A stretch of DNA of 64,000 nucleotides from Halosegnis longus (GTDB lineage: Archaea > Halobacteriota > Halobacteria > Halobacteriales > Haloarculaceae): the NCBI RefSeq assembly GCF_009663395.1, contig NZ_QKNW01000001.1, positions 62,001 to 126,000 of the forward strand, given 5' to 3'. How positions within the stretch are numbered: position 1 is the first letter of the stretch; each line of letters begins with the position of its first letter. The notes under the pieces were generated by a model that was not told the origin of the DNA, searched no databases, and saw only the letters and a list, made by a program, of their open reading frames with translations. Positions 1 through 64,000 of the stretch are shown here, one piece after another. The position numbers and the translations under genes were made by a program.

Positions 1-943
1 ACCGCTGAATCCCGTTTCGAATCGGGTCGACAGACATGGCTGCCGTGAACGCGCCGAGTCCGCCGGCGATGAGTGTTGCACGAGCGGCCCCGCCAACGCC
101 GGAGCCGGTCGGGATGCGCTCCGTGCAGCGGAACTCGCGGCCCCACGGGTAGCCGAGCACGGCGTTGCTCCGTCGGACGATACGCTCGTTCACCGGAGCC
201 ATCGGCGACGGGCTGGTCCAGCTCGACCGAAGCCGGTCGTTTCGCGGCAACGGGTGTGTTCCCGGGTCGACGCCGCTCCGTTCGCCAGGCGGCGCCAGCG
301 AGTACGGATTCCGTAGCGTCTGTCTGGCGAGCGGGTCGTTCGACACGGCGGCGAACAGTTCGCCGAAGCTGGCGAGCGTGCCACCGCTGACCCCACCACT
401 ACTTCGTTCTAGGTAGATGCGAACCGTCTCGCAGGCCCCGCCGAACTCCGCTCGCGCGTGCGACTGAACGAGCAGCGTCCCGATGTCGGCCGGCACCGAA
501 TCGAACCCGCAGCTGTGGATGATGCGCGTCTCCGACTCGACCGCGTCGTCGTGATACCGGTCGATGATTTCTCGGACCCAGTTCACCTCGCCGGTGAGGT
601 CACAGTAGTCGGTTCCGGCGGTGACACAGGCGTCGACCAACGGCGTTCCGTACCGCGTGTACGGTCCGACGGTCGTACAGACGACGCGCGTCTGTTCGGC
701 CATCGCGCGAAGCGTCTCAGGCTCCGTCGCGTCGGCAATCACGGTGGGGAGTTCGTCCCACTCGGCAGCTTGCTCGACCAGTTCGGTCTCGACGGCGGCG
801 AGTCGGTCGCGGTTCCGACCGCCCAGAGCGAGCGACAGCTCGTCGGGAGTGTACTGCCTGGTAAGATACTCGGCCACGAGATTGCCGGCGACGCCGGTCG
901 CACCCCAGACCACGAGGTCGTACGGTCGCTGTGAGTCGGTCAT
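1..943 (-). CDS. Saccharopine dehydrogenase-like / trans-acting enoyl reductase family protein (3' truncated by window edge)
   Basis: Reading the minus strand from the ATG at 943 gives an open frame to the left edge (314 codons, no stop). The N-terminus carries a Rossmann dinucleotide loop (VVWGATGVAGNLVAEYL), followed by GGRNRDRL and a TTVGPYTRYGTPLVDAC segment. Both are typical of the saccharopine dehydrogenase-like family that includes trans-acting enoyl reductases. Members are usually about 380-420 aa, so the C-terminal quarter lies outside the window. A TATA-like GATTTAC (minus strand, around 970-976) sits about 29 bp before the ATG, suggesting a leaderless message. Substrate unknown; probably an NAD(P)H-dependent lipid or amino-acid reductase. 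Confidence 0.8.
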   Translation of the reverse strand, partial: MTDSQRPYDLVVWGATGVAGNLVAEYLTRQYTPDELSLALGGRNRDRLAAVETELVEQAAEWDELPTVIADATEPETLRAMAEQTRVVCTTVGPYTRYGTPLVDACVTAGTDYCDLTGEVNWVREIIDRYHDDAVESETRIIHSCGFDSVPADIGTLLVQSHARAEFGGACETVRIYLERSSGGVSGGTLASFGELFAAVSNDPLARQTLRNPYSLAPPGERSGVDPGTHPLPRNDRLRSSWTSPSPMAPVNERIVRRSNAVLGYPWGREFRCTERIPTGSGVGGAARATLIAGGLGAFTAAMSVDPIRNGIQR

Positions 944-1030
944 CTACCCGGTGTTGGACCTATACCGTCGTAAATCACCGCGGTGGTCGGTGGGGAGTCA
1001 GTAGTGGTGGCCGACTCGCGTTTGCATGTG

Positions 1031-3124
1031 TTAGGCTTGTTCGTCGGTTTCCCACAGCCTCTCGATGAGCTCATCGCCCCACGTCCATTCTCCGTCGTAC
1101 CAAACTGGAGATGGTTCAACAGAGAGGTAATCGCGGAGGATTGCGTCCGACACGTCATCTCGAATAATTGATTTACCGACAATTGAGGTCGTACCGTCTT
1201 GTGTGAACTTGTGCGTGATTAACGAACCAACGCCGAAATGTAGTGAGGGATACGTTTCTGCTTCCACCCGCCATCCCGTCTCGTTTTTATTTAATTGTAT
1301 GCTGCTGTCCATACTCGATTCCTTCGGGGTGAGCCAGAGGCTATCCATGCCAACACACATATACTGTCCACCGGTGACGCTCTGCGTGCGGGCAATCAAC
1401 AGTGCATTTCGGAGCGAGAATCCAATACTCAGCAAGTTTGCTGTCATCACTCCAACCTGTGTAGCTGCTTCTTCGGTCACGTCACTGAGCGTCACGACGC
1501 CACCAATTGCTCCCTGCTCAACGAGTTCACGACCGGGAATGTACGACGAGCACGCGTTCAGTACGAACGCTCGGGTCCCAACCGAATCCAATGTTTGAGG
1601 CGAGAGAATACCGTCCGGGCAGTGTAATCCCTCTATTGAGGCGTGACCAACAAAATGGAACAGGTCTGAGGATTTCTTGAGCCGTTCAGCAAGCTGGTCC
1701 GTTGTCAGGTTCTGATACACATCGACGCTCAACTGGAGGTTCTCACGCGATCCGTAGATGGCCTCAGCCTGTTCGACTTCACTTTGCATCTCACCCTCGT
1801 TACAGACCAGGGTCACGCTGATTTCTGATCCGCTTGGCTGCTCTGCCGCGTGATAACGCCGAACTCCTGTTTCCAGCAGATGGTTCGCTCCGAAAGGAAT
1901 CTCTGCCCCTGTCCACAGTGCTTCTCGTTCTGGTGGTTCCGGTATCTCAGTAAATGGGAGTTCTTGACTGAATGTTGACTGGCCCACTGCTGCGCGATCA
2001 AGTACATTTTCGGTTTGGACAAATTGACCCAGTGCTGCGTCCCGTGCATCATCTCCCTGAATCGGGATTGGGCGGTGTACTTCGACCGGTATCAACTGGT
2101 CGAGTAAGTGAGGTAATATGCTCGCACTGTCGGCAGTCGGCGGTACATATCCCCGTGCAGGCCACTCCGGGACCAGATCAGAAATTGTATCGTACTCGAC
2201 ATTAAGATACTGTGCAGTTCGTTCAGCTAACGAAACGTCGTACAGTTCTGTCCAATCGAAATTCAGTTTCTCTTTCAGTTCCGTCTCTGCTTCCAGCGTC
2301 GTCGGATACAACCCATCAGAACGGGTGAGACAGTCGAGAAACACACACTGCTTGAGAAGTTCCACACACTGCTCGGCGAACGACTCCCGTGGTAAGTTCC
2401 ACGTTCCGTAGCTATCGATATGAATCGCTGGCTCCCCCTCGGTCAGCGTCGCGTTCAGATAAAACGTAACCGGGGCTGCAGCGTAAAGATACTCGTACTG
2501 AAACGGCAACGAGAGCGTAATCGACGAGTCGTGGCGTGTTACACTATCAGGAATCCGCAGTTCGTCACCGATTTCGATATCTGGCGGGTGGTTCCGAAGC
2601 GTCTGGAACGAACGTTCGGGCGAGAGCGTTTCGAGTCCCGCCGAGAGTTGCGAAATCGCCGTTGCGATGTCTGCTGGCTCGCGGGTTGTAGTAATCGTAT
2701 CTGTTGGGTGGCGGCGAAGACTACGCACGGCCAGCACGATTTCGCTTGATGTTTCCCACTCAATCGTTACATCGTCCGGGGTGGTCGTGACCCTGAACGG
2801 GCCATGAATCTTAGCGTACGATTTTATTGGGCCTGCCAACTCCAGAAGCCACGTACCATCTTGTCGTGAGATAGTCTCGTTAAATCTCAGTGTATGTATA
2901 TTCGTGCCATCCTCCTCACGTAGACGCACCCAGGCTGCCGCATCCACAGTGAGTCTTTTCGCCTTCAGCCGAACGGTCTGTGACACCGGAACAGCGAGGT
3001 CGTCGTCGCTCGGCGTCGGCGTCACCGGCTGATCGGCGTGAATCGCATACTGCTCGCCAGTGACCGGGTCCGCAATCCTGAGTGTCGACCCGTCTGCCTG
3101 TATCGAGATGGCGGTATCAGTCAC
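1031..3124 (-). CDS. CHAT-domain (caspase-like) protease, stand-alone
   Basis: A 697 aa protein with a GTG start. The C-terminal third is a CHAT-type peptidase domain. The catalytic His is in DLFHFVGHASIEG (H494 in the GHA triplet) and the Cys is in AFVLNACSSY (C525), followed by the usual GAIGGVVTLSDV strand-turn. The first ~400 residues match nothing I recognise; there are no TPRs and no signal peptide, so the protein is probably cytoplasmic. CHAT domains are caspase/gingipain-fold cysteine proteases, usually regulated by fused or partner sensor domains. The gene stands alone between unrelated genes and its base composition is visibly more AT-rich than its neighbours, consistent with transfer. 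The target is unknown. It could act in stress death or anti-phage defence, but nothing here proves it. Confidence 0.8.
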   Translation of the reverse strand: MTDTAISIQADGSTLRIADPVTGEQYAIHADQPVTPTPSDDDLAVPVSQTVRLKAKRLTVDAAAWVRLREEDGTNIHTLRFNETISRQDGTWLLELAGPIKSYAKIHGPFRVTTTPDDVTIEWETSSEIVLAVRSLRRHPTDTITTTREPADIATAISQLSAGLETLSPERSFQTLRNHPPDIEIGDELRIPDSVTRHDSSITLSLPFQYEYLYAAAPVTFYLNATLTEGEPAIHIDSYGTWNLPRESFAEQCVELLKQCVFLDCLTRSDGLYPTTLEAETELKEKLNFDWTELYDVSLAERTAQYLNVEYDTISDLVPEWPARGYVPPTADSASILPHLLDQLIPVEVHRPIPIQGDDARDAALGQFVQTENVLDRAAVGQSTFSQELPFTEIPEPPEREALWTGAEIPFGANHLLETGVRRYHAAEQPSGSEISVTLVCNEGEMQSEVEQAEAIYGSRENLQLSVDVYQNLTTDQLAERLKKSSDLFHFVGHASIEGLHCPDGILSPQTLDSVGTRAFVLNACSSYIPGRELVEQGAIGGVVTLSDVTEEAATQVGVMTANLLSIGFSLRNALLIARTQSVTGGQYMCVGMDSLWLTPKESSMDSSIQLNKNETGWRVEAETYPSLHFGVGSLITHKFTQDGTTSIVGKSIIRDDVSDAILRDYLSVEPSPVWYDGEWTWGDELIERLWETDEQA

Positions 3125-3328
3125 AATGAGTTACTTCCACGCCGACACCCGTAATGTAGATTGCTATTTGATTGCTAGAAGACGATTGTTAATGGAACAT
3201 ACCAGAGCATCTGTGATTATACGTCACGCACTGGTAGCTACCCGAAATCGCTTCGCTGAGTAGCCGCTGACGACTCGAGCGACCAGTCTGGGGTCGAACT
3301 TAACAAATCTGCACACGTTAAGCGGGTA

Positions 3329-4978
3329 ATGGGTTTCGTGAATCGGTTTCGGATGAGTGGGCCCGAGGTTGCGGTGTTCGTCTCCGGGGTGTCGAGTATG
3401 GGGCTCGAAATCCTCGCGGGACGGGTCGTCGCGCCGCAGTTCGGGAGCTCGATCTACACGTGGGGGAGCATCATCGCCGTCTTTCTCGCCGCGCTGAGTC
3501 TGGGGTATCATCTCGGTGGGAAACGCGCAGGAACGCGGGCGACGACCGACCGGCTCGTGCGCCTGCTCGTCGGCACGGCCGGCTACGTGGCGCTGCTCAT
3601 CTTCTTCGGCGACCAGCTACTGCTCTCGACGACCGCGTTCCCCCTCCCGAGTCGCTTCGCCTCCCTTCCGGCGGTGATACTCATGTTCGGGCCGCCGACC
3701 TACCTGCTCGGGTTCATCAGTCCCTACGCCGCACAGCTCTCACAGAAGGAGGGAATCGGCGAAGCCTCCGGACACGTGTACGCGCTCGGCACTATCGGGA
3801 GCATCGTCGGGGCCTTCGGTACGACGTTCTTCCTGATTCCGTACCTTTCGGTGACGTACATCTACCTCACGCTGGGGGGCGTCGCAGTTCTGACGGCGCT
3901 GTATCTGGCGCTGCCCGACGACAGCGTCTCGGTGCTCCCCGCGATTGGCGCGGTCGTCCTCTTGATCGCCGCGACGACGACCGGGGCGCTCGGCTACACT
4001 GCCCGCGGCGAGGTGGTGTACGAGACACAGACGGCGTATCAGGAACTGGAGGTCATCGACGGGGGTGACACCCGGACGTTGTATCTGGACGGCCAGCGCC
4101 ACAGTGCGATGGACAAGTCGAATCCGACGCGACACGTCTTCGAGTACACCCGCTACTTCCACCTGCCGTATCTCTACGCCTCCGACCCCGACGACATCGA
4201 CAGGGTGCTGTTCATCGGCGGCGGGGGATTCAGCGGTCCCAAGCGCTTCGCCGCCGAGTACGATGCCACGGTCGACGTCGCGGAGCTCGACCCCGAAGTC
4301 GTTCGGGTCGCCGAGGAGTACTTCCGCGCCAACGAGTACGACATCAACACCTACGTCCAGGGGGGTCGCCAGTTCCTCCAGGGGACCGACAACAGCTACG
4401 ACCTCGTGGTGTTGGACGCCTACAAGCGCGACAAGGTACCGTTCCAGCTCACGACGCGCGAGTTCATGGACCTCGTGACGGAGCGGCTCTCGCCAGACGG
4501 GATGGCGGTCGCGAACATCATCTCCTCGCCGTCCGGGCCGGCCTCCGAGTTCTACCGGGCGGAGTACAAGACGATGAACGCGTCCTTGGAGCAGGTGTAC
4601 GCCTTCCCGACCAGCGACACCGGAGCCATCCAGAATATCGAACTCGTCGCGACCAAGAGCGACACGCGGGTGACACAGGAACAGCTTCGCGAGCGCAACC
4701 AGGACCGCGAGATCGGCATCGACCTCGCGGACGCAATCGACGGCTACACGACGGACGTGCCGACCGACGACGTGCCCGTGTTGCGCGACGACCGCGCGCC
4801 CGTCGACAGACTGCTGGACTCGATGGTCGGCCAGCGCTACGTCATCGAAGAGACCGGCTCCGGGAGCGGAGACGACGACACGAATACGACTGAGCCTGCT
4901 GCGGCCCGGGGTGACCCAGCGCTGACGGTCCGTGATAGTGGGGCCGTCACCCGCGGGCAGGGTCTACACATACGTTAA
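3329..4978 (+). CDS. Membrane-fused spermidine synthase-like methyltransferase-fold protein
   Basis: 549 aa. The first ~215 residues hold about seven hydrophobic segments. The second half is a polyamine-synthase/SAM-fold domain, with the nucleotide-binding loop VLFIGGGGFSGPKRF at about residue 292, the acidic VAELDPEVVRVAEEYF strand, and the active-site-like VVLDAYKRDKVPF. This is the 'fused MFS/spermidine synthase' architecture. The role is uncertain: aminopropyl transfer is suggested by the fold, but many haloarchaeal members have no proven polyamine product. The C-terminal ~40 residues are low-complexity. A TATA-like CTTAACAAAT near 3298-3307 lies ~27 bp before the ATG. A second in-frame ATG at 3353 (MSGPEVAV) is an alternative start. 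Confidence 0.85.
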   Translation: MGFVNRFRMSGPEVAVFVSGVSSMGLEILAGRVVAPQFGSSIYTWGSIIAVFLAALSLGYHLGGKRAGTRATTDRLVRLLVGTAGYVALLIFFGDQLLLSTTAFPLPSRFASLPAVILMFGPPTYLLGFISPYAAQLSQKEGIGEASGHVYALGTIGSIVGAFGTTFFLIPYLSVTYIYLTLGGVAVLTALYLALPDDSVSVLPAIGAVVLLIAATTTGALGYTARGEVVYETQTAYQELEVIDGGDTRTLYLDGQRHSAMDKSNPTRHVFEYTRYFHLPYLYASDPDDIDRVLFIGGGGFSGPKRFAAEYDATVDVAELDPEVVRVAEEYFRANEYDINTYVQGGRQFLQGTDNSYDLVVLDAYKRDKVPFQLTTREFMDLVTERLSPDGMAVANIISSPSGPASEFYRAEYKTMNASLEQVYAFPTSDTGAIQNIELVATKSDTRVTQEQLRERNQDREIGIDLADAIDGYTTDVPTDDVPVLRDDRAPVDRLLDSMVGQRYVIEETGSGSGDDDTNTTEPAAARGDPALTVRDSGAVTRGQGLHIR

Positions 4979-4994
4979 CACAGCCCCGGAGAGG

Positions 4995-5002
4995 TTTTCT
5001 AT
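4995..5002 (+). promoter_or_regulatory. TATA-like box for the DHH phosphoesterase gene
   Basis: TTTTCTAT is centred about 26 bp upstream of the ATG at 5024. That is the spacing expected of a leaderless haloarchaeal transcript, and it favours the ATG over the in-frame GTG at 5015. Confidence 0.5.
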
Positions 5003-5023
5003 CCCGCCTGGCTTGTGTGTCGC

Positions 5024-5998
5024 ATGTCCGTCGAGGCGGTCGCGACCGTACTCGCGCGCCACGACCACATCTCCGTCGTTCCGCACCAACAGGCGGACGC
5101 CGATGCGCTCGGGAGTGCAATCGGTCTCGCGACGACCGTCGCTACCGATGCCGACATCGTTCTCCCCGATGGCCTCGCACAGGGAGGCCGCCGACTCGCC
5201 GACGGGCTCGACGTAACACTCACTGGCGTCGACTCGTGGACGCCGCCGTCGGACACTGTCGCCGTCGCCGTCGATACACCCTCGACGGCCCGCCTTCCCG
5301 GACTCGACGTCGGGACGGTTGACGCCCCGCTCGTTGTCATCGACCACCACGAGCCCGGGGACCTCTCCGCGCTCGCGACCGCAGAGTACCGGAGTACGGC
5401 GGCTGGAGCGACAGCCGCGCTCGTTCCGACCGTGGCGGCGGCGCTGGACCGGCCGCTTCCCCCGACGGGTGCGATTGGGCTTGCGGTCGGCCTGTACGCC
5501 GACACGCAGGGGTTAGCCGGCGCTGCCAAGTCGGAACTGCAGTGTTTCGGGGAGTGTGTCGCCACAGCCGGGTCGCGGGCGGGTGAAATCCCACCGTTGT
5601 TGAGGAGCCGTAGCCCGGGCTTCAGCCGTCGGATGGCGGGCGTCAAAGGCGTCGTCCGTGCAGACGGCTTTCGTGCCGGCGAGACGCTCGCACTCGTGAC
5701 GACTGTCGGTGGAGAACAGAGCGCCGTCGCGACGGCGTTGCGGAGCGCCGGCGCGGACTACGCGTTCGTCGTCTCCGACCGCGACGCCGAGACGTGGGTC
5801 GTCGGACGCACCCGCGAGGAGACGGCACCGCTCCAGTCCATCCTCGACCCGTTGGTCGAGGGGTTCGGCGGCCAGTCGGGCGGACACCCGGAGGCCGCAG
5901 TCGCGAAATTACAGACGACGGAGACGGAAGCTGTGCGAGCGGCTGTGCGTGACCATCTGGCGACGGTACTCGACAAGTCGCTGACCGAGCTTTCCTGA
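5024..5998 (+). CDS. DHH/DHHA1 family phosphoesterase
   Basis: 324 aa from the ATG at 5024, preferred because of the TATA spacing. The DHH domain has its metal motifs in order: HQQADADALGSA (about residues 23-34), an acidic VAVDTPSTAR strand, and DHHEPGD (about 107-113). The DHHA1 substrate-binding domain ends in GGHPEAA (about 285). The family hydrolyses phosphodiesters such as nanoRNA, c-di-AMP or pAp using Mn2+, and this short soluble form is of the NrnA type. It is probably cytosolic and acts in nucleotide or RNA turnover. The exact substrate cannot be read from sequence. Confidence 0.88.
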   Translation: MSVEAVATVLARHDHISVVPHQQADADALGSAIGLATTVATDADIVLPDGLAQGGRRLADGLDVTLTGVDSWTPPSDTVAVAVDTPSTARLPGLDVGTVDAPLVVIDHHEPGDLSALATAEYRSTAAGATAALVPTVAAALDRPLPPTGAIGLAVGLYADTQGLAGAAKSELQCFGECVATAGSRAGEIPPLLRSRSPGFSRRMAGVKGVVRADGFRAGETLALVTTVGGEQSAVATALRSAGADYAFVVSDRDAETWVVGRTREETAPLQSILDPLVEGFGGQSGGHPEAAVAKLQTTETEAVRAAVRDHLATVLDKSLTELS

Positions 5999-6020
5999 CG
6001 CACTCGGCCGTGTCTAGTGT

Positions 6021-6125
6021 TCAGACGACGTAGGCGAGTGTAGCGAGACCGGCCGTTTCGAGCACCAGTATCAGCATCGTCAAGCGGACTGCGAGCGGCG
6101 AGCCGGATACACGGGCGTGGACCAC
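6021..6125 (-). CDS. Possible 34-aa hydrophobic small protein
   Basis: A GTG-started minus-strand ORF of 34 codons. It has one strong transmembrane stretch (LTMLILVLETAGLATLAYVV) that runs to the stop. It lies in the gap between the DHH gene and the HEAT-repeat gene, opposite to both. Tiny single-helix proteins like this are common in haloarchaea, and three others occur in this window. The start is uncertain (an internal ATG is possible) and no ribosome binding site is visible. It may not be expressed. Confidence 0.3.
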   Translation of the reverse strand: MVHARVSGSPLAVRLTMLILVLETAGLATLAYVV

Positions 6126-6194
6126 TCCTCACCGGCGCGGAACCACCGGATTGAAGCGACCGGTCGCGAAAGCCAGCCACGTACGGCTACGCCG

Positions 6195-7199
6195 ATGAGC
6201 GACCTGGACCAGCCGCCGACGCCCGATTGCCTGCTTGAGCGTCTCAGACGAGGGGCCCGAGAAGCGACCGCGTGTCTCGACCGCCTCGACGCGGCCGACG
6301 CTGAAACCCGCAAGCGTGCCCTGCAGGCAGTTCAGGCTGTGGCTGAGGAGTCGCCACGCTCTTTTTCCGCGCTCACCCGTCCGCTCTCGGTGTTCCTGAC
6401 CGACGACGACCGAGCCGTCCGGCTCACGGTCGCGAAGCTGTTCGTCACGCTGGCACAGTCCGAGCCTGCGGCCGTCGTTTCTGTCGCGGACGAACTCGCC
6501 GACCGGCTGGCCGACGAGGGGGAGTTCTACTACGTCCGGGCGCGGAGTGCGGAAGCGCTCGGCTACGTGGCAGCCGACTCGCCCGACGCTGTCACCGACC
6601 CGGAGACGCTGGCCGACCTCCACATCGGACTGGCGTTCGATGAACCCGAGGTGAGAGAGAAGCTCGCGAAGGCGCTGGCGTACGTCGCAGTCGGTACTCC
6701 GGAGCGACTGCGCCACCACGTCGATTCGCTGGCCGACCAGCTCGACGACGACAACGAACTCGTCCGGTACCATCTCTGTACGGCGCTGGTCGTCGTCGGC
6801 TGTGCGTCTCCGGAGACGTTGCTCGACGTCGCGAAGCCGCTCCGACGGCAACTCGGTGACGAGAATCCGTACGTGCGGGGGCGGGCGGCCGAAGCGCTTG
6901 GCCTGCTCGCAGTGTCCGACGCTGGCGTCGAGATAGAACGCGAATTAGAGAGTGTCGCAACCGAGGACGACGCTCCGCCGTTCCTGACCGACCGGGTAGC
7001 GTTCTGTCGCCGGCAGTTAGCGACCGAAACCTCTGTCGAACCCCCCGACGGAGTCGGCACTATCGAGTCGGTTCGAACGGGAACCGACGACGTGGTCGAG
7101 GAGATGAACGCGTCCGCGGACGGAGTGTGTTCCCACTGCGGACTCGTGTTGTCCGAGACAGGGCCACCGATGTGTCCACAGTGTGGTGCGCCCCGCTGA
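6195..7199 (+). CDS. HEAT-repeat protein with C-terminal zinc ribbon
   Basis: 334 aa from the ATG at 6195 (MSDLDQPPTP). An in-frame start further upstream would add 26 residues of non-typical sequence. Residues ~25-270 are tandem two-helix HEAT/armadillo-like repeats with recurring patterns such as DDDRAVRLTVAKLF, EPEVREKLAKALAYV and ENPYVRGRAAEALGLL. The C-terminus is a zinc ribbon, CSHCGLVLSETGPPMCPQCG. HEAT solenoids mediate protein-protein contacts. No enzymatic motif is visible, so I infer an adaptor or scaffold. The partner is unknown, and neither flanking gene suggests a pathway. Confidence 0.8.
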   Translation: MSDLDQPPTPDCLLERLRRGAREATACLDRLDAADAETRKRALQAVQAVAEESPRSFSALTRPLSVFLTDDDRAVRLTVAKLFVTLAQSEPAAVVSVADELADRLADEGEFYYVRARSAEALGYVAADSPDAVTDPETLADLHIGLAFDEPEVREKLAKALAYVAVGTPERLRHHVDSLADQLDDDNELVRYHLCTALVVVGCASPETLLDVAKPLRRQLGDENPYVRGRAAEALGLLAVSDAGVEIERELESVATEDDAPPFLTDRVAFCRRQLATETSVEPPDGVGTIESVRTGTDDVVEEMNASADGVCSHCGLVLSETGPPMCPQCGAPR

Positions 7200-7297
7200 C
7201 GGTCTCTGACACCCCGATTTCGAGCGAAGGCGTCTCACCCGCGAGCGAACACCTCGCTCGACGGACCCGGGTACTCACAGCAGAGCTATCGACATCC

Positions 7298-7429
7298 TCA
7301 CGGCAACGCCGGCAGCAACTGTGTGGCGCTGAGGTGCGTGTCGACGACGCCACCCAACGCGAGCAGTAGGAATGCGACGGTGAGGAGCAACAACACGTCC
7401 CGTTTCGATATCCCTTGTGCGCTGGACAT
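7298..7429 (-). CDS. 43-aa small membrane protein, last ORF of the SipW locus
   Basis: A short ATG ORF of 43 codons beginning MSSAQGISKRD, followed by one hydrophobic helix (VLLLLTVAFLLLALGGVV) and a short polar tail. It begins 17 nt after the stop of the Thr/Pro-rich gene and has the same strand, so it is probably the last cistron of the SipW operon. No domain recognised. The hydrophobic helix with a positively charged N-terminus suggests a membrane protein with a cytoplasmic N-terminus; it could be an accessory subunit of the locus. Confidence 0.5.
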   Translation of the reverse strand: MSSAQGISKRDVLLLLTVAFLLLALGGVVDTHLSATQLLPALP

Positions 7430-7446
7430 CGTTCCTCGGTTCCTGC

Positions 7447-7917
7447 TTATCCTGTTGGTGTACTGGTCGTGTTCGTCGCCGGCGTTCCGGTCGGTCCGGG
7501 CGTCGGCGTCGGACTTGCTGTCGGCGTCGGACTCGCTGTCGGCGTCGGGGTCTGCGTCGCCGTTGAGGTGGTAGTACTCGTTTGTGTCGGAGTATCCGTT
7601 GCTGTTGGGGTCGGCGTCGGAGTATCCGTCGCCGTCGGGGTTGGGCTCGGTGTAGCCGTCGGTGTCGGTGCCGCCGTCGGCGTTGGGGTAGCCGTAGGTG
7701 TCGGGGTCTCCGTCGGTGTATCGGTGTCCGCTGGCGTATCGGTACTCGTCGGCGTCGAGGTGGCTGTCGGGGAATCGTCGCCGACGAACTCTACCCCGAT
7801 ACCGATGCTCGAGGAGAAGCCTGCACCGCTGCCACCGCCACCGAGCACACCGGCACCGAGCAGCGCGACGGCGACCAGCAGCGCCGCGAGTAGCGTGCGA
7901 GCGCGAGCGCTACCCAT
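7447..7917 (-). CDS. Secreted Thr/Pro-rich low-complexity protein of the SipW locus
   Basis: 156 aa. An N-terminal signal or anchor helix ([19 protein letters not shown]) is followed by a short Gly/Ser segment. About 105 residues are then made almost entirely of [10 protein letters not shown]-like units. Such Thr/Pro tracts are extended and, in haloarchaea, are typical sites of O-glycosylation in surface proteins. The start codon overlaps the signal-peptidase stop by one base (TGATG), so translation is coupled. Probably a surface spacer or wall-embedded stalk attached to the SipW system. Not a SipW-tagged substrate itself, since it lacks the downstream FALFSD-type motif. Confidence 0.75.
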
Positions 7918-8480
7918 CAGTCACCACCCCCGTCGGGGAGTTCGTTCGCGTCGCTGGACTCTCCGCTATCTGCTCCACTCGCCGTCGCGTCGCGGTACAG
8001 CGAGACGACCTCGCTGACCGCCAGTCCAGTCGCGGGGAGTATCACGAACACCAGGAGGCCGGCGTCGGAGCTCGCAAACGAGACGACGTGTCCGATGAGC
8101 GGGATGTGGAACTGCACCACCCCGACGACGTTCTCCGTCGGCACGGGTTGCGGGTCGACGTCCTCATTCGCGTCGCCCTTCGTTCGGAACGCCGTCTCCC
8201 CGTTCTCGTCCAACACCGCGACGACGCGGTGGGTAACGAGCTGGTCGCTTTCGGGGCGCTCGTAGGTGATGACTTGGTTCTGTTCGATCTGTGGCGTCGG
8301 CTGATCATCGACGACGACAACGTCGCCGGCATTGATTTCAGGCGACATACTGTCGGAGAGCACGACGTAGCTGTGGCTCGCGCCCGCGACCTGCGGGACG
8401 GCGTAGACGACGAACGGCAACACGGCTAGTATGAGGACGATAGCCCCGATTGTCTGACCGCTCGGGAGTCGAGCTGTCAT
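7917..8480 (-). CDS. sipW: SipW-type signal peptidase I (S26, Ser-His type)
   Basis: 187 aa membrane protease. It has an N-terminal transmembrane helix (~10-30), the nucleophile motif [11 protein letters not shown], then VTHRVVAV carrying His where the bacterial enzyme has the general-base Lys, and a C-terminal helix ([18 protein letters not shown]). Ser-His signal peptidases are the archaeal/ER/SipW type. It lies directly downstream of two genes whose products carry SipW-cognate signal sequences, which makes them its likely substrates. Its start overlaps the preceding 17-codon ORF by ATGA, and its stop overlaps the next gene. Confidence 0.88.
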
Positions 8481-8530
8481 TCGATGGTCACCCGCTGTCC
8501 CGTCGTTCGATTGCAGCGACTCGGAGTCAT
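8477..8530 (-). CDS. 17-codon bridging micro-ORF between two SipW-locus genes
   Basis: ATG at 8530 to TGA at 8477 encodes [17 protein letters not shown]. The ATG overlaps the stop of the upstream SipW-tagged gene by ATGA, and its own TGA overlaps the sipW start by ATGA. It therefore fills the 46-nt spacer exactly. The likely role is translational coupling (termination-reinitiation) rather than a functional peptide, but it could be made. No homology is claimed. Confidence 0.35.
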   Translation of the reverse strand: MTPSRCNRTTGQRVTIE

Positions 8531-9492
8531 GCTTGTAGGTTCACCTCGATGTCGAGTTCGACGGTCTGACCCGCCAACTCCTCGGCATCGTCGTCGACCT
8601 CCCAGTCGACGAACAGTTCGGTCGTGGCGCCGCTGGCTAACCGAGCGGCGGCGGCAGTGCATCTCTCGCCGCCCCCGTCCGTCAGTTCCGCCAGTTTCCG
8701 TGGGCCGAAGAGCACTTCCCGGCCACCGTCGTCGGTGTCCAGACCGATTTCGACCGTCAGGACCTCGGCCAGGGAATCGCTGTCACTGTCGTCGTCAGCC
8801 CGTTGGTCCTCTTCCTCTTCCTCTTCCTCTTCCTCGGTATTCTTTGATTTGTTATTCTTGCTACCCTTCTCCTCGGCGCGGTCGGAGTTACCCTGTCGTT
8901 GCCCGTTTCCGTCGCCGGTCTCTGAAGCGTGCTTGCACGCGTCGTTCTCGTAGGTGATTCCGCCGATGGAAACAGACGCGATATACCCGTTCTTGCCGCC
9001 CGACTTCTTGAGTAATCTCGTCTCTCCGCCGGGCGAGACGGTCCGCTTGCTCGTCTCGCCGTCTCCGTACTCGACAGTTGCCCGGACGGGGTCAGCAGAT
9101 TCGTCCTCGAACTCGACTTCCGCTGTCCCACAGCCGTTGAAGTCAACATCGGCGACGGCGTCGGCGTCCGTCCCACTGGATGCCCCACCGTTCGGATGGC
9201 TAACATCAGATACGCAGAGTGCGAGACCCGCATCCAGCGTGCCGGTGTTCCTGAGAGTCACCCGCTCAGTGTCCCCTGCTCCGGGCGCCACGCCGTCAAT
9301 GGTGATGACTGGGTCCGCACCCTCGTCGACAGAGAGTGACACCGTCCCGGCCTTGACCGAGATATTCCGCTGTTCGTCGTCCGAGAACAGCGACCACGTT
9401 CCGACGCCCGCGGCGCTCATCGAGCCACCGATGGTGGCGAGACCCGCCAGTAGTCGCCGCCGCGAAAGCGTTGTGAGGGTATCGTCCGTCAT
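8527..9492 (-). CDS. SipW-signal (TasA/CalY-like) secreted protein with acidic linker
   Basis: 322 aa from the ATG at 9492. The N-terminus combines a twin-arginine-like start (SRRRLLAGLATIGGS) with the SipW-type cleavage/recognition region GVGTWSLFSDDEQRNISVKAG. A beta-rich domain follows (DTERVTLRNTGTLDAGLALCV). Residues about 210-255 form a charged linker with a run of ten Glu and Asp/Ser repeats, then a second beta-rich segment ends in VELDIEVNLQA. A TATA-like sequence precedes it in the 97-nt gap to the upstream gene, so it may be transcribed both separately and with its neighbour. I infer an extracellular fibre or surface subunit processed by the adjacent SipW peptidase. Confidence 0.78.
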   Translation of the reverse strand: MTDDTLTTLSRRRLLAGLATIGGSMSAAGVGTWSLFSDDEQRNISVKAGTVSLSVDEGADPVITIDGVAPGAGDTERVTLRNTGTLDAGLALCVSDVSHPNGGASSGTDADAVADVDFNGCGTAEVEFEDESADPVRATVEYGDGETSKRTVSPGGETRLLKKSGGKNGYIASVSIGGITYENDACKHASETGDGNGQRQGNSDRAEEKGSKNNKSKNTEEEEEEEEEDQRADDDSDSDSLAEVLTVEIGLDTDDGGREVLFGPRKLAELTDGGGERCTAAAARLASGATTELFVDWEVDDDAEELAGQTVELDIEVNLQA

Positions 9493-9585
9493 TCGCGTTT
9501 CCCGTGTAGACGACCCACCGGCGGATTTGAACCGCCGTAATATCAAGATGGGCCAGATATGATTACAACATTTTAATAACCCATC

Positions 9586-10926
9586 TCAGGGCTCAAGATC
9601 GAGAGATAGTTCCTCACCAGTTGCAAGCTTGACTGTGACATCATCAATCCATGCCTCTAGGTCCGGCGATGTACTGTTGGTTTGGAGAGAAAGCGCCTTG
9701 ACTTCCTGATTTTGGTAGTCAAAGGTTGACGACAAGCTACTGTCGTAGTTCGTCCAATCAATCGGGCCGCTCCCGAGGTCAGAGAGCGTCGGGAGCACCG
9801 GGCCACCAACACTATTACCGCCCTTATGACCGGAATCGTCGAATACCAGTGTATTCGAGGCGCCATTTCTGGTGCTGAATGTGTTCCATTCTCCGGTGGT
9901 GAAGTTTGGACTGCCTGCCCCGTTGGCGTCTGATGGTAATGCAACTAGTCGGCTGTCGTACCAGCTAGCGCCGTCATTTCCATCGCCTTCTGGTCGTGTG
10001 TAGATTAAGAGGTAGATGTCATTCCCAGCGAGCGGGGCATCTTTGTATAAGGAGTAGGAAATTTCGGTGATTTCATCAATTGTATAGCCAGAGAGCGTTG
10101 AGATTGATGAGAAATCACCTGCAAAGTAGAAACCTTGCTTGTACTCGCCACCAGTTGCGTTGCCAGTACCAGAGGATGAGTGATCAACAGTCCCCCACGC
10201 ACCACTACCGCTAACCGAGATGTCAGGCGTGCCTGAGTCTCCGGTGGTATCCCACGGGTTGGAGAATCCAGCCCCCTGACCGTACGGCGTGTCGCCGCTG
10301 AGAACGACATCTTTGCCCTGTGCCTCCTGAAGCAACTCAAGGGTAAAATCGACAGAAACACTGTCGGTTTGAATTACGTTTCCAGCGGCTTCGTCAATCT
10401 CCCACTGGATATTAAAGTCCTTGACGCTGCTGCCAGAAATAGGCTCGTTAGGGTTGAACTGAACGTTCTCCATCCCAGAAACCAATCCGGATGTGAACAT
10501 ATTACCGCCGATGTCTAACTCTAGACTGAGATAATCTGCAAGTTCCCCAGAACTCCCTCCAGTGGATGAATCGCCGGCCTGTCTCTCTGGCTCAACTAAG
10601 CCATTTTCAGCGCTTGAAACAGAATCAATGTCAACATTTAGAAATCCACTGATATTCCCGGCGTTTCGTAGTGTGGTTGTTGCGATCCCTGTGTCGCCCG
10701 GTGCTGCGCCGGTAACGCTCAGCGTTGTCGTTTCAGAGCCGTCGTTACCATCTGCAGTGAGGTTGAGTGTACCTGCAGTAACACTATTTCCAGTGCTTTC
10801 CTCGGTATCACTAAACAGGGCAAACGTCCCCGCGCCCGCACCTGCGGACGCGACGCCGATGGTGCCCAGTCCCGCGAGTACTCGTCGCCGATTCAGCTCG
10901 ATCGTAGAGTCGCTTTCGTCTGACAT
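9586..10926 (-). CDS. SipW-signal (TasA/CalY-like) secreted surface protein with C-terminal beta domain
   Basis: 446 aa from the ATG at 10926; a GTG at 10944 is possible but would lie inside the leader stem. The signal region is LNRRRVLAGLGTIGVASAG, followed by GTFALFSDTEESTGNSVTAG, the SipW-cognate motif. A TasA-like beta-sandwich follows (GDTGIATTTLRNAGNISGFL ... SVDFTLELLQ) to about residue 205. The remaining ~240 residues are a second, Asp/Ser/Gly-rich domain with a pattern like carbohydrate-binding or concanavalin-like jelly rolls (EAWIDDVTVKLATGEE at the end). Probably exported and assembled at the cell surface. First gene of the locus, under a distinctive leader. Confidence 0.8.
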   Translation of the reverse strand: MSDESDSTIELNRRRVLAGLGTIGVASAGAGAGTFALFSDTEESTGNSVTAGTLNLTADGNDGSETTTLSVTGAAPGDTGIATTTLRNAGNISGFLNVDIDSVSSAENGLVEPERQAGDSSTGGSSGELADYLSLELDIGGNMFTSGLVSGMENVQFNPNEPISGSSVKDFNIQWEIDEAAGNVIQTDSVSVDFTLELLQEAQGKDVVLSGDTPYGQGAGFSNPWDTTGDSGTPDISVSGSGAWGTVDHSSSGTGNATGGEYKQGFYFAGDFSSISTLSGYTIDEITEISYSLYKDAPLAGNDIYLLIYTRPEGDGNDGASWYDSRLVALPSDANGAGSPNFTTGEWNTFSTRNGASNTLVFDDSGHKGGNSVGGPVLPTLSDLGSGPIDWTNYDSSLSSTFDYQNQEVKALSLQTNSTSPDLEAWIDDVTVKLATGEELSLDLEP

Positions 10927-10927
10927 A

Positions 10928-10987
10928 GTGTAGCCCCCACACACCCACCAGAACGGGGTGTGTTACAGGAGATGCCTGGGGCTACAC
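10928..10987 (-). promoter_or_regulatory. Stem-bulge-stem inverted repeat in the 5' leader of the SipW operon
   Basis: Outer arms GTGTAGCCCC (10928-10937) and GGGGCTACAC (10978-10987) are perfectly complementary. Inside them, ACACACCC (10939-10946) pairs with GGGTGTGT (10956-10963). The outer stem ends one base before the ATG at 10926. With the TATA at 10991-11000 the mRNA would begin near 10970, so the full structure may form only in DNA or in a longer transcript; the inner stem would be transcribed in either case. Suggests control of translation or a protein-binding site. Confidence 0.55.
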
Positions 10988-10990
10988 CCC

Positions 10991-11000
10991 CTTTTTAATG
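10991..11000 (-). promoter_or_regulatory. TATA-like box for the SipW operon
   Basis: CATTAAAAAG on the minus strand lies between the leader inverted repeat and two upstream palindromes. It predicts a transcription start near 10970, giving a ~45 nt leader. That is unusual among the mostly leaderless genes here. Confidence 0.45.
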
Positions 11001-11004
11001 AACT

Positions 11005-11041
11005 GCTTACACGTCTGTAAGCGACGAGTACAGAACTGTAC
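11005..11041. promoter_or_regulatory. Two adjacent perfect palindromes upstream of the SipW promoter
   Basis: GCTTACACGTCTGTAAGC (11005-11022, seven-base arms around CGTC) is followed by GTACAGAACTGTAC (11028-11041, six-base arms around AA). Centre spacing is about 21 bp, two helical turns. Both lie immediately upstream of the minus-strand TATA box and 150 bp before the divergent DUF7344-type regulator gene. They are candidate binding sites for that or another regulator. Confidence 0.5.
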
Positions 11042-11188
11042 GGCGAGTCTAGCCAGATTCAAGCCGAGCTTTCGGAAGTGTAACGGCCGCTTAATCACCG
11101 TAGAGACGGTCTGTGGCCAACCCCGCAACAACCGGTCGGATAATTCAACCCGGGGAAACTGTTAAGTAACAAGTTGTTCGTGATTAAC

Positions 11189-11764
11189 ATGATGGGGATT
11201 GCTCAGTCGTCCACATCGTCGGGGATCGGGGGAGAGATGAGCCGAACGGAGGTTTTCGATATACTCAGTAACGACAGACGACGACACGCGCTTCATTACC
11301 TACTCTCCCGCGAGAGCGGGGCCGAGATTGGTGAGTTGTCAGAACAGATTGCCGCGTGGGAAAACGACGAAGCTATCGAAGAGGTCACCGCCGACGAGCG
11401 GCGACGCGTCTACGTCTCGCTCCACCAGACCCATCTCCCGCGGATGGACGAGGCCGGCGTGTTGCAGTACGAAAACTCCAGGGACACCATCGAGTTGACC
11501 GAGCGCGGCGAATCGCTGCGCGTGTACATGGAAATCGTCGAGGGGAACGATATTCCGTGGAGCGAGTTCTACCTCGGGCTCAGCGCGCTGTCGGCATCAC
11601 TCCTTGCTGCGCTCTGGATGGACGCGGCGCTGCTCAGTCTGGTTCCCGATCTCGCGTGGATGTGTGTGGTCGTCCTGCTGTTCGGCATTACCAGCGTCGC
11701 GCACATCTACTACGCGGACCAGCGCCGACTGGGGAGCGACGGCGCGCCACCGAGCGCGAAATGA
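11189..11764 (+). CDS. DUF7344-type winged-helix membrane regulator, divergent to the SipW operon
   Basis: 191 aa from the ATG at 11189; the ATG at 11192 is also possible. A TTAAGTAA box at 11162-11169 fits a leaderless start. The N-terminal ~110 residues form a winged helix (EVFDILSNDRRRHALHYLL; RRVYVSLHQTHLPRMDEAGV; DTIELTERGESLRVYM), as in DUF7344 proteins. Two transmembrane helices follow (LGLSALSASLLAALW and MCVVVLLFGITSVAHIYY). Membrane-anchored one-component regulators of this design are common in haloarchaea. The divergent position and the palindromes between them suggest control of the SipW locus. Confidence 0.75.
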   Translation: MMGIAQSSTSSGIGGEMSRTEVFDILSNDRRRHALHYLLSRESGAEIGELSEQIAAWENDEAIEEVTADERRRVYVSLHQTHLPRMDEAGVLQYENSRDTIELTERGESLRVYMEIVEGNDIPWSEFYLGLSALSASLLAALWMDAALLSLVPDLAWMCVVVLLFGITSVAHIYYADQRRLGSDGAPPSAK

Positions 11765-11792
11765 GCCGGGCGACGACAGAAACCGAACTGCG

Positions 11793-13589
11793 TTACTCCA
11801 GTTGGTGGTAGTCCAGCTCGTACCCCTTATCGAGCGCTTCTTGGACCGTCTCGCTAGGAGTACCGACTGCCGCAGTGTGTGTCGCCATCCCGCCAACGTC
11901 AGCACGCTCGAAGTAGATGTTCTGCTGCCACTCGGGGTCGGTGTTCGGGTGGTCGGTCCGGTAGTGTGCCCCACGGGACTCAGTTCGCTGGAGCGCACCG
12001 CGCAGGACGGCTTCTGCGTTCCACAGCATGAATCCGACGTTGACAGCGAACTCGAAGGAGTCGCTGGTGACCGGGCCAACGTCCATGTCGGAGGTTCGCT
12101 CTCGGAGCGCATCCAGTTCGTCAAGCCCCGTCTGCAGTGACTCTTCGTCGCGGAGGATGCCGGCGTGCTCCCACAAGAGGTCCTGCAGGTCGACGAACAC
12201 CTCCATCACATCGTGGCTACCGTCTTGTTCGGCCAGCGACGCGAGGTCGCGAAGCTGTGGCTCTACCATATCACCGATAACGCGGTCCGAGAGCCGACTC
12301 GGGCCGTCGACGCGCTCGGCGATGTGCTTGCCGGCGACGGTACCGAACGCGACGGTCTCTGCCAGCGAGTTGCCGCCCAGACGGTTCGCGCCGTGGACGC
12401 CCGCCATCGTCTCTCCGATAGCGAACAGTCCGTCGACGCTCGTCTCGCCGTGTTCGTCGACGGCAACGCCGCCCATCCCGTAGTGGGCGGTCGGGGCGAC
12501 TTCGACCGGCTCGGACGCCATGTCGACGCCGAGACTCTGGAACCGCTCGTACATTCTCGGCAGTCGCTCGCGGATGAACGACGCGTCTCTGTGTGAGATG
12601 TCCAGATACACGCCGCCGTTCTCGGTGCCGCGCCCCTCGGCGACCTCCTGTGCAATCGCTCTCGCCACGACATCGCGCGCGTCGAGTTCCATCTGGTCGG
12701 GCGAATACCGCTCCATGAATCGCTCGCCCTCGGCGTTGTACAACCGTCCGCCCTCCCCCCGGACCGCCTCGGTCACGAGCCGTCCACCCCACGGTGCCCA
12801 CTCGGGGTCGTCCTCGTCGACGGCCATCCCCGTCGGGTGAAACTGAACGAACTCCATGTCCATCAGCTCCGCACCAGCATCGTACGCCAGCGCCGGTCCA
12901 TCACCGTTGTTCTCGTCGTCGCGAGAGGTGTGACGGTTGTAGATAGCCGCGTAGCCGCCGGCTGCGAGCACGACCGTCCCGGCGTTGAAAACGACGTATT
13001 CGCCGGTGTCCATGTCGAAGCCGACGGCCCCGTATGCCTCCTCGCCGTCGGAGAGCACGGAGGTGATCATCACGTTCTCGCGGTAGGGGACGGATAGGTC
13101 CTGCGCGCGGTTGACGAGTGCGTTCAGCATGGACTCGCCGGTGTGGTCACCGGCAAAGGCCGTGCGGCGGAACGACTGTGCGCCGAAGTAGCGCTGGTCG
13201 ATGTCGCCGTCGTCGGTGCGGGAGAAGTCCATTCCCCACTCGTCGAGTTCACGAAGCCGGTCGGGCATCTGCTTCGTGACCGTCTCGACCTTGTCGGGGT
13301 CGTTGAGGAAGTGTCCCTCGTTGAGCGTGTCGGCTGCGTGAATCGCCCACGAGTCTTCGGGGTCGTGGGTCCCGAGTGCACCGTTAACCCCACCGCGCGC
13401 CCACGTGGTGTGTGCGTCGCCGTGGCCCCGCTTCCCGAGGACCAACACGTCATCGACACCACGTTCTGCGAGTTCGATCGCCGTACGAGCGCCGGCCGCG
13501 CCGGCCCCGATAACGAGGACGGACACGTCGACGATGTCGTACTCCGGAACGCTCGTGCGGTCGCTTCCGGTCGTCGCTGAGTGGTTCAC
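11793..13589 (-). CDS. FAD-dependent fumarate reductase/L-aspartate oxidase-family flavoprotein
   Basis: 598 aa, GTG start with CCTAAACCGC about 23 bp upstream. It has the N-terminal FAD-binding GxGxxG (VLVIGAGAAGARTAIELAERG) and the AHTTWARGGVNGALG segment, whose His is at the FAD-linkage position of SdhA/FrdA. Also present are the catalytic-domain motif EFVQFHPTG, the HYGMGG loop and the GANRLGGNSLAETVAFG FAD clamp. The C-terminal helical domain is complete. No iron-sulfur or membrane-anchor subunit lies next to it, and the true SDH operon is at the window's right end. It is therefore more likely a soluble L-aspartate oxidase-like or other fumarate-linked enzyme. Substrate unresolved. Confidence 0.8.
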   Translation of the reverse strand: MNHSATTGSDRTSVPEYDIVDVSVLVIGAGAAGARTAIELAERGVDDVLVLGKRGHGDAHTTWARGGVNGALGTHDPEDSWAIHAADTLNEGHFLNDPDKVETVTKQMPDRLRELDEWGMDFSRTDDGDIDQRYFGAQSFRRTAFAGDHTGESMLNALVNRAQDLSVPYRENVMITSVLSDGEEAYGAVGFDMDTGEYVVFNAGTVVLAAGGYAAIYNRHTSRDDENNGDGPALAYDAGAELMDMEFVQFHPTGMAVDEDDPEWAPWGGRLVTEAVRGEGGRLYNAEGERFMERYSPDQMELDARDVVARAIAQEVAEGRGTENGGVYLDISHRDASFIRERLPRMYERFQSLGVDMASEPVEVAPTAHYGMGGVAVDEHGETSVDGLFAIGETMAGVHGANRLGGNSLAETVAFGTVAGKHIAERVDGPSRLSDRVIGDMVEPQLRDLASLAEQDGSHDVMEVFVDLQDLLWEHAGILRDEESLQTGLDELDALRERTSDMDVGPVTSDSFEFAVNVGFMLWNAEAVLRGALQRTESRGAHYRTDHPNTDPEWQQNIYFERADVGGMATHTAAVGTPSETVQEALDKGYELDYHQLE

Positions 13590-13622
13590 ACTGTAGATAG
13601 GGGACTGTAGCGGTTTAGGGGT

Positions 13623-13642
13623 TGCGCGCGTGCGTGCGCGCG
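13623..13642. other. 20-bp alternating purine-pyrimidine tract (potential Z-DNA)
   Basis: TGCGCGCGTGCGTGCGCGCG is a strict GC/GT alternation between the FrdA-like gene promoter and the end of doxX. Such tracts can flip to Z-DNA under negative supercoiling. High salt stabilises this form, so it is a plausible supercoiling sensor, but no function is shown. Confidence 0.4.
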
Positions 13643-13684
13643 GACCAGCAACTCTCTCCGGCTACGACCGACATAGACCGTTTT

Positions 13685-13710
13685 AGCTGGTATTAATCAC
13701 AGTACCAGCT
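13685..13710. repeat. Inverted repeat between doxX-like gene and flavoprotein gene
   Basis: AGCTGGTA (13685-13692) and TACCAGCT (13703-13710) are perfect 8-bp arms around a 10-nt AT-rich loop. They lie 45 bp after the DoxX stop on the minus strand. This could be a transcript-end hairpin or an operator; no T tract follows on the minus strand. Confidence 0.4.
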
Positions 13711-13755
13711 GCTCGTATTCCTGAAAAGAGGCGCACCGGCGTCCCGAACTCCGGG

Positions 13756-14748
13756 TCAGGTGGTCGGGGACAGGCGTTGCGTAACCGATGACACCGACAG
13801 TGCGAACGGCCCGCTCCCAGTGACCATGAGGACGGACGCTAGCCCGAACAGCGAGATGTGCGCGAGCACCGGGTCGTCCGGAAGTCCGAACAGCGTCAGC
13901 GTGAACAACACGAAGGCGACGGCGGCAACCCCGCGGGTCGCGACGCCGGCAATCAGAAGCACCCCGACTGCCATCTCGGCGAGACCGGCCCCGACGACCC
14001 ACAGTTCGGCGCTGACCGGGACGACACTCGTCAGGTCGTACTTCGCGACCACGGCGAGCGCCTGTCCGCCGTTGAGCAGTTTCTGCGTCAGTCCCAGGTA
14101 GATGAAGTTCACGCCGAGGGTGGCACGAACTACCGGGCCGACGAGCGACCCCGAGACGCCGACGGAGTTCAACAGCGCGTCGGGGCGATACCGCTGGAGG
14201 TCTAGCCGGCGCACGAGCGTCCCGTCGGTGACTGCGAGCCGCCGGACCATTCCGTCCGCACTCGGCTGGCCCGCCCCGAGTAAGATGATTGCGAGGAAGC
14301 CGCCGACGTACTCGAACGCGAGAAACAGCGGCGGCTGGAACGGCAAGACGACGAGATACGCGAGTAATCCGGCCGCGGCAGTCAGCCGGGTCGCAAGCCC
14401 GAACAGCAACAGGAAGCCGAGCCCGACCTGAAGGATGCGCGCCGGGATTGGCACCGCCGGAGTGATGAAATACCCCGCGAAGCCAGCGCCGACGAGCGGT
14501 AATCCCAGCGAGAGCCGGACCATCCACGGCAGATACGGTCGGTACGAGGCCAGCGTCTGTCGGGCGACGCGAATGTCAGGGAATTCGCTCAGTCGGGGCG
14601 CGAGCAGGAGCCCGACGAGTCCAGCGACTGCACCCCCGGCGAGCAGGACGACGGCGACGGGGTCTGCGAGCACGTCGTCGAGAAGGTTGACGAACTCCCG
14701 GGCCGCCTCTGCGGGGGCGACGTATCGAACGTGGAGAGGGAATATCAT
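13756..14748 (-). CDS. DoxX-family integral membrane protein
   Basis: 330 aa with about eight to nine hydrophobic helices. Two four-helix DoxX-like units are visible: residues ~95-185 (PWMVRLSLGLPLVGAGFAGY) and ~205-325 (VGPVVRATLGVNFIYLGLTQK). The second has the typical family opening and a GLAEMAVGVLLIAGVATRGVA signature. The arrangement suggests a duplicated or fused DoxX. DoxX proteins are quinone- or redox-associated membrane proteins, but function here is unknown. No operon partner is evident. Confidence 0.75.
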   Translation of the reverse strand: MIFPLHVRYVAPAEAAREFVNLLDDVLADPVAVVLLAGGAVAGLVGLLLAPRLSEFPDIRVARQTLASYRPYLPWMVRLSLGLPLVGAGFAGYFITPAVPIPARILQVGLGFLLLFGLATRLTAAAGLLAYLVVLPFQPPLFLAFEYVGGFLAIILLGAGQPSADGMVRRLAVTDGTLVRRLDLQRYRPDALLNSVGVSGSLVGPVVRATLGVNFIYLGLTQKLLNGGQALAVVAKYDLTSVVPVSAELWVVGAGLAEMAVGVLLIAGVATRGVAAVAFVLFTLTLFGLPDDPVLAHISLFGLASVLMVTGSGPFALSVSSVTQRLSPTT

Positions 14749-15040
14749 GCTCGTCTCCCGGGTTCAGTTGCTCGTTCGAACACGCCCGCGGAGTGTCTGT
14801 CTGCGCTGTGTGTCTCCGCGGGGCTCGCGTGGAGTCTGCACATACCGTCGCTACGGGCTTGCGACCGTTGAACGTTCCCACCACCCCCACGGCAGGACAA
14901 GCCCGTCATGCTCGTGATACTGGGCTTGTCCTGTTCACAGCGGAGCCTACCAGTCGAGACTGCCCCCTGCTCTGGTGCTCCGTCACCTGCGTCTCGAAGG
15001 AGTTTTTCTCCTTGTTCGAATCGATTCGTTCAGACATCCG
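14749..15040. other. Non-coding stretch rich in inverted repeats, beside the TnpB element
   Basis: I see no convincing gene. It holds a perfect 12-bp inverted repeat CAGGACAAGCCC (14893-14904) / GGGCTTGTCCTG (14922-14933). It also holds a hairpin AAGGAG-TTTTT-CTCCTT (14997-15013) and the 12-bp palindrome CGAATCGATTCG (15017-15028). Subterminal hairpins are usual at IS200/IS605 ends, so part of this may be element DNA or an older remnant. Confidence 0.5.
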
Positions 15041-15049
15041 TGACATCCT

Positions 15050-15101
15050 CCCCGCCGTGAACGGCGGGGCTTCCCGTCCCGCAGGTGGGATATTTGCCGG
15101 T
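15050..15101 (-). ncRNA. Probable omega-RNA 3' part / right-end hairpins of the TnpB element
   Basis: Directly after the tnpB stop on the minus strand come two stem-loops: TCCC-ACCTGC-GGGA, then CCCCGCCGT-TC-ACGGCGGGG. TnpB guide (omega) RNAs are made from the 3' end of the gene and the right end of the element. In Halobacterium, sense-overlapping transcripts from IS1341-type tnpB genes have been described. The RNA 5' end would lie inside tnpB and cannot be fixed here. Confidence 0.45.
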
Positions 15102-16352
15102 CTACGACACGACCTGTTCTCTCGTGGTGAACGTCCCGCTCTCGCGGTCGAACAGGTGTGTCGATGGCTGTGCCACACAGCCGTTACTCCTATCCTCTCC
15201 GTGAGGACTCGGAGTTATTTTCTGGCGCATATTTTCCGCCCCGTTGCAATCCGCGTTGGCTACCAACTCACACGACGAGCAGACGTACAAGCCACGTTCA
15301 ACACGGTTTGACTTCGTGTCGTCACCACATTGTGAACACGTTTTCGAAGTGTCCCACTCGTTCTCTTTCAGCACCTCGACACCGCGAATCTCTCCTTTGT
15401 AGTCGAGGTACTGGTAGATGCGGTCGAACGCCCACGAGTGCAGCTTCTTGTTGCCGGTCTTGCCCCAATCCGACTCACGAACCTTCTCGGGCCAACTCAC
15501 CGCGAGCGTGCCGACACCGCGTTCGACACACTCTGTGATGATGGCGTCTGTCAGGGTGTGGTAGAAGTGCGTCTCGCGCTCTGTGAGTTTTCGACGTGCC
15601 CACATCGACTTTTCAGATGGGCCGTTTTCCCCTTCGGTGTCGTACTCTGCTCGGGTGAAGTAGTGCTTGTCTTGCTTGAGCGAGTTGCCAGGATACAGGA
15701 CGTATTCGTTGGGGAAGGCGACCGTGGCGATGTTCTTAATTCCGAGATCGATTCCCGCCACTCCGTTGCCAGCAGAGCCGGTGGTTTCGAGTTCGACTTT
15801 GCAGACGAAGTGCAGTTCCCACTCCCCACCATTCCAGACGGCGCGAACGTTCTGCACCTTGGTTACTTCTGAGAGGTCAACGTCGGGGCGGGTCTGGTAC
15901 TCGCAGAGCAGGAAGTCCGAGCGGTGGTCTTTCAGGTTCTTCCCCTTCGAGAGACGAACGCGGTTGTTCTCTGGGTCGTGTTTGAACCCGTCTGTTTTGA
16001 ACGTGACCGTACTCTTGGGGCGAGTGTCGCCATGTTTGCGGTAGCCGGGCGGATTCGCCGTGTCGTCTTTGTGTCGCAGGTCGAACCACGACTGGAAAGC
16101 GTCGGAAAGTTCTTCGATGACTTTCTGACTGGATTGTGCGTTCAGGTCTTTCCAGCACTCCCGGTTCTTCATGTACGCTTTGAGCGTTCCTTCGTCTGGG
16201 ATTTCGCCGGTTGCGTTCCAGATTCGGTCGGCTGTCCAGCGTGCGACGTTCCAGATTTTTGAGGCGAAGTCTCCGAGCGAATCGAGGCCATCGCGTACCT
16301 GTCGCTGGTTCTGAATGGACCCAACATAGGCGCGCGTGACCTCAATCGCCAT
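15102..16352 (-). CDS. tnpB: RNA-guided endonuclease TnpB
   Basis: 416 aa, full length for haloarchaeal TnpB. The N-terminal helical/wedge region is followed by a RuvC-like nuclease: RuvC-I Asp in VAGIDLGIKNIA, RuvC-II Glu in LAVSWPEKVRES, a zinc finger CSQCGDDTKSNRVERGLYVC (second knuckle CSSC), and RuvC-III Asp in VANADCNGAENM. All catalytic acids are present, so the nuclease is predicted active. TnpB cuts DNA under an element-derived guide RNA and helps retain the element; it is the ancestor-like relative of Cas12. No TnpA is adjacent, so movement would need a transposase supplied in trans. Confidence 0.9.
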   Translation of the reverse strand: MAIEVTRAYVGSIQNQRQVRDGLDSLGDFASKIWNVARWTADRIWNATGEIPDEGTLKAYMKNRECWKDLNAQSSQKVIEELSDAFQSWFDLRHKDDTANPPGYRKHGDTRPKSTVTFKTDGFKHDPENNRVRLSKGKNLKDHRSDFLLCEYQTRPDVDLSEVTKVQNVRAVWNGGEWELHFVCKVELETTGSAGNGVAGIDLGIKNIATVAFPNEYVLYPGNSLKQDKHYFTRAEYDTEGENGPSEKSMWARRKLTERETHFYHTLTDAIITECVERGVGTLAVSWPEKVRESDWGKTGNKKLHSWAFDRIYQYLDYKGEIRGVEVLKENEWDTSKTCSQCGDDTKSNRVERGLYVCSSCELVANADCNGAENMRQKITPSPHGEDRSNGCVAQPSTHLFDRESGTFTTREQVVS

Positions 16353-16540
16353 ACATAGCCTATGTTGACAAAATTACTTAATGGTACGGATGAACGTTGA
16401 ATATCCGGTCTGCCATCGGCAGTGGGTTGTGAGAGAGTTGTCGGATTCATTCCCGCCCTGAAGGGCGGGATTCTCTCCTCGCAGAAAGATAGGGTGGCGT
16501 AGGTTACACAGACCACCGTATCATACCGACCAATGGGAGA

Positions 16541-18235
16541 TCAACTCTCACAGGCCTTGCATTCGAGAATGTCCCGGCTGAATTTCTGTGCAGCGTTCAC
16601 GCTATTTTGATAGTAGAGACTCTTCACCCCCTTCTCCCAGGCCGAAATGTAGAGCTGATTGATCTCCTTGACGCTCACCTCACTCGGGTCGATGGAGATG
16701 TTCAGGCTCTGTGCCTGGTCGATGTACGTCTGCCGCTGTGCTGCCTGATTGATAATCGCCATCTGTGGGATTTCGGCGAAGGTTTTGAACACGTCTTTTT
16801 CTTCGTCGGTCAGGCAATCGAGATGCTGCACGCTCCCGTCTTTCTGTGCGATACTGTCCCAAACTTCTCGCTCGTCTCTGCCTCGCTTCTTCAGGATCGC
16901 CTCGAGGAACCGATTTTTCTGCGTCGACTTCAGCTTCGCGCCGTCGCGGACGAAGTAGTTCGACTTCAGCGGTTCGATGCTCGGACTGACCTGGCCCAGG
17001 ATGACACTGCTGGACTTCGTCGGGGCCACGCTCATCGTCGTCGTGTTCCGGCGACCGTACCCCTCGAGCACCTCCGGTTCGCCGAACTCGTCGGCAAGCC
17101 GGCGACTCTCCTCGTAGCTCCGCTCTCTGATGGTGCTGAATATCTCCTGGTTTTTCTCCATCGCCTCCATGCTGTCGAACGGAATCATCTCGCTCTGGAG
17201 GTAGCTGTGCCAGCCGAGGACGCCGATACCGATTGCTCTGTGCCGTTTCGCAAACCGCACCGGGCGCTCCATGAACTGCGTCCCCTCCGCCTCCTGTATG
17301 AACTCCTCCATGACGGCATCGAGGAACCGCGTCAGCGTCTCCACTGCGTCGGTGTCCTTCCACTCGTCGTAGTGGAGCGCGTTCATCGACGAGAGACAGC
17401 AGACGAAGCTCTCGTCCTGCGTGGCCGGCAGTGCAATCTCGGTACACAGGTTCGAGGCGTTGATCTCGTATCCCTTGTCTTTGTAGACCTGTGGCTTCCC
17501 CTCGTTCATGTTGTCCCGGAAGATGATGTACGGGACACCGATGTTGATCCGTGTCTCGATGATCTCCGCCCACGTCTCTCGCTTCGCTTCGTCGCCGTCG
17601 ACCATCGCCTGGAACCAGTCGTCACCGATGATGACGCCGTAGTAGATGTCCTGGACGGGATCTCCCTCGGTTTTGATGTTGAGCCACTCCTCCAAGTCGT
17701 CGTGCTCAACATCGATGTACCCCGCGAACTGGCCCCGCCGCGTCTCACCCTGGCTGACGACGTTGATGATCGTGTCGAACAGCTCGGTGAAGCTGTAACT
17801 CCCGTTGCTCTTGCCGTTGTTCGTGATGGGGCTGCCTCGGGGCCGGATTTCGCCAAAGTACCCGCTGGTGCCGCCACCCAGCTTGGTCATCTCGCCCACT
17901 TCGGCCTGCGTGTAGAGGATGCTCTCCATGTTATCCTCCATGTAGCTCCCGAAGCAGCTGATCGGGAGCCCCCGGTCCAGACCGAAGTTCGACCACACGG
18001 GACTCGCGAGGCTGTAGAACCCCCGGCTCATGTACTCGTAGAACTTGTCCGCGAAGCCGTCGTCGTCTAGGATCTCTTCAGCCCGCTCCCCGATCTCCCT
18101 GACGCGCTCTTCGGCCGTGACGCCCTCCAGCAGGTACCCCTCGTCGAGGAACGCCCTGCTATCCTCGTTCAGCCAATAGAATGGTTCCTCGTGCTGCCGT
18201 TTCACATCGTCGAGTGCTGGCTCTAATTGTGACAT
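16541..18235 (-). CDS. nrdA: Class I ribonucleoside-diphosphate reductase, large (alpha) subunit, short form
   Basis: 564 aa catalytic subunit reducing NDPs to dNDPs. The N-terminal ATP-cone of classical ~750 aa NrdA is absent. Active-site parts are present: first redox Cys in GLPISCFGSYM, the Asn-Cys-Glu catalytic trio in ASNLCTEIALP, second redox Cys in SFVCCLSSMN, the radical-relay Tyr pair in SLYYQNSVNAA, and the C-terminal reductant pair CKACES. It starts 2 nt after nrdB, in the nrdR - small ORF - nrdB - nrdA operon. With no ATP-cone, activity control may fall on NrdR. Many haloarchaea rely on B12-dependent NrdJ, so this oxygen-dependent enzyme may be an extra system. Confidence 0.88.
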   Translation of the reverse strand: MSQLEPALDDVKRQHEEPFYWLNEDSRAFLDEGYLLEGVTAEERVREIGERAEEILDDDGFADKFYEYMSRGFYSLASPVWSNFGLDRGLPISCFGSYMEDNMESILYTQAEVGEMTKLGGGTSGYFGEIRPRGSPITNNGKSNGSYSFTELFDTIINVVSQGETRRGQFAGYIDVEHDDLEEWLNIKTEGDPVQDIYYGVIIGDDWFQAMVDGDEAKRETWAEIIETRINIGVPYIIFRDNMNEGKPQVYKDKGYEINASNLCTEIALPATQDESFVCCLSSMNALHYDEWKDTDAVETLTRFLDAVMEEFIQEAEGTQFMERPVRFAKRHRAIGIGVLGWHSYLQSEMIPFDSMEAMEKNQEIFSTIRERSYEESRRLADEFGEPEVLEGYGRRNTTTMSVAPTKSSSVILGQVSPSIEPLKSNYFVRDGAKLKSTQKNRFLEAILKKRGRDEREVWDSIAQKDGSVQHLDCLTDEEKDVFKTFAEIPQMAIINQAAQRQTYIDQAQSLNISIDPSEVSVKEINQLYISAWEKGVKSLYYQNSVNAAQKFSRDILECKACES

Positions 18236-18237
18236 CG

Positions 18238-19248
18238 TTAAAACATATCCTCCGCGGTCACGCTCTGCGCGTGCTTGTTGTACGTGGTCGATCGCTTGCT
18301 GAAGAAGTCGTTGTCCTTCGTCATCAGAATCTCCTCATCGAACCATCGCGTTTCCTCAAGCAGGTCCTCGTCCGGCTCGAATATCGGCTCTACACCGACG
18401 TTCTTGAGACTCTGGTTGAACCGGTCCCGCAGGAACGTGTCGACGTGTTCCCGAGGGAGGAACTCCAGTTCGCCCTCAGCAAATATCCAGTCCAGTATCT
18501 CCATTTCGGCCTCGAACGCCTGTCGACAGGCCTCCTGCACCTCTTCGTCGAACCCCTCACCGAAGAGGCCTGGATTCTCCTCGCGAATCGTCTCCACTAG
18601 TTCGACGCCGAACAGTCCGTGGATCTGCTCCTCCTTGCTGGTCGCTTCGACGGCATTCGCGATCCCTTTGAACTTCTTCTCGTGTTTATCGAAGCTCATC
18701 ATGATGAGGAACTGCGAGAACAGCGAGACGTGCTCGACGAACGCGGAGAACAGCAGGATACTCATCACGTACTCCTGTTCGTCGTCACTCTCACCCTTTT
18801 CAAGGTACTCGTCAAGGTACTCGATTCGCTTCTCGATTGCCGGCACATCGGTCACCGCCTCGAAGTCCTCCGTAATCCCCAAGATGTCGAGGAGGTGGCT
18901 GTACGCGTCCATATGTCTGACCTCACTCTCCGCGAAGGTCATGCCGACGTTCCCGACTTCCGCCTTGGGCATCTCGTCGTAGATATCTGCCCAGAACGTT
19001 TTGACCTGAACCTCGATCTGTGCGATAGCCAACATCGTCCGTTTCATGACGGTTTTCTCGCCAGGAGTTGTGTTGGTCTTGAAATCTTGAACGTCTCCTG
19101 AGAAGTTGAACTCCGTGTGAACCCAGTAGCTGTTCCGTATCGCATCCTTGTAGTCGAGGAAATCGGCGTACTCGTACGGTTTCAGCTGCGTTCGTTCTGA
19201 GAAGATGTCGGTCTCTGTCTCTCTCCCTGTCGTTTTGTTTTCAGTCAT
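18238..19248 (-). CDS. nrdB: Class I ribonucleoside-diphosphate reductase, small (beta) subunit
   Basis: 336 aa from the ATG at 19248; a GTG at 19254 would add two residues. Ferritin-like di-metal protein that generates the radical for NrdA. Visible ligand motifs are AESEVRHMDAY (Glu, His and the radical-bearing Tyr four residues after His), FSAFVEHVSLFSQF, and ATSKEEQIHGLF (Glu-x-x-His). The first ligand appears to be the Glu of MLAIAQIEVQV, where E. coli has Asp; this alignment is by eye. The radical Tyr is kept, so it is not a class Ic type. The start overlaps the 3' end of the small ORF, indicating coupled translation. Confidence 0.88.
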   Translation of the reverse strand: MTENKTTGRETETDIFSERTQLKPYEYADFLDYKDAIRNSYWVHTEFNFSGDVQDFKTNTTPGEKTVMKRTMLAIAQIEVQVKTFWADIYDEMPKAEVGNVGMTFAESEVRHMDAYSHLLDILGITEDFEAVTDVPAIEKRIEYLDEYLEKGESDDEQEYVMSILLFSAFVEHVSLFSQFLIMMSFDKHEKKFKGIANAVEATSKEEQIHGLFGVELVETIREENPGLFGEGFDEEVQEACRQAFEAEMEILDWIFAEGELEFLPREHVDTFLRDRFNQSLKNVGVEPIFEPDEDLLEETRWFDEEILMTKDNDFFSKRSTTYNKHAQSVTAEDMF

Positions 19249-19402
19249 TAGCACGTCCCCCGGAGGAATCGGCCCCTGTTGGTCGGGTTCTGTTTCCGTC
19301 GTTCATTGGTTCAGTGCGTTCGAGTACAGTCGTCTCGATGTCTGTGCGTGTCCGGTCGAGAATCGACCGGCTGTCCGGTGTCGTCGTTAATCGTTGGCTC
19401 AT
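19241..19402 (-). CDS. Unrecognised 53-aa protein encoded between nrdR and nrdB
   Basis: ATG at 19402 overlaps the nrdR stop by ATGA, and the TGA at 19241-19243 lies inside the nrdB start region. The ORF fits the gap exactly with overlaps on both sides. The product starts MSQRLTTTPDSRSILDRTRT and is polar, rich in Thr, Arg and Asp, with no cysteines or membrane helix. The first half could form a helix (RTDIETTVLERTE); the second half looks disordered. It is either a small RNR accessory protein or a translational-coupling ORF. I do not recognise a family. Confidence 0.5.
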   Translation of the reverse strand: MSQRLTTTPDSRSILDRTRTDIETTVLERTEPMNDGNRTRPTGADSSGGRAND

Positions 19403-19911
19403 GAGTTCGGTGGATCGTCGTCTGGTGCGGCCGGTTCGAAGTCGTCGACTTCGGCATCGAGCACCGCATCGAGCTCGCGGAGAAACTCCTCCGGCTCTGA
19501 GAACGCTTTGTACACCGAGACGAATCGGATGTACGCGACCTTGTCAATCTCGCGCAGCCGCTCGGAGACGAGCTCGCCGACGAACGTCGAGGAGACAATT
19601 TGGGTGTCGCGACCCTGTACCGTCGCCTCGATTTCGTCGACGAGCTCCGCCACCGCCGTCGCCGACACGTCTCGCTTCTCGACTGCTCGGTCGATGCCCG
19701 CGCGGAGTTTCGCCCGGTCGAAGGGTTCGATGGTTCCGTCGCGTTTCTTCACCTGGAGCGAGTCCCACTCCGGGCGCTCGTACGTCGTGAACCGGAACGA
19801 ACAGCGCTGACACTCGCGGCGTCGTCGGACCGACGACCCGTCGCCGCTGCTCTCGGTGTCGATGACGCGCGTTCGCTCGTGGCCGCAGTCGGGACAGTTC
19901 ATAATTGCCAT
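19399..19911 (-). CDS. nrdR: Transcriptional repressor NrdR
   Basis: 170 aa. The N-terminal zinc ribbon (CPDCGHERTRVIDTE ... RRRRECQRCSFRFTTYE) is followed by an ATP-cone (VKKRDGTIEPFDRAKLRAGI ... VAYIRFVSVYKAFSEPEEFL). NrdR senses ATP/dATP and represses ribonucleotide reductase genes by binding paired NrdR boxes. It is first in its own operon with nrdB and nrdA, and box-like sites lie upstream at 19935-19979, so autorepression is likely. The acidic tail after residue 150 is a haloarchaeal addition. An ATG at 19902 is an alternative start. Confidence 0.92.
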   Translation of the reverse strand: MAIMNCPDCGHERTRVIDTESSGDGSSVRRRRECQRCSFRFTTYERPEWDSLQVKKRDGTIEPFDRAKLRAGIDRAVEKRDVSATAVAELVDEIEATVQGRDTQIVSSTFVGELVSERLREIDKVAYIRFVSVYKAFSEPEEFLRELDAVLDAEVDDFEPAAPDDDPPNS

Positions 19912-19934
19912 TAGTCGTCACTCCAGGCTCTTAA

Positions 19935-19979
19935 CCCCCATATGTAGGGGCTTCAGATGTGAGCCGCAATATCTGGTGT
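19935..19979. promoter_or_regulatory. Tandem NrdR-box-like operators upstream of nrdR
   Basis: Compared by eye with the bacterial consensus ACACWATATATWGTGT: 19964-19979 (CCGCAATATCTGGTGT) matches 12 of 16, and 19935-19950 (CCCCCATATGTAGGGG) matches 10 of 16 and is nearly palindromic. Centres are 29 bp apart, close to three helical turns, like paired bacterial NrdR boxes. The nearer box abuts a TTAAG TATA-like element (19931-19935), so a bound repressor would block TBP/TFB. Confidence 0.5.
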
Positions 19980-20089
19980 TGGCGCGATTCACATAAACCC
20001 TTCCCAAATAATTTGATGTAATACAATCTTACTTGTTCTACGTCGTCACACGGGGGGTGAGACGCCCGCGAGAACCGTCGTGGCGATTA

Positions 20090-20590
20090 TCAGTCGTCGG
20101 CTGTCTCGGCGAGCGCCTGCCGGCGCTCCTGTCGGCGGGCCAGGGCCTCGTCCCGCAGTTCCTGTTGTGCCGTCGACGGACACTCCAGGTCCGGGACGGC
20201 GGCGGGCGTCTCGTCTGCATCCAGCGCGACGAAGCTGAAGAAGGACGTCGCCGCGTCGGCCGATTCGCCCTCGGCCGGGCGCTCTGCTTGTACGTCTACC
20301 TTGATGTCCATGCTCGTCTCGCCGGTGTCGAACACGTAGCCGGTGATGGTCACGACATCGCCCAAGTCGATGGGGGCGATGAAGTCGACGTGGTCCATCG
20401 CGGCCGTGACGACCTGACAGTTGGAGAACCGTCGCGCGGAGATTGCCCCACAGATATCCATCCAGTGGAGGACAGAACCGCCGAGCGCGCGGCCGAGGTT
20501 GTTCGTGTCGTTCGGCATCAGAATCTCGCTCATCTCCGTGTGGGAGCTATCGAGCGTCGCCGTCTCGCTCGTGTGTCGCGTCGATGGCAT
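20090..20590 (-). CDS. Acyl-CoA thioesterase, hotdog fold (YciA/ACOT type)
   Basis: 166 aa. The hotdog helix motif MPNDTNNLGRALGGSVLHWM holds the Asn/Asp and Gly pattern of YciA-like acyl-CoA thioesterases. VVTAAMDHVDFIAPIDLGD is followed by the second strand set ETSMDIKVDVQAE and SFFSFVALD. It would hydrolyse acyl-CoA to free acid and CoA. A TATA-like TATTTTGT (minus, 20613-20620) sits 27 bp upstream of the ATG at 20590; an internal ATG at 20533 (MSEILM) is possible. A 14-bp palindrome lies further upstream. It neighbours a CoA-transferase pair, consistent with acyl-CoA metabolism. Confidence 0.85.
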   Translation of the reverse strand: MPSTRHTSETATLDSSHTEMSEILMPNDTNNLGRALGGSVLHWMDICGAISARRFSNCQVVTAAMDHVDFIAPIDLGDVVTITGYVFDTGETSMDIKVDVQAERPAEGESADAATSFFSFVALDADETPAAVPDLECPSTAQQELRDEALARRQERRQALAETADD

Positions 20591-20639
20591 ACGTCCCCTG
20601 CGGCGAACGGCTACAAAATACTATTCAAATTGCAATTAC

Positions 20640-20653
20640 ACAAGCTAGCTTGT
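20640..20653. promoter_or_regulatory. 14-bp perfect palindrome upstream of the thioesterase promoter
   Basis: ACAAGCTAGCTTGT lies about 20 bp upstream of the minus-strand TATA-like box of the thioesterase gene. A second small palindrome, AATTGCAATT, lies between them. Position and symmetry fit a dimeric regulator site; the regulator is unknown. Confidence 0.4.
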
Positions 20654-20775
20654 TCTTCCGGGGCATCATATCGGCCGCTGGCCGCTGTTCGACTCGACAG
20701 CTGCTCCGCGGCGCGGGTCGGTCCACAGTCGAGTCTCGCGGGAACGAATCAAAACGAGAACACGAGGAATCCGGG

Positions 20776-21534
20776 TTACTCCGTGTAGATGCCGTCGGGG
20801 TCGAGGTCCTCGCGGATGAGAGCAATCTCTTCCGGCGTCGGGGTCCGCGTCTCCGACACGTCGTCGGCAACGGTGAGGTCCCAGCCGGTCGCCTCCTGAA
20901 TCGCTGCTTCCGTCGAACTCGGGTGAATCGCGGCGAGATACATCTCGCCCGACTCGTCGAACCGGAGGACGCCCTTGTCGGTGATGACGGCCTCCGGCCC
21001 GCCGCGAAGCCCCAGCTCCGTGCGATTCTCTCGTCCGCCGACGTAGCCGGGACTCGTGATGAAATCCACCTCCTCGGGGAATCGCCGCTTCGTGTGTGGC
21101 GTAATCATAATGGTCCGGTGGGTGTTGCTCGCGATTTCACACGCGCCGCCACTCCCCGGCAGTCGGACGGTCGGGTCGTCGTAGTCGCCGATAACGGTGG
21201 AGTTGATGTTGCCCTCGCGGTCGATTTGTGCCCCGCCGAGAAAGCCCACGTCGATGCGTCCGGCCTGTAGATAGTTCCCGAAGCTCTGTGTCATCGGCAC
21301 GACGCTCTTGGCGTTCGACGCCAGCACGGGGTCACCGATCGACAGCGGTAGCTGTGAGGGGTTCGAGTCGATAGTTCCCGACTCGTATATCATCTCCAAC
21401 TCCGGCGCGTGGGTCCGCTTCGCCAGGTTGCAGGCGATGTTCGGGACCCCGACGCCCACGAGCGTCGTGTCGCCGTCTTCGAGTTCCTGTGCCGCGCGGG
21501 TTATCATCAGTTCGGTGTCAGTGTACGGTGGCAT
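20776..21534 (-). CDS. Family I CoA-transferase, beta subunit
   Basis: 252 aa. The CoA-transferase beta fold carries the active-site Glu in LEMIYESGTIDSNP, as in the glutaconate/3-oxoacid CoA-transferase B family. The oxyanion/CoA segment is FLGGAQIDREGNINST and the loop LPGSGGACEIASNT. It works as a heteromer with the alpha subunit encoded 1 nt upstream, moving CoA between an acyl-CoA donor and a carboxylate acceptor. Substrates cannot be assigned, although the pairing is like those used in aromatic or glutaconate breakdown. Confidence 0.88.
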   Translation of the reverse strand: MPPYTDTELMITRAAQELEDGDTTLVGVGVPNIACNLAKRTHAPELEMIYESGTIDSNPSQLPLSIGDPVLASNAKSVVPMTQSFGNYLQAGRIDVGFLGGAQIDREGNINSTVIGDYDDPTVRLPGSGGACEIASNTHRTIMITPHTKRRFPEEVDFITSPGYVGGRENRTELGLRGGPEAVITDKGVLRFDESGEMYLAAIHPSSTEAAIQEATGWDLTVADDVSETRTPTPEEIALIREDLDPDGIYTE

Positions 21535-21535
21535 C

Positions 21536-22453
21536 TCAGTACTCCCCCATGTCGATGGGCGTCGCGTAGTTGGTCGTCGGCTCCAAGTCGAGCAGTCGCT
21601 TCGGCGTCAGCTTCTCCAGATACTCGCGACGGTTGTCGACGCCGTAGACCCACTCGTCGAGCCACTCCTGTGTCCCCTCGTGGCTCTGGCTCTGCTCGTC
21701 CCACGTCAGGTACGCCTCGTTGTCACGGCCGTAGTACCCCTGCGCGTACGAGGGGTGTGAGCCGTACGGCTCCTCGACGACGTAATCGACGACCGAATCG
21801 GGGATGAACGTCCGGTTCGGGTCGGACCGAATCACGTCCTCGTCGACGATTTCCTCGACGCTCAACACGACCGTGTCGGCGGCGAAGGCCGCCTCGACGA
21901 TTTCGCCCAAAATCCCCCACAGCTGTGCGCTGCCGTCCTCGGTGGCCCGCTGTGCGCGGACGATCGCCACGTCGGGGTTGAGCGCCGGCACGACGGGAAT
22001 CTCGTCGAGGTCGCCGTCGTAGGGGTTGTCGATCAGTCGTATCGCGTCGGTGTGCTCGATGTAATCGGAGCCGACGTACGAGCGCAACGGGAGGAACGGA
22101 AGCCGTCGCGCACCGGCCTCAAGGCGGGTGACTAACCCGAAGTGCGAGTACTCCTCGAGCCCGATGGCGTGGGGTACCGCCTCCTCGACGGCGCGTCGGA
22201 ACGCGCGGAGACTTCCGACGCCGGGGTTGCCGGCCCACGAGAAAATCACGTCGTCCACGCAGCCCGCTGCGATGAGCTGGTCGTAGATGAGGTCCGGTGT
22301 CGCTCGTGCGGCCGTGAGTCCCTCGTACCCCTGCCGGATGATTTCGTGTCCCGCAGCGAAGGGTATCAGGTGGGTGAACCCGCCGAGATAGATGGTCTGG
22401 CCGTCCTCGACGGCGGCGTCGATTGCCCCCGCCATGTCCAGTTGTTTCGACAT
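21536..22453 (-). CDS. Family I CoA-transferase, alpha subunit
   Basis: 305 aa from the ATG at 22453 (MSKQLDMAGA); the longer open frame to 22534 has no family-like sequence. It contains the family glycine motif (GQTIYLGGFTHLIPFAAGHEI) and a DVIFSWAGNPGVGSLRAFRR segment, as in the glutaconate/acyl-CoA:acetate CoA-transferase A family. It is translated just ahead of the beta subunit with a one-base gap. Promoter not obvious. Forms the CoA-transferase with the beta subunit; substrate unknown. Confidence 0.87.
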   Translation of the reverse strand: MSKQLDMAGAIDAAVEDGQTIYLGGFTHLIPFAAGHEIIRQGYEGLTAARATPDLIYDQLIAAGCVDDVIFSWAGNPGVGSLRAFRRAVEEAVPHAIGLEEYSHFGLVTRLEAGARRLPFLPLRSYVGSDYIEHTDAIRLIDNPYDGDLDEIPVVPALNPDVAIVRAQRATEDGSAQLWGILGEIVEAAFAADTVVLSVEEIVDEDVIRSDPNRTFIPDSVVDYVVEEPYGSHPSYAQGYYGRDNEAYLTWDEQSQSHEGTQEWLDEWVYGVDNRREYLEKLTPKRLLDLEPTTNYATPIDMGEY

Positions 22454-22659
22454 CTCACACGCCCCGCGGAGCTTCGATTGTATCTCTGTTGACAGCCATG
22501 ACACAGAGTACCGAGGACACCAACATAAAGTCACAGATGCCGGCGGGGGCCTCTCATGTTCGTGAGCCGACTGTCACAGCGCGGTCGCGACCGCCGGTGT
22601 CGCACAACACAGCCCGGCCCCGGGAAACAGTGAAGTCCCCGGCAGTGCAGCGTGTTCCA

Positions 22660-23475
22660 ATGGACTCCTGGACCGTCTCGGGCGGTGACAACACCGATAT
22701 TCGCGTGGATGCGACGGGACCGGCAGACGCTCGCCGGGTCGTCTTCCTGCACGGCTACTCACAGAGCCGCTTGTCGTGGCGCGAGCAGTTCGACTCCCGG
22801 CTGGCCGAGTCGTATCGTCTGGTCGCCCCGGACCTTCGGGGTCACGGGCGCTCGGGAAAACCCGAGGACGCCTACGACGAGTCGGCGCTGTGGGCGGCCG
22901 ACCTAGCGGCCGTGTTCGACAGCGCCGGCGCCGACGCGCCGGTGGTGGTCGCGTGGTCCTACGGCGGGTTGGCCCTGCTCGATTACCTCGCCGAGCGTGG
23001 GACCGACAGGGTTGCCGGCATCAATCTCGTCGGGGCGGTGTCGGCGATCGGAACCGAGTCGGCGACCGAGCGGCTGGGGAGCGAGTACATCGCGCTCATG
23101 GACGGACTGACAGACACCGACGCCGAACGGAGCATCGAAGCAATCGAGGGACTCGTCCGAGTGTGTCAGGCGGAGCCGCCCTCGGAGCGGGAACTCGCGT
23201 TGATGGCCGGCTACAACGCGCTCTGTCCACCACGCGTCCGCGACGCGCTCCGGTCACGGACGGTCGACCACGAGGCGCTTGCGACCAGCGTCGACCTCCC
23301 CGTGCTCGTCACCCACGGCGCGGACGACCGAGTGGTCGACCCGGCGACCGGTGAGCTACACGCGGAGAACCCCCGCGCGCAACACAGCGTCTACCGCGGC
23401 GTCGGACACTCGCCGTTTCTCGAACGGCCGGAGCGGTTCACTCGTGAGCTGCTCGCGTTTCTCGACGACCTGTAG
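22660..23475 (+). CDS. Alpha/beta hydrolase
   Basis: 271 aa from the ATG at 22660. An in-frame ATG at 22499 exists, but the intervening ~50 residues are basic and unlike the family. The oxyanion strand is VVFLHGYSQSRLSW, the nucleophile elbow VVVAWSYGGLALL (Ser), the acid is likely the Asp in THGADDRVVDP, and the His is in YRGVGHSPFLERP. The complete catalytic triad implies an active esterase, haloperoxidase-like hydrolase or similar. It is divergent from the CoA-transferase operon, and its stop abuts the Fe-ADH fragment directly. Confidence 0.85.
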   Translation: MDSWTVSGGDNTDIRVDATGPADARRVVFLHGYSQSRLSWREQFDSRLAESYRLVAPDLRGHGRSGKPEDAYDESALWAADLAAVFDSAGADAPVVVAWSYGGLALLDYLAERGTDRVAGINLVGAVSAIGTESATERLGSEYIALMDGLTDTDAERSIEAIEGLVRVCQAEPPSERELALMAGYNALCPPRVRDALRSRTVDHEALATSVDLPVLVTHGADDRVVDPATGELHAENPRAQHSVYRGVGHSPFLERPERFTRELLAFLDDL

Positions 23476-23900
23476 CTACCACGCGTCGCGGAGCACGCCC
23501 TCGACGGCGTCGGCGTCGACCGCCACGCCCTCCGGCCGGGCGTCCATCAGGCCGTCCTCGACGATTTCCACGGCGATGCTCGGAAGCGACGCCTCGCGCA
23601 GTTCGTCGATGTCGCGCAGCCGGCTCGGGAGCCCGAGGTCGTCACGGACCGACTCGACGCCTGCGACGGCCGCCTCAGCGAGTTCGCCGTCGTCCGTGGC
23701 CTCGGTTCGTGCGCCGAACGCTCGCGCCAGCGCGGTCCGACTCCCGTCGACCTGCTCGAAGACGAATCGGAGGACGTGGGGCGCGACGACCGCGTGGATG
23801 GTCCCCTGGTGAACGTCGTAGTCGTGGGAGAAGCCGTGGCCGAACGCGTGGATGATCGAGGCCTTGTACCGGCCGGGAGTGGAGATGCCGTACTGTGCGA
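23476..23900 (-). pseudogene. Iron-type alcohol dehydrogenase, C-terminal remnant (5' part deleted)
   Basis: Minus-strand translation gives the Fe-ADH metal region YGISTPGRYKASIIHAFGHG, then SHDYDVHQGTIHAVVAPHVL, and the C-terminal helical domain to the stop at 23476. That is about 140 of the ~390 residues expected. Upstream of about 23900 the frame stays open only because it runs antisense through a glutathione-transferase-like fragment on the other strand; there is no homologous N-terminus and no start. The gene lost its NAD(P)-binding half and promoter. The junction is with the fragment at 23900-24279. Confidence 0.8.
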
Positions 23901-24279
23901 GCACGACGCCGTCGCCGACGTGTTCGACGCCCTCGACCACTGGGACGACGTGCTCGCCGACCAGCGGTATCTCGCCGATGACCGACTCACGCTCGCCGAC
24001 GTGCGCATGTTCCCGACGCTGATTCGGTTCGACGAGTGTTACCACACGGCGTTCAAGTGCAACAGGCAGTATCTCCACCAGTACGACAACCTGTGGCCGT
24101 ATCTGCGCGACCTCTACCAGACGCCGGGCGTCGCCGAGACCGTCCGCATGGAGCATATCAAAGACGACGGCTACTACCAGGGGGAGCTCACGCCGATTGG
24201 CCCACAGCTCGATTACGAGGCCGCACACGACCGAGACCGGCTTCCGACGGCAGCCGACGTGTCGTCGCAGTCGCCGTAG
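23900..24279 (+). pseudogene. ECM4/glutathionyl-hydroquinone-reductase-like transferase, C-terminal remnant (5' part deleted)
   Basis: Plus-strand reading from ~23900 gives FDALDHWDDVLADQRYLADD, LTLADVRMFPTLIRFDECYH and the ending YDNLWPYLRDLYQTPGVAET. These are the C-terminal helical domain of ECM4/Gto-type glutathione S-transferases, about 125 of ~320 residues. The thioredoxin-like N-terminal domain with its CPW-type Cys is absent. The upstream part of the open frame is antisense to the Fe-ADH remnant. Not expected to be functional. Confidence 0.8.
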
Positions 24280-24291
24280 CGCGCCGGGCGG

Positions 24292-24417
24292 CTAAATCGC
24301 GGCTCCGATGAGGAAGACGATCGCCGCGAGAACGAGCGCGCCGATGGCGACGTACGGGAGCGGAATCCCGGCCACGCTAGCGGAGGTCTCCGCCTCATCG
24401 TCCGGCGACTCAGCCAT
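24292..24417 (-). CDS. 41-aa single-helix membrane protein
   Basis: ATG at 24417, product beginning MAESPDDEAETSASVAG and then one transmembrane helix (PYVAIGALVLAAIVFLIGAA) to the stop. The acidic N-terminus before the helix is a common small haloarchaeal membrane-protein design. Convergent to the transferase remnant, with no partner gene. Function unknown. Confidence 0.5.
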   Translation of the reverse strand: MAESPDDEAETSASVAGIPLPYVAIGALVLAAIVFLIGAAI

Positions 24418-24654
24418 TCAGACTCGCGCCTCGGTCGGGACGGCGCGGTCGGCTGCGGGAAACGACGACGCGCGTGGGAGCGGTGGGACGAGCACAGTCG
24501 TAGTACGGACGCTCGGAACGTATCTCTTCTGGACGACGGGAGACGCACACCGACGGCGTCCCCAGCAACGCTTTTGATGAAATCGCTGTTGTATACCCAC
24601 GAGCGACACGGACATGAGCAAGCAACGAACTGGACGGGAGCGCTCGTGGTAGCG

Positions 24655-26655
24655 GTGCCACGCGTGAGCGTCGATGTCGGTGGCACCTTCACCGATGTCG
24701 CGCTGCTGACGGAGGCGGGGCTCGCGACCGCGAAGGTCCCGTCGACGGAAGCACAGAGCGAGGGCGTCGTAGCTGGCATCGAGAAGGCGTGCGAGCGGGC
24801 GAACATCGCCCCGAGCGATATCGAGGCGTTCACCCACGCGATGACCGTCTCGGTGAACGCGCTGTTGGAGCGAACGGGGGCCGAAACGGCCCTCGTGACG
24901 ACGGCCGGGTTTCGTGACGTGCTCGAAATCGGCCGCCAGACGCGGCCGTCGCTGTACGACCTCGACGCCGAGAAGACGCCGCCGCTCGTCCCGCGCAGGA
25001 ACCGGTTCGAAATCGCCGAACGGACGACCGTCGACGGCATCGAGGAGCCGGTCGACACGGCGGACGTACACGCGCTCGCCGACGAACTCGAGGACGCGGA
25101 GAGCGTGGCGATCTCGCTGCTTCACGCCTACAGGGACGGTGCCAACGAATCCACGGTCGCCGAGATACTCAGAGAGAGGCTGGACGTTCCGGTTTCGGTC
25201 TCACACGAGGTGTTGTCCGCCTTCCGCGAGTACGAGCGCACGTCGACGACGGTAGCCGACGCGTACGTCCGGCCGGCGATCGATTCGTATCTGGGCGAAC
25301 TCACCAGCCGAGCCGAGCGGCTCGGGATTCCGTCACCTCGGGTGATGCAGTCGAACGGCGGGATTGCCGACGCCGAGACCGTGCGAGACCACGCGGTCAC
25401 CACCGTGCTGTCGGGACCGGCGGCGGGCGTCGTCGGGGCGGCGACGAGCGCCGAGCGGTCGGTCGACCCGACCGAATTCGAGGGGTTCGTCACGTTCGAC
25501 ATGGGTGGTACCTCCAGCGACGTGAGTCTCGTCCGAGATGGGGAAATCGCCCGCACGACGGACGGTGAAGTCGGCGGCCACCCGATTGCGACACCGATGG
25601 TCGACGTGACGACGGTCGGGTCCGGCGGCGGCTCGATTGCGTGGGTCGATGCCGGCGGTGCACTCCGCGTCGGACCGGAGTCGGCCGGCGCAACCCCCGG
25701 CCCGGCCTGCTACGGGCGCGGTGGCACCGAGCCGACGGTGACCGACGCAAACCTCCTGTTGGGGTATCTCGGCGAGGACGCGACCCTCGGCGGCGAGGTG
25801 TCACTCGACGCGGACGCTGCACGCGAGGCGTTGGCATCGCTGGCCGACGAGGCGGGGCTGGATTCCGCCCGCGAGGCAGCGGCCGGCGTGTACCGAGTCG
25901 CGAACGCGAAGATGACGCGTGCGATTCGCTCCGTGACGGTGGAACGCGGCTACGACCCTCGGGAGTTCGGTCTCGTGGCCTTCGGTGGGGCCGGCCCGAT
26001 GCACGCGACCGCACTCGCCGAACGCCTCGACATCGACTGCGTCGTCGTGCCGCTCGCAGGCGGTGTCCTATCCGCGTACGGGCTGCTCGGCGCAGACGAA
26101 CAACACGACGCCGTACGGACCCATCGGACCGGACTCGCCGAAACGGAGCCCGGTGAGCTGGAAGCGGTGTACGATGACCTCACCGAAGACGCCCGCGGTC
26201 AGAGCACGCTCGGCTCCGAGCAGCACGTCGAGCGGACGGCTGACCTCCGGTACGCCGGACAGAGCTTCGAACTGGAGGTCGGGGTGGACGACCCGCTCTC
26301 AATCGAGGCGATGCGGGACCGGTTCCACACGGCCCACGAGCGCGCATACGGGTACCAGATGGACGAGCAGGTCGAACTCGTCACGCTCCGCGTCGCTGCG
26401 AGCGTCGAAAACGACGTTCCTCCGACTAGCTACACGGGTGGCGATGACACGCCGGTACGGAACCGATACGGCGTGTTCGACGGGAGCCGCCGGACGATAC
26501 CGGTGTACGTCCGGGAGAGCCTCGCTCCGGACGAGAGAATCGACGGACCAGCGGTCGTCGAGGACGACGAGAGCACCGTCGTCGTCCGCCCGAGCTGGAC
26601 CGGTACCGTCCGCCCGGACGGAACGCTGGTGTTGAATCGGGGTGAGCAGGCGTGA
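24655..26655 (+). CDS. hyuA: Hydantoinase/oxoprolinase subunit A
   Basis: 666 aa from the GTG at 24655 (VPRVSVDVGGTFTDVALL); a GTG at 24664 is also possible. Sequence upstream of this in the same frame is not family-like. It has the ATP-binding ASKHA phosphate-1 motif DVGGTFTD, a second glycine motif in FVTFDMGGTSSDVSLV, and the GGAGPMHATALAE segment. HyuA/HyuB-type enzymes open hydantoin or 5-oxoproline rings using ATP. Its stop overlaps hyuB by 4 nt. A 12-codon ATG ORF (24614-24652) ends two bases before this start. Exact substrate (5-oxoproline, hydantoin or N-methylhydantoin) undetermined. Confidence 0.88.
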   Translation: MPRVSVDVGGTFTDVALLTEAGLATAKVPSTEAQSEGVVAGIEKACERANIAPSDIEAFTHAMTVSVNALLERTGAETALVTTAGFRDVLEIGRQTRPSLYDLDAEKTPPLVPRRNRFEIAERTTVDGIEEPVDTADVHALADELEDAESVAISLLHAYRDGANESTVAEILRERLDVPVSVSHEVLSAFREYERTSTTVADAYVRPAIDSYLGELTSRAERLGIPSPRVMQSNGGIADAETVRDHAVTTVLSGPAAGVVGAATSAERSVDPTEFEGFVTFDMGGTSSDVSLVRDGEIARTTDGEVGGHPIATPMVDVTTVGSGGGSIAWVDAGGALRVGPESAGATPGPACYGRGGTEPTVTDANLLLGYLGEDATLGGEVSLDADAAREALASLADEAGLDSAREAAAGVYRVANAKMTRAIRSVTVERGYDPREFGLVAFGGAGPMHATALAERLDIDCVVVPLAGGVLSAYGLLGADEQHDAVRTHRTGLAETEPGELEAVYDDLTEDARGQSTLGSEQHVERTADLRYAGQSFELEVGVDDPLSIEAMRDRFHTAHERAYGYQMDEQVELVTLRVAASVENDVPPTSYTGGDDTPVRNRYGVFDGSRRTIPVYVRESLAPDERIDGPAVVEDDESTVVVRPSWTGTVRPDGTLVLNRGEQA

Positions 26656-28262
26656 GTCTCGACGCGGTCTCGCTCGAAGTGCTCCGCCACCAGCTGTCGG
26701 GCATCGCCGAGGAGATGGGCCACGTCCTGATTCACGGCGCGTACTCTCCGAACATCAAGGAGCGACAGGACTGCTCGACTGCCCTCTTCGATGCTGAGGG
26801 ACGGATGGTCGCACAGGCGGAGCATATCCCCGTCCATCTCGGAGCGATGCCGGAGGCCGTCGAGACCGTGATGGCTCGCGACCCCCAGCCCGGCGATGCA
26901 TACGTGCTCAACGACCCGTTCGACGGCGGGACACACCTCCCGGACGTGACGATTGTTGCGCCCCTCGTCGTCGAGGGAGAGATCCTCGGATACGGGGTCA
27001 CGCGCGCCCACCACGGCGATATCGGAGGAATGACTCCCGGCAGTATGCCCGCCGGTGCGACGGAAATCTATCAGGAGGGGCTTCGGCTGCCCGCAGTCAG
27101 GCTCGTGGAGAACGGCACCCTCGACGAGGACGTGGTGTCGCTCGTCCTCGCGAACGTTCGCAACCCCGACGAGCGGCGGGCCGACCTGCGGGCACAGTTG
27201 GCGGCCAACGACCGCGCGAACGAGCGGATCGCCGAGTTGGTCGAGAGCCACGGTCGCGAGCGAATTCTCGATGCGTTCGACGCGGTCATCGACTACTCCC
27301 GCGAGCGCACCGAGAACGAAATCGCGACGATTCCCGACGGGACCTACGAGGCGCGCGACGTGCTCGAAGGGGACGGCGTCACCGACGAGCCGATTCCGAT
27401 CGCGGTGACCGTCACGGTCGACGGGGAGACGGTCGCGGTTGATTTCGACGGGACCGCCGACCAGGTGGACGGCAACATGAACGCGCCGTTGTCAGTCGCG
27501 AAGAGCGCAGTCTACTTCGTCGTTCGTGCGGTGACCGACCCGGACATCCCACCCACGGACGGCTGTTACCAGCCGGTCACGGTGCGTGCGCCGGCAGGGT
27601 CGTTGCTCAACCCGACACAGCCAGCCGCTGTCGTCGGTGGAAACGTCGAGACGAGCCAGCGTGTCACGGATGTCGTGCTGGCCGCCTTCGCCGAGGCGCT
27701 CCCCGAGGAGATACCGGCACAGGGGCAGGGAACGATGAACAACCTCATCATCGGTGGTCGCACCGAGACCGACTTCACGTACTACGAGACGATTGCTGGT
27801 GGCTTCGGCGGGCGACCGGCCCGCGACGGCATGGACGGCGTGCAAGTCGGCATGACGAATACGCTCAACACACCGATTGAGGCGCTTGAAGCGGAGTATC
27901 CGCTGCGCGTCGAATCCTACACGCTTCGTCCAAACAGTGGTGGCGATGGCCGCTACCGTGGTGGGCTCGGACTCGTCCGGTCGGTGACCGTCGAAGCGGA
28001 TGCGACCGTCTCGCTACTCACCGAGCGCCGGCAGGTCTCCCCGGCAGGGACGCGCGGCGGCAACGACGGGACGACGGGCGAGAATTACATCGACGGCCAG
28101 AGAGTGCCCGCAAAGACGACCGAGACGGTTTCGGCGGGAACGACGGTGACGGTGAAGACGCCCGGCGGGGGCGGCTACGGCGACCCTGACGAGCGAGCAG
28201 CCGAAGCCCGAGCGAACGACCGCCGGGACGAGAAGACGGGAGCCGATGCCGACGACACCTGA
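26652..28262 (+). CDS. hyuB: Hydantoinase/oxoprolinase subunit B
   Basis: 536 aa, GTG start overlapping the hyuA stop (GTGA). Family B signature runs throughout: SLEVLRHQLSGIAEEMGHVL, DCSTALFDAEGRMVAQAEHI, a metal-site-like DPFDGGTHLPDVT, RAHHGDIGGMTPGSMP and ending GGGGYGDPDERA. It is the second half of the ATP-dependent ring-opening complex. The following gene is an amidase, so the region may handle cyclic amides and the amides derived from them, but this link is inferred from position only. Confidence 0.9.
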   Translation: MSLDAVSLEVLRHQLSGIAEEMGHVLIHGAYSPNIKERQDCSTALFDAEGRMVAQAEHIPVHLGAMPEAVETVMARDPQPGDAYVLNDPFDGGTHLPDVTIVAPLVVEGEILGYGVTRAHHGDIGGMTPGSMPAGATEIYQEGLRLPAVRLVENGTLDEDVVSLVLANVRNPDERRADLRAQLAANDRANERIAELVESHGRERILDAFDAVIDYSRERTENEIATIPDGTYEARDVLEGDGVTDEPIPIAVTVTVDGETVAVDFDGTADQVDGNMNAPLSVAKSAVYFVVRAVTDPDIPPTDGCYQPVTVRAPAGSLLNPTQPAAVVGGNVETSQRVTDVVLAAFAEALPEEIPAQGQGTMNNLIIGGRTETDFTYYETIAGGFGGRPARDGMDGVQVGMTNTLNTPIEALEAEYPLRVESYTLRPNSGGDGRYRGGLGLVRSVTVEADATVSLLTERRQVSPAGTRGGNDGTTGENYIDGQRVPAKTTETVSAGTTVTVKTPGGGGYGDPDERAAEARANDRRDEKTGADADDT

Positions 28263-28364
28263 ACTCGAAGAGCCGAGGCGAACCGCCGGAGAATCGACCG
28301 AGAGACGGCAAAACGGCCGTGGTGCATCAACGGTTAAGCTGGATGCTACCGATACACACACCGT

Positions 28365-29669
28365 ATGTCTCAACAGGTTCAGGAGGAGTTAGACGTCGAC
28401 GTGTTCACGCTGGGACTGGTCGGTCCCGAGCAGGAGTGGGCTGGCACGGTCGCCGACGGAGGCACGGTCCGCACCCACACGCCGCCGGCCTGCTGGGGGC
28501 CGATGATTACGCCGGAGTTCCGCGGCGGCCACGAGGTGACCCGGCCGATTCGCGTCGAGAACGCCGAGCCCGGCGACGCGCTCGTGGTCGAAATCAACGA
28601 CGTGGAGGTGACGAGTCTCGCGACCTCGACGGGGAGCATGGCCGAACGCGAGGGTGCCTTCGGCGACGACCCGTTCGTCGACCACGTCTGTCCGGAGTGT
28701 GGCACCGAGTGGCCCGACAGCATCGTCGAGGGGACGGGCGAGGAGTCGATTCGGTGCGCGGAGTGTGGCGCGAACGCCTCCTCGTTCGGCTTCGAGTACG
28801 GCTACACGGTGGCGTTCGACGACGACCACACGGTCGGCGTGACGGTCGGGCGCGACGGCGCGGATATGCTCGCCGACGACGCCCACGAGGCGATGCAGCT
28901 CCCGGACAACTCGCGTCAACATCCGATTTTGCTCTACGGTCCCGACGAGATGCCGGGGGCACTCGGTCGGCTGCGGCCGTTCATCGGCAACATCGGCACG
29001 ACGCCGGGCGAGGAGTATCCCGACTCGCACAACGCCGGCGACTTCGGCCAGTTCCTCATCGGTGCCGAACACGACTGGGGCGTCGAGGACGAGGCGGCCC
29101 TGGAGTCGCGAACGGACGGCCACATGGACTCGAACGACGTGCGCGCCGGGGCGACGCTCATCTGTCCGGTGCGCATCGAGGGCGGCGGGCTGTACGTCGG
29201 TGACCTCCACGCCAATCAGGGCGACGGCGAACTCTCTCTGCACACGACGGACGTGAGCGGGAAGACGGAACTGGAGGTCTCCGTCGTCAAGGACGTGAAT
29301 CTCGACGGTCCGCTGCTGTTGCCGAACGAGGAGGACCTCCCGCACATCGCGAAGCCGTACACCGACGCCGAGCGCGAGGCCGGAGCGGCTGTCGCCGACG
29401 AGTACGACGTCGACGAGCTTGCCGACGCCGCACCGGTCCAGTTCATCGGCTCCGGCGCGACGATTAACGAAGCCACCGAGAACGCCTTCGACCGGGCCGG
29501 GAACCTCCTCGGGATGACCGAAGGCGAGGTGCGCGGCCGCTGTACGTTCACCGGCGGCGTCGAGGTTGCACGCCTGCCGGGAGTCGTCCAGCTATCCATG
29601 CTCGTCCCGATGGACCTGCTCGAGGAGACGGGGCTGGCCGAGACTGTCCGGGCGACGTACGACCTGTAA
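28365..29669 (+). CDS. Acetamidase/formamidase family protein with zinc-ribbon insert
   Basis: 434 aa. The FmdA/AmdA fold has RTHTPPACWGPMITPEF near the N-terminus and the core LYVGDLHANQGDGELS, then TFTGGVEVARLPGVVQLSML at the C-terminus. Between residues ~105 and 145 there is an inserted CPECG...CAECG zinc ribbon not usual in the bacterial enzymes. A TATA-like GGTTAAGC about 30 bp upstream fits a leaderless start. It would hydrolyse a short-chain amide such as formamide to acid and ammonia. It follows hyuAB but has its own promoter. Confidence 0.85.
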   Translation: MSQQVQEELDVDVFTLGLVGPEQEWAGTVADGGTVRTHTPPACWGPMITPEFRGGHEVTRPIRVENAEPGDALVVEINDVEVTSLATSTGSMAEREGAFGDDPFVDHVCPECGTEWPDSIVEGTGEESIRCAECGANASSFGFEYGYTVAFDDDHTVGVTVGRDGADMLADDAHEAMQLPDNSRQHPILLYGPDEMPGALGRLRPFIGNIGTTPGEEYPDSHNAGDFGQFLIGAEHDWGVEDEAALESRTDGHMDSNDVRAGATLICPVRIEGGGLYVGDLHANQGDGELSLHTTDVSGKTELEVSVVKDVNLDGPLLLPNEEDLPHIAKPYTDAEREAGAAVADEYDVDELADAAPVQFIGSGATINEATENAFDRAGNLLGMTEGEVRGRCTFTGGVEVARLPGVVQLSMLVPMDLLEETGLAETVRATYDL

Positions 29670-29696
29670 CGTTCGGCGCGGGACTCGGAGGCGTCG

Positions 29697-29957
29697 TCAC
29701 CCGCCCTGCATCGCGGGAAACAGCTTCACGTCTGCGTCTGGCGGACAGTCAGTGTCCATCGTCGCTTTCTCGCCGTCGACGACGACGCGCACGCTCGGTC
29801 GAAGCTCCCCGTCGCAGTCGACCAGATGCGAATCGAGCTTCGGGTACGACTCGCGGAGCGCAGCGACGACCCCGCCGACCGTCTGGTCTGCCGGCGAGAG
29901 CGCGACCGTCTTGCTCCCGGTCACGGACCGCAGCTGTCCGTACACCTGAATCTTCAT
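29697..29957 (-). CDS. MoaD/ThiS-like ubiquitin-fold sulfur carrier or SAMP
   Basis: 86 aa from the ATG at 29957 (MKIQVYGQLRSVTGSK). The beta-grasp pattern ends in the C-terminal Gly-Gly (LFPAMQGG) needed for adenylation by an E1-like enzyme. Proteins of this kind carry sulfur for molybdopterin or act as SAMP protein modifiers in haloarchaea, sometimes both. There is no moaE or E1 gene beside it. Convergent with the amidase gene, so not in that operon. Confidence 0.82.
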   Translation of the reverse strand: MKIQVYGQLRSVTGSKTVALSPADQTVGGVVAALRESYPKLDSHLVDCDGELRPSVRVVVDGEKATMDTDCPPDADVKLFPAMQGG

Positions 29958-30033
29958 AGGCCGAGTATCGGGGAGTAGCGACAAGAGTTGTGTGGCGCGG
30001 GAAACGGTACAGTTCGACCGCCTCGGAGACGCG

Positions 30034-31905
30034 TTACGCCTTCGCGGGCGAGGAGGACCGCACTCCAGTCACCTCGAACCGTGCACCGCCGGTCTCGCTG
30101 TCCGTGACACGGACCTGCCAGCCGTGGGCGTGGGCGATGGACCTGACGATGCTCAGTCCGAGTCCGGTGCCCTGCTCTCGGGTCGAGTACTCCCACCCGA
30201 AGACGTCGTCGCGTGCGTCCGGCGGAACACCGGGACCGTCGTCCTCGATGAAGAAGCCGTCCGGGAGCGATCCGACGCGAACCTGCACGTCGTCGCCCCC
30301 GTGTTCGACGGCGTTTCGCAACAGGTTCTCCAAGAGCTGCTTCACGCGTGACCTGTCACCGAAGAACGCCTCGTCGACGTCACCGCCGGTGGTCAGTGTG
30401 GCATCGTCCGTCGCGACCACCTCCCAGCACTCGTCGGCCAGCGAGTCGAGGGTGATCGGCTCCGTCTCCTCGATTTCCATCTCCGCTCTGGTCAACGAGA
30501 GGAGGTCCTCGATGAGTTGTTGCATGCGGTTGAGGGCGCGTTCGACGGCGTCGAAGTGTTCGGCGTCGCCCGTCTCGCGGGCCATCTCGAGCCGGCCCTC
30601 GAAGACGCTCAACGGATTGCGGAGGTCGTGGCTGACGATCGAGGCGAACCGGTCGAGCCGTCGGTTCTGCTCGGTGAGCTGTTCGGTCGTCTGTTCTCGC
30701 TGGAGTTCGTAGCTCGCCCAGTGGGCAAGCAGGTCGACGATGGTGACCTCCCAGTCGCCGAACTGCTGTTCGCGCGGCTCGGTGTCGTAGAAACAGAACG
30801 TCCCGTACACCTTGCCGTCGACGATTACGGGGGCACCGAGATAACACGATACGCCCCACTCTGCGTAGCCCGCGCGCTCGGTCTCCTCGGGCGTATCTCG
30901 TTGCACGTTGCCGGCGACCAACGTCTCGGTCTCGCTGGCGACGCGTTCACAGTTCGTCGCCTCGACCGGAACCACGTCGCCTGCTTCGATATCATCGTTG
31001 TCGGTGTCGACGACTTCGAAGATGTACTCGTCGCCGTCGATGTGCGACAGCGAGCCGTACTCCGTGCCGAGTTCGTCCCGGCCGAGCGCGAGCAGCGCCT
31101 GAATCTTCTCGGTGAACGACGTGTCGCGGTTGGCGGTGAGAGTGTGCATCTCACGCAGGACGCGTTCTCGGTGTTCGAGCGTCTGCTCGCGCGGTCGTTG
31201 CTCGGTGATGTCGCGGAAATAGATGGACAACCCCTGTTCGGACGGGTAGGTGCGAATCGAGAGCCACGCATCCAGCGGCTCGTAGTACTCCTCGAACGTG
31301 ACCGGCGTCTGTTTCTTCAGCGCCTGATGGTGCTTGTTGTAGAACGTCGTCCCGACGGCCTCGGGAACTTCCTTCCAGAGGTGGCGGCCTTCGAACACCG
31401 CGGTCTCCGGATTGTATCCCATCGCGCGGCCGAGAATTTCCCGTCCCGCGTCGTTCGTGTACGTAATCTTCCACTCTCGGTCGACGGCGAAGAAGCCGTC
31501 GGTCATCCGGTCGAGGATGTCCGAGCGGTCCTGCTCGGCCGCCTTTCGCTTCTCGATGCTGTGGCTATCGACGACGTAGCCACCGAGTTCGGACACCGGC
31601 TCGGCCGTGCCGCGCGATTCGACCCAGTGCCACGACCCGTCGCTCTCCCGAAATCGGTACTCGACCGCTTCGACGTCGCCATCGACCGCACCGGTCGTCA
31701 GTCGCTTGAACGAATCGAGGACGCGCTCTCGGTCCTCGGGGTGGACGTGCAGAAAGACGTTTTCGCCGACGAGGTCGGCATCGGCGTAGCCGAGAAGGCC
31801 GAGTCCGGGACTCTGGTACCGAACGTCTCCGGTTTCGTCGATGACCGTCAACATCCCCGTCGACTGCGAGAGAAGAGCTTCATACGCAGACGTGGACAAC
31901 TCCAT
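30034..31905 (-). CDS. PAS-PAS-GAF sensor histidine kinase
   Basis: 623 aa from the ATG at 31905. A much longer open frame continues upstream, but it is antisense to another gene. Two PAS domains (about 1-120 and 130-245; SHSIEKRKAAEQ and YFRDITEQ mark their ends) are followed by a GAF domain (~265-400) and a HisKA domain with the phosphoacceptor in SIVSHDLRNPLSV (about H425). The HATPase domain has NLLRNAVEHGG, EDDGPGVPP and GTGLGLSIV. No transmembrane helix, so it senses cytoplasmic signals (redox, light or ligand). No cognate response regulator adjacent. Confidence 0.88.
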   Translation of the reverse strand: MELSTSAYEALLSQSTGMLTVIDETGDVRYQSPGLGLLGYADADLVGENVFLHVHPEDRERVLDSFKRLTTGAVDGDVEAVEYRFRESDGSWHWVESRGTAEPVSELGGYVVDSHSIEKRKAAEQDRSDILDRMTDGFFAVDREWKITYTNDAGREILGRAMGYNPETAVFEGRHLWKEVPEAVGTTFYNKHHQALKKQTPVTFEEYYEPLDAWLSIRTYPSEQGLSIYFRDITEQRPREQTLEHRERVLREMHTLTANRDTSFTEKIQALLALGRDELGTEYGSLSHIDGDEYIFEVVDTDNDDIEAGDVVPVEATNCERVASETETLVAGNVQRDTPEETERAGYAEWGVSCYLGAPVIVDGKVYGTFCFYDTEPREQQFGDWEVTIVDLLAHWASYELQREQTTEQLTEQNRRLDRFASIVSHDLRNPLSVFEGRLEMARETGDAEHFDAVERALNRMQQLIEDLLSLTRAEMEIEETEPITLDSLADECWEVVATDDATLTTGGDVDEAFFGDRSRVKQLLENLLRNAVEHGGDDVQVRVGSLPDGFFIEDDGPGVPPDARDDVFGWEYSTREQGTGLGLSIVRSIAHAHGWQVRVTDSETGGARFEVTGVRSSSPAKA

Positions 31906-31925
31906 GCTAGAGGGAGCCGGCCGGT

Positions 31926-31935
31926 GGATATAAGC
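31926..31935 (-). promoter_or_regulatory. TATA box for the PAS-PAS-GAF kinase gene
   Basis: GCTTATATCC on the minus strand is centred 25 bp upstream of the ATG at 31905. This fixes that start and rules out the 960-codon extension of the open frame. Confidence 0.6.
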
Positions 31936-32104
31936 ATTCTTGCGGTGGGTTAATCGCCGTTTTCGGAGCCATGGGGCCGGCTTTCGCGTGAATCGGAGTT
32001 GCGACACCGCTCGCGGTCTCTGCCCCGCCTCGGCAGGACCGGCAACCGCCGGTCCCGGCGTAGCGACCACGAATGATTTGTCGCTCCGAGATATACCCGG
32101 ACGT

Positions 32105-32671
32105 ATGGACTGTCCCCGGTGTGGTGGCGACGTAACCGTCTTCGAGCTCGACGAGGCGGTTTCGCAGGTGTGCGAGGAGTGCTCGCACGTGGGGGTGCTG
32201 GCCGACCACCGGCGAGAGGACGCTCCAATCGAGTCGTGGGATGACGCGTTAACCCGGTTCCAGGCGGTGTTCCCGGAGGCTATCCCGGACGGTATCGCCC
32301 GCGTCGACGATGACACCGCACCGCCGGACGCACCGACGGACGACGATTCGTCTGCCGGCGGCGAGTTCCAGTTCCGCGGCACTCTCGAGTCGACGACGGT
32401 TACTGAATCGGAGCCGGGTATCGACGTTTCGGCCGGCGACTCGCGGCGGGACACACTCCAACGCGGCGACGCAACCGTCGTCGCAGTCTCTGACCCTGAC
32501 GCGAGCGATGCGGACGGGGACCCTGCGGCCAACGCCGGCGACGGTGCCGGTGACACAGACTCCGCGGCCGCTGCTACCGAAGAAGCCTCGAACGGCTCTG
32601 CCGGGTCGGCTGCGGGTGATACGGAGAGCGGCGACGGGGACGCGGCAACCGACCCGGACGAGACGGCGTGA
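32105..32671 (+). CDS. Zinc-ribbon protein with long acidic disordered tail
   Basis: 188 aa. The zinc ribbon (MDCPRCGGDVTVFE ... VCEECSHVGVL) is followed by a short helical segment (SWDDALTRFQAVFPEAI). About 110 residues of Asp/Ala/Thr/Gly-rich low-complexity sequence then run to the end. It is first in the same-strand run that ends with the salactin-like gene. Function unknown: zinc ribbons of this type bind nucleic acid or proteins, and the tail is probably disordered. The start is set by the zinc ribbon at the N-terminus. Confidence 0.65.
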   Translation: MDCPRCGGDVTVFELDEAVSQVCEECSHVGVLADHRREDAPIESWDDALTRFQAVFPEAIPDGIARVDDDTAPPDAPTDDDSSAGGEFQFRGTLESTTVTESEPGIDVSAGDSRRDTLQRGDATVVAVSDPDASDADGDPAANAGDGAGDTDSAAAATEEASNGSAGSAAGDTESGDGDAATDPDETA

Positions 32672-32722
32672 CAACCCCGTGTGAGTGCCGACTGTTTTGT
32701 ACCGTCCCGAGAAGAGGGAGAT

Positions 32723-33175
32723 ATGCCGACCGTTGAAATCACGGACGACCAACAGGAGCGGTTCGCTGCGATTCGAGACCAACTGACGGCGGCACACGCC
32801 GGCGAGTACACCTCGGTCCAACCGACCGACGTGATGGCGTACCTGCTCGACGTGGCCGAAGCGGCCGACGACCCGACGGCTGCGACGGGAGACGCGCCGA
32901 GTGCGGCTGCCGACACGGCGGCGACAGCCGACGATGCGGCGACGGACGAGACGGAGCCGTCCGACGGCGGGTCGGAGAGCGACCAGGAATCCAGTGGTCC
33001 GGCCGGCGGTGTCGGAGCGGGCCCCGGGATGTTGAATCTGCTCGAAGACCACGAGGAGAAGTGGCACGAGGCCGAGGGCGATGCACGCTACGAGGTCGAG
33101 TTGCCCGACGATACCACCGAGACGGCCCGGACGCGTGACGACGTGAAGGCGATTCTGTTCAAACACTACCGATGA
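32723..33175 (+). CDS. Unknown acidic protein of the salactin gene run
   Basis: 150 aa from the ATG at 32723, preceded by the purine-rich GAGGGAG, one of few likely Shine-Dalgarno sites here. The N-terminal ~55 residues (MPTVEITDDQQERFAAIRDQ ... DVMAYLLDVAEA) look like a small helical or RHH-like fold. Residues 55-105 are a low-complexity Ala/Asp/Ser linker. A C-terminal segment has LNLLEDHEEKWHEAEGD and RTRDDVKAILFKHYR. Its stop overlaps the next start (ATGA). I do not recognise a family. Confidence 0.6.
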   Translation: MPTVEITDDQQERFAAIRDQLTAAHAGEYTSVQPTDVMAYLLDVAEAADDPTAATGDAPSAAADTAATADDAATDETEPSDGGSESDQESSGPAGGVGAGPGMLNLLEDHEEKWHEAEGDARYEVELPDDTTETARTRDDVKAILFKHYR

Positions 33176-33387
33176 CGCTACTCGACCGCGTGCGACGGTG
33201 GCTGTTCGGTGGAGACGACGCCGAGTCGTCGGAGACCGAGTCGGAGTCGGCGTCGGCAAACGCCGGCGAGCAGCGGCTCGACCCCGATAACGTCACGCAG
33301 ACCCGAACCACGAGCGACGACGACGCCGTCTCGCAGTTGCAGGATGTCAAACGTGAGGAGACGGACGAGGAGCGTTCCGACGGCTGA
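33172..33387 (+). CDS. 71-aa protein with N-terminal amphipathic helix
   Basis: Starts by ATGA overlap with the preceding gene. MTLLDRVRRWLFGGDD is a short helix with basic and hydrophobic faces, the rest is acidic and disordered-looking. Such N-termini can tether proteins to membranes. The C-terminus of the next gene product (VVARLRSWLSN) has a similar amphipathic pattern. Role unknown; probably linked to its neighbours by coupled translation. Confidence 0.55.
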   Translation: MTLLDRVRRWLFGGDDAESSETESESASANAGEQRLDPDNVTQTRTTSDDDAVSQLQDVKREETDEERSDG

Positions 33388-33435
33388 GGGGTTCGAGCCA
33401 AACTATCATATTCACCGGGTGAGTACCGTCGCTCG

Positions 33436-34347
33436 ATGACCGAGGACGACACCACCGACACGCCCCCGGAGAATGCGCTGCTCGGGCTCTACGAGCGATA
33501 CATCGGTGAGCCGGAAACAGAGTCAGAGGTGTATCTCGGCTTCGGTCTCTTCTTCGCGGGCGTCGCGTGTGCCGCGATCGGACTCGTGTTGTTCGTCGCC
33601 GGAGCCAGCCTCTACGGTCTCCGGACCGCCGGCTACTTCGCGCTGGCACAGCCGGGGTATCTCCTCGGAATGCTCTCGGTCCCCCTCGCGCTGCTTTCGG
33701 TCGTGGTGCTGTTGCCAACCGAACGCCGGGCACAGGTCGCCGGACTCGTCGGCATCGCCATCACCGTCGTCGCGAGCATCGCCTTCCTGCTCTCGTACCC
33801 CGAACGGTGGTTCGAGTTCGGGACACAGAACACGCTTCTGGTGGTCGGGACCTACGCAGTCGGCCTCGCGCTCTTGGCCGCCGTCACCGGAAGCGCGCTC
33901 GTCGCCCACCAGCTGGAGCGGGCACAGACGACCGCGACCGTCCCTGACGAGACCGCGACCGAAGAGCCGGAAGAACACATCAGCGACGAGGAGGTGCAGG
34001 CCGACATCGACGCGGCCATGTCCGACGTCGAACTCTCCTGGGGCGGTGTCGAGAAAGATAACAACCGGGACCTCTCGTTTCGCGAAGACTACGCCGACGA
34101 CGCGGGCGGGAGCCTGAACGCCGAGGCCGAAACGACGGTCAACCCCGGGGGCGTCGACGCGCAGGTCGAGGGGCTTCGACAGCTCAAGGGCGGCGACCGT
34201 GACGTACAGACATCGGAGTCGACGGTCGACGACCAGACCGCGGCGCTGAACGAGCTCAGAGAGCAGAAGCGCGACGACGAGGTCGACCCCGTGGCCGACG
34301 ACTCCGAAGGTGTCGTCGCGCGGCTGCGCTCGTGGCTGTCGAACTGA
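33436..34347 (+). CDS. Four-helix membrane protein with long cytoplasmic tail (DUF7139-like)
   Basis: 303 aa. Four transmembrane segments span residues ~30-160 (VYLGFGLFFAGVACAAIGLV; LLGMLSVPLALLSVVVLLP; VAGLVGIAITVVASIAFLLS; LLVVGTYAVGLALLAAVTG). A ~140-residue acidic cytoplasmic tail ends in an amphipathic VVARLRSWLSN. It resembles haloarchaeal 'permease' proteins of the DUF7139 type. It lies directly upstream of the salactin-like gene; such a tail could anchor or regulate a cytoskeletal filament, which is inference. Confidence 0.65.
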   Translation: MTEDDTTDTPPENALLGLYERYIGEPETESEVYLGFGLFFAGVACAAIGLVLFVAGASLYGLRTAGYFALAQPGYLLGMLSVPLALLSVVVLLPTERRAQVAGLVGIAITVVASIAFLLSYPERWFEFGTQNTLLVVGTYAVGLALLAAVTGSALVAHQLERAQTTATVPDETATEEPEEHISDEEVQADIDAAMSDVELSWGGVEKDNNRDLSFREDYADDAGGSLNAEAETTVNPGGVDAQVEGLRQLKGGDRDVQTSESTVDDQTAALNELREQKRDDEVDPVADDSEGVVARLRSWLSN

Positions 34348-34431
34348 GTCGTCGCGCTACAGTGAGCTGTATTGACGTACAGACCGCGGGAGAGATGGCA
34401 GCAATTACGCTGAACGAAAACGGCGAATAGA

Positions 34432-34439
34432 TTTATGAG
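34432..34439 (+). promoter_or_regulatory. TATA-like box for the salactin-like gene
   Basis: TTTATGAG is centred 27 bp upstream of the ATG at 34462, so the actin gene has its own leaderless promoter in the 114-bp gap. Confidence 0.5.
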
Positions 34440-34461
34440 ATAGGGCCGCCGGGGTATCTGT

Positions 34462-35484
34462 ATGGCAATTGGTCTCGACGTGGGCACGATGAATATCCTG
34501 TCGGCGAGTCAAGAGGGAACCGACACGGTGTTCGTCCAGCAGCGAAACTCATTCGTGGAAATCGAGTACTCCGACATGGCCGAGCAGATGCTCTCCCGGA
34601 GTGACGTGCTCCACATCCGCAAGGACGACAAGGTGTACGTCGTCGGTGACGACGCGTTGAACTTCGCGAACATCTTCAACAAGGAGACGCGCCGTCCGAT
34701 GCAACACGGCATCCTCTCCAGCGACGAGCAGTCGGCCATCCCGATGATGAAGCTCATCATCGAGCAGGTGGTCGGCGAGCCGGACCGCCCCGGCGAGCGG
34801 CTGTACTTCTCCTCGCCCGCGGACCCCATCGACAGCGACCTCTCGACGCTGTACCACCAGAAGACCATCGAGTCGTTCCTGAACGACATGGGGTACGACG
34901 CCGAGCCGATCAACGAGGGGATGGCCGTCATCTACTCCGAGCTGGCAGACCACTCGTTCACCGGGCTGGGCATCTCCTTCGGTGCCGGGATGACGAACGT
35001 CTGTCTCTCCTACTACGCGGTGCCGGTGATGAAGTTCTCCGTCGCCCGCGGTGGCGACTGGGTCGACGAACAGGCCGCTCAGGCGACCGGCACGCCGGTC
35101 GATAAGGTCACCTCAATCAAGGAGGAGGACTTCGCGCTGGACTTCCAGACCGACGTCGGCGGCGTCGAGGGCGCGCTGTCCATCTACTACGAGAACCTGC
35201 TCGAGTACGTCATCGAGAACATCGTCGCGGAGGTCGACGAGGAGGACATCGAGGAGGGTCTCGACGTCCCGGTCGTCGTCACCGGTGGGACCGCCAGCCC
35301 GGACGGGTTCAAAGAGCTGTTCCAGGACCACCTCGAAGGCTCCAACATCCCGTTCAGCATCAGCGAGGTGATGCACGTGGACGAACCGCTCTACAGCGTT
35401 GCTCGTGGCGGGCTCGTGGCCGCTCGCTCGGACGAACAGGACGACAGCGCCGGCCAACAGCAAGCCGAGGCCGGCGAGGACTGA
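34462..35484 (+). CDS. Salactin-like actin-family ATPase
   Basis: 340 aa actin-fold protein. Phosphate-1 is [16 protein letters not shown], the connect-1/phosphate-2 region is [20 protein letters not shown], and the adenosine motif is [20 protein letters not shown] helix ([20 protein letters not shown]) precedes the last. The size and lack of a DnaK substrate domain place it with ParM/MreB-like actins. The closest type known to me is salactin, the dynamically unstable haloarchaeal actin described in Halobacterium salinarum. It would polymerise in the cytoplasm and may support DNA or cell partitioning. The acidic, Gln-rich tail is disordered. Assignment as salactin is by motif and lineage memory, not alignment. 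Confidence 0.78.
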
Positions 35485-35514
35485 GTCGCTGTCCGGTCGA
35501 CCGGACCGGGTCGC

Positions 35515-36882
35515 TCAGTCGTCGCGGAGCTGGCCCCCGCAGTGTGGGCAGTACGCGTCTCCCGGAGCGTCCGTCATATCGGCTCCGCAGTGAGGACAGA
35601 AGCTCACGCTGTCGGCACCGGCGCTCGATGACGCTGCAGTGGGCTCTCGGTTGGCCGTCGCAGTCGACTGACCGGCCGGCTCGGCTCTGTCGAAGACGTT
35701 GGTGTTCGACGCGCCGGCGTCCGCTCGGTCGGGCGTGTCGGAGACACGCTTGTCGACCGTCTTCGATGCCGTCGTTCGGCCGTCGTGGTGGCCGAGCGTG
35801 CCCAAGAGCACTCGCGACCCACGGCTGTCGACATCGGGGGACTCTGCAGCGATAGCGTACACCGTGGCATCCTGCCCGCCTACGTAGACGGTTCCGTCTT
35901 TGACCGTCGGCGAAGACTGGACCGGGTCGTCCGTTTCGAACGCCCAGCGTTGCCGACCGGTCTCCGTATCGACCGCGTACAGACGCGTATCGTGGCTGCC
36001 GATGTACACCGTCGATCCCGCCACCGTCGGCGAGGAACGTATCGAATCGGCTGTTTCGAACTGCCAGCGCCGTCTCCCGGTCGCCGCGTCGATCGCCTCG
36101 AGATTCGTCGTCCCGACGTACACGGTTCCGTCGGCGACCGTGGGAGAGGTTCGTATCGACCCCGCTTCCGGATCGAACCGCCACCGTTGTGTTCCGGTCT
36201 GCGCGTCGATCGCGTACACCTTTCCGGAGTAGTCAATCCCCCCTGCGGAATCGCTGGCGACGTACACCGTTCCGTTTACCACTGTCGGCGAGGACCGAAC
36301 CTGGTCGTTCGCCTCGAATGCCCACCGCTGTCTCCCGTTCGCCGTATCGAACGCATACACGTGGTCGTCGTCACACCCGACGTAGACGGTGTCGTCCACG
36401 ACCGTCGGGGACGAATTGAACCCCGCTTCGAACGTCTGTGTCCACCGCTGTGCCCCGGTCGCTCGGTCCACGGCGTAGAAGCCGCTGGACCCGTCGTACA
36501 GATCCACATCGCCGAAGAACACCGTATCTTCAGAAATCGTCGCGGACGTAAAGACCGTACTTCCGTTCTCGAAGGACCAGCGGAACTCTCCGGTGCGCGC
36601 GTCGACAGCGCACAGACAGCCGCTCGTGCCCAGCGAGACTTGGAAGTAGACCGTCCCGTCAGCCACGACTGGCGAGGAGTTCCGAAAGGTGCCAGAGAAC
36701 ACGTCTTCCACATCCGAGATGTCGAACTGCCACTCCTGTCGCCCCGTACTCGCCTGCAGCGCGTGGAGATGGCCGGCGTCGTCGCCGACGTACACGGTCC
36801 CGTCGACAATCGTCGGAGACGAGTTGACGGCGTCGTCGGCGGTGAAACGCCACTGCTCGGTACCGGCGGCGTTGGTGTTCAT
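35515..36882 (-). CDS. PQQ-like beta-propeller repeat protein with C-terminal zinc ribbon
   Basis: 455 aa. About eight repeats of the pattern SSPTVVDGTVYVGxxDxxxYAxDxxTGxxxWxF form a BamB/PQQ-type propeller up to ~residue 350. A linker and a double zinc ribbon (CPHCGADM ... CPHCGGQLRDD) end the protein. There is no signal peptide, so unlike BamB or quinoprotein dehydrogenases it should be cytoplasmic and serve as a protein- or ligand-binding platform. A TATA-like element (minus, 36907-36914) lies 28 bp upstream. Confidence 0.82.
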   Translation of the reverse strand: MNTNAAGTEQWRFTADDAVNSSPTIVDGTVYVGDDAGHLHALQASTGRQEWQFDISDVEDVFSGTFRNSSPVVADGTVYFQVSLGTSGCLCAVDARTGEFRWSFENGSTVFTSATISEDTVFFGDVDLYDGSSGFYAVDRATGAQRWTQTFEAGFNSSPTVVDDTVYVGCDDDHVYAFDTANGRQRWAFEANDQVRSSPTVVNGTVYVASDSAGGIDYSGKVYAIDAQTGTQRWRFDPEAGSIRTSPTVADGTVYVGTTNLEAIDAATGRRRWQFETADSIRSSPTVAGSTVYIGSHDTRLYAVDTETGRQRWAFETDDPVQSSPTVKDGTVYVGGQDATVYAIAAESPDVDSRGSRVLLGTLGHHDGRTTASKTVDKRVSDTPDRADAGASNTNVFDRAEPAGQSTATANREPTAASSSAGADSVSFCPHCGADMTDAPGDAYCPHCGGQLRDD

Positions 36883-36906
36883 GGTACGGGATGTATCGCC
36901 ATCCCC

Positions 36907-36914
36907 TATAATTC
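36907..36914 (-). promoter_or_regulatory. TATA-like box for the propeller gene
   Basis: GAATTATA on the minus strand is centred 28 bp upstream of the ATG at 36882. The rest of the 310-bp gap (36883-37192) shows no convincing gene; on the plus strand it holds a CGTATAAAGA motif (37068-37077) of unknown use. Confidence 0.5.
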
Positions 36915-37162
36915 ATAGTTGTGGACGGTACGCCCGACAGCACCTCGTGGAGAGACCGGTGGGCGACCAGTGCATTCGGCGACACTACACCGCCCACCGA
37001 CGCACAGTTCACCTTCTGACACTGTTGTGCGTTCCAGCCAGCATCATTATGCTCCACAGCTATCGTATAAAGAGCACGCGAGCCTGATGCCGCGGCGTCC
37101 GCGGTTCGGTCGGTGGGGTTGGATTCGTGGATGTGTCCGCTGAACGCCGGCGTCAGCGGAAG

Positions 37163-37168
37163 CTAAAT
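37163..37168 (+). promoter_or_regulatory. TATA-like box for the tautomerase gene
   Basis: CTAAAT is centred 27 bp before the ATG at 37193, which fixes the N-terminus so that Pro2 becomes the catalytic residue after Met removal. Confidence 0.45.
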
Positions 37169-37192
37169 CCGTCTTCACGGACGACTACGCTC

Positions 37193-37567
37193 ATGCCGTT
37201 GTTGCAGTTCGACACGAGTGCACCGCTATCCGACGCTGACAAGAGCGCATTTGCAGCCCGCGTCACGGAGTTGTACACCGCCGAGATGGACACGACAGCC
37301 GGGCACGTCGCCGTGACGTTCCGCGACCGCGAGCGGTCGGACCTCTATCTCGGGCGAGCCGTCGACGGTCCGCTGCTGTTTCTCGACGCCGAGATTCGCC
37401 GCGGCCGGTCACACGAGCGCAAACGCGCGTTCGGACTCGCCACGATGGAGTACGCCGGCGCGGAGTTCGACATCCCCGAGGAGAATATGAAAGTCGTCTT
37501 CACCGAACACCCCGGCGAGTCGATGATGGGCGTCAACCGCGTCGGGGGCGAGTGGCGTCCGGAGTAA
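37193..37567 (+). CDS. Tautomerase-superfamily protein (MIF/4-OT fold)
   Basis: 124 aa, starting MPLLQFDTSAPLSDADKSAF. Pro directly after Met is the catalytic base of this superfamily, and the following beta-alpha-beta unit plus the second half (RRGRSHERKRAFGLATMEYA) give the double-repeat MIF-like length. Ends with GESMMGVNRVGGEWRPE. Likely a small cytosolic trimer that catalyses keto-enol tautomerisation or dehalogenation-type chemistry. The physiological substrate is unknown. Single gene. Confidence 0.75.
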   Translation: MPLLQFDTSAPLSDADKSAFAARVTELYTAEMDTTAGHVAVTFRDRERSDLYLGRAVDGPLLFLDAEIRRGRSHERKRAFGLATMEYAGAEFDIPEENMKVVFTEHPGESMMGVNRVGGEWRPE

Positions 37568-37638
37568 GCCCTCCCGACCGTGGGTCAGAGACCGGAGTGC
37601 TCGGGTGTGACCGTTCTCTGTGCTCGCGTGCGCCGTTG

Positions 37639-37764
37639 TTACCTCCCGAACCAGCGGAGCACCGCACCCACGAGTGCGACAACCGCACCGAGCGTGAACG
37701 TTCCGGGAAGCGGGAGGGCGAACAAGACGCCACCGAGCGCCACGACGGCCGTGGACGTTCGCAT
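37639..37764 (-). CDS. 41-aa small membrane protein
   Basis: ATG at 37764. MRTSTAVVALGGVLFALPLP is followed by a second hydrophobic stretch (TLGAVVALVGAVLRWFG). The two short helices are joined by a Pro-Gly turn, a likely helical-hairpin membrane peptide. An in-frame upstream start would add 19 unrelated residues. No partner or domain recognised. Confidence 0.45.
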   Translation of the reverse strand: MRTSTAVVALGGVLFALPLPGTFTLGAVVALVGAVLRWFGR

Positions 37765-37875
37765 TGTGCTGATATCTCTCCCGGGCCATTTGTGTCTACT
37801 GGCGAGCGGCACCAACTCCATCGGCCTCGAACGGTACAGAAACGACGGCGGAGCCGCTCGATTAAGACAAGGAAC

Positions 37876-40203
37876 TCACGATGGGTCGAGCACCTCGACC
37901 CCGGTTATCTCGAACCGAGCACCGCCGGCTGGACCGTCAATCACGTGAACGTCCCAGCCGTGCGCCTCGACGACTTGCTCGACGATCTGTAATCCGAAGC
38001 CGGTGCCGTTCGTCGATGTCGAGTAGCCTACGTCGAACACCCGGTGGCGTTCCTCGGGCGGGATACCCGGCCCGTCGTCTGCAATCGCGAAGCCGCGGTC
38101 GGTCTTGTGAACGCGGACTGTGACCGCTGGTCCGGCGTGGTCGATGGCGTTCCGAAAGAGGTTTTCGAGCACCTGTCTGAGTCGGTCCTCGTCGGCCAGG
38201 ACGTGCGACCACTCGCCGGCTCCCTCGCCGTCGACGATGAGTTCGGCGTCCTCGTGGGCGTCGGCGACGAGACGCCACGCAGCGTCGACAGTCGCACGGA
38301 AGTCGACAGGCTCCGTCGCTCCGATGTCCTGTCCCTCCGAACTGAGCCAGAGCATATCCTCAATCAGCCGTTGCATCCGGTCGAGCGCGTCGCCGATCTG
38401 GTCGAGGTCTTGGCTATCGCAGTCGGCCCGGGCCAGTTCCAACCGTCCCTTGGCGACGCTCATCGGGTTCTGCAGGTCGTGAGAGACCACTTCCGCGAAC
38501 TCTTCGAGCCGCTCGTTTTGCCGTTCGAGCTGGCGCTCGTTCGCCTTCTGTCGGCTGATGTCACGCCCGACGCCCACGAGTCCGACCGTCTCCCCGTCCG
38601 GGTCGGTGAGCCGCGCGCCGGTGAACTCGTAGGGGATTCGCTCGTCGTCGGCCGTGAGCAGTTCTGCCTCGATCGTCGCCCGGCCGGTCTCGAACGTCTC
38701 TTCGATCGCGCCCGCAATTTGTCGTCTCTCGTCGGGCGGGAAGAGTTCGACAGCCGCCATCGTATCAAGTTCGTCGTCGTCGTAGCCGGTGACCGTCGAG
38801 AGATGGCTGTTCCAGCGTCGGAACGTCCCGTCGACGTTGACGACGTAGAAGATGTCGTTCAGCGTATCCAGCGCCTGCTCGATGAACAGCTGTTCTTCCT
38901 CCAGCTTGGCCTCTCGCTCCCGCCGCTGTTCGTTCCGGCGCGCGCGATGTACCAGGTCGGCGATGTTGCCGGCGAACTGGATTTCGTCCTCGGTCCAGTC
39001 GCGCGCGCCGTCGACGTGTTCGTGACACACCATCCCGACGAACTCACCTTCCGACCGAAGCGTTGCATCCAGCAGGGCGTCGATATCGTTGGGTGCCAGA
39101 TACTCGTCGGTGAGGTGGGTCGTGCGGGGGTCCGCGTCGGTGTCCTCGACCGCGAGCGCCCAGTTATCTTGGAGGGTGTCGAAGTAGTGAGGGTAGTCGT
39201 CGACGGCCAGTTCCATTCCGCGCTCGTGGCTCCCGGACGCTCGGTCGTAGTGGTCGACGCACCGGACGACCCCGTCCGTCTCGTCCAGCAGCCAGACGTT
39301 GACTCGCTGGACGTCCAGAACGTCCGCCGCCGTTTCCGTAATCCGTCTGACCGCGGGCTCGAAGGCCCCCGCTGTGACGGCGTCGTCGGTCGCTAACTCG
39401 ACGAGCGCCTCGCGCTGGCGCTGTTGGCGGGTCTGTCGGCGGTGGGCTTCGGTGATGTCGCGAAACTGCGAGAAGACCGCCACCACGTCGCCGGCGTCGT
39501 CGGTGACCGCACGGTTGTGCCACTCGCAGACGATTCGCTCACCGTCGCCGGTGACGTTTTCGTTGACGCTGTGGTATCCGCCGGAGGCGTTCAGGATATC
39601 CGTCACGACCGCGGCGACGTCTTCCCGGTCGGATTCTGGGACAATCGTCTCCCACTGCTCCCCGACCAGCTCCGCTTCCGACCGCCCGAGAATCGCCTGG
39701 GCGGCCTCGTTGACCCGCTGGAAGCGGAACTGGTCGTCGAACTCGATGACACCGAGGGGGGACTGCTCGAAGAACAGCGACAGCCGCTCCTGGCTCGCGT
39801 CCAGCCGGCGCTGCGAGCGGTACTGCTCGACGGCGTTGATGATGCGGTTGGCGAGAATCGTGTACTGGCTCTTTCCGGTGTCTTTCTGGAGGTAATCCGT
39901 CACGCCGGCCGAAATCGCCTCGCTGGCGATTTCTTCGGACCCTTTGCCGGTGTAGAGAATGAACGGAAGATCCGGATACTTCTCGCGGACGGTCTTGAGA
40001 ATCTCCAACCCGTTCATTTGGGGGATGTCATAATCGGAGACGATACAGTCCAGGTCGGTCTCGGCTAAGATACGCAGCCCCTCGTCGGGCGTCGTCGCGG
40101 TTTGGACCGTGAACCGGTCGTCCTCTCGCTGTAAGAAGGTCGCGGCCATCTCACTCAAACTGGGTTCGTCGTCGATGTGCAGGACGGAGATTGCATCGGC
40201 CAT
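37876..40203 (-). CDS. Hybrid histidine kinase: receiver-PAS-GAF-PAS-HisKA-HATPase
   Basis: 775 aa from the ATG at 40203 (MADAISVLHIDDEPSLSEM). N-terminal receiver domain with acidic pocket HIDDEP and phosphoacceptor Asp in CIVSDYDIPQMNG (about D55), ending FILYTGKGSEEIA. Then PAS (~140-260), GAF (~275-430), a second PAS (~440-560), HisKA with VVSHDLQNPMSV (about H575), and HATPase (NLFRNAIDHAG, DDGPGIPPEE, GTGFGLQIV). An N-terminal receiver suggests input from another kinase, giving a phosphorelay-like circuit. Cytoplasmic. It resembles the kinase at 30034-31905 in its C-terminal half. Confidence 0.88.
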   Translation of the reverse strand: MADAISVLHIDDEPSLSEMAATFLQREDDRFTVQTATTPDEGLRILAETDLDCIVSDYDIPQMNGLEILKTVREKYPDLPFILYTGKGSEEIASEAISAGVTDYLQKDTGKSQYTILANRIINAVEQYRSQRRLDASQERLSLFFEQSPLGVIEFDDQFRFQRVNEAAQAILGRSEAELVGEQWETIVPESDREDVAAVVTDILNASGGYHSVNENVTGDGERIVCEWHNRAVTDDAGDVVAVFSQFRDITEAHRRQTRQQRQREALVELATDDAVTAGAFEPAVRRITETAADVLDVQRVNVWLLDETDGVVRCVDHYDRASGSHERGMELAVDDYPHYFDTLQDNWALAVEDTDADPRTTHLTDEYLAPNDIDALLDATLRSEGEFVGMVCHEHVDGARDWTEDEIQFAGNIADLVHRARRNEQRREREAKLEEEQLFIEQALDTLNDIFYVVNVDGTFRRWNSHLSTVTGYDDDELDTMAAVELFPPDERRQIAGAIEETFETGRATIEAELLTADDERIPYEFTGARLTDPDGETVGLVGVGRDISRQKANERQLERQNERLEEFAEVVSHDLQNPMSVAKGRLELARADCDSQDLDQIGDALDRMQRLIEDMLWLSSEGQDIGATEPVDFRATVDAAWRLVADAHEDAELIVDGEGAGEWSHVLADEDRLRQVLENLFRNAIDHAGPAVTVRVHKTDRGFAIADDGPGIPPEERHRVFDVGYSTSTNGTGFGLQIVEQVVEAHGWDVHVIDGPAGGARFEITGVEVLDPS

Positions 40204-40260
40204 CCGTGTACGTCCCCGAATCGAGACGTGCGAGCACAATGTAGGTTGGGAAAGCGGGAT

Positions 40261-41040
40261 TCAGCTGAGACCGACCTGTAGCAGCCGGAGTCCGATGCCG
40301 GTGAGCAGCAGGAGGACGAACCGGTCTCGATGGGCGTCTGCGACCGCCGTCTGCAGTCGTTTGCCGATTTCCACGCCGACGATCGCCGGTGCGGCCGCAG
40401 CGACCGACGCGAGGACGACAGTCCGCGACGGATACAGCCCGAGCACCCCCGCCGCGGCGACGCGAACCCCGTTGAGACCCAGAAACACCAGCGCGACGAC
40501 GCTGACGAACAGCCCATGGGACAGGTCTCGGCTCTTGAAATACGCGATGAGCTGGACACCGACGTTCGTCCCGCCGAAGACGAGCCCGGAGAGCGTCCCG
40601 ACTACGCCCATCATCCACCACCGTTCGACGAAACACCGTTGTTTCATCCAGTCAACTCCGGGCACATCGACGACCGTCTGTGCGGTCGCGACGAACGCCA
40701 GCGTCACGACGCCGAGTCCGACTCGGAGCGGACCCGCGGGCACTTCCTCAAGCACCACCATCCCGAGGAGCGTTCCGAGGGCTGCAGTCGCGAACACCGG
40801 AAAGAAGCGACGGCCACAGCTCCGGAGGTCAGCCGGCGAGACATCACGGGCAATCGAGAGATTCACCCCCAAGATGGGGAGAATCATGAACACGACGGCG
40901 GTGGACGGCTCGATTCGACTCGCCAGCGCCATCGTCCCGACGAGCGCGAAGCCGAAGCCGGCGACGCCGTTGACGACGCCCGCGAGCAGAATCACGGCCG
41001 CGAACGCCACGAGGACCGCGGGTGCGAGACCGAGTACCAT
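40261..41040 (-). CDS. TauE/SafE-family (TSUP) anion exporter
   Basis: 259 aa with about eight membrane helices in two pseudo-repeats. The opening motif is VAFAAVILLAGVVNGVAGFG and the repeat counterpart VVGTLSGLVFGGTNVGVQLI, both diagnostic of the TSUP (sulfite exporter TauE/SafE) family. It moves sulfite, sulfoacetate or a similar organic anion across the membrane. Upstream of the hybrid kinase on the same strand, but with a 57-bp gap and no evident link. Confidence 0.83.
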   Translation of the reverse strand: MVLGLAPAVLVAFAAVILLAGVVNGVAGFGFALVGTMALASRIEPSTAVVFMILPILGVNLSIARDVSPADLRSCGRRFFPVFATAALGTLLGMVVLEEVPAGPLRVGLGVVTLAFVATAQTVVDVPGVDWMKQRCFVERWWMMGVVGTLSGLVFGGTNVGVQLIAYFKSRDLSHGLFVSVVALVFLGLNGVRVAAAGVLGLYPSRTVVLASVAAAAPAIVGVEIGKRLQTAVADAHRDRFVLLLLTGIGLRLLQVGLS

Positions 41041-41082
41041 CAGTTGCGAGTGGGGTTGCGCGTCACGTACCGAAGGGGCGAA

Positions 41083-41454
41083 TCACTCATCGTAGATGTC
41101 CCCTCTGATGTCCTCGACGAACGTCGCGAGCCTGCTCGCTGCGACCGTGTCCAAGAGGACGACGGTCCCGCTTGCGTCGTCCCGAGGGAGATGGACGATA
41201 ACTCGCTTCTTGAACAGGCGGACAGTAGCGGTTAGCTCCCCTTCGCGTGCTGTCGCGGCCGGGCTCTCACGCCGCCCCTGGTCGGTACGGATATCTGCCA
41301 ACAGCTCCGCTTCGAGGTCTGACCCGTGAAGCTCGGCGACATCGTCTCGCCGGTACAGGTCCCGATGGTCGTCGCCGTCGTAGATGATGACGGCCTGAAG
41401 CGCGTCGCCGGCGTGTGAACGCAGATGTGCGACGAGGGCATCGGGCGTCGTCAT
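41083..41454 (-). CDS. DUF7522-like small haloarchaeal protein (paralogue 1)
   Basis: 123 aa from the ATG at 41454 (a GTG at 41460 is possible). Layout: helix LVAHLRSHAGDALQAVIIYDG, the RDLYRRDDVAELHG strand-helix, then TATVRLFKKRVIVHLPRDDASGTVV. The protein at 46696-47070 has the same order and motifs (LFEDGLVAHFWPTGDVSDGV), so the two are paralogues. No catalytic motif or known role. Confidence 0.65.
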   Translation of the reverse strand: MTTPDALVAHLRSHAGDALQAVIIYDGDDHRDLYRRDDVAELHGSDLEAELLADIRTDQGRRESPAATAREGELTATVRLFKKRVIVHLPRDDASGTVVLLDTVAASRLATFVEDIRGDIYDE

Positions 41455-41572
41455 ATCCACACCACTCCGGTTGAGCGCCGGCGTTTCGAAGTGAACGGAG
41501 ACACGGGCATGACGGCCCGTTCGTTAGCCCGCGGTGACATAACACTACTGTCTCGCGCGCCGTCTAGGGCGT

Positions 41573-41872
41573 TCACTCCGCGACCAGCGGGCGGCGCCGT
41601 CGGGAGCGATCGTCGCTGTTGTCGGTCGTGACCGAGTACAGCGTCTGTCTGGCGTCCATGATCAGCGGTCGGGTTTCGACGACCCCAGCGTCTTGCAGTT
41701 CCGCGAGCGCGTCGCGGACGGTTCGAGCGGGCAGCAGCGTTTCATCGACGAGCTGGCGTTGCGTCGCTTCCCCTTGGTTGGCGAGCACCAGCGCGACCAG
41801 CTTCACGCTCGGCGGATACCCCTCGATTGCCTCGCTGAGCGCCGGGAGGTCGGTGAATGTGAGTCCAGCCAT
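41573..41872 (-). CDS. Small winged-helix (MarR-like) transcriptional regulator
   Basis: 99 aa from the ATG at 41872, set by a TATA-like TATTTAT (41895-41901, read on the minus strand as ATAAATA) 26 bp upstream. The longer open frame adds a Cys-rich stretch unlike the family. Helix-turn-helix: EATQRQLVDETLLPARTVRD (helices 2-3), followed by the wing LQDAGVVETRPLIMDARQTL. Archaeal MarR-like regulators of this size are usually local repressors. Target unknown. Confidence 0.75.
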   Translation of the reverse strand: MAGLTFTDLPALSEAIEGYPPSVKLVALVLANQGEATQRQLVDETLLPARTVRDALAELQDAGVVETRPLIMDARQTLYSVTTDNSDDRSRRRRPLVAE

Positions 41873-41894
41873 GTCCGGAGGGACGCGAGTATCG

Positions 41895-41901
41895 TATTTA
41901 T
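41895..41901 (-). promoter_or_regulatory. TATA-like box for the winged-helix regulator gene
   Basis: ATAAATA on the minus strand, centred 26 bp upstream of the ATG at 41872. Confidence 0.5.
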
Positions 41902-42006
41902 CAGTACAGCGGCAGTGCATCCGTACTGCACAGCCGCGCCGCTGGCGTGTCCGTTCGCGTGTAAAAATCGCCGCTGACCGACGCGACTATCCCGCTGATT
42001 GCCGCG

Positions 42007-42363
42007 TTAGAACGTGATGATTTCGTAGTCGTCGTCGACGAGCGAGCGGATGCTGGGGTGGCCGTCGTTGTCGTCGATCTGGACGACGCCGGCGTCGGCG
42101 ACGGCCTCGTCGACGCCGAAGGCTCCCGAACAGTAGTCACAGGCGGAGGCGTCGGCCTTGACGCTCTGATACAGGTCGTGATAATCGTGGTCTTCGGCTT
42201 CCAGTTCCGGAATCCACTGGGTCCCTGCGCCGTCGAAGATGAGTTCGAGCTCGTCCTCGTCGTTGTCGGCGAACTCCTTTGCGGCCTCCAGCCCGTTGAC
42301 GAGGCGACCGAGGTTCGTGTGTCCGTCCGTTCCTGCCAGAATTACAACTGCTGCGTTTGCCAT
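42007..42363 (-). CDS. DsrE/DsrF-like family protein
   Basis: 118 aa from the ATG at 42363. Rossmann-like DsrE fold: AAVVILAGTDGHTNLGRLVN at the N-terminus, a LIFDGAGTQWIPEL strand-helix, and DASACDYCSGAFGVDEAV carrying a Cys-x-x-Cys. DsrE-family cysteines relay sulfur in some systems, although many haloarchaeal members are uncharacterised. A minus-strand CTTTTACC TATA-like box lies 28 bp upstream. Divergent from the disulfide reductase gene, which suggests a possible shared thiol/sulfur theme (inference). Confidence 0.78.
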   Translation of the reverse strand: MANAAVVILAGTDGHTNLGRLVNGLEAAKEFADNDEDELELIFDGAGTQWIPELEAEDHDYHDLYQSVKADASACDYCSGAFGVDEAVADAGVVQIDDNDGHPSIRSLVDDDYEIITF

Positions 42364-42387
42364 TGTACACCGACCAACGCCGGGGGA

Positions 42388-42396
42388 GGTAAAAGC
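42388..42396 (-). promoter_or_regulatory. TATA-like box for the DsrE-like gene
   Basis: GCTTTTACC on the minus strand, centred about 28 bp upstream of the ATG at 42363. Confidence 0.45.
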
Positions 42397-42487
42397 GAGT
42401 CGGGTCCCGGAACCGAGGTGTGGACAGCGTATCCCGGTGTGCAGCCGGTTACCGTAGCTTGATACCCGTGCCCGGCGACCGGCGAGT

Positions 42488-43888
42488 ATGGACGACGTGG
42501 ACTTTCTCGTCATCGGTTCCGGCTCTGGACTCGACGTGGCGAACGCGGCCGCGAGCCGCGGCCAGTCGGTCGCCGTCGTGGAGAAGGGACCGATGGGCGG
42601 AACCTGTCTGAATCGTGGCTGCATCCCATCGAAACAGCTGCTGTATCACGCCGAGGTGATGGAAACCATCGAGGAGGCGGGCGAGTTCGGTATCGACGCC
42701 GCGGTCGAGGACGTGGCCTTCGCCGACATCGTCCGCGAGGTGAACGAAGACGTGTCGGGCGACTCGGAGTCCATCCGTCGGGGGCTGGAATCGTCCGCAC
42801 GACACACCGTCTACGACGGGGAAGGACGGTTCGTCGACGACCGGACGGTCGAAGTCGTCGACGGCCCGGACGCGGGCGCGACGGTCCGCGCCGAGACGGT
42901 GCTCGTTGCCGCGGGCACCCGTCCGAGCGTGCCGGACATTGACAGACTTGACGAGGTGTCGTATCTGACGAGCACGGAGGCGCTCCAGTTGACCACGCCG
43001 CCCGAGGAGCTTGTCATCGTCGGCGGCGGCTACATCGCCGCCGAACTCGGTCACTTCTTCGAGACGTTCGGCAGCGACGTGACGATCGTCGGTAGACGGC
43101 CGAACCTCCTTCCGGAGGCCGACGAAGAGGTCGCCACGGCGTTCACCGACCGCTACGCCGACCGATTCACGCTCCACACGGGCCACGCTGCGACGCGCGT
43201 CACGGAAACCGAGACGGGTATCGAACTCGACGCGCGCCCGTACGAGTACGGCGACGACGGCGCGGGCGTCCACGGCGACCCGGTGACCGTGACCGGCGAC
43301 GAACTGCTGGTCGCGGCGGGGCGAACCCCGAACACAGACACTCTGAATCTGGACGCGACGGGCGTCGAGACCGACGACCGGGGGTACGTCGAGACGGACG
43401 AGTATCTCCAGACGGACGCGGAGGGCGTGTGGGCGCTCGGCGACATCGTCGGCGAGTATCTGTTGAAACACAGCGCGAACCACGAGGCGAAGGCCGTCGT
43501 CAGAAATCTGTTCGGCGACGACCCGGAGCCGGTGGCGTACGACGCGATGCCGTTTGCCGTCTTCGCCTCGCCCGAGGTCGCCGGCGTCGGCGCGACGGAG
43601 GCCGACCTCGACGGCGACTACGCGGTCCGGACCTACGAGTACGGCGACACCGCGCGGGGGGATGCGATGCACGCCGACGGCTTCGTGAAGGTCATCATCG
43701 ACCTGGAGGGGGCGATTCTCGGCTGTCACATCATCGGGCCGGAGGCGTCGAACCTGATTCAGGAGGTCGTCGTCGCGATGACCGCCGGCTCGGGGACGGT
43801 GCGGGATATCCGCGAGGCGATCCACATCCACCCGGCGCTGTCGGAGGTCGTCCAGCGCGCGTTCTCGGGGTCCTTCTCCCGCCCCTGA
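42488..43888 (+). CDS. Mycothione/bis-gamma-glutamylcystine reductase-like flavoprotein disulfide reductase
   Basis: 466 aa class I pyridine nucleotide-disulfide oxidoreductase. FAD loop VIGSGSGLDVANAAASRG, redox disulfide MGGTCLNRGCIPSKQLLYH, NAD(P) loop VIVGGGYIAAELGHFFE, the EYLLKHSANHEAKAVVRNL segment, and the interface His in HIHPALSEVVQRAF. Several motifs (GSGSG start, YLLKHxANHEA, YGDTARGDAM, IHPALxEVV) match mycothione reductase better than dihydrolipoyl dehydrogenase, and no 2-oxoacid dehydrogenase genes are near. Haloarchaea use gamma-glutamylcysteine, and Halobacterium has a bis-gamma-glutamylcystine reductase of this superfamily, so that is my preferred role. Confidence 0.75.
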   Translation: MDDVDFLVIGSGSGLDVANAAASRGQSVAVVEKGPMGGTCLNRGCIPSKQLLYHAEVMETIEEAGEFGIDAAVEDVAFADIVREVNEDVSGDSESIRRGLESSARHTVYDGEGRFVDDRTVEVVDGPDAGATVRAETVLVAAGTRPSVPDIDRLDEVSYLTSTEALQLTTPPEELVIVGGGYIAAELGHFFETFGSDVTIVGRRPNLLPEADEEVATAFTDRYADRFTLHTGHAATRVTETETGIELDARPYEYGDDGAGVHGDPVTVTGDELLVAAGRTPNTDTLNLDATGVETDDRGYVETDEYLQTDAEGVWALGDIVGEYLLKHSANHEAKAVVRNLFGDDPEPVAYDAMPFAVFASPEVAGVGATEADLDGDYAVRTYEYGDTARGDAMHADGFVKVIIDLEGAILGCHIIGPEASNLIQEVVVAMTAGSGTVRDIREAIHIHPALSEVVQRAFSGSFSRP

Positions 43889-44338
43889 TTACTCCTCGGC
43901 GGCGGCAAACTCCACGAGCGTGAGGTCGCGGTCGAGCATGCAGTAGTCGTGTGGCGGCTCGCCCTCGACCTCGGCGATGCGGTACTCGGCGTCGAACGAC
44001 GCGCCGGCCGGCTCGCAGAACTCGTGGCTCGGACACCCCGTGTGCGGGCAGGGACCGGCGAGTTCGGCCGTCGAGCCGGCGTACGCCGACTTCGAGAGCA
44101 CGTTCGCCCGAATCGGCGCGGGCGTCACCTCGACTGCCTGTACCCCTTCGTCGTGGACCGCACAGTCGAGCGTCTGCGTGTTCTCGCGCACCGTCTCGAC
44201 GGTGTAGCGGCGACCCTCGGTCAGATTGAGACACTGGTCGCGGTAGGGACACCCCTCGCAGGCCGTCGCCTCCCCGCCGTAGACGAACTCGGTCCCCGGC
44301 TCGGCGAGCCGTGTCCCGATGAGCGTGACCGTAGTCAT
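43889..44338 (-). CDS. UPF0179 family archaeal protein
   Basis: 149 aa. Cysteine-rich: EATACEGCPYRDQCLNL, LDCAVHD, GPCPHTGCPSHEFCEPAG and DYCMLDR give about ten Cys, as in the archaeal UPF0179 family. The Cys pairs suggest metal binding. Function unknown across the family. Its stop abuts that of the disulfide reductase gene (convergent). Confidence 0.85.
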   Translation of the reverse strand: MTTVTLIGTRLAEPGTEFVYGGEATACEGCPYRDQCLNLTEGRRYTVETVRENTQTLDCAVHDEGVQAVEVTPAPIRANVLSKSAYAGSTAELAGPCPHTGCPSHEFCEPAGASFDAEYRIAEVEGEPPHDYCMLDRDLTLVEFAAAEE

Positions 44339-44363
44339 AGCCGACGAGAGGCGTCCCGCGACC

Positions 44364-44774
44364 CTAAAGCTCCCGTTCCGGGGAGTCGGTTGCTCCGTCG
44401 CGGCCGGTCAGTTCGTCCAGCTTCGCGAAGTACGTCTCGCGAGGCACCTGATACAGTCGGCGGTAGTCGACATCTCCCTCGGTGAAGCGGGCGGCGAGGT
44501 CGCGTGCGCCAGCCAGCGCGCTGTCGCGCGAGGGGAACGTCTCGTCGTCGCGGGCGACCTCCGGCTCCAGATACAGGGTGACGTACCACGGGGTGTCGGG
44601 GGAGGGGTCGCGCTCGGCTCCGGGCCGGCGCGTCCGCTTGCCCTGCGTGATGTAGATGGTCGGCAGACAGGCCGCCGGGAAGCTGCTGCCGTTGAACACG
44701 TCCGGACGGTACGCCCACACGAGCTTCGTCTCTCCGTCGTTCCAGCGGTCCCACCCGTCGGGGAGGTCATCCAT
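44364..44774 (-). CDS. DUF5820-like haloarchaeal protein
   Basis: 136 aa starting MDDLPDGWDRWNDGETKLVW. Conserved-looking motifs include YRPDVFNGSSFPAACLPTIY and TPWYVTLYLEPE. This is a known haloarchaea-specific hypothetical family, as far as I recall DUF5820. No catalytic motif visible. It lies upstream of the UPF0179 gene on the same strand with a 25-nt gap, so the two may be cotranscribed. Confidence 0.65.
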   Translation of the reverse strand: MDDLPDGWDRWNDGETKLVWAYRPDVFNGSSFPAACLPTIYITQGKRTRRPGAERDPSPDTPWYVTLYLEPEVARDDETFPSRDSALAGARDLAARFTEGDVDYRRLYQVPRETYFAKLDELTGRDGATDSPEREL

Positions 44775-44854
44775 ACCGGTGGTTCGCCGGCCGACACAAT
44801 CAGTACGGCGGTCCGGGGTGTGGCTTCTTGTCGCCGGAACGCGTGGGCCAGCCC

Positions 44855-45229
44855 ATGCAGTTCGAGGTCGAGACGGACGAGGACACGAGCGTCACCGACA
44901 TCACCGACGAGGTCTCCGGAGCAGTCCCGACTGGGCGCAACGGAACCGTCTCGGTGTTCGTCCCGCACACGACGGCGGGCGTCGTCATCAACGAGGCGGA
45001 GCCGCGGCTCGAAGCCGACATCGCGCGGTTCGTCGGCGGCATGGTCCCCGACGCCGAGTGGCACCACGACGAAGTCGACGACAACGCACGGGCACACCTC
45101 GCCTCGATGGTCCTCGGCCGGGACGTGACGGTTCCGGTCATGGACGGTGCACTCGACATCGGCCGGTATCAGTCTCTCCTGCTCGTCGACTGTGACGGGC
45201 CGCGGGTCCGGAGCGTCGACGTGGTGTGA
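44855..45229 (+). CDS. YjbQ/UPF0047 family protein (secondary thiamine-phosphate synthase type)
   Basis: 124 aa from the ATG at 44855 (MQFEVETDEDTSVTD). The family motifs are present: VSVFVPHTTAGVVINEAEP (conserved His and Asn), EWHHDEVDDNARAHLASMVL, and VPVMDGALDIGRYQSLLLVD. YjbQ proteins form small trimers with a His-rich pocket. E. coli YjbQ can substitute weakly for thiamine-phosphate synthase, but the real role is unclear. Confidence 0.88.
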   Translation: MQFEVETDEDTSVTDITDEVSGAVPTGRNGTVSVFVPHTTAGVVINEAEPRLEADIARFVGGMVPDAEWHHDEVDDNARAHLASMVLGRDVTVPVMDGALDIGRYQSLLLVDCDGPRVRSVDVV

Positions 45230-45268
45230 GTCCCCCACGGCTTTGTCGCGAGCAGCCGTACGTGGGGT

Positions 45269-46699
45269 ATGGACACTGCCGTCGTCTGGTTTCGGCGCGA
45301 TTTGCGACTTCACGACAACGAGACGCTCGCCCGCGCGGTCGCGGACGCGGACCGCGTCGTCCCGCTGTACGTCTTCGACGATAGCGAGTACGCCGACTCG
45401 CGCTACATCGACGAACCGAAGACCGGTGAGTACCGCGCCCAGTTCGTCCGCGAGTCCGTCGCCGACCTCCGCGCGAACCTCCGGGCCCGTGGCGGCGACC
45501 TGCTCGTGCGCCACGGCGACCCGACCGACCTCGTCCCGGCGGTGGCAGCCGAGCACGACGCCGACGCGGTCTACTTCCAGACGATGCCCGCGACCGAGGA
45601 GCTGACGACGGAGAACGCGACGAAGGCCGCCCTCGCGGATGCGGGAATCCCGACCGAACGGTTCTGGACCCACACGCTGTATCACCTCAACGACCTGCCC
45701 ACGGGGGTCGATTCCATCGACGACACGTACACGCCGTGGCGCAAGGAAGTCGAGCGCGAGGCGACGGTTCGCGACACCACCGAGACCCCGGCGAGCGTCG
45801 AGACGCCGGACCTCGATGTCGGCGGGATTCCGACGCTCGCCGACCTGGGGCGGTCGGAGTCGGAGCCGGACGACCGGCGAGCAATCGACCACCGGGGCGG
45901 CGAGTCCGCGGGCCGCGAGCGCGCTCAGACGTACATCTGGGAGGAGGACCGCCTGCGCGAGTACAAGGAGACCCGCAACGGGCTGCTCGGCGCGGACTAC
46001 TCCTCGAAGTTCTCGGCGTGGCTGTCACAGGGATGTCTCTCGCCCCGGTGGCTCCACGAACAGGTCGAGGAGTACGAGACCGAGCGCGTCTCGAACGACT
46101 CGACCTACTGGCTCATCTTCGAGTTGCTGTGGCGCGATTTCTTCCAGTTCCAGTTCATCAAACACGGCGGCGACTTCTTCGGACCACAAGGGATTCGCGG
46201 CCGCGACGCGGGCAAGGAGTGGCGACGCGACGAACAGGCCTTCGAGCGGTGGGCCGCCGGCGAGACGGGCGTCCCGTTCGTGGACGCGAACATGCGGGAA
46301 CTGAACGAGACGGGGTACATGTCGAACCGCGGCCGCCAGAACGTCGCCTCCTTCCTCACCGACGTGCTCGAAGTCGACTGGCGGTGGGGTGCGGCGTACT
46401 TCGAATCCCGGCTCGTCGACTACGACGTGTGCTCGAACTGGGGCAACTGGGCGTATCAGTCCGGCGTCGGCAACGACTCGCGGGACAACTATTTCAACGT
46501 CCTCGGGCAGGGGGAACGGTACGACTCCGGGGCGGCGTACATCAGCCACTGGCTTCCCGAACTCGCCGAGCTACCGGCGGAGTACGCCCACCGACCGTGG
46601 AAGCTGAGCGACGAGGAGCAGGCGCGCCACGGCGTACAGGTCGGAATCGACTACCCGCGGCCGATGGTCGACATCGAAGAGTGGTATCGGATGCACTAG
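45269..46699 (+). CDS. DASH-type cryptochrome / photolyase-family protein
   Basis: 476 aa. N-terminal antenna domain (AVVWFRRDLRLHDNETLARA), then the FAD-binding helical domain with LLGADYSSKFSAWLSQGCLS, a WRDFFQFQFIKHGGDFFGPQ segment, ANMRELNETGYMSNRGRQN and NWGNWAYQSGVGNDSRDNYF. These motifs are of the cryptochrome-DASH branch, which repairs cyclobutane dimers in single-stranded or looped DNA and may sense blue light. Suits an organism exposed to strong sun. The stop overlaps the convergent DUF7522-like gene. Confidence 0.9.
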   Translation: MDTAVVWFRRDLRLHDNETLARAVADADRVVPLYVFDDSEYADSRYIDEPKTGEYRAQFVRESVADLRANLRARGGDLLVRHGDPTDLVPAVAAEHDADAVYFQTMPATEELTTENATKAALADAGIPTERFWTHTLYHLNDLPTGVDSIDDTYTPWRKEVEREATVRDTTETPASVETPDLDVGGIPTLADLGRSESEPDDRRAIDHRGGESAGRERAQTYIWEEDRLREYKETRNGLLGADYSSKFSAWLSQGCLSPRWLHEQVEEYETERVSNDSTYWLIFELLWRDFFQFQFIKHGGDFFGPQGIRGRDAGKEWRRDEQAFERWAAGETGVPFVDANMRELNETGYMSNRGRQNVASFLTDVLEVDWRWGAAYFESRLVDYDVCSNWGNWAYQSGVGNDSRDNYFNVLGQGERYDSGAAYISHWLPELAELPAEYAHRPWKLSDEEQARHGVQVGIDYPRPMVDIEEWYRMH

Positions 46700-47070
46700 C
46701 TGTAGTGTTGTTCTGCGAGCGTGAGCAGCGCACGCGGTGACACCTCGGTGTCGGTACCGAAGGCGACGAAGACGCCGTCGCTCACGTCGCCCGTGGGCCA
46801 GAAGTGCGCGACGAGTCCGTCCTCAAACAGTCGGAGCTTCCCCCTGATTTCCCCAAGCTCGTGAAACAGCGACTCCTGGAACGGCTGTTCGATGTCCTGT
46901 AACACCACGTCGTCGTGGATATCATCGAAGTCGACGGTAGTGTATGCATCGGTGGCGTCTTCGTCGATGTAGTGGATCTCGTAGCTACCCTCGTTGTACG
47001 TCGCCACGACGCGTAGCCCGTCGCCGTGTCGCTCGCGCAACTGCTCTACGAGTGCCGTCGCCTCGCTCAC
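46696..47070 (-). CDS. DUF7522-like small haloarchaeal protein (paralogue 2)
   Basis: 124 aa, GTG start. Helix ALVEQLRERHGDGLRVVATY, then EIHYIDEDATDAYTTVDFDD, and the C-terminal half GKLRLFEDGLVAHFWPTGDV. Shares architecture with the protein at 41083-41454. Unknown function. Convergent, 3' end overlapping the cryptochrome stop. Confidence 0.65.
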   Translation of the reverse strand: MSEATALVEQLRERHGDGLRVVATYNEGSYEIHYIDEDATDAYTTVDFDDIHDDVVLQDIEQPFQESLFHELGEIRGKLRLFEDGLVAHFWPTGDVSDGVFVAFGTDTEVSPRALLTLAEQHYS

Positions 47071-47144
47071 TGTTGCTCACCGTGTATGTCCATACCACGG
47101 ATAACACGCGGCCCGTTGATAAGGTCGGTGGGCAGTCGTGGAGA

Positions 47145-49133
47145 TTACTCCTCGTCGCGGCCGTACATCTCCTCAATTTTGTGGTCGTACTCCTCCATCA
47201 CGTTCCGGCGCTTGAGCTTCATCGACGGCGTGAGCATGTCGTTGTCGGGCGTCCACTCGACGCCGACCAGCCGGAACTCCTTGATCTGTTCGTGTTTCGA
47301 CAGCGACTCGTTCACCTCGTCCACCTCGGCTTGGACCCACTCGCGGACGCGCTCGTCGGCCGCGATGGCCTCCTCGTCGTCGGGCAGGTCGATGTCGTTC
47401 TTGTCGGCCCAGCGTTCGAGCGCCTCCATGTCCGGGACGAACAGCGCCGCGATGAACTTCTCGTTGTCGCCGACGACCATCGCCTGTGCGATGCGTTCGC
47501 TGGTGGCGAACTCGTCTTCGATCGGACCGGGCGCGACGTTTTTCCCCGTGTCGAGGACGATGAGCTGTTTGAGTCGGTCGTGATAGACGAGATAGCCGTC
47601 GTCTGCCGCCTCGATGATGTCGCCCGAGCGGAACCACGGCTCGTCGCCCTCGCCCTCTTCCGGGTCGGTGAAGGCGCTCTCCGTCGCGTCCGGGCGGTTC
47701 CAGTAGCCGTCGGTGACGTTCGGCCCGCGAAGCAGGAGTTCACCGATTTCGCCCTCGGCTTTCGCCTTCTGGTCGCCCGAGACGACCGACGGGTCGAGCT
47801 TCGCCTCCATCTCCGTCAGCGGCGGACCGAGCGTCCCCGACCGGAGGTCGTCCGGCGGGTTCGTCGACACGACTGGGGAGGTCTCCGTCAGCCCGTACCC
47901 CTCGTGGATGGGTAGCCCCATCCCCTCGAACAGCTCGGCGAGCCGCTGGGAGAGCGAGCCGCCCCCGGAGATGAACATCTCGATGTTGCCGCCCATCGTC
48001 TCCTTCACCGAGGAGTAGACGAGTCGGTCGGCGAGGGCGTGTTTCGCCCGGAGACCGAGTCCCGGATTCTCCGCGCGTGCGTAATCGCGTGCGACGCCGA
48101 TGGACCACTCGAAGATGGACTCGCTCACGTCCGAGCCGCTTGCCTGCTCGCGCATCGTCGCGAAGACGCGCTCGTAGATGCGCGGGACGGAGGTCGCGGA
48201 GGTCGGTTTCACCGTCGCGAGGTCGTCTGCAATCGTGTCCGTCGACTCGGCGTACGCGACCGTCGCGCCCGAGGCGAACATGACGAAGTGACCGGACGTG
48301 CGCTCGTACACGTGCGCGAGCGGGAGGAACGAGAGCGCGCGGGTGTCGGTACTGAGCGTCGGTACGTCGTCGTCCCGGTCGGGCCGGTCGGCGAAGCGCC
48401 GCCGGACCTGATTCACGTTCGCGCGGAAGTTCCGGTGTGTCAGTTGGACGCCCTTCGGCTTGCCCGTCGTGCCGGAGGTGTAGATGAGCGACGCGAGGTC
48501 GTCCATCGACTGCTCGTCGAGCCACCCCTCGAACGCCGCGTCGTCGTACGCCTCGCTGCCCTGCTCGTACACCTCGCCCAGCGAGAGGATGTCGTCGCGG
48601 TCCTCGTGACCCTCGAACTCGTCGATGACGACGATGAACTCCAGGTCGAGGTCCTCCTCGATTTCGAGCAGCGTGTCGAGCAGCTCGGCGTTCTCACAGA
48701 CGACGCCGGTCGCGCTCGGGTCGTCGAGCAGATACTGGGTCTGCTCTGCCGACGACTCCGTGTAGACGGTCGTGACGGTCGCGCCGGCGGACAACAGCGC
48801 GAGGTCGGACTGCGCCCACTCCATGCGCGTGTTGGCGTAGATGCCGACGCGGTCGTCGTGTTCGACGCCCAGCTCGCGGAACCCGGCCGCGAGCGAGCGG
48901 ACGATGTCGGCCAGCTCGTCGTACGTGACGGACGCAAACTCACCGGTCGTCGCGGTCGGGAGCACGTCCGGCGTGAGCGAGCGGTCGTAGACCCCACCCT
49001 TGTACCACTGGGCGTCGCGCGGGCCGTTCCGGTCGACGCTGTCGAAGAACATTCGGGGGATAGTGGTCTCGCCGATGCTGGGGTCCGAGTAGGAGGATTC
49101 CGCGCGGAACCACTCGGTATCTGTCTCAATCAT
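47145..49133 (-). CDS. Long-chain fatty acid-CoA ligase (AMP-forming)
   Basis: 662 aa ANL-superfamily enzyme. AMP/phosphate motif LASLIYTSGTTGKPKGVQLT, the second core motif GYGLTETSPVVSTNP, the Asp-containing WFRSGDIIEAADDGYLVYHD hinge, and LIVLDTGKNVAPGPIEDEF. Length and motifs match FACS/FadD-type long-chain acyl-CoA synthetases. Activates carboxylates to acyl-CoA for beta-oxidation, consistent with the hydroxyacyl-CoA dehydrogenase gene 3 kb away. Substrate chain length is not readable. Single-gene unit. Confidence 0.9.
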   Translation of the reverse strand: MIETDTEWFRAESSYSDPSIGETTIPRMFFDSVDRNGPRDAQWYKGGVYDRSLTPDVLPTATTGEFASVTYDELADIVRSLAAGFRELGVEHDDRVGIYANTRMEWAQSDLALLSAGATVTTVYTESSAEQTQYLLDDPSATGVVCENAELLDTLLEIEEDLDLEFIVVIDEFEGHEDRDDILSLGEVYEQGSEAYDDAAFEGWLDEQSMDDLASLIYTSGTTGKPKGVQLTHRNFRANVNQVRRRFADRPDRDDDVPTLSTDTRALSFLPLAHVYERTSGHFVMFASGATVAYAESTDTIADDLATVKPTSATSVPRIYERVFATMREQASGSDVSESIFEWSIGVARDYARAENPGLGLRAKHALADRLVYSSVKETMGGNIEMFISGGGSLSQRLAELFEGMGLPIHEGYGLTETSPVVSTNPPDDLRSGTLGPPLTEMEAKLDPSVVSGDQKAKAEGEIGELLLRGPNVTDGYWNRPDATESAFTDPEEGEGDEPWFRSGDIIEAADDGYLVYHDRLKQLIVLDTGKNVAPGPIEDEFATSERIAQAMVVGDNEKFIAALFVPDMEALERWADKNDIDLPDDEEAIAADERVREWVQAEVDEVNESLSKHEQIKEFRLVGVEWTPDNDMLTPSMKLKRRNVMEEYDHKIEEMYGRDEE

Positions 49134-49208
49134 TGCTTACAGACTCCTCTACGGGCTAGGGCTTCAATCTACGCCCTCGGAGCCTCCGGGGGCGGCCGGA
49201 AAATCGGG

Positions 49209-49646
49209 TCAGTCGATGTCGATGCGGTGGCTGTCGACCGGCTCGTCGACTGGGAGGTGGATGTCGAGGACGCCGTTCTGGTAGCTCGCCTCGATGCTCT
49301 CTGCGTCGATGGTGCCGGGGACGTACAGGGATTCGCTCACGCGTCGCGAGCGGCTGTGTGTGCCGTGTTCGTCGTTCGTCTCGACTTCGTTGGTCGCGGT
49401 CAGGGTGAGCCGACCGTCGTCGAATCGGAGGTCGATATCCTCGGTATCGAAGCCGGGGAGGTCCGCCACGATGCGGTAATCCTCGCCGTCGGCCTCGAGC
49501 GTCAACAGCCCGTATCGGTCCGCGGCCGACCGCTGGGGCCGCCACGACCGCACGTCGCCGACGCTGTCCGCCATCGACTGGCGCATCCGGTCCATCAGTT
49601 CCTCCATCTCGCTGAACATCTCGAACGAACTACGTCGGGTACTCAT
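49209..49646 (-). CDS. hsp20: Hsp20/alpha-crystallin small heat shock protein
   Basis: 145 aa from the ATG at 49646 (MSTRRSSFEMFSEMEELMDR), preceded by a minus-strand TTTATGAT box (49665-49672). The alpha-crystallin domain contains DYRIVADLPGFDTEDIDLRF, ESLYVPGTIDAESIEASYQN and NGVLDIHLP. The last Val-x-Ile-like motif is only loosely represented at the C-terminus (SHRIDID). An ATP-independent chaperone that binds unfolding proteins, often heat- or salt-induced. Confidence 0.9.
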   Translation of the reverse strand: MSTRRSSFEMFSEMEELMDRMRQSMADSVGDVRSWRPQRSAADRYGLLTLEADGEDYRIVADLPGFDTEDIDLRFDDGRLTLTATNEVETNDEHGTHSRSRRVSESLYVPGTIDAESIEASYQNGVLDIHLPVDEPVDSHRIDID

Positions 49647-49736
49647 GTTTTCTTTCACCAACTATCATAAAGGACCGCTGCGGGCTTAACCCTCGCGAGA
49701 GCCGTGATAGCACGCGCTCGGCGGTTGAGAAGTATG

Positions 49737-49811
49737 TGCACCATTAGGGATTTGAACCCTAGTCCTCGCCTCGAAAGGGCAAGATGATTGGCCGGACTAC
49801 ACCAATGGTGC
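49737..49811 (-). tRNA. tRNA-Glu (anticodon UUC)
   Basis: 75 nt on the minus strand. Acceptor arms GCACCAT / ATGGTGC with discriminator A, anticodon stem TTGCC / GGCGA around the loop CTTTCGA (anticodon TTC), and a T-arm with the GGTTCAAATCC loop. No CCA encoded and no intron. A TTTATTCAT box (minus, 49835-49843) lies about 28 bp upstream. Confidence 0.93.
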
Positions 49812-49834
49812 GCACTTCGGGGTAGTGGGGAGGT

Positions 49835-49843
49835 ATGAATAAA
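49835..49843 (-). promoter_or_regulatory. TATA-like box for tRNA-Glu
   Basis: ATTTATTCAT-type box on the minus strand, about 28 bp before the first base of the tRNA. Confidence 0.5.
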
Positions 49844-49914
49844 TGCTTCCTTCTCGGGTGGGGGCGCGACCGCAACCGCCGGCGGGCGCGAGCGTACGGC
49901 TGCTCGCGCACCGC

Positions 49915-50739
49915 TCACTCGCGCACGACCGGCGCGGCGACGGAGCCGACGGACTCGACTACTGCCTCGACGGTGTCGCCGGGGTCGATGTGGGCTGCGC
50001 CGGGAGTTCCGGTCGAGAAGAGGTCGCCGGGGCGGAGCGTCGCGACCCGCGAGTGGAACGCGACCACCTCGCGGGGCGAAAACAGCATGTTCCCGACGCG
50101 GTTCGCGGCGCGTTGCTCCCCGTTATACCGCGTCTCGACGGTGAGCGAGTCGAGCTTCAACGGCTCGTCGGGCACGGCAATCGCGCGACCGGGAACGAGG
50201 AACGTATCGTAGCTCTTCGCGCGCGTCAGAAACCGTGGATTCCGCCGGAGCACGTCCTCGGCGGTCATATCGATGAGCGGGAGGTAGCCGGCGACGACAT
50301 CGTCAACGTCGGCTTCTGAAACGTTTCGTCAGGTGCGCCCGACAACGACACCGAGTTCACCCTCGGCCGTGACCCGCTCCGTCTCGCTCGGCGGCGGGAG
50401 CCGAATCGGGCCGCCGGGCGCGGTGAGTGCGCTCTGCGGCTTGAGGAAGCTGGCCGGCTCCTCGGGACCGTCCTCGTCTAACTCGCCCGCGTGTTCGACG
50501 TAGTTCAGCCCGATACCCCAGAGTTTGCCGAACGCAGCGAGCGGCGCGCCGAACGCGAGACTCGATTCGCTCGTCCGTGTGGCCGTCGCGTCGTCGGGGG
50601 ACCCGAGTGTCCCCGCGGCAGCACGCGGGAGGGCGTCACGCACGGAATCGAGGTCGGGATGGACCGAATCGAGTGGCACGTATCCTTCGTCGTCACCGAG
50701 CAGCGGGTCGCCGGTCGCGGTGCGGGCGAGATATCTCAT
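49915..50739 (-). pseudogene. Fumarylacetoacetate hydrolase family protein interrupted by an in-frame TGA
   Basis: One reading frame from the ATG at 50739 runs to TGA at 50329-50331 and continues open in the same frame to 49915 (275 codons in total). Both sides are FAH-family: LWGIGLNYVEHAGELDEDGP, then ETERVTAEGELGVVVGRT (metal-binding Glu residues), the stop, then VSEADVDDVVAGYLPLIDMT (metal-binding Asp) and LFSTGTPGAAHIDPGDTVEA. Only this one codon breaks an otherwise intact gene. It is the last gene of the SDR-cupin-FAH operon (ATGA overlap with the cupin). Either a recent nonsense mutation, a sequencing error, or stop readthrough. Confidence 0.85.
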
Positions 50740-51083
50740 TCCTCGCGGTCGGTCCAGAAGTCGAAGTCACGTCCGGGCGCGAACACGTCGAGCCCGACCG
50801 CGAGCTCCTCGCTCTCGTTCTCGACGCGGTGAGGCTCGTTCGCCTCCAGCAGGACGGAGTCGTTCTGTTCGAGGGTGACGGAGTCGTCTTCGGTGACGAC
50901 GGTGAGTTCTCCCTCCAGACAGAGACACACCTGCTCGTTCTCGTGGTCGTGCATCGGCGAGGAGTGGCCCGGCGGCTTCTCGAACCACTCGAAGCTGAAC
51001 CGGTCGCTGCCGGCCATCGAGACGCGCCGCCAGCCGTCCTCGGGTTCGTACGTCTCGGCCTCCTCGAACGGGACTGGCTTCAT
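50736..51083 (-). CDS. Cupin-domain protein
   Basis: 115 aa from the ATG at 51083 (MKPVPFEEAETYEPEDG). The single small beta-barrel contains SSPMHDHENEQVCLCLEGEL (motif 1 with His-x-His and Glu) and LLEANEPHRVENESE (motif 2 with His), a metal-binding cupin. Its start overlaps the SDR stop and its stop overlaps the FAH gene start, both by ATGA, so the three are tightly coupled. Possibly a dioxygenase-like or sensor partner in a catabolic pathway. Substrate unknown. Confidence 0.83.
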   Translation of the reverse strand: MKPVPFEEAETYEPEDGWRRVSMAGSDRFSFEWFEKPPGHSSPMHDHENEQVCLCLEGELTVVTEDDSVTLEQNDSVLLEANEPHRVENESEELAVGLDVFAPGRDFDFWTDREE

Positions 51084-51868
51084 AGATTTGCGCCGGTCGC
51101 GCCGCCGTCGATTGGGATGGCCGTCCCGTTGATGAAGCCCGACAGCGGCGAGGAGAGGAACGCAACGGTGTCGCCCAACTCCATCGGGTCGCCGATGCGT
51201 TCGAGCGGGTTCCCCGCCCACTCGTCGAGTCCCTCCTCGTAGCTGTCGTACTCGCCGCGCTCGACGGCCGCGTCGACGAGATTCTCGATGCGGGCCGTCT
51301 CGTGTGGGCCCGGTAGGACCGCGTTGGCCCGAACCTCGGGCGCGAACTCCTTCGAGAGGGTCTTTTCGAGCCCGATGACGCCCATCCGGACGGAGTTTGA
51401 CAAGACGAGCGAATCCAGCGCTTCCTTCACGCTCCGGGAGGTGATGGTGACGATGGTGCCGCCATCACCAGCTTCGAGATGTGGTTTCGCGGCACGCGCC
51501 AGTCGGACGACGCTCATCACGAGCAGGTCGTACGCCTCCTGCCAGTCCTCGTCGTCGGTGTCTATGAACGCACCCGACGGTGGGCCGCCGGCGGAGGTGA
51601 CGAGGTGGTCGAGACCGTCGAAGGCGTCGACGGTCTCCTCGACGAGGCGCTCGGCGTCGTCGGCATCAGTCAAGTCACCGGGGAGGGCGATGACCTCGCC
51701 GGTCGCGACGGCCTCGACCTCGGCTTTCGCGTCGGCGAGTCGCTCCTCATCGCGGCCGTTGATGGCGACGTTGGCTCCCTCGCGGGCGAGCGCCTTGGCC
51801 GATGCTTTGCCGAGTCCGCTGGAGGAGGCAGTCACGAGTGCTGCGTTTCCGTCAATGGCTAAATCCAT
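51080..51868 (-). CDS. Short-chain dehydrogenase/reductase, atypical active site
   Basis: 262 aa. NAD(P)-binding TASSSGLGKASAKALAREGA and the HLVTSAGGPPSGAF motif are intact, and the C-terminus has FLSSPLSGFINGTAIPIDGG. Where classical SDRs have Ser...Tyr-x-x-x-Lys, this one reads TSRSVKEALDSLVLSNSVRM, with no Tyr/Lys pair. Related SDRs with LxLSNxxR occur in bacteria. It may use another mechanism or be a divergent reductase. First gene of the three-gene operon. Confidence 0.82.
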   Translation of the reverse strand: MDLAIDGNAALVTASSSGLGKASAKALAREGANVAINGRDEERLADAKAEVEAVATGEVIALPGDLTDADDAERLVEETVDAFDGLDHLVTSAGGPPSGAFIDTDDEDWQEAYDLLVMSVVRLARAAKPHLEAGDGGTIVTITSRSVKEALDSLVLSNSVRMGVIGLEKTLSKEFAPEVRANAVLPGPHETARIENLVDAAVERGEYDSYEEGLDEWAGNPLERIGDPMELGDTVAFLSSPLSGFINGTAIPIDGGATGANL

Positions 51869-51912
51869 GGCTCGGATACCACAAGCGAGCGAAAAAACGA
51901 TTCCGGAGGCGG

Positions 51913-53880
51913 TTATTTGCCTTCGAACTCCGGCTCGGAGTCACCCATGAAGGCCGTGATACCCTCCATCAGGTCGTCCGTGCCGAGCAGGTGGCCGAAG
52001 GACTGGGCTTCAAGTTCCAGTCCGGCGTCGAGGTCCTCCGCGCCCTTCAGCATGACCTGCTTCGTGAGCGCACGCGAGACCGGCGGACCGGCCGCCATAT
52101 CCGCGGCGAGTTCGTGAGCGCGCTCCTCGAACTGGTCCGTCTCGACGACCTCGTTCACCACGTCGTACTCGTACATGGTGTCGGCGTCGAACCGCTCTGC
52201 GGTGAAGATAATCTCCTTGGCGCGGGACATCCCGACGAGTCGCTGGAGCCGCTGGGTGCCGCCCCAGCCGGGGAGCAGCCCGAGGTTGTGCTCCGGCAGA
52301 CCGAGTTCCGAGCGCTCGGAGGCGAGTCGATAGTCGGCACACATCGCCAACTCGAAGCCGCCGCCGAGGGCGAATCCGTCGATGGCGGCGACAATCGGAA
52401 GCGGCGACTCCTCGAACGCGCCGAAGGTCGACTGCCCGTTGCGCGACAGTTCGATACCGTCGAGCGGGCTGGCCGAGGAGGCCATCGAGGACACGTCGGC
52501 CCCGGCCGAGAAGGCGCGGTCGCCCTTGCCGGTGATGAGGACCGCACGCACCTCGTCGTCGTCCTCGAACTCAGCGAGCGCGTCGCCGAGTTCCTCCAGC
52601 ATCTCGGCGTTGACGGTGTTCATCCGTGCCTCGCGGGAGAGCTCGATGTGGCCGACCATGTCTCCCGGGTACGCGAGGTCGATGGTAGAGTAGCTGCGCG
52701 TCTCCTCGGTGTCGCCGTCGCCGTAGAAGCCGCCCTGCTCGGCCGCTTCGCGCAGCGCGTTGCTCACGTCGAAGCGGGAGTGGCCGTCCGTCTCGCCGAG
52801 CGATTCGAGCATCTCGACCAGCCGGTCGAGCCCGATGTTGTCGGCGAGCTTCGCCGGTCCCTCCGGGAAGCCGGCACCGAGCATGACCGCCTCGTCGATG
52901 TCGCCCGGGTTCGACACGTCGTTCTCGACGAGGTGGCCGACCTCGTTTGCCATGATGGCCGCGAGTCGCACCTTGATATCCTCGCTGCCGGCGTCCGTCG
53001 GGATGTCGACGCCGCCGTTCTCGTAGTCGTAGAAGCCCTCGCCAGACTTCTTGCCGTACTGCTCTGCGTCGACGGTCTCCTTCAGGAAGGGGGCCGGCTC
53101 GTAGGCGTCACCGAGCACCTCGTAGAGATACTGGAGCACGTGGTAGGTCACGTCGTTGCCGACCTGATCGCCGAGTTCGAAGGCACCCATCGGCAGCCCC
53201 ATGTCGAACTTCGTCGTCGAGTCGATTTCGGCGACGGTCGCCTCGTCGTCGGAGACCATCCAACAGGCCTCGTTCATCAGCGGGACGAGGATGCGGTTAA
53301 CGATGAAGCCGGGCGAGTCCTTGTGGACGCGAATCGGCGTCTTACCGAACGACTCGGCCAGCTGCTCGACGGCGTCGAGCGTCGACTCGGCCGTATGCGC
53401 GCCGGTGATGACCTCGACCAACTGCATCCGAACGGGCGGATTGAAGAAGTGCATCCCGCAGAACTGCTCGGGACGGTCGGTCACCTCCGAGAGGTCCGTA
53501 ATCGACAGCGAGGAGGTGTTGGTCGCGAAGATGGTGCGGTCGGGCGCGTACGCCTCTACCTCGCTGTACACGTCCTTCTTAATCTCCATCTTCTCCGGCA
53601 CCGCTTCGATGACCACGTCGGTGTCGTCGACGGCTTCCTCCACGTCGACGAGCGGGGTGACGCGGTCGGCAGCGGCGTCGGCCTCCTCCTCGCTTATCTG
53701 TTCTTTCTCCGCGAGCTTGTCGAGCGACCAGACCAGCTGTTCGTAGCCGTTCTCGACGAACTCGCTTTTGATGTCGCGCAGTCGCACCTCGTAGCCGGCG
53801 AGGGCAGCCACTTCGGCGATGCCGTGGCCCATGCTCCCCGCGCCGAGTACGGTAATTGTCTCGATATCGTCGAACTCCAT
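51913..53880 (-). CDS. Fused 3-hydroxyacyl-CoA dehydrogenase / enoyl-CoA hydratase
   Basis: 655 aa. The N-terminal NAD-binding half has TVLGAGSMGHGIAEVAALAG and FATNTSSLSITDLSEV, followed by the HFFNPPVRMQLVEVI catalytic-His region, and the hydroxyacyl-CoA C-domain (KDSPGFIVNRIL). From ~residue 400 comes an enoyl-CoA hydratase/crotonase domain: AFSAGADVSSMAS, ALGGGFELAMCADYRLASE and LGLPEHNLGLLPGWGGTQRL. This HCDH-then-ECH order is the reverse of bacterial FadB and is typical of haloarchaea. Performs two steps of beta-oxidation on one chain. Confidence 0.92.
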   Translation of the reverse strand: MEFDDIETITVLGAGSMGHGIAEVAALAGYEVRLRDIKSEFVENGYEQLVWSLDKLAEKEQISEEEADAAADRVTPLVDVEEAVDDTDVVIEAVPEKMEIKKDVYSEVEAYAPDRTIFATNTSSLSITDLSEVTDRPEQFCGMHFFNPPVRMQLVEVITGAHTAESTLDAVEQLAESFGKTPIRVHKDSPGFIVNRILVPLMNEACWMVSDDEATVAEIDSTTKFDMGLPMGAFELGDQVGNDVTYHVLQYLYEVLGDAYEPAPFLKETVDAEQYGKKSGEGFYDYENGGVDIPTDAGSEDIKVRLAAIMANEVGHLVENDVSNPGDIDEAVMLGAGFPEGPAKLADNIGLDRLVEMLESLGETDGHSRFDVSNALREAAEQGGFYGDGDTEETRSYSTIDLAYPGDMVGHIELSREARMNTVNAEMLEELGDALAEFEDDDEVRAVLITGKGDRAFSAGADVSSMASSASPLDGIELSRNGQSTFGAFEESPLPIVAAIDGFALGGGFELAMCADYRLASERSELGLPEHNLGLLPGWGGTQRLQRLVGMSRAKEIIFTAERFDADTMYEYDVVNEVVETDQFEERAHELAADMAAGPPVSRALTKQVMLKGAEDLDAGLELEAQSFGHLLGTDDLMEGITAFMGDSEPEFEGK

Positions 53881-54020
53881 GTCTCATGGTCTCTCGGCGA
53901 CCGTTTCAACGTTTCCGTCCGCCGAACGAGGAACGCGTCGACCGTGGTCCGGTGTTTATTTTCACCCGACGCCCGGCCCCCTACTTAATTACTGGAGGCG
54001 TGAGATGGGATGGGTGAGCG

Positions 54021-55493
54021 ATGACGAACGAAGAGGGACGAGCACGTGCTGGGCTCGTGTTGGTGGCGGTCGGGCTGGTACTGCTCGCCGTCTCGGCGTA
54101 CAACACCTACGAGAACGTCGCCATCAGGGGCGATCCGATGTTGCCGGCCGCGGCGGAACTCGTCGTGCCGCTCGTCGCCGAGCTAGCGCTCATCGGCTGT
54201 GGCCTGTGGGTGTACAGACGGCCGGGGCTGCGACCCTACCAGCGGGAGATTCTGACGTGGACCGGCGTCTCGGCGCTGGGCGTCGTCGTAGTCATCGGCT
54301 GGCAGGTGTTTCTCCAGCAGTTTCTCACCGGCTTCCAGCCGATCTACATTCTCCCGAGCGTGCTCGCAATCGCGGCCGCCATCGGCGCTGCGGCTGGGGT
54401 CTACGCTAGCCTTCAAGCAGGCCGGCGCGCCGAACTCAACGAGATGCGCAACCAGTTCCGGACGCTGTTCGACAACGTCCCCGACCCTGTCGTCGGGGTG
54501 AGCGACGACGAGAAGCTCACCGTCCAGCTGGTGAACCCGGCCTTCGAGGAGGTGCTCGGTATGCCCGAGACCCGTATCGTTGACACCAATCTGGCCGAGC
54601 ACATCGTCGACCGCGACACGACCTCCGCACGATTCCCGCGCCAGACCCCGACCGAGGAGGCGTGGGTCGCGGAGGACATCCTCGTAGAACTCAACGGGCG
54701 GCGACGGCGACTCGCTAGACTGGAGGCCCCGTTCGATGGGGCCGATTCCCCCGCACAGACCGGCTACGTGTTGTACGTGGACGTGACCGACGAGCGGATG
54801 CGCACCGAACGGCTCCGGGTGCTCACCAGAATCCTCAGACACAACATCCGCAACAAGATGACCGTCATCAACGGGATGGCCGGCTCACTCGGTGAGGATA
54901 TCGCCAGCGCGAAGCGACAAGAGCAGCTCGACCGGCTGACACAGGCGAGCCGCGAGCTGACTGAACTCGCCGAGCAGGCACGCAACATTGACGAACTGGT
55001 CACGGAAGCCGAGGAACGACCCGTCGACCTCGCCGAGACGCTGCGAAAGGTGGTCGACGGACTCCGCGAACAACACCCGGAGGTGACCTTCTCGCTGGAC
55101 GAACTCACCCCGGCCACCGTAACGGCGACGGCCGCACTCCCGGCAGGTATCGAGGCCATCGTCCAGAATGGCGCAGAACACAACGAGAATCCCGACCCGC
55201 GCGTCGATATCGCGCTCGACGTGGTGGACGGCGACTACGCCGAGATTCGGGTTGCGGACAACGGGCCCGGCCTGGACGAGGAAACCCACGCTCTGGTAAC
55301 TGGGCAACAGGAGCCGACGCAACTCTCCCATCTCGACGGCCTCGGCTTGTGGCTGGCGCGGTGGGCTGTCGCCGACGCCGGCGGGAGTCTGGAGTTCGAC
55401 AGCGACAGCGGGCTGACCGTCAGGATTCGACTCCCGATAACCGATACCGTCGACGTTGGGGACAAAGAGTTGCTGACCCAACAGGTTAAGTAG
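54021..55493 (+). CDS. Membrane histidine kinase with PAS domain
   Basis: 490 aa. Four N-terminal transmembrane helices (within residues ~10-130, for example LVLVAVGLVLLAVSAY and ILPSVLAIAAAIGAAAGVYA). A PAS domain follows (~145-250, FRTLFDNVPDPVVGVSDDE) and a histidine-phosphotransfer helix RILRHNIRNKMTVINGMAGS (about H274). The degenerate HATPase has IVQNGAEHNENPDP, ADNGPGLDEE and GLGLWLARWAVADAG. This is the haloarchaeal short-form kinase pattern. An ACTTAATTA box ~35 bp upstream gives a short leader with GGAGG. No cognate regulator nearby. Confidence 0.87.
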   Translation: MTNEEGRARAGLVLVAVGLVLLAVSAYNTYENVAIRGDPMLPAAAELVVPLVAELALIGCGLWVYRRPGLRPYQREILTWTGVSALGVVVVIGWQVFLQQFLTGFQPIYILPSVLAIAAAIGAAAGVYASLQAGRRAELNEMRNQFRTLFDNVPDPVVGVSDDEKLTVQLVNPAFEEVLGMPETRIVDTNLAEHIVDRDTTSARFPRQTPTEEAWVAEDILVELNGRRRRLARLEAPFDGADSPAQTGYVLYVDVTDERMRTERLRVLTRILRHNIRNKMTVINGMAGSLGEDIASAKRQEQLDRLTQASRELTELAEQARNIDELVTEAEERPVDLAETLRKVVDGLREQHPEVTFSLDELTPATVTATAALPAGIEAIVQNGAEHNENPDPRVDIALDVVDGDYAEIRVADNGPGLDEETHALVTGQQEPTQLSHLDGLGLWLARWAVADAGGSLEFDSDSGLTVRIRLPITDTVDVGDKELLTQQVK

Positions 55494-55520
55494 CTGAGCG
55501 ACAACTCACTGTCCGAAACG

Positions 55521-56198
55521 ATGGAGTACGAGTTTACACACCAACCGTCGTTTACGCAGTTGACAGTCACGCTGGACGCGGGCGAGTCGGTCGTCGCCGA
55601 GCCGGGGGCGATGGTCGGTCACTCCTCTAGCGTCACGATGGAGACGGGAACGAGCCGCGATGGACTGCTCAGTTCGGCGAAGTCGCTTCTGGGAGGCGAA
55701 TCGGCGTTCGCCAACGAGTTCACCGCGAGCGACGGCCCGGGGACGGTGCGGCTCGCCCCGCCGTCGCCGGGAGATGTGATGGCCCAAGAGCTACACGACG
55801 AGACGTTGTACACTGTCGACGGGGCCTTCCTCGCGGCGACCGGCGATATCGATATCGACTCTGAACTCGGCGGGCTGAAGTCGATGCTCGGCGAGGCGAG
55901 TCTCACCCCGCTGGCGCTGAAGGGGACGGGCACGGCCTTCGTCGACGCCTACGGCGGGCTGGCGAAACTCGAACTCGACGCCGGAGAATCGTACGTCCTC
56001 GACAACGAGCATCTCATCGCGTGGGACGACGACATCGAGTACTCCGTCGAGCGGGTCGGCGGGCTGAAATCCACGCTGTTGAGCGGCGAAGGACTGGTGT
56101 TCGAGTTCACCGGCCCGGGAACCGCGTGGTATCAGACCCGGGACCTCGACGCGCTGGTGTCGGTGCTCGCGCCCCGGCTGCCGAGCCAACAGGAGTAA
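55521..56198 (+). CDS. AIM24/TIGR00266 family protein
   Basis: 225 aa. Jelly-roll-like protein with MEYEFTHQPSFTQLTVTLDA at the start, FLAATGDIDIDSELGG, ALKGTGTAFVDAYGGLAKLE and GPGTAWYQTRDLDALVSVLA near the end. The family, present in bacteria, archaea and yeast mitochondria (Aim24), has no firm biochemical role. A GTTAAGTAG element about 30 bp upstream suggests its own leaderless promoter between it and the kinase gene. Confidence 0.85.
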   Translation: MEYEFTHQPSFTQLTVTLDAGESVVAEPGAMVGHSSSVTMETGTSRDGLLSSAKSLLGGESAFANEFTASDGPGTVRLAPPSPGDVMAQELHDETLYTVDGAFLAATGDIDIDSELGGLKSMLGEASLTPLALKGTGTAFVDAYGGLAKLELDAGESYVLDNEHLIAWDDDIEYSVERVGGLKSTLLSGEGLVFEFTGPGTAWYQTRDLDALVSVLAPRLPSQQE

Positions 56199-56270
56199 CC
56201 GCGTCGGAGGGAGGAGCGCTATCACGTCACTCATCCGAACGTATTTGTACCCGCCTGCAGAGACGCGGGT

Positions 56271-58208
56271 GTGAAACAGCCGTCAGTCTCCCGGCGGCGC
56301 GTCCTCGCCGGGGCAGGGGCGTGTGCTGTTGCAGCCAGCGGCTCGTCGGTAGCGAGTGGCGCGGCCTCACCCCCACAGTCAGGACCACAGCCCGAGCTTG
56401 AGACGCGCGTCGATGAGCTAGTCGCCGCAAGTCTGGAGGAGTACGACGTTCCGGGTGCGACCGTCGCCGTGGTGTCGGGCCGCGGTGCCCCGCTTACGAA
56501 GGGGTACGGTCGGGCAAATCGCGAGCGTGACACGCCGGTGGATTCGACGACGACCTTCCGGGTCGGCTCCGTATCGAAGCCGGTGGTCGCGACGGCACTG
56601 ATGAACCGTGTCGAGCACGGGGAACTCGACCCAACGACGCCTGTCTCGGTCTATCTCGACGCGCCGATTCGCGGGCATCCGGGCAAACCGCCTACGCTCG
56701 AACAGCTCATCACCCACCGTGGTGGGTTCGAATCGACGAACCGCGGACTCTGGATTCCGGAGTCGGCACCGCTCAAGTCGCTGGCGGCGTACCTGCGAGA
56801 AGAGCCACACCATCAGGTTCGGGAGCCGGGGACCGTCGGCTCGTACTCGAACTTCGGCTACGCGCTTGCCGGCCAACTGCTCGCTGCGACAAGCGACAAA
56901 GCGTTCGCCGGCGCAATCGCCGACGAGCTGCTGCAGCCGGCGGGGATGACGCGAAGCAGCTTCCGGCAGCCGCTGCCGGACGCCGTCGCGGAAGCGCACG
57001 CCACCGGCTACGGCTCCAGTGGTAGCTACGCGCAAGCCTCGTTCCCGCGTGTCGGACTGCGACCGGCGGGGTCGCTGTCGACGACGGCGGAGGATATGGC
57101 GCGGTTTCTCCAGCTTCATCTCCGAGACGGTGTTCTCGACGGCGAGCAGGTGCTCGAACCCGGCACCGTCGCCGCGATGCACGAACAGTGGGCGACACAC
57201 GACGAGCAGCTCGACGGGATGGCATTCGGGTTCATCGAGGACGAACACGGCGACACGAGAACGCTGTGGCACAACGGGGCGACACTGTCGTTCTACAGCG
57301 AGCTGGTCATCGTTCCGGAGCACGATTTCGGCGTGTTCGTCGCATTCAACACCGACTCCGCGAGGAACGCGGCGACGGATATCATCGACGGACTACTCGA
57401 CTGGGCGCTGCCCGAGCAGACGGAATCGACGCGCACTCCCGACGGGACTCCGACCCGTGCCGAGGAGCTGACGGGAACATACCGGTCGCTCCAGCAGTCA
57501 CACACGTGGCACGACGCCCTCACCTCGACGCTGAACGCGCCGACGGTAGAGATTCACGTCGCCGACGACGGCGCGCTCGTCACTGACGCGGGGGGAACGA
57601 CGAGCCGGTGGATCGAGATTGCGCCGCTGGTCTTCGAGCGAACGGACGGGAGCCGTCGTCTCGCCTTCGGAGAGCGTGACGGCGATATCGAGTATCTGTA
57701 TCGGGGCGGGAGTCCAACCGCGTTTGCGCGCATCCGCACCCTCGACCGGCTGTGGCTCCACGGACTGTTCGTCCTCGCCACGGTAATCGGGATGCTTTCG
57801 ACCTCTCTGCGGTGGTCAGAGACGACCCTGTATCAGCTCCTCCGAGATGGTGACGGAGCAGTGAGCAGACGGTTGTACACGGCGCTCGATGACCGGACGA
57901 CACGGGCGCGGCTGGTCGCCAGAACCGCCGTGACGCTGTTGACGGGGGGACTCACGCTGGCGTTCGTCCATCTATCGGTGAACCCGTTGGCCGTACTCTC
58001 TGCGCCGCCGTTCAGCTTCCGCGTGCTGTTCGTCGGGACGGTTGCTGGGCTCGTCGGAACGCTCGCGAGCGTCGGCTACGCGGTCGACGAACTCCGGCAC
58101 GACAGGTGGGAGCGTGGCGAGCGTGTCTACTACGGCCTCACGACAGCGGCCCTCGCGGGCTTTTGTTTGTTCCTGTGGCGGTGGAATCTGCTGTTCCCGC
58201 CGGCGTGA
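56271..58208 (+). CDS. Tat-exported serine hydrolase (beta-lactamase/D-Ala-D-Ala peptidase family) with C-terminal membrane helices
   Basis: 645 aa, GTG start. Twin-arginine signal (VSRRRVLAGAGACAVAASGS), then a class C-type serine hydrolase: nucleophile motif RVGSVSKPV (S100-x-x-K103), the Tyr-x-Asn in GSYSNFGYALAG, and a third motif near LWHNGATLSFYSEL. A ~100-residue beta segment is followed by three to four transmembrane helices from ~510 on (LFVLATVIGMLSTSLRW; VNPLAVLSAPPFSFRVLFVG). Extracellular face, membrane-anchored. Archaea lack murein, so the substrate is probably a peptide or ester; the family is named by fold. Confidence 0.85.
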   Translation: MKQPSVSRRRVLAGAGACAVAASGSSVASGAASPPQSGPQPELETRVDELVAASLEEYDVPGATVAVVSGRGAPLTKGYGRANRERDTPVDSTTTFRVGSVSKPVVATALMNRVEHGELDPTTPVSVYLDAPIRGHPGKPPTLEQLITHRGGFESTNRGLWIPESAPLKSLAAYLREEPHHQVREPGTVGSYSNFGYALAGQLLAATSDKAFAGAIADELLQPAGMTRSSFRQPLPDAVAEAHATGYGSSGSYAQASFPRVGLRPAGSLSTTAEDMARFLQLHLRDGVLDGEQVLEPGTVAAMHEQWATHDEQLDGMAFGFIEDEHGDTRTLWHNGATLSFYSELVIVPEHDFGVFVAFNTDSARNAATDIIDGLLDWALPEQTESTRTPDGTPTRAEELTGTYRSLQQSHTWHDALTSTLNAPTVEIHVADDGALVTDAGGTTSRWIEIAPLVFERTDGSRRLAFGERDGDIEYLYRGGSPTAFARIRTLDRLWLHGLFVLATVIGMLSTSLRWSETTLYQLLRDGDGAVSRRLYTALDDRTTRARLVARTAVTLLTGGLTLAFVHLSVNPLAVLSAPPFSFRVLFVGTVAGLVGTLASVGYAVDELRHDRWERGERVYYGLTTAALAGFCLFLWRWNLLFPPA

Positions 58209-58337
58209 CCGGCCTACGCGCCCGGTGAAACCACGTCGCAGGACAACGGTAGCGTTTTCTTCGCGGGCGGGTGAGACGGGCGTAGATTCGCGTGTCCCGG
58301 CCGGGCATCCGGCGAGGGACAGCGTCCCCGCTCGTCT

Positions 58338-58844
58338 ATGTTCAACCGAGTTCGCGACGATATCCGGACCGCGCTCGCGACCGACCCCGCCGCCACGTCG
58401 GTCCCCGAGGCACTGCTGTATCCGGGGCTGTACGCCGTCTGGCTCCACGTCTTGCTCGTTCACCCGCTGTGGACGCGGGGGTGGCGGTTCACTGCGCGAC
58501 TGCTCTCGCAGCTCGGTCGGGGACTCACCGGCATCGAGATTCACCCCGGCGCGACCGTCGGCGAGCGCGTCTTCATCGACCACGGGATGGGCGTCGTCAT
58601 CGGCGAGACGGCCGAGGTCGGCGACGACGTGAACATGTACCACGGCGTCACGCTCGGCGGGCGGTCCAGCGAGCGCGTGAAGCGACACCCGACCGTCGAG
58701 GACGACGTGACGCTCGGGGCGAACGCGACGCTCATCGGCGATATCACGATTGGAGAGGGTGCGACCGTCGGTGCTGGCGCGGTCGTCGTCGACGACGTTC
58801 CTGCGGGCGCGACGGTCGTCGGGAACCCGGCCCGGGAGGTCTAA
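58338..58844 (+). CDS. cysE: Serine O-acetyltransferase
   Basis: 168 aa. Short CysE form: N-terminal helices ([19 protein letters not shown]) then a left-handed beta-helix of hexapeptide repeats. Signature motifs are [40 protein letters not shown] (catalytic His) and [19 protein letters not shown]. Transfers acetyl from acetyl-CoA to L-serine, the first step of cysteine synthesis. The C-terminal regulatory peptide is very short. Its stop overlaps the convergent glycosylase stop. Confidence 0.92.
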
Positions 58845-59419
58845 TCGACGGCGCGCCAGAGATACCGGCTCGCGTACGACCGGTACGGCTGCCAGCGCTC
58901 GGCGTGGGCACGCATTCCGGCGCGGTCGTCCGTGTCGTAGCCGTACAGTTCGGCCATCCCCTTTCGGATGCCGAGGTCCCCGACCGGAAACACGTCCTCG
59001 CGAGCGAGCACGAAGATGAGAAACATGTCCGCGGTCCACGGACCGACGCCGCGAATCTCGGTGAGTCGGTCGCGCACGCCGTCGTCGGCCGTCTCGCGCA
59101 ACTGCGCCACGGAGAGGTCGCCCTCGGCGAACGCGCGGGCGATGTTCTCGACGTACTCGACCTTCTGGCCCGAGAGACCGACCTCGCGGAGCGCGTCCGA
59201 GTCGGCAGCGAGTATCGCCTCCGGGGTCACTTCGAACCGGTCGAAGAGCCGCTGTTCGATAGCGGCCGCCGAGTCGGTCGAGAGCTGCTGGTTGCACACC
59301 GAGACGATGAGCCGTGCGAACGGGTCCGCGGCGGGGGTCACGTCGAGTGGGCCGTGGTGCTCGACCAGCGGCGCGAGTTCGGGGTCGCGCGCGAGCACGT
59401 CGTACGGGTCGTCGGCCAC
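58841..59419 (-). CDS. HhH-GPD DNA glycosylase (3-methyladenine type)
   Basis: 192 aa, GTG start. HhH-GPD fold with [20 protein letters not shown], the helix-hairpin-helix [20 protein letters not shown] and the catalytic Asp in [17 protein letters not shown]. Compact AlkA-like enzymes of this size remove alkylated bases from DNA in base-excision repair. It begins 3 nt after the RimK-fusion gene on the same strand, so the two are probably cotranscribed, an unexplained pairing. Confidence 0.88.
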
Positions 59420-59422
59420 GGT

Positions 59423-60766
59423 TTACTCCTCCAGTACGCCCTCTGTGGGCTGGGCGTCCTCGTCGTCGGCGCGCCGACGCACGTCGACGCGGTAGTGTTG
59501 GAGGATGTCGCGCCCGAGCAAGAGGGGGTACTCCATGTGGCTGCGGTCCTCGATGCTCGCCGTCACGGTGTGTTGTCGGCCGCCGATACCGACCACGAGG
59601 TCGACGACCGGGCGTGATTTCCCGCTCTTCATCGAGCCGGATTTCACCGTGACGATATCCTTGATCGGGCCGGTGCCGATGTCGGCGGCGAGCTTCGAGT
59701 CGATGCTCGTCCGGGTCGCGCCGGTGTCGGACTTGGCGAAGACGGTGTCCTGTCCGCGCGTCCCCATCGCGACGACCTCTTCGATGTAGCCGATTGGCGC
59801 TTGTTCGTCGGCGGGGGCGGGCTGTTTGCGTGGCATGCAGTCGGGCTTGGAGTCGTCGAGCGTCGCCGCGAGTTCGTACACCGCTTCTTCGTTCACCTCG
59901 CCGCCGGCACGCTCGATAGCGAGCCGAGCGATGAACGGTGCGGGCGAGCGGCCGGTCGCCTCGAACAGCCCTTTGAATCCGGCCGTCGGGTTCACTTCGA
60001 GGATGTAGTAGCCGTCTTCGCCTTCGACGATGTCGACGCCGGCGCAGTCGAGACCGACCACGTCGGCGGCGCGCTTCGAGAGCTGTCGCACCTCGTCGTT
60101 GAGGGCGTCTGTCGCGTCCGTCACGTCGCCGCCGAGCGCGACGTTCGTCCGCCAGTCGCCCTCCGGCGCGTAGCGGTTCATCGCGCCGACGACCTGTTCG
60201 CCGACGACGTAGACGCGGAGGTCGGAGTGGCGCTGTTCGTCGTGGTCGATGAACCGCTGGAGAAACGCCTGCCGCGACCCGACCATCGGGTTCACCGGCT
60301 CGCCGGCGTCGATCTTCCACGTCCCGCCGCCGTGGGTGCCGATAGCCGTCTTGTAGACGACCTCCTCGCCGAACTTCTCGCGGTCGGCGTTGAGCAGGTC
60401 GGCGGACAGCGCCATGAACGCGTCCGGAACGGGAAGGCCGGCCTCTGCGAGGGCGGTGCCAGCGGCGAACTTGTGCATCGCCGTCATCGTCTCGGTCGGG
60501 TGGTTCAACATCGGGCGCATCCGGTCGAGCATCGTCGCGAGACCGAGCGCCTCCGCCGGCTGTTCCTCCTTCGAGAGGAGCAGTCGGTTGATGATGATAT
60601 CCACGTCCGGTTCGAGCGTCACGTCGCCGTCGGCGATGTCGACCGAGAGCGTGTCGGCACGGAGCCACGCGGCCTCGAAGCCGAGCCGTTCCACCGCGTT
60701 CAGGATTGCTTTCGTCTCCTTGGAGTTGTGGAGACTCAACACGCCAACGGAGATGTCGTCGTTCAT
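59423..60766 (-). CDS. RimK-like ATP-grasp ligase fused to RimB-like aspartyl protease domain
   Basis: 447 aa from the ATG at 60766 (MNDDISVGVLSLHNSKETKA). Residues 1-290 are RimK-type ATP-grasp: VYKTAIGTHGGGTWKIDAGE, AFLQRFIDHDEQRHSDLRVY and the Mg-binding DIVEGEDGYYILEVNPTAG. After a linker, residues ~330-430 match the small retropepsin-like family of RimB (formerly 'ATP-dependent zinc protease'): FAKSDTGATRTSIDSKLA (catalytic-like Asp-Thr-Gly) and YPLLLGRDILQHYRVDVRRR. RimK adds Glu to protein C-termini and RimB trims or processes such proteins. Having both in one chain is notable. An aspartoacylase-family gene is divergent. Confidence 0.85.
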   Translation of the reverse strand: MNDDISVGVLSLHNSKETKAILNAVERLGFEAAWLRADTLSVDIADGDVTLEPDVDIIINRLLLSKEEQPAEALGLATMLDRMRPMLNHPTETMTAMHKFAAGTALAEAGLPVPDAFMALSADLLNADREKFGEEVVYKTAIGTHGGGTWKIDAGEPVNPMVGSRQAFLQRFIDHDEQRHSDLRVYVVGEQVVGAMNRYAPEGDWRTNVALGGDVTDATDALNDEVRQLSKRAADVVGLDCAGVDIVEGEDGYYILEVNPTAGFKGLFEATGRSPAPFIARLAIERAGGEVNEEAVYELAATLDDSKPDCMPRKQPAPADEQAPIGYIEEVVAMGTRGQDTVFAKSDTGATRTSIDSKLAADIGTGPIKDIVTVKSGSMKSGKSRPVVDLVVGIGGRQHTVTASIEDRSHMEYPLLLGRDILQHYRVDVRRRADDEDAQPTEGVLEE

Positions 60767-60849
60767 ATCTGAGGAGTGCGTCGCGGTCTGAAAACCCTGC
60801 CGGATAGCGTCCGACGCGGCTTTTTGTGCGCTCACGGCGGAGACTCCGT

Positions 60850-61869
60850 ATGGCAGACTCGTTCACGTACGATGGGGGAAGCGTCGCACCCGGCGAGACG
60901 CAGAACCTCCGCTATTCGGTCTCCGAGACCTACCTCGGTGACCCGGTCCGGATTCCCGTCACGGTCGTCAACGGTGAGCGCGACGGGCCGACCGTCGTCC
61001 TCTCGGCGGCGGCCCACGGCGACGAACTCAACGGTATCGAGGTGGTGCGGGAGGTGGCACACGAGTGGGACCACGCCGACCTGGTCGGCACGCTCGTCTG
61101 TCTCCCCGTCCTGAACGTGCAGGGGTTCATCGCCCAACAGCGGTATCTGCCGATACACGACCGCGACCTGAACCGGTCGTTTCCGGGGAGTCCAGACTCC
61201 ACGAGCGCGAAGCGAATCGCCCACCGCATCTTCCAGAACTTCATCGCGCCCTGTGATTTGGGCATCGACTTCCACACCTCGACGCGCGGACGGACGAACG
61301 CGGTTCACGTCCGTGCGGACATGGACGACGAGGGTGTGTCCCGTGTCGCGAACGCGTTCGCCTCGCACGTCATCATCGACTCGACCGGGCCGTCGGGGGC
61401 ACTCCGGCGCGAGGCGACCGCCGCAGGCGTCCCGACCGTGACAGTCGAGATGGGCGAGGCACACCGGTTCCAGCGGTCGCTCATCGACCGGGCGCTGGCC
61501 GGGACGTTGTCGGTGCTCAACGAGTTCGGCGCGCGGACGGACGGCGTCGTCTCGTGGCCCGGCTGGCGGACCGTCATCGGCGACGACGACGAGAAGACGT
61601 GGCTCCGGGCCGACGTTGGTGGGCTGGTGGAGATGCACCACGAGCGGAGCGCGCTGGTCGAGGCTGGAGAGCGCGTCTGTACGATTACGAACCCGTTCAA
61701 GCGGGAGTCGGGGGCGATACGCGCGCCGTTTACCGGGCTGCTCGTCGGCGTGTTGGAGAATCCGCTCGTCTATCCGGGGAATCCGGTGTGTCACCTCGTC
61801 GAGTTGGACGAAGCGACCCGGCACGCGGTGGAGATGCACCGGTCGTCGCGGTCGGAGCCGCAGGGGTGA
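60850..61869 (+). CDS. Succinylglutamate desuccinylase/aspartoacylase family zinc hydrolase
   Basis: 339 aa from the ATG at 60850. M14-like zinc site: His and Glu in [14 protein letters not shown], then the second His in [17 protein letters not shown]; Arg of the substrate site in [13 protein letters not shown]; general base likely Glu in [12 protein letters not shown]. The C-terminal barrel ends in [10 protein letters not shown]. Family members remove acyl or amino-acid groups from amide-linked substrates. It is divergent from the RimK-RimB fusion with only 83 bp between starts. In bacteria, rimK, rimB and this family often sit together. Confidence 0.88.
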
Positions 61870-61933
61870 GCCGGTCAACGTAGACCGCCGAGAAGGCAAC
61901 TACTATGTCGAGGCGGTCCTGACACACAGACGC

Positions 61934-62329
61934 ATGAGTCAATCGTACGACCGAGGCCTCGTTGAGGACTTCGGTCGGTGGACGGAGTTCTCCGCCGGGA
62001 TGTGGGCGTGGATCTTCCACAAGTTCACCGGCTGGGTCCTTGTCGGCTATCTGTTCACCCACATCGCTGTCCTCTCGACGGCGATGCAGGGGTCACAAGC
62101 CTACAATAGCACGATTCAGGGCCTCGAAGGACTGCTCCTCGTCCGATTCCTCGAAGTCGGCCTGCTGGCGGTCGCCGTGTTCCACATTCTCAACGGCATC
62201 CGCCTGCTGCTGGTCGACCTCGGGCTCGGACTGGAGTCACAGGACCGCACCTTCTACGCGTCGCTCGTCGTCACGGGCGTCATCGTAGTCGCGAGTATTC
62301 CGACGTTCCTGATGGGGAAACTGGCATGA
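61934..62329 (+). CDS. sdhC: Succinate dehydrogenase, cytochrome b subunit C
   Basis: 131 aa from the ATG at 61934 ([20 protein letters not shown]); the longer open frame upstream is a shadow of the aspartoacylase gene. Three membrane helices, with His residues for heme/quinone sites in [20 protein letters not shown] and [19 protein letters not shown]. Anchors the SdhAB catalytic arm and passes electrons to menaquinone. First gene of sdhCDBA, overlapping sdhD by ATGA. Confidence 0.9.
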
Positions 62330-62697
62330 GTGAACGCTACTCTTCGTTCGAACCGAAAGGCACGCGCTGGCTGCTGCAGCGTCTCACGGCGGCGTTTCTC
62401 GTCATCGTGTTGGCGTTCCACTTCATGCAGCTGCACTTCGTGAACCACGCCGCAGACGTGACGTTCGCCGGCACGAGCGCCCGGATGAGCCAGCCCGGCT
62501 ACTTCGCCGCGATGGTCGGCTTTGGCCTGACGGCGACGTTCCACGGCGTCAACGGCGTCTACAACGGACTCGTCAATCAGGGACTCGACGGCACCGGCAA
62601 GCGGGTCGTGAAGTACGGCCTCATCGTCGCCGGACTGCTGCTTTCCGCACAGATTCTCCGACTGGCGTTCGTTATGGCAGGAGGGAGTATCTCATGA
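62326..62697 (+). CDS. sdhD: Succinate dehydrogenase, membrane anchor subunit D
   Basis: 123 aa. Three helices: [20 protein letters not shown], the [20 protein letters not shown] segment with a conserved His, and [20 protein letters not shown]. Second membrane anchor of succinate dehydrogenase. Overlaps both neighbours by ATGA, so the operon is translationally coupled. Confidence 0.88.
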
Positions 62698-63602
62698 GCA
62701 CAGGAATCACCGAAACCGAAGACGACGGTACAGAGACGCAGACGCAGGCCGTGGGGGCCGCGCGCGCTGCCGGTGAGACGTACACCGAGATGGACAGCCA
62801 GGAGATCGAGGCGGCAAACGAGGAAGCGCGACGGCGCACCCGCGAACTCGTCGAGGAGGCGGACCGCACGGTCAAGCTGAAGGTGTTCCGCTTCGACCCC
62901 GAGGTTCCCGAGAAGGAGGAGCCACGGTTCGACACGTTCACCGTTCCGTTCTCGAAGGGGATGACGGTGCTCGACGCGCTCATGTGGGCGCGCGACCAGT
63001 ACGACTCCTCGCTCACGTTCCGCCACTCCTGTCGACAGGCGGTGTGTGGCTCGGACGCGCTGTTCGTCAACGGGCGACAGCGCCTCGGCTGTAAGACGCA
63101 GGTCGCAGACCTCGCCGACAGCGGCATCCCGAAGAAGGTCCGCATCGAGCCGCTCCCGCACGCCGAGGTCGTCAAGGACCTCGTCGTCGACATGGAGCAC
63201 TTCTACGACCAGATGGAGTCCGTCGAGCCGTACTTCCAGGGGGAAGACACCCCTGACGGACTCGAAGAGCAGTACCAGTCGCGTGAGAACCGCGAGAAGG
63301 TGAAGATGTCCACGCGCTGTATCTGGTGTGGCGCGTGTATGTCCTCGTGTAACATCGCGGCGGGCAACAACGATTATCTCGGCCCGGCGGCCATCAACAA
63401 GGCCTACCGGTTCGCGATGGACGACCGCGAGGGCGAGGACCTCACCGAGCACCGACTCAACATCATCGAACAGGAGCACGGCGTCTGGCGGTGTCAGACC
63501 CAGTTCTCCTGTACTGAGGTGTGTCCGAAGGATATCCCCCTGACGGAACACATCCAGGAACTGAAGCGTGAAGCGGTCAAGAAGAACCTGAAGTTCTGGT
63601 AA
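62694..63602 (+). CDS. sdhB: Succinate dehydrogenase iron-sulfur subunit B
   Basis: 302 aa with a ~50-residue acidic N-terminal extension. The [2Fe-2S] ligands are in FRHSCRQAVCGSDALFVNG plus RLGCKTQ. The C-terminal ferredoxin motifs CIWCGACMSSCN and CQTQFSCTEVCPKDIPLT bind the [4Fe-4S] and [3Fe-4S]-type clusters. Transfers electrons from SdhA to the membrane quinone site. ATGA overlap with sdhD; a 51-nt gap to sdhA. Confidence 0.93.
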   Translation: MSTGITETEDDGTETQTQAVGAARAAGETYTEMDSQEIEAANEEARRRTRELVEEADRTVKLKVFRFDPEVPEKEEPRFDTFTVPFSKGMTVLDALMWARDQYDSSLTFRHSCRQAVCGSDALFVNGRQRLGCKTQVADLADSGIPKKVRIEPLPHAEVVKDLVVDMEHFYDQMESVEPYFQGEDTPDGLEEQYQSRENREKVKMSTRCIWCGACMSSCNIAAGNNDYLGPAAINKAYRFAMDDREGEDLTEHRLNIIEQEHGVWRCQTQFSCTEVCPKDIPLTEHIQELKREAVKKNLKFW

Positions 63603-63653
63603 CCGCGTCACTCCTAAACGTATCCAACACCAACCAACAATAACCACAGACCA

Positions 63654-64000
63654 ATGCACGAACACGACGTAATCGTGGTCGGTGGCGGCGGAGCCGGACT
63701 CCGTGCTGCCATCGCTGCCCACGAAGAAGGCGCGGATGTCGCCATCGTGACGAAGCTCCACCCGGTTCGCTCGCACACCGGTGCGGCGGAGGGTGGAATC
63801 AACGCGGCGCTTCGCGACGGCGACGACCCGAAGGACCACGCGTACGACACGATGAAGGGGTCGGATTACCTCGGCGACGCCCCGGCGATTGAGACGCTGT
63901 GTGAGATGAGCCCCGAAGAGACCATCCAGCTCGAACACTGGGGAATGCCGTTCTCGCGAGAGGACGACGGGCGCGTCTCACAGCGACCGTTCGGCGGCCT
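63654..64000 (+). CDS. sdhA: Succinate dehydrogenase flavoprotein subunit A (truncated by window edge)
   Basis: The first 115 codons are present. FAD-binding loop VIVVGGGGAGLRAAIAAHEE, then LHPVRSHTGAAEGGINAALR containing the His that covalently binds FAD, and a QLEHWGMPFSREDDG segment. Oxidises succinate to fumarate in the TCA cycle. It continues beyond 64000. This is the operonic SdhA, unlike the lone flavoprotein at 11793-13589. Confidence 0.93.
   Translation, partial: MHEHDVIVVGGGGAGLRAAIAAHEEGADVAIVTKLHPVRSHTGAAEGGINAALRDGDDPKDHAYDTMKGSDYLGDAPAIETLCEMSPEETIQLEHWGMPFSREDDGRVSQRPFGG

Follow-up and report, generated by a model that had tools for sequence, protein, structure and literature searches.

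A probable deletion scar joins the remnants of two unrelated genes in the haloarchaeon Halosegnis longus

How did the C-terminal parts of two unrelated enzymes come to meet, in opposite orientation, at a single point of a Halosegnis longus chromosome? In the 64,000-nucleotide stretch of DNA that we analyzed (the window), the minus strand carries the remnant of an iron-containing alcohol dehydrogenase (Fe-ADH, positions 23476-23913). This remnant retains the C-terminal 145 codons and the stop, and about 264 N-terminal codons are gone, which amounts to the whole nucleotide-binding domain. The plus strand carries the remnant of a Xi-class (ECM4-type) GST, or glutathionyl-hydroquinone reductase (23905-24279), which retains the C-terminal 124 codons and the stop. 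About 210 N-terminal codons are missing from it, the thioredoxin-like domain among them. Open reading frames, Pfam domains and DNA matches confirm the proposal of an earlier note that a minus-strand Fe-ADH C-terminus meets a plus-strand ECM4-type C-terminus here and that both N-termini are gone. That note described both remnants as halves, which is too generous for Fe-ADH, where 145 of 409 codons (35%) are kept and about 65% lost; the GST gene keeps about a third.

The Fe-ADH stump shares 60% amino acid identity with residues 265-409 of an intact, 409-residue homologue in another genome of the genus (G004). The GST stump shares 79-90% amino acid identity and 79-85% DNA identity with ten intact relatives taken among the matches listed. 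Both frames stay open by antisense reading, which may invite false annotation, as the earlier note expected. An artefactual minus-strand ORF of 250 amino acids (23476-24228) combines the Fe-ADH tail with the antisense of the GST remnant, an artefactual plus-strand ORF of 167 amino acids (23776-24279) combines the GST tail with the antisense of the Fe-ADH remnant, and the two overlap by 453 bp. Pfam finds only ADH_Fe_C in the minus-strand ORF, as a partial match (profile positions 69-183 of 194), and only GST C-terminal domains (GST_C) in the plus-strand ORF. Intact relatives add the respective N-terminal domains (Pfam Fe-ADH and GST_N_2), and the G004 Fe-ADH homologue has both of its domains. 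A functional iron-containing alcohol dehydrogenase comprises an N-terminal nucleotide-binding domain and a C-terminal domain, and a functional Xi-class GST an N-terminal thioredoxin-like domain and an alpha-helical C-domain. Judged by domain content, catalysis by either stump is excluded, since the nucleotide-binding domain is missing from the Fe-ADH and the thioredoxin-like domain from the GST.

We compared the codons at the junction with those of 15 intact Fe-ADHs from other genomes and the genome’s own intact paralogue (16 loci), and with those of eight GST loci, the eighth of which is the genome’s own intact paralogue and represents a different GST type. The sequence can be read as Fe-ADH up to 23910, or up to 23913 on the assumption that the vanished ancestor encoded Asp at that point, like G004. 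It can be read as GST from 23908 onwards, or already from 23905 when a single third-position mismatch is set aside (GAC in the window, GAG or GAA in all seven GST-type loci compared). The breakpoint therefore lies within 23905-23913, close to the ‘about 23900’ of the earlier note, and the two parents would share 3-9 bp there, depending on the ancestral codons. These nine positions read GACGCCGTC, and no finer placement of the breakpoint is possible at codon level. Among the matches listed, the best-matching Fe-ADH DNA matches end at 23910-23917 (G327 alone reaches 23935, and weaker ones end earlier), and GST DNA matches mostly begin at 23903 or a few bases later. Each gene matches its intact relatives up to one common point and not past it, as in a gene pair cut by a deletion.

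The earlier note also suggested that microhomology had driven the joining. The junction sequence allows this, and end-joining with 3-9 bp of microhomology is a possible origin of the junction, which lies within GACGCCGTCGCC at 23905-23916. The 9-mer GACGCCGTC is found at 13 places in the window, where 6.5 would be expected, so its presence at the junction is weak evidence that proves nothing alone.

The missing 5' parts were lost, not moved. We searched the genome with the N-terminal 264 amino acids of the G004 Fe-ADH and found an intact paralogue elsewhere (51% identity) and one weak match (24%). The N-terminal 210 amino acids of an intact GST from G024 likewise found an intact paralogue at another locus (64% identity). 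Neither search returned an orphan N-terminal half of Fe-ADH or GST, and we reject translocation of the 5' halves, since they are absent from the genome save for the intact paralogues at other loci. With both genes truncated at a single precise junction and their 5' parts gone, a deletion is the simplest cause.

Both stumps are free of internal stops. Eight of the ten relatives of the GST stump, the closest included, align to it without gaps, and the remaining ones differ by one to three small gaps. Four of the nine relatives compared with the Fe-ADH stump, again including the closest, align without gaps, and the others differ by 1-3 small gaps. Substitutions in the GST stump are concentrated at third positions, like those in intact pairs. 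Three-way tests for relaxed selection gave Fisher p values of 0.30, 0.75 and 1.0 for the GST stump, and of 0.081, 0.84, 0.002 and 0.72 for the Fe-ADH stump over four reference pairs. The comparisons hold no consistent signal, and we do not claim relaxed selection on either stump. The lack of stops, the lack of gaps against the closest relatives and the mostly intact-like substitution patterns suggest that the loss was probably recent on the scale of these comparisons. Both stumps are undergoing passive loss, and the intact paralogues elsewhere in the genome are distantly similar.

The neighbourhoods of intact relatives bear on what the deletion removed. The GST stump represents a second, patchily distributed type of Xi-class GST. 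We identified ten loci of this type, at least seven from a search of the order (392 genomes) and three from a search of the family (146 genomes; G413, G401 and G407), requiring at least 81% identity and a match that reaches the 3' end region of the stump. One partial match covering part of the stump (G069, 85%) and two matches that end earlier, like many of the order-search matches (G425 and G154, 81-82%), were excluded, and their neighbourhoods were not fetched. Among the matches listed, three of the ten loci (G271, G357 and G413, all in the window’s family) encode an SDR directly upstream of the GST on the same strand. This SDR has 239 amino acids, and its stop lies 54 to 89 bp ahead of the start of the GST match. 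The other seven loci have varied neighbours, and the family members G401 and G407 have no adjacent SDR. No Fe-ADH was found near the GST at any of the ten loci (tblastn at 1e-3, flanks of about 4-9 kb, among the matches listed) or at any of the 14 GST loci fetched, which represent 12 distinct places, ten of them of this GST type. The window’s own genome holds no SDR copy closer than 36%.

A sister species, G002, retains relics of the same genes at the same site. DNA identity around the locus is 87-93% (about 90% outside the gap), and the region upstream of the CoA-transferase and a small membrane gene align to the window; between them lie about 290 bp in G002 versus about 1,700 in the window. 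This gap (L024:7875-8165) contains first an SDR tail and then a decayed GST trace. The SDR relic corresponds to residues 187-239 with nine residues missing, and it matches the G271 SDR at 91% DNA identity over 110 bp, followed by a stop. The GST relic corresponds to the last 17 or so codons and has a local score of 24, against a shuffle mean of 12 (sd 1.8, largest 18; 0 of 300 shuffles reach it), so we reject extension noise as its origin. We also reject G002 as an empty site that predates an insertion, because its gap contains both relics. No trace of the abhydrolase or Fe-ADH was found in the gap (the observed scores were equalled or exceeded by 36 of 60 shuffles on one strand and 50 of 60 on the other). 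Since an SDR tail is followed by a GST trace in G002, an SDR-GST tandem was most likely present at this locus when the window species and G002 diverged, with the SDR immediately upstream of the GST. G002 itself shows its own, different erosion of the locus.

Beside the remnants, an intact alpha/beta hydrolase (22660-23475, plus strand) is convergent with the Fe-ADH remnant, and their stop codons abut, as they do in G004. An intact CoA-transferase subunit pair (20776-22453, minus strand) forms the left anchor of the locus in both G002 and G004. The right anchor encodes a predicted single-span membrane protein of 41 amino acids (24292-24417, minus strand), whose span was recognized by eye in the sequence and which shares 80% amino acid identity with its counterpart in G002. 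This gene falls below usual ORF cut-offs, and annotation may miss it. Between the 41-residue gene and an acetamidase-like gene (28365-29669) lies a hydantoinase/caprolactamase-like A/B pair (24574-28262) that is absent from the same site in G002 (L024:8422-8608) and occurs, at 69-72% similarity, at other places in G003, G004 and G005.

The arrangement closest to that of the window is found in G004, where a CoA-transferase pair is followed by Fe-ADH and the abhydrolase, the last two convergent. That G004 has this pair, its stop codons abutting, beside the same CoA-transferase supports a deletion reading of the window locus. Relative to the CoA-transferase, the abhydrolase/Fe-ADH pair has opposite orientations in G004 (L025:5868-7916) and in the window (22660-23913), which indicates that at least one rearrangement happened within the genus. 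We fetched 20 of the 32 other places in the order where the abhydrolase was found. At three of these (G265, G325 and G183, which belong to three families), the abhydrolase follows the CoA-transferase and lies on the plus strand, so the window orientation of the abhydrolase/Fe-ADH pair need not be derived and may be ancestral. Three others (G239, G222 and G395) have the abhydrolase and Fe-ADH in tandem. No GST or SDR was found near Fe-ADH at any of 21 fetched loci (20 distinct places, with the own paralogue counted twice; flanks mostly 5-8 kb, shorter at L028, L067 and L076). A named genome collection yielded a single match to the Fe-ADH stump (Halorubrum alkaliphilum, 58% identity) and no genome with both genes together.

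In two distant genomes (L069 and L075), VOC and SDR genes flank the CoA-transferase pair, and the abhydrolase follows. This order suggests a conserved catabolic cluster. For the cluster of the window, a maleylacetate/3-oxoadipate branch, with the Fe-ADH as a maleylacetate reductase and the abhydrolase as an enol-lactonase, may serve as a lead. We did not adopt it as a name, as NCBIfam matches all fall far below cut-off; a literature search for maleylacetate reductase in haloarchaea returned a single entry, on Thermoplasmata.

We favor, with a probability of roughly 0.6, a reading of the locus as a deletion scar that leaves two pseudogenes, in which the ancestor had an SDR gene between Fe-ADH and GST and a single deletion occurred. 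The ancestral order would have been CoA-transferase (minus), abhydrolase (plus), Fe-ADH (minus, convergent with the abhydrolase), SDR (plus), Xi-class GST (plus) and the small membrane gene (minus, convergent with the GST). In the window lineage, one deletion would have begun near codon 265 of Fe-ADH, crossed the Fe-ADH promoter region and the entire SDR, and ended near codon 210 of the GST. The ends would have been sealed at GACGCCGTC, and end-joining with 3-9 bp of common sequence is the probable mechanism. Such a deletion would have removed about 2.2 kb (about 792 bp of Fe-ADH, 720 bp of SDR, an approximately 85 bp spacer and about 636 bp of GST) plus the spacer between Fe-ADH and SDR. Separate deletions in the G002 lineage would have left the SDR tail and the GST trace. 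We infer that Fe-ADH and the SDR-GST pair were adjacent before the event, that the event was single and that end-joining was its maker. Several observations count against this history: Fe-ADH stands beside SDR-GST in no genome searched (among the matches listed), the G002 gap holds no abhydrolase or Fe-ADH trace, G004 has the abhydrolase/Fe-ADH pair the other way round, and the SDR is adjacent at just three of the ten GST-type loci. The undeleted ancestor was not found among 39 relatives, six genomes of the genus, 392 of the order and 146 of the family (DNA searches of overlapping sets, among the matches listed). The order was sampled at 392 genomes, and absence from this sample is compatible with existence elsewhere.

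The earlier note envisaged a simpler ancestor, with Fe-ADH and GST adjacent and divergent around a common promoter and one deletion of 1.5-2 kb that took both 5' parts. Such a history would account for the present orientation of the stumps, the one sharp junction with possible microhomology and the disappearance of both 5' parts from the genome. We regard it as unlikely, since Fe-ADH and GST do not occur together at any of the Fe-ADH or GST loci described above, and the position upstream of the GST is taken by a same-strand SDR in three relatives and by its relic at this very site in G002. The deletion of both 5' parts is thus supported, and the proposed size and the single divergent promoter are not, given a probable loss of about 2.2 kb plus a spacer that affected three genes. 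DNA searches of the genus, family and order returned, among the matches listed, no relative with the intact divergent pair that the note had recommended seeking. The two genes are not head to head in any relative found, which the note had counted as evidence against itself, but no relative keeps the whole locus. A head-to-head deletion would be a special case of the favored history, one without the SDR, and no relative speaks for it.

Quite unlikely is an inversion between GACGGCGTC in Fe-ADH and GACGCCGTC in GST. Here, Fe-ADH would have been a plus-strand neighbour of the CoA-transferase, the arrangement seen in G004, so that the two sequences formed inverted repeats. An inversion between them would have given exactly this junction and flipped the abhydrolase as well, and the reciprocal junction would have been lost later. 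The inversion of the abhydrolase/Fe-ADH pair between G004 and the window and the short common sequence at the junction are consistent with such an event. However, a second deletion is then needed, as the reciprocal N-terminal junction is found nowhere in the genome, and the CoA-transferase-abhydrolase(+) order of three of the 20 fetched loci suggests that the window orientation may be ancestral.

Several successive deletions, in which Fe-ADH and GST each lost their 5' part in an event of its own before a final deletion brought the stumps together, are very unlikely. Nested or successive deletions would leave an identical final junction, and G002 shows that the locus can take more than one deletion, but one recent event would leave stumps without further stops and, in comparison with the closest relatives, without small gaps, and this is what we see. 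Judging from the assembled sequence, an artefact, by joining of unrelated stretches or collapse of a repeat, is highly unlikely: the junction is internal to a contig of 2.45 Mb, in an assembly of three contigs (2.77 Mb) that is 99.85% complete, the shared sequence of at most about 12 bp is too short for repeat collapse, and G002 carries both anchors on one contig.

The favored single deletion resembles described processes in haloarchaea. A curation study describes genes disrupted by larger deletions or rearrangements as a class in haloarchaeal genomes, and spurious ORFs in high-GC haloarchaea (PMC4500146). Like members of that class, the window genes are cut at one end by a deletion, with stumps in place and spurious frames that gene finders may call. 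Unlike the class as outlined there, two unrelated genes in opposite orientation are truncated by one junction; there is otherwise no departure. Haloferax volcanii mends cut plasmids through microhomology-mediated end-joining that does not depend on Ku, with 3-5 bp at the ends and deletions spanning 6-977 bp (PMC2700283). The 3-9 bp that the window junction allows lie within or just above this published range. Unlike those plasmid deletions, the deletion proposed here would be chromosomal and larger (about 2.2 kb plus spacer). Strong CRISPR self-targeting is also described as giving microhomology-mediated deletions (PMC7521656). The intact G024 GST matches the solved structure of the Natrialba magadii Xi-class GST/glutathionyl-hydroquinone reductase over nearly its full length (PDB 6gzf, E 1.5e-124), and the window copy, unlike this enzyme, lacks the N-terminal thioredoxin-like domain (PMC6345682).

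The locus is best explained as an ordinary deletion-type pseudogene pair, a product of ordinary gene decay and an instance of described classes. For annotation, the two overlapping, partly antisense ORFs should be flagged as pseudogenes. The locus shows that two adjoining stumps do not attest to an earlier adjacency of the complete genes. It offers a small, well-bounded case of haloarchaeal gene loss in which a sister species retains relics of this cluster. We tentatively suggest, at somewhat less than even odds, that the same cluster (CoA-transferase, abhydrolase, Fe-ADH, SDR and Xi-GST) was dismantled independently by different deletions in the two sister species. If so, genes would have been lost here in parallel after the pathway had become dispensable to both species, or the site would be a local hotspot of deletion.

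Follow-up and report, generated by a model that had tools for sequence, protein, structure and literature searches.

A DUF7139 membrane protein accompanies the archaeal actin volactin and is a candidate for its membrane attachment

We analysed a run of five genes from Halosegnis longus, located at positions 32105–35484 of a DNA stretch of 64,000 nt (the window), and found that the run ends in the actin volactin and that the gene directly upstream encodes a membrane protein whose subtype occurs in exactly those sampled Halobacteria genomes that carry full-length volactin. This protein, named D here, is the best candidate for the part that holds volactin filaments to the cell membrane. In Haloferax volcanii, the one species for which this is known, volactin forms dynamic filaments which contact the membrane only by their tips, with no receptor known for this attachment (PMC10869688), and the open-licence papers found describe no partner protein of volactin. 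We consider it rather probable that the locus encodes a volactin cytoskeleton module in which D serves as membrane receptor for the filament tips, where both the binding of D to volactin and the filament end concerned are what we infer. One conserved membrane protein (D) and three smaller proteins (A, B and C) are singled out as candidates for attachment and regulation, so that asking how an archaeal actin is held in place and regulated at the membrane comes down to a few genes in a tractable organism, Haloferax.

The five open reading frames, named A to E, all lie on the plus strand in the order A-B-C-D-E. Gene A (32105..32671, +) encodes a zinc-ribbon protein of 188 aa, in which a CxxC...CxxC pattern is followed by ESWDDALxRF and an acidic tail. 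After a gap of 51 nt, gene B (32723..33175, +) encodes an acidic two-domain protein of 150 aa with the conserved stretches MPxIxITxxQ... and LLxxHxDKW...ARTKDDVKxxLFxxY and a disordered linker between them; its stop overlaps the start of gene C (33172..33387, +; 71 aa) by 4 nt (ATGA). Gene D (33436..34347, +; 303 aa) follows after 48 nt and gene E (34462..35484, +; 340 aa), the actin, after another 114 nt. The earlier note's description of five same-strand genes, including the zinc ribbon and the ATGA junction of B and C, could thus be confirmed. A TATA-like element (AATAGATTTATGAG; 34424..34438, +) is located upstream of E, in a conserved upstream block: a TATA-like CATAGATTTATAAT-like block is conserved at about −38 to −24 of volactin across 127 upstream regions. 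Since volactin has its own TATA-like element, genes that run together need not form a single transcript, and co-expression of D and E is not assured.

E is a full-length volactin and not a salactin. It matched the Pfam Volactin model (PF25216) over positions 1–321 of 321 with 451.4 bits (cut-off 35) and stayed below the cut-offs of the Pfam Salactin model (PF25229; 12.5 bits, cut-off 27.1) and of the NCBIfam salactin model (NF053533; 17.2 bits, cut-off 400). A tree built from 56 sequences placed E beside Halorientalis regularis within the volactins, with the salactins as a separate group at a support of 100/100. Its closest named relative shows 94% identity, and the actin nucleotide-pocket motifs (phosphate 1, phosphate 2, adenosine and connect) are intact. 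E resembles volactin of Haloferax volcanii (VolA, HVO_2015) as a full-length family member with an intact nucleotide pocket. A search of solved structures by sequence gave no significant match to E. The H. longus genome holds one volactin, and a genome search found no salactin. Family models, tree and genome search rule out a salactin identity of E, which the earlier note had called salactin-like. Salactin of Halobacterium salinarum shares with E the actin fold, the haloarchaeal setting and dynamic filaments, but belongs to a separate family with other neighbours and acts in DNA partitioning instead of shape (PMC10746226). That both are dynamically unstable haloarchaeal actins (PMC10746226, PMC10869688) fits the earlier note's idea of a module of the salactin type that partitions DNA when phosphate is low, but this idea is hardly credible given the unmatched models, the separation in the tree and a genome devoid of salactin. 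Furthermore, A–D were absent from the 18 salactin neighbourhoods examined, and a module shared with salactin was rejected; poor synteny is also reported in the salactin paper (PMC10746226). Since E lies outside the salactin clade, polar filaments and low-phosphate DNA partitioning should not be carried over to this locus; the biology that applies is that of volactin, with its disk shape and its tip-attached filaments (PMC10869688).

Gene neighbourhoods were compared at 140 halobacterial volactin loci from many genera, comprising 60 sampled genomes and 80 named loci. At 122 of them, a DUF7139 protein is encoded directly upstream of volactin on the same strand (49/60 sampled, 73/80 named). The sampled genomes where D is not adjacent mostly belong to genus g13, and D is then located elsewhere in the same genome; in g13, the cluster of A, B and C and the divergently oriented D share a site well away from volactin. 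A is found within 4 kb of volactin in 47/60 sampled genomes and at 71/80 named loci, usually convergent downstream, and B and C are near volactin in fewer loci than A. While all five genes share one strand in H. longus, Haloferax loci have D directly upstream of volactin and A convergent downstream; hvo_2013 to hvo_2020 is described in the H. volcanii paper as a region of shape-related proteins. The gene orders observed were A-B-C-D-E as in H. longus, D-E with a convergent A, C-B-A divergent from D-E, and E-A-B-C-D, and this re-association in differing orders argues against a simple inherited order. Recurring in dozens of genera, the neighbourhood is more than chance, and the conserved linkage that the earlier note had made its premise extends far outside the H. 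longus genome. Its conserved cytoskeletal module, with membrane and amphipathic-helix proteins as candidate anchors of an actin, is therefore upheld, whereas the salactin biology and the placement of the actin in the salactin clade are not.

Co-occurrence was assessed in 145 Halobacteria genomes, of which 86 encode full-length volactin and one more (G060) only a fragment. DUF7139 proteins of any type are present in 143/145 genomes, and the family as a whole is for this reason rejected as a volactin partner within Halobacteria; it is the subtype bearing the special tail, and no other, that tracks volactin. A profile of the D-type tail picked out all 86 genomes with full-length volactin and no further one. 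Of these 86, 84 have A, 74 have B (missing from 12/86) and 17 have C, while A (at E<1e-17), B and C (at E<1e-10) were found in no genome outside this set. For D with volactin, the Fisher test gave p = 3.6e-40 with kinship ignored, and since kinship is ignored, within-genus contrasts carry more weight and are the better argument: eight genera (g3, g4, g5, g6, g7, g13, g15, g27) include both volactin-bearing and volactin-less species, and in every case the D type goes along with volactin. Salactin, present in 70/145 genomes, 36 of them with volactin as well (p = 0.06), shows no tie to volactin.

Outside the class Halobacteria, volactin was found in 26 of 204 genomes, within a phylum sample of 247. 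At the 20 loci that were fetched, the gene immediately upstream of volactin lies on the same strand, with spacings that range from slight overlap up to 168 nt, and encodes a protein of 223–311 aa with three or four hydrophobic segments. All eight upstream proteins tested passed the DUF7139 cut-off, and the halobacterial D profile matched 18/20. With this adjacency and matching coordinates in the other six genomes, a DUF7139 gene is located directly upstream of volactin in 26/26 volactin genomes outside the class (six by coordinates), whereas 1 of the 178 volactin-less genomes there (G293) scored above the DUF7139 cut-off. No other neighbour is common to all 20 fetched loci, and A, B and C were not found in them. 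Profile comparison of D with its relatives outside the class aligned membrane domain and tail, including the second VD motif (hhalign E 2.7e-21), and the tail plan is the same in these relatives. These data support D as a phylum-wide companion of volactin and A–C as halobacterial companions. Since Halobacteria have this order in common with further families of the phylum, the volactin–DUF7139 pair appears to be old. Alternatively, D and volactin could co-occur as members of one pathway that do not touch each other, for instance in a common cell-shape developmental programme, whose genes are co-inherited and whose clustering is regulatory or historical. Such an explanation would be in line with the promoter-like element of volactin, with the one genus that keeps A-B-C-D together away from volactin and with the frequently different orientations of A and B. 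We nevertheless regard it as improbable, because D stays next to volactin in all 26 genomes outside the class in otherwise different surroundings, and because D type and volactin are jointly present or absent within the eight mixed genera.

D matched Pfam DUF7139 (PF23600) with 144.5 bits (cut-off 30), a family whose function is given as unknown in Pfam. AlphaFold2 predicted high-confidence helices at residues 29–59, 65–92, 97–120 and 129–167, constituting four membrane-spanning helices (33520..33936, +; pLDDT mostly 80–97), followed by a tail that is mostly disordered with short helices, in agreement with the four-helix membrane protein with a long tail described earlier. When solved folds were searched with D, nothing but generic four-helix membrane bundles came up, none of them significant. 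DUF7139 proteins of Halobacteria are of two types, one with a C-terminal zinc ribbon, seen in volactin-less genomes, the other with a volactin-type tail that lacks this ribbon and instead carries SWGGVEK, a pair of VD motifs and a helix at its C-terminus. D fits the latter type, the volactin-type DUF7139, a subfamily proposed in the present analysis which occurs with volactin. Tail motif 1 (GGVDAQVEGLRQLKG; 34150..34194, +; consensus VDxQVxGLxxLKGG) is conserved in A1, coincides with a predicted short helix at residues 242–251 and has a related motif in distant relatives. Tail motif 2 (VDDQTAALNELREQK; 34225..34269, +; consensus VDDQTxxLxELR), likewise conserved in A1, lies in a predicted helix at residues 265–281 and aligns with EVDxxSxxL of distant relatives. 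The C-terminal amphipathic helix (34306..34344, +; predicted helix 291–302) ends in RLRSWLSN. The amphipathicity of the last 20 residues exceeds 95% of shuffles in 57/114 relatives and varies among them, with some distant relatives lacking the basic C-terminal end. The conserved LLPxxRR loop and the basic residues after helix four suggest, by the positive-inside rule, that the tail is on the cytoplasmic side. No literature on DUF7139, HVO_2014 or HVO_2016 was found among open-licence papers, and prior work elsewhere is possible.

The same co-occurrence and adjacency data would also fit D as an effector or sensor coupled to volactin, e.g. in membrane remodelling or mechanosensing, on which the filaments act, instead of an anchor or nucleator. 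The biology of volactin is compatible with this, as it controls disk shape in the rod-to-disk change of Haloferax (PMC10869688) and affects compression-induced tissue formation (PMC7617734). However, the D type is most conserved in its tail motifs, which suit protein binding, and its adjacency to volactin is kept where all other neighbours differ, leaving the effector role unlikely, albeit the strongest of the alternatives. That volactin-type DUF7139 is a dedicated receptor throughout the phylum, perhaps a nucleator, binding a filament end via repeated tail motifs of which one was copied into C in some Halobacteria, is a tentative extension that falls just short of probable; if true, it would constitute the first partner set for volactin.

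In the mechanism we propose, volactin (E) would polymerise in the cytoplasm, while D would sit in the membrane by its four helices and reach into the cytoplasm with its acidic tail, carrying the two short conserved helical motifs and the amphipathic helix at the end. The tail motifs would bind volactin at a filament end and thereby tether or nucleate the filament at the membrane. C may act as a peripheral version of this tether, in which an amphipathic helix at the N-terminus precedes a motif resembling the D tail, and A and B may serve as soluble adaptors or regulators gained in Halobacteria. For C, the amphipathic helix (MTLLDRVRRWLFGG; 33172..33213, +; consensus MxLLDRLRxWLxG) has a hydrophobic moment of 0.63–0.75 in the ten C relatives, above 95% of shuffles in 6/10, and is followed by the motif LDPxNVTEVR...DDxVxxL. 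The amphipathic helices noted earlier in C and at the C-terminus of D (VVARLRSWLSN) are thus both present. C and D-tail profiles gave a modest match (hhalign 69% probability, P 4.4e-5) and cross-matched both ways, the C profile finding a D tail and the D profile finding a C. C has the look of a D tail that was split off and placed on a separate amphipathic helix. A relatives elsewhere are often only 55–65 aa long.

Plasmid segregation by ParM-ParR-parC relies on a dynamically unstable actin and a small co-encoded adaptor, and B could by analogy be a DNA-binding adaptor of ribbon-helix-helix or SAP-like type that links volactin to DNA. B consists of N- and C-terminal domains joined by the acidic linker, its N-terminus is strand-helix-helix-like, and relatives at three loci (L180, L181, L050) contain the nucleic-acid-binding Rho_N domain, the last two of which would suit such a machine. 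The AlphaFold2 model of B is of low confidence, though (pLDDT 62), and a fold search with it found no match to solved folds. At the locus, only scattered imperfect repeats of 14–29 nt in 2–3 copies were detected and no centromere-like array, and B is missing from 12 of the 86 full-length volactin genomes and from the loci outside the class. Volactin, as far as tested, acts in shape and not in DNA partitioning (PMC10869688). The segregation machine was set aside on account of the missing repeat array and the empty fold search and is very improbable. It differs from the volactin locus also in that the constant partner of volactin is a membrane protein.

Other systems also encode an actin or ATPase beside membrane proteins, as MreB with MreC/MreD, or use an amphipathic helix as membrane anchor, as FtsA and MinD. 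The volactin locus resembles them in these respects, but D belongs to a different family from MreC/MreD with no relation to them, and the amphipathic helix is located on the partner and not on the actin. MamK, the filament protein of the magnetosome system MamK-MamJ, is the best NCBIfam match of E, with 43.7 bits far below the cut-off of 400, and no magnetosome genes were seen near the locus. As a separate observation, 25 genomes encode a giant volactin-like protein that carries a fused coiled coil.

Besides ordinary volactin, we observed a second protein with a volactin domain, of about 770–1340 aa, in 25 of the 145 genomes of the Halobacteria sample, all 25 of which also encode ordinary volactin. 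This giant volactin-like protein (loci L092–L101; for example L092 4812-8363 and L095 2684-5857) combines a volactin-like head, in which the phosphate and adenosine motifs are degraded, with an extended coiled-coil region similar to SMC/Rad50, and its C-terminal part contains hydrophobic segments. In about eleven genomes encoding both the giant gene and B, the acidic two-domain protein gene, the two lie about 12–21 kb apart, while ordinary volactin is located far from B (e.g. in G118, G143 and G107). Some relatives of B additionally contain an inserted Rho_N domain, a nucleic-acid-binding domain, scoring above the Pfam cut-off (L180 5936-6619, L181 6030-6791 and L050 9000-9878).

Upstream of ordinary volactin, a strongly conserved TATA-like block lies at 34424-34438 of the window and recurs across 127 related upstream regions; it would fit a leaderless transcript.

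Several genomes displayed unusual copies of volactin and of D, the four-helix DUF7139 membrane protein encoded directly upstream of it. The D–volactin locus occurs three times in G106 (contigs 3, 4 and 5), with volactin split across two frames in one of the copies. In G129, the D tail occurs a second time close to volactin, in a copy interrupted by a stop (G129:C1:1801096-1801434), an intact D being found at another site in the genome. In G060, which lacks D, a volactin fragment comprising the last quarter of the domain (G060:C1:1837300-1837539) is perhaps a decaying remnant.

A second type of DUF7139 protein, represented by L200 and other paralogues, features a conserved C-terminal zinc ribbon (YCGxCxHFxYVRT...MDDMxACxxW) and is present in nearly all Halobacteria examined. 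Outside the class, G293 is the only genome without volactin in which a match passes the DUF7139 cut-off (G293:C2:799062-799385), situated within an open frame of 601 aa.
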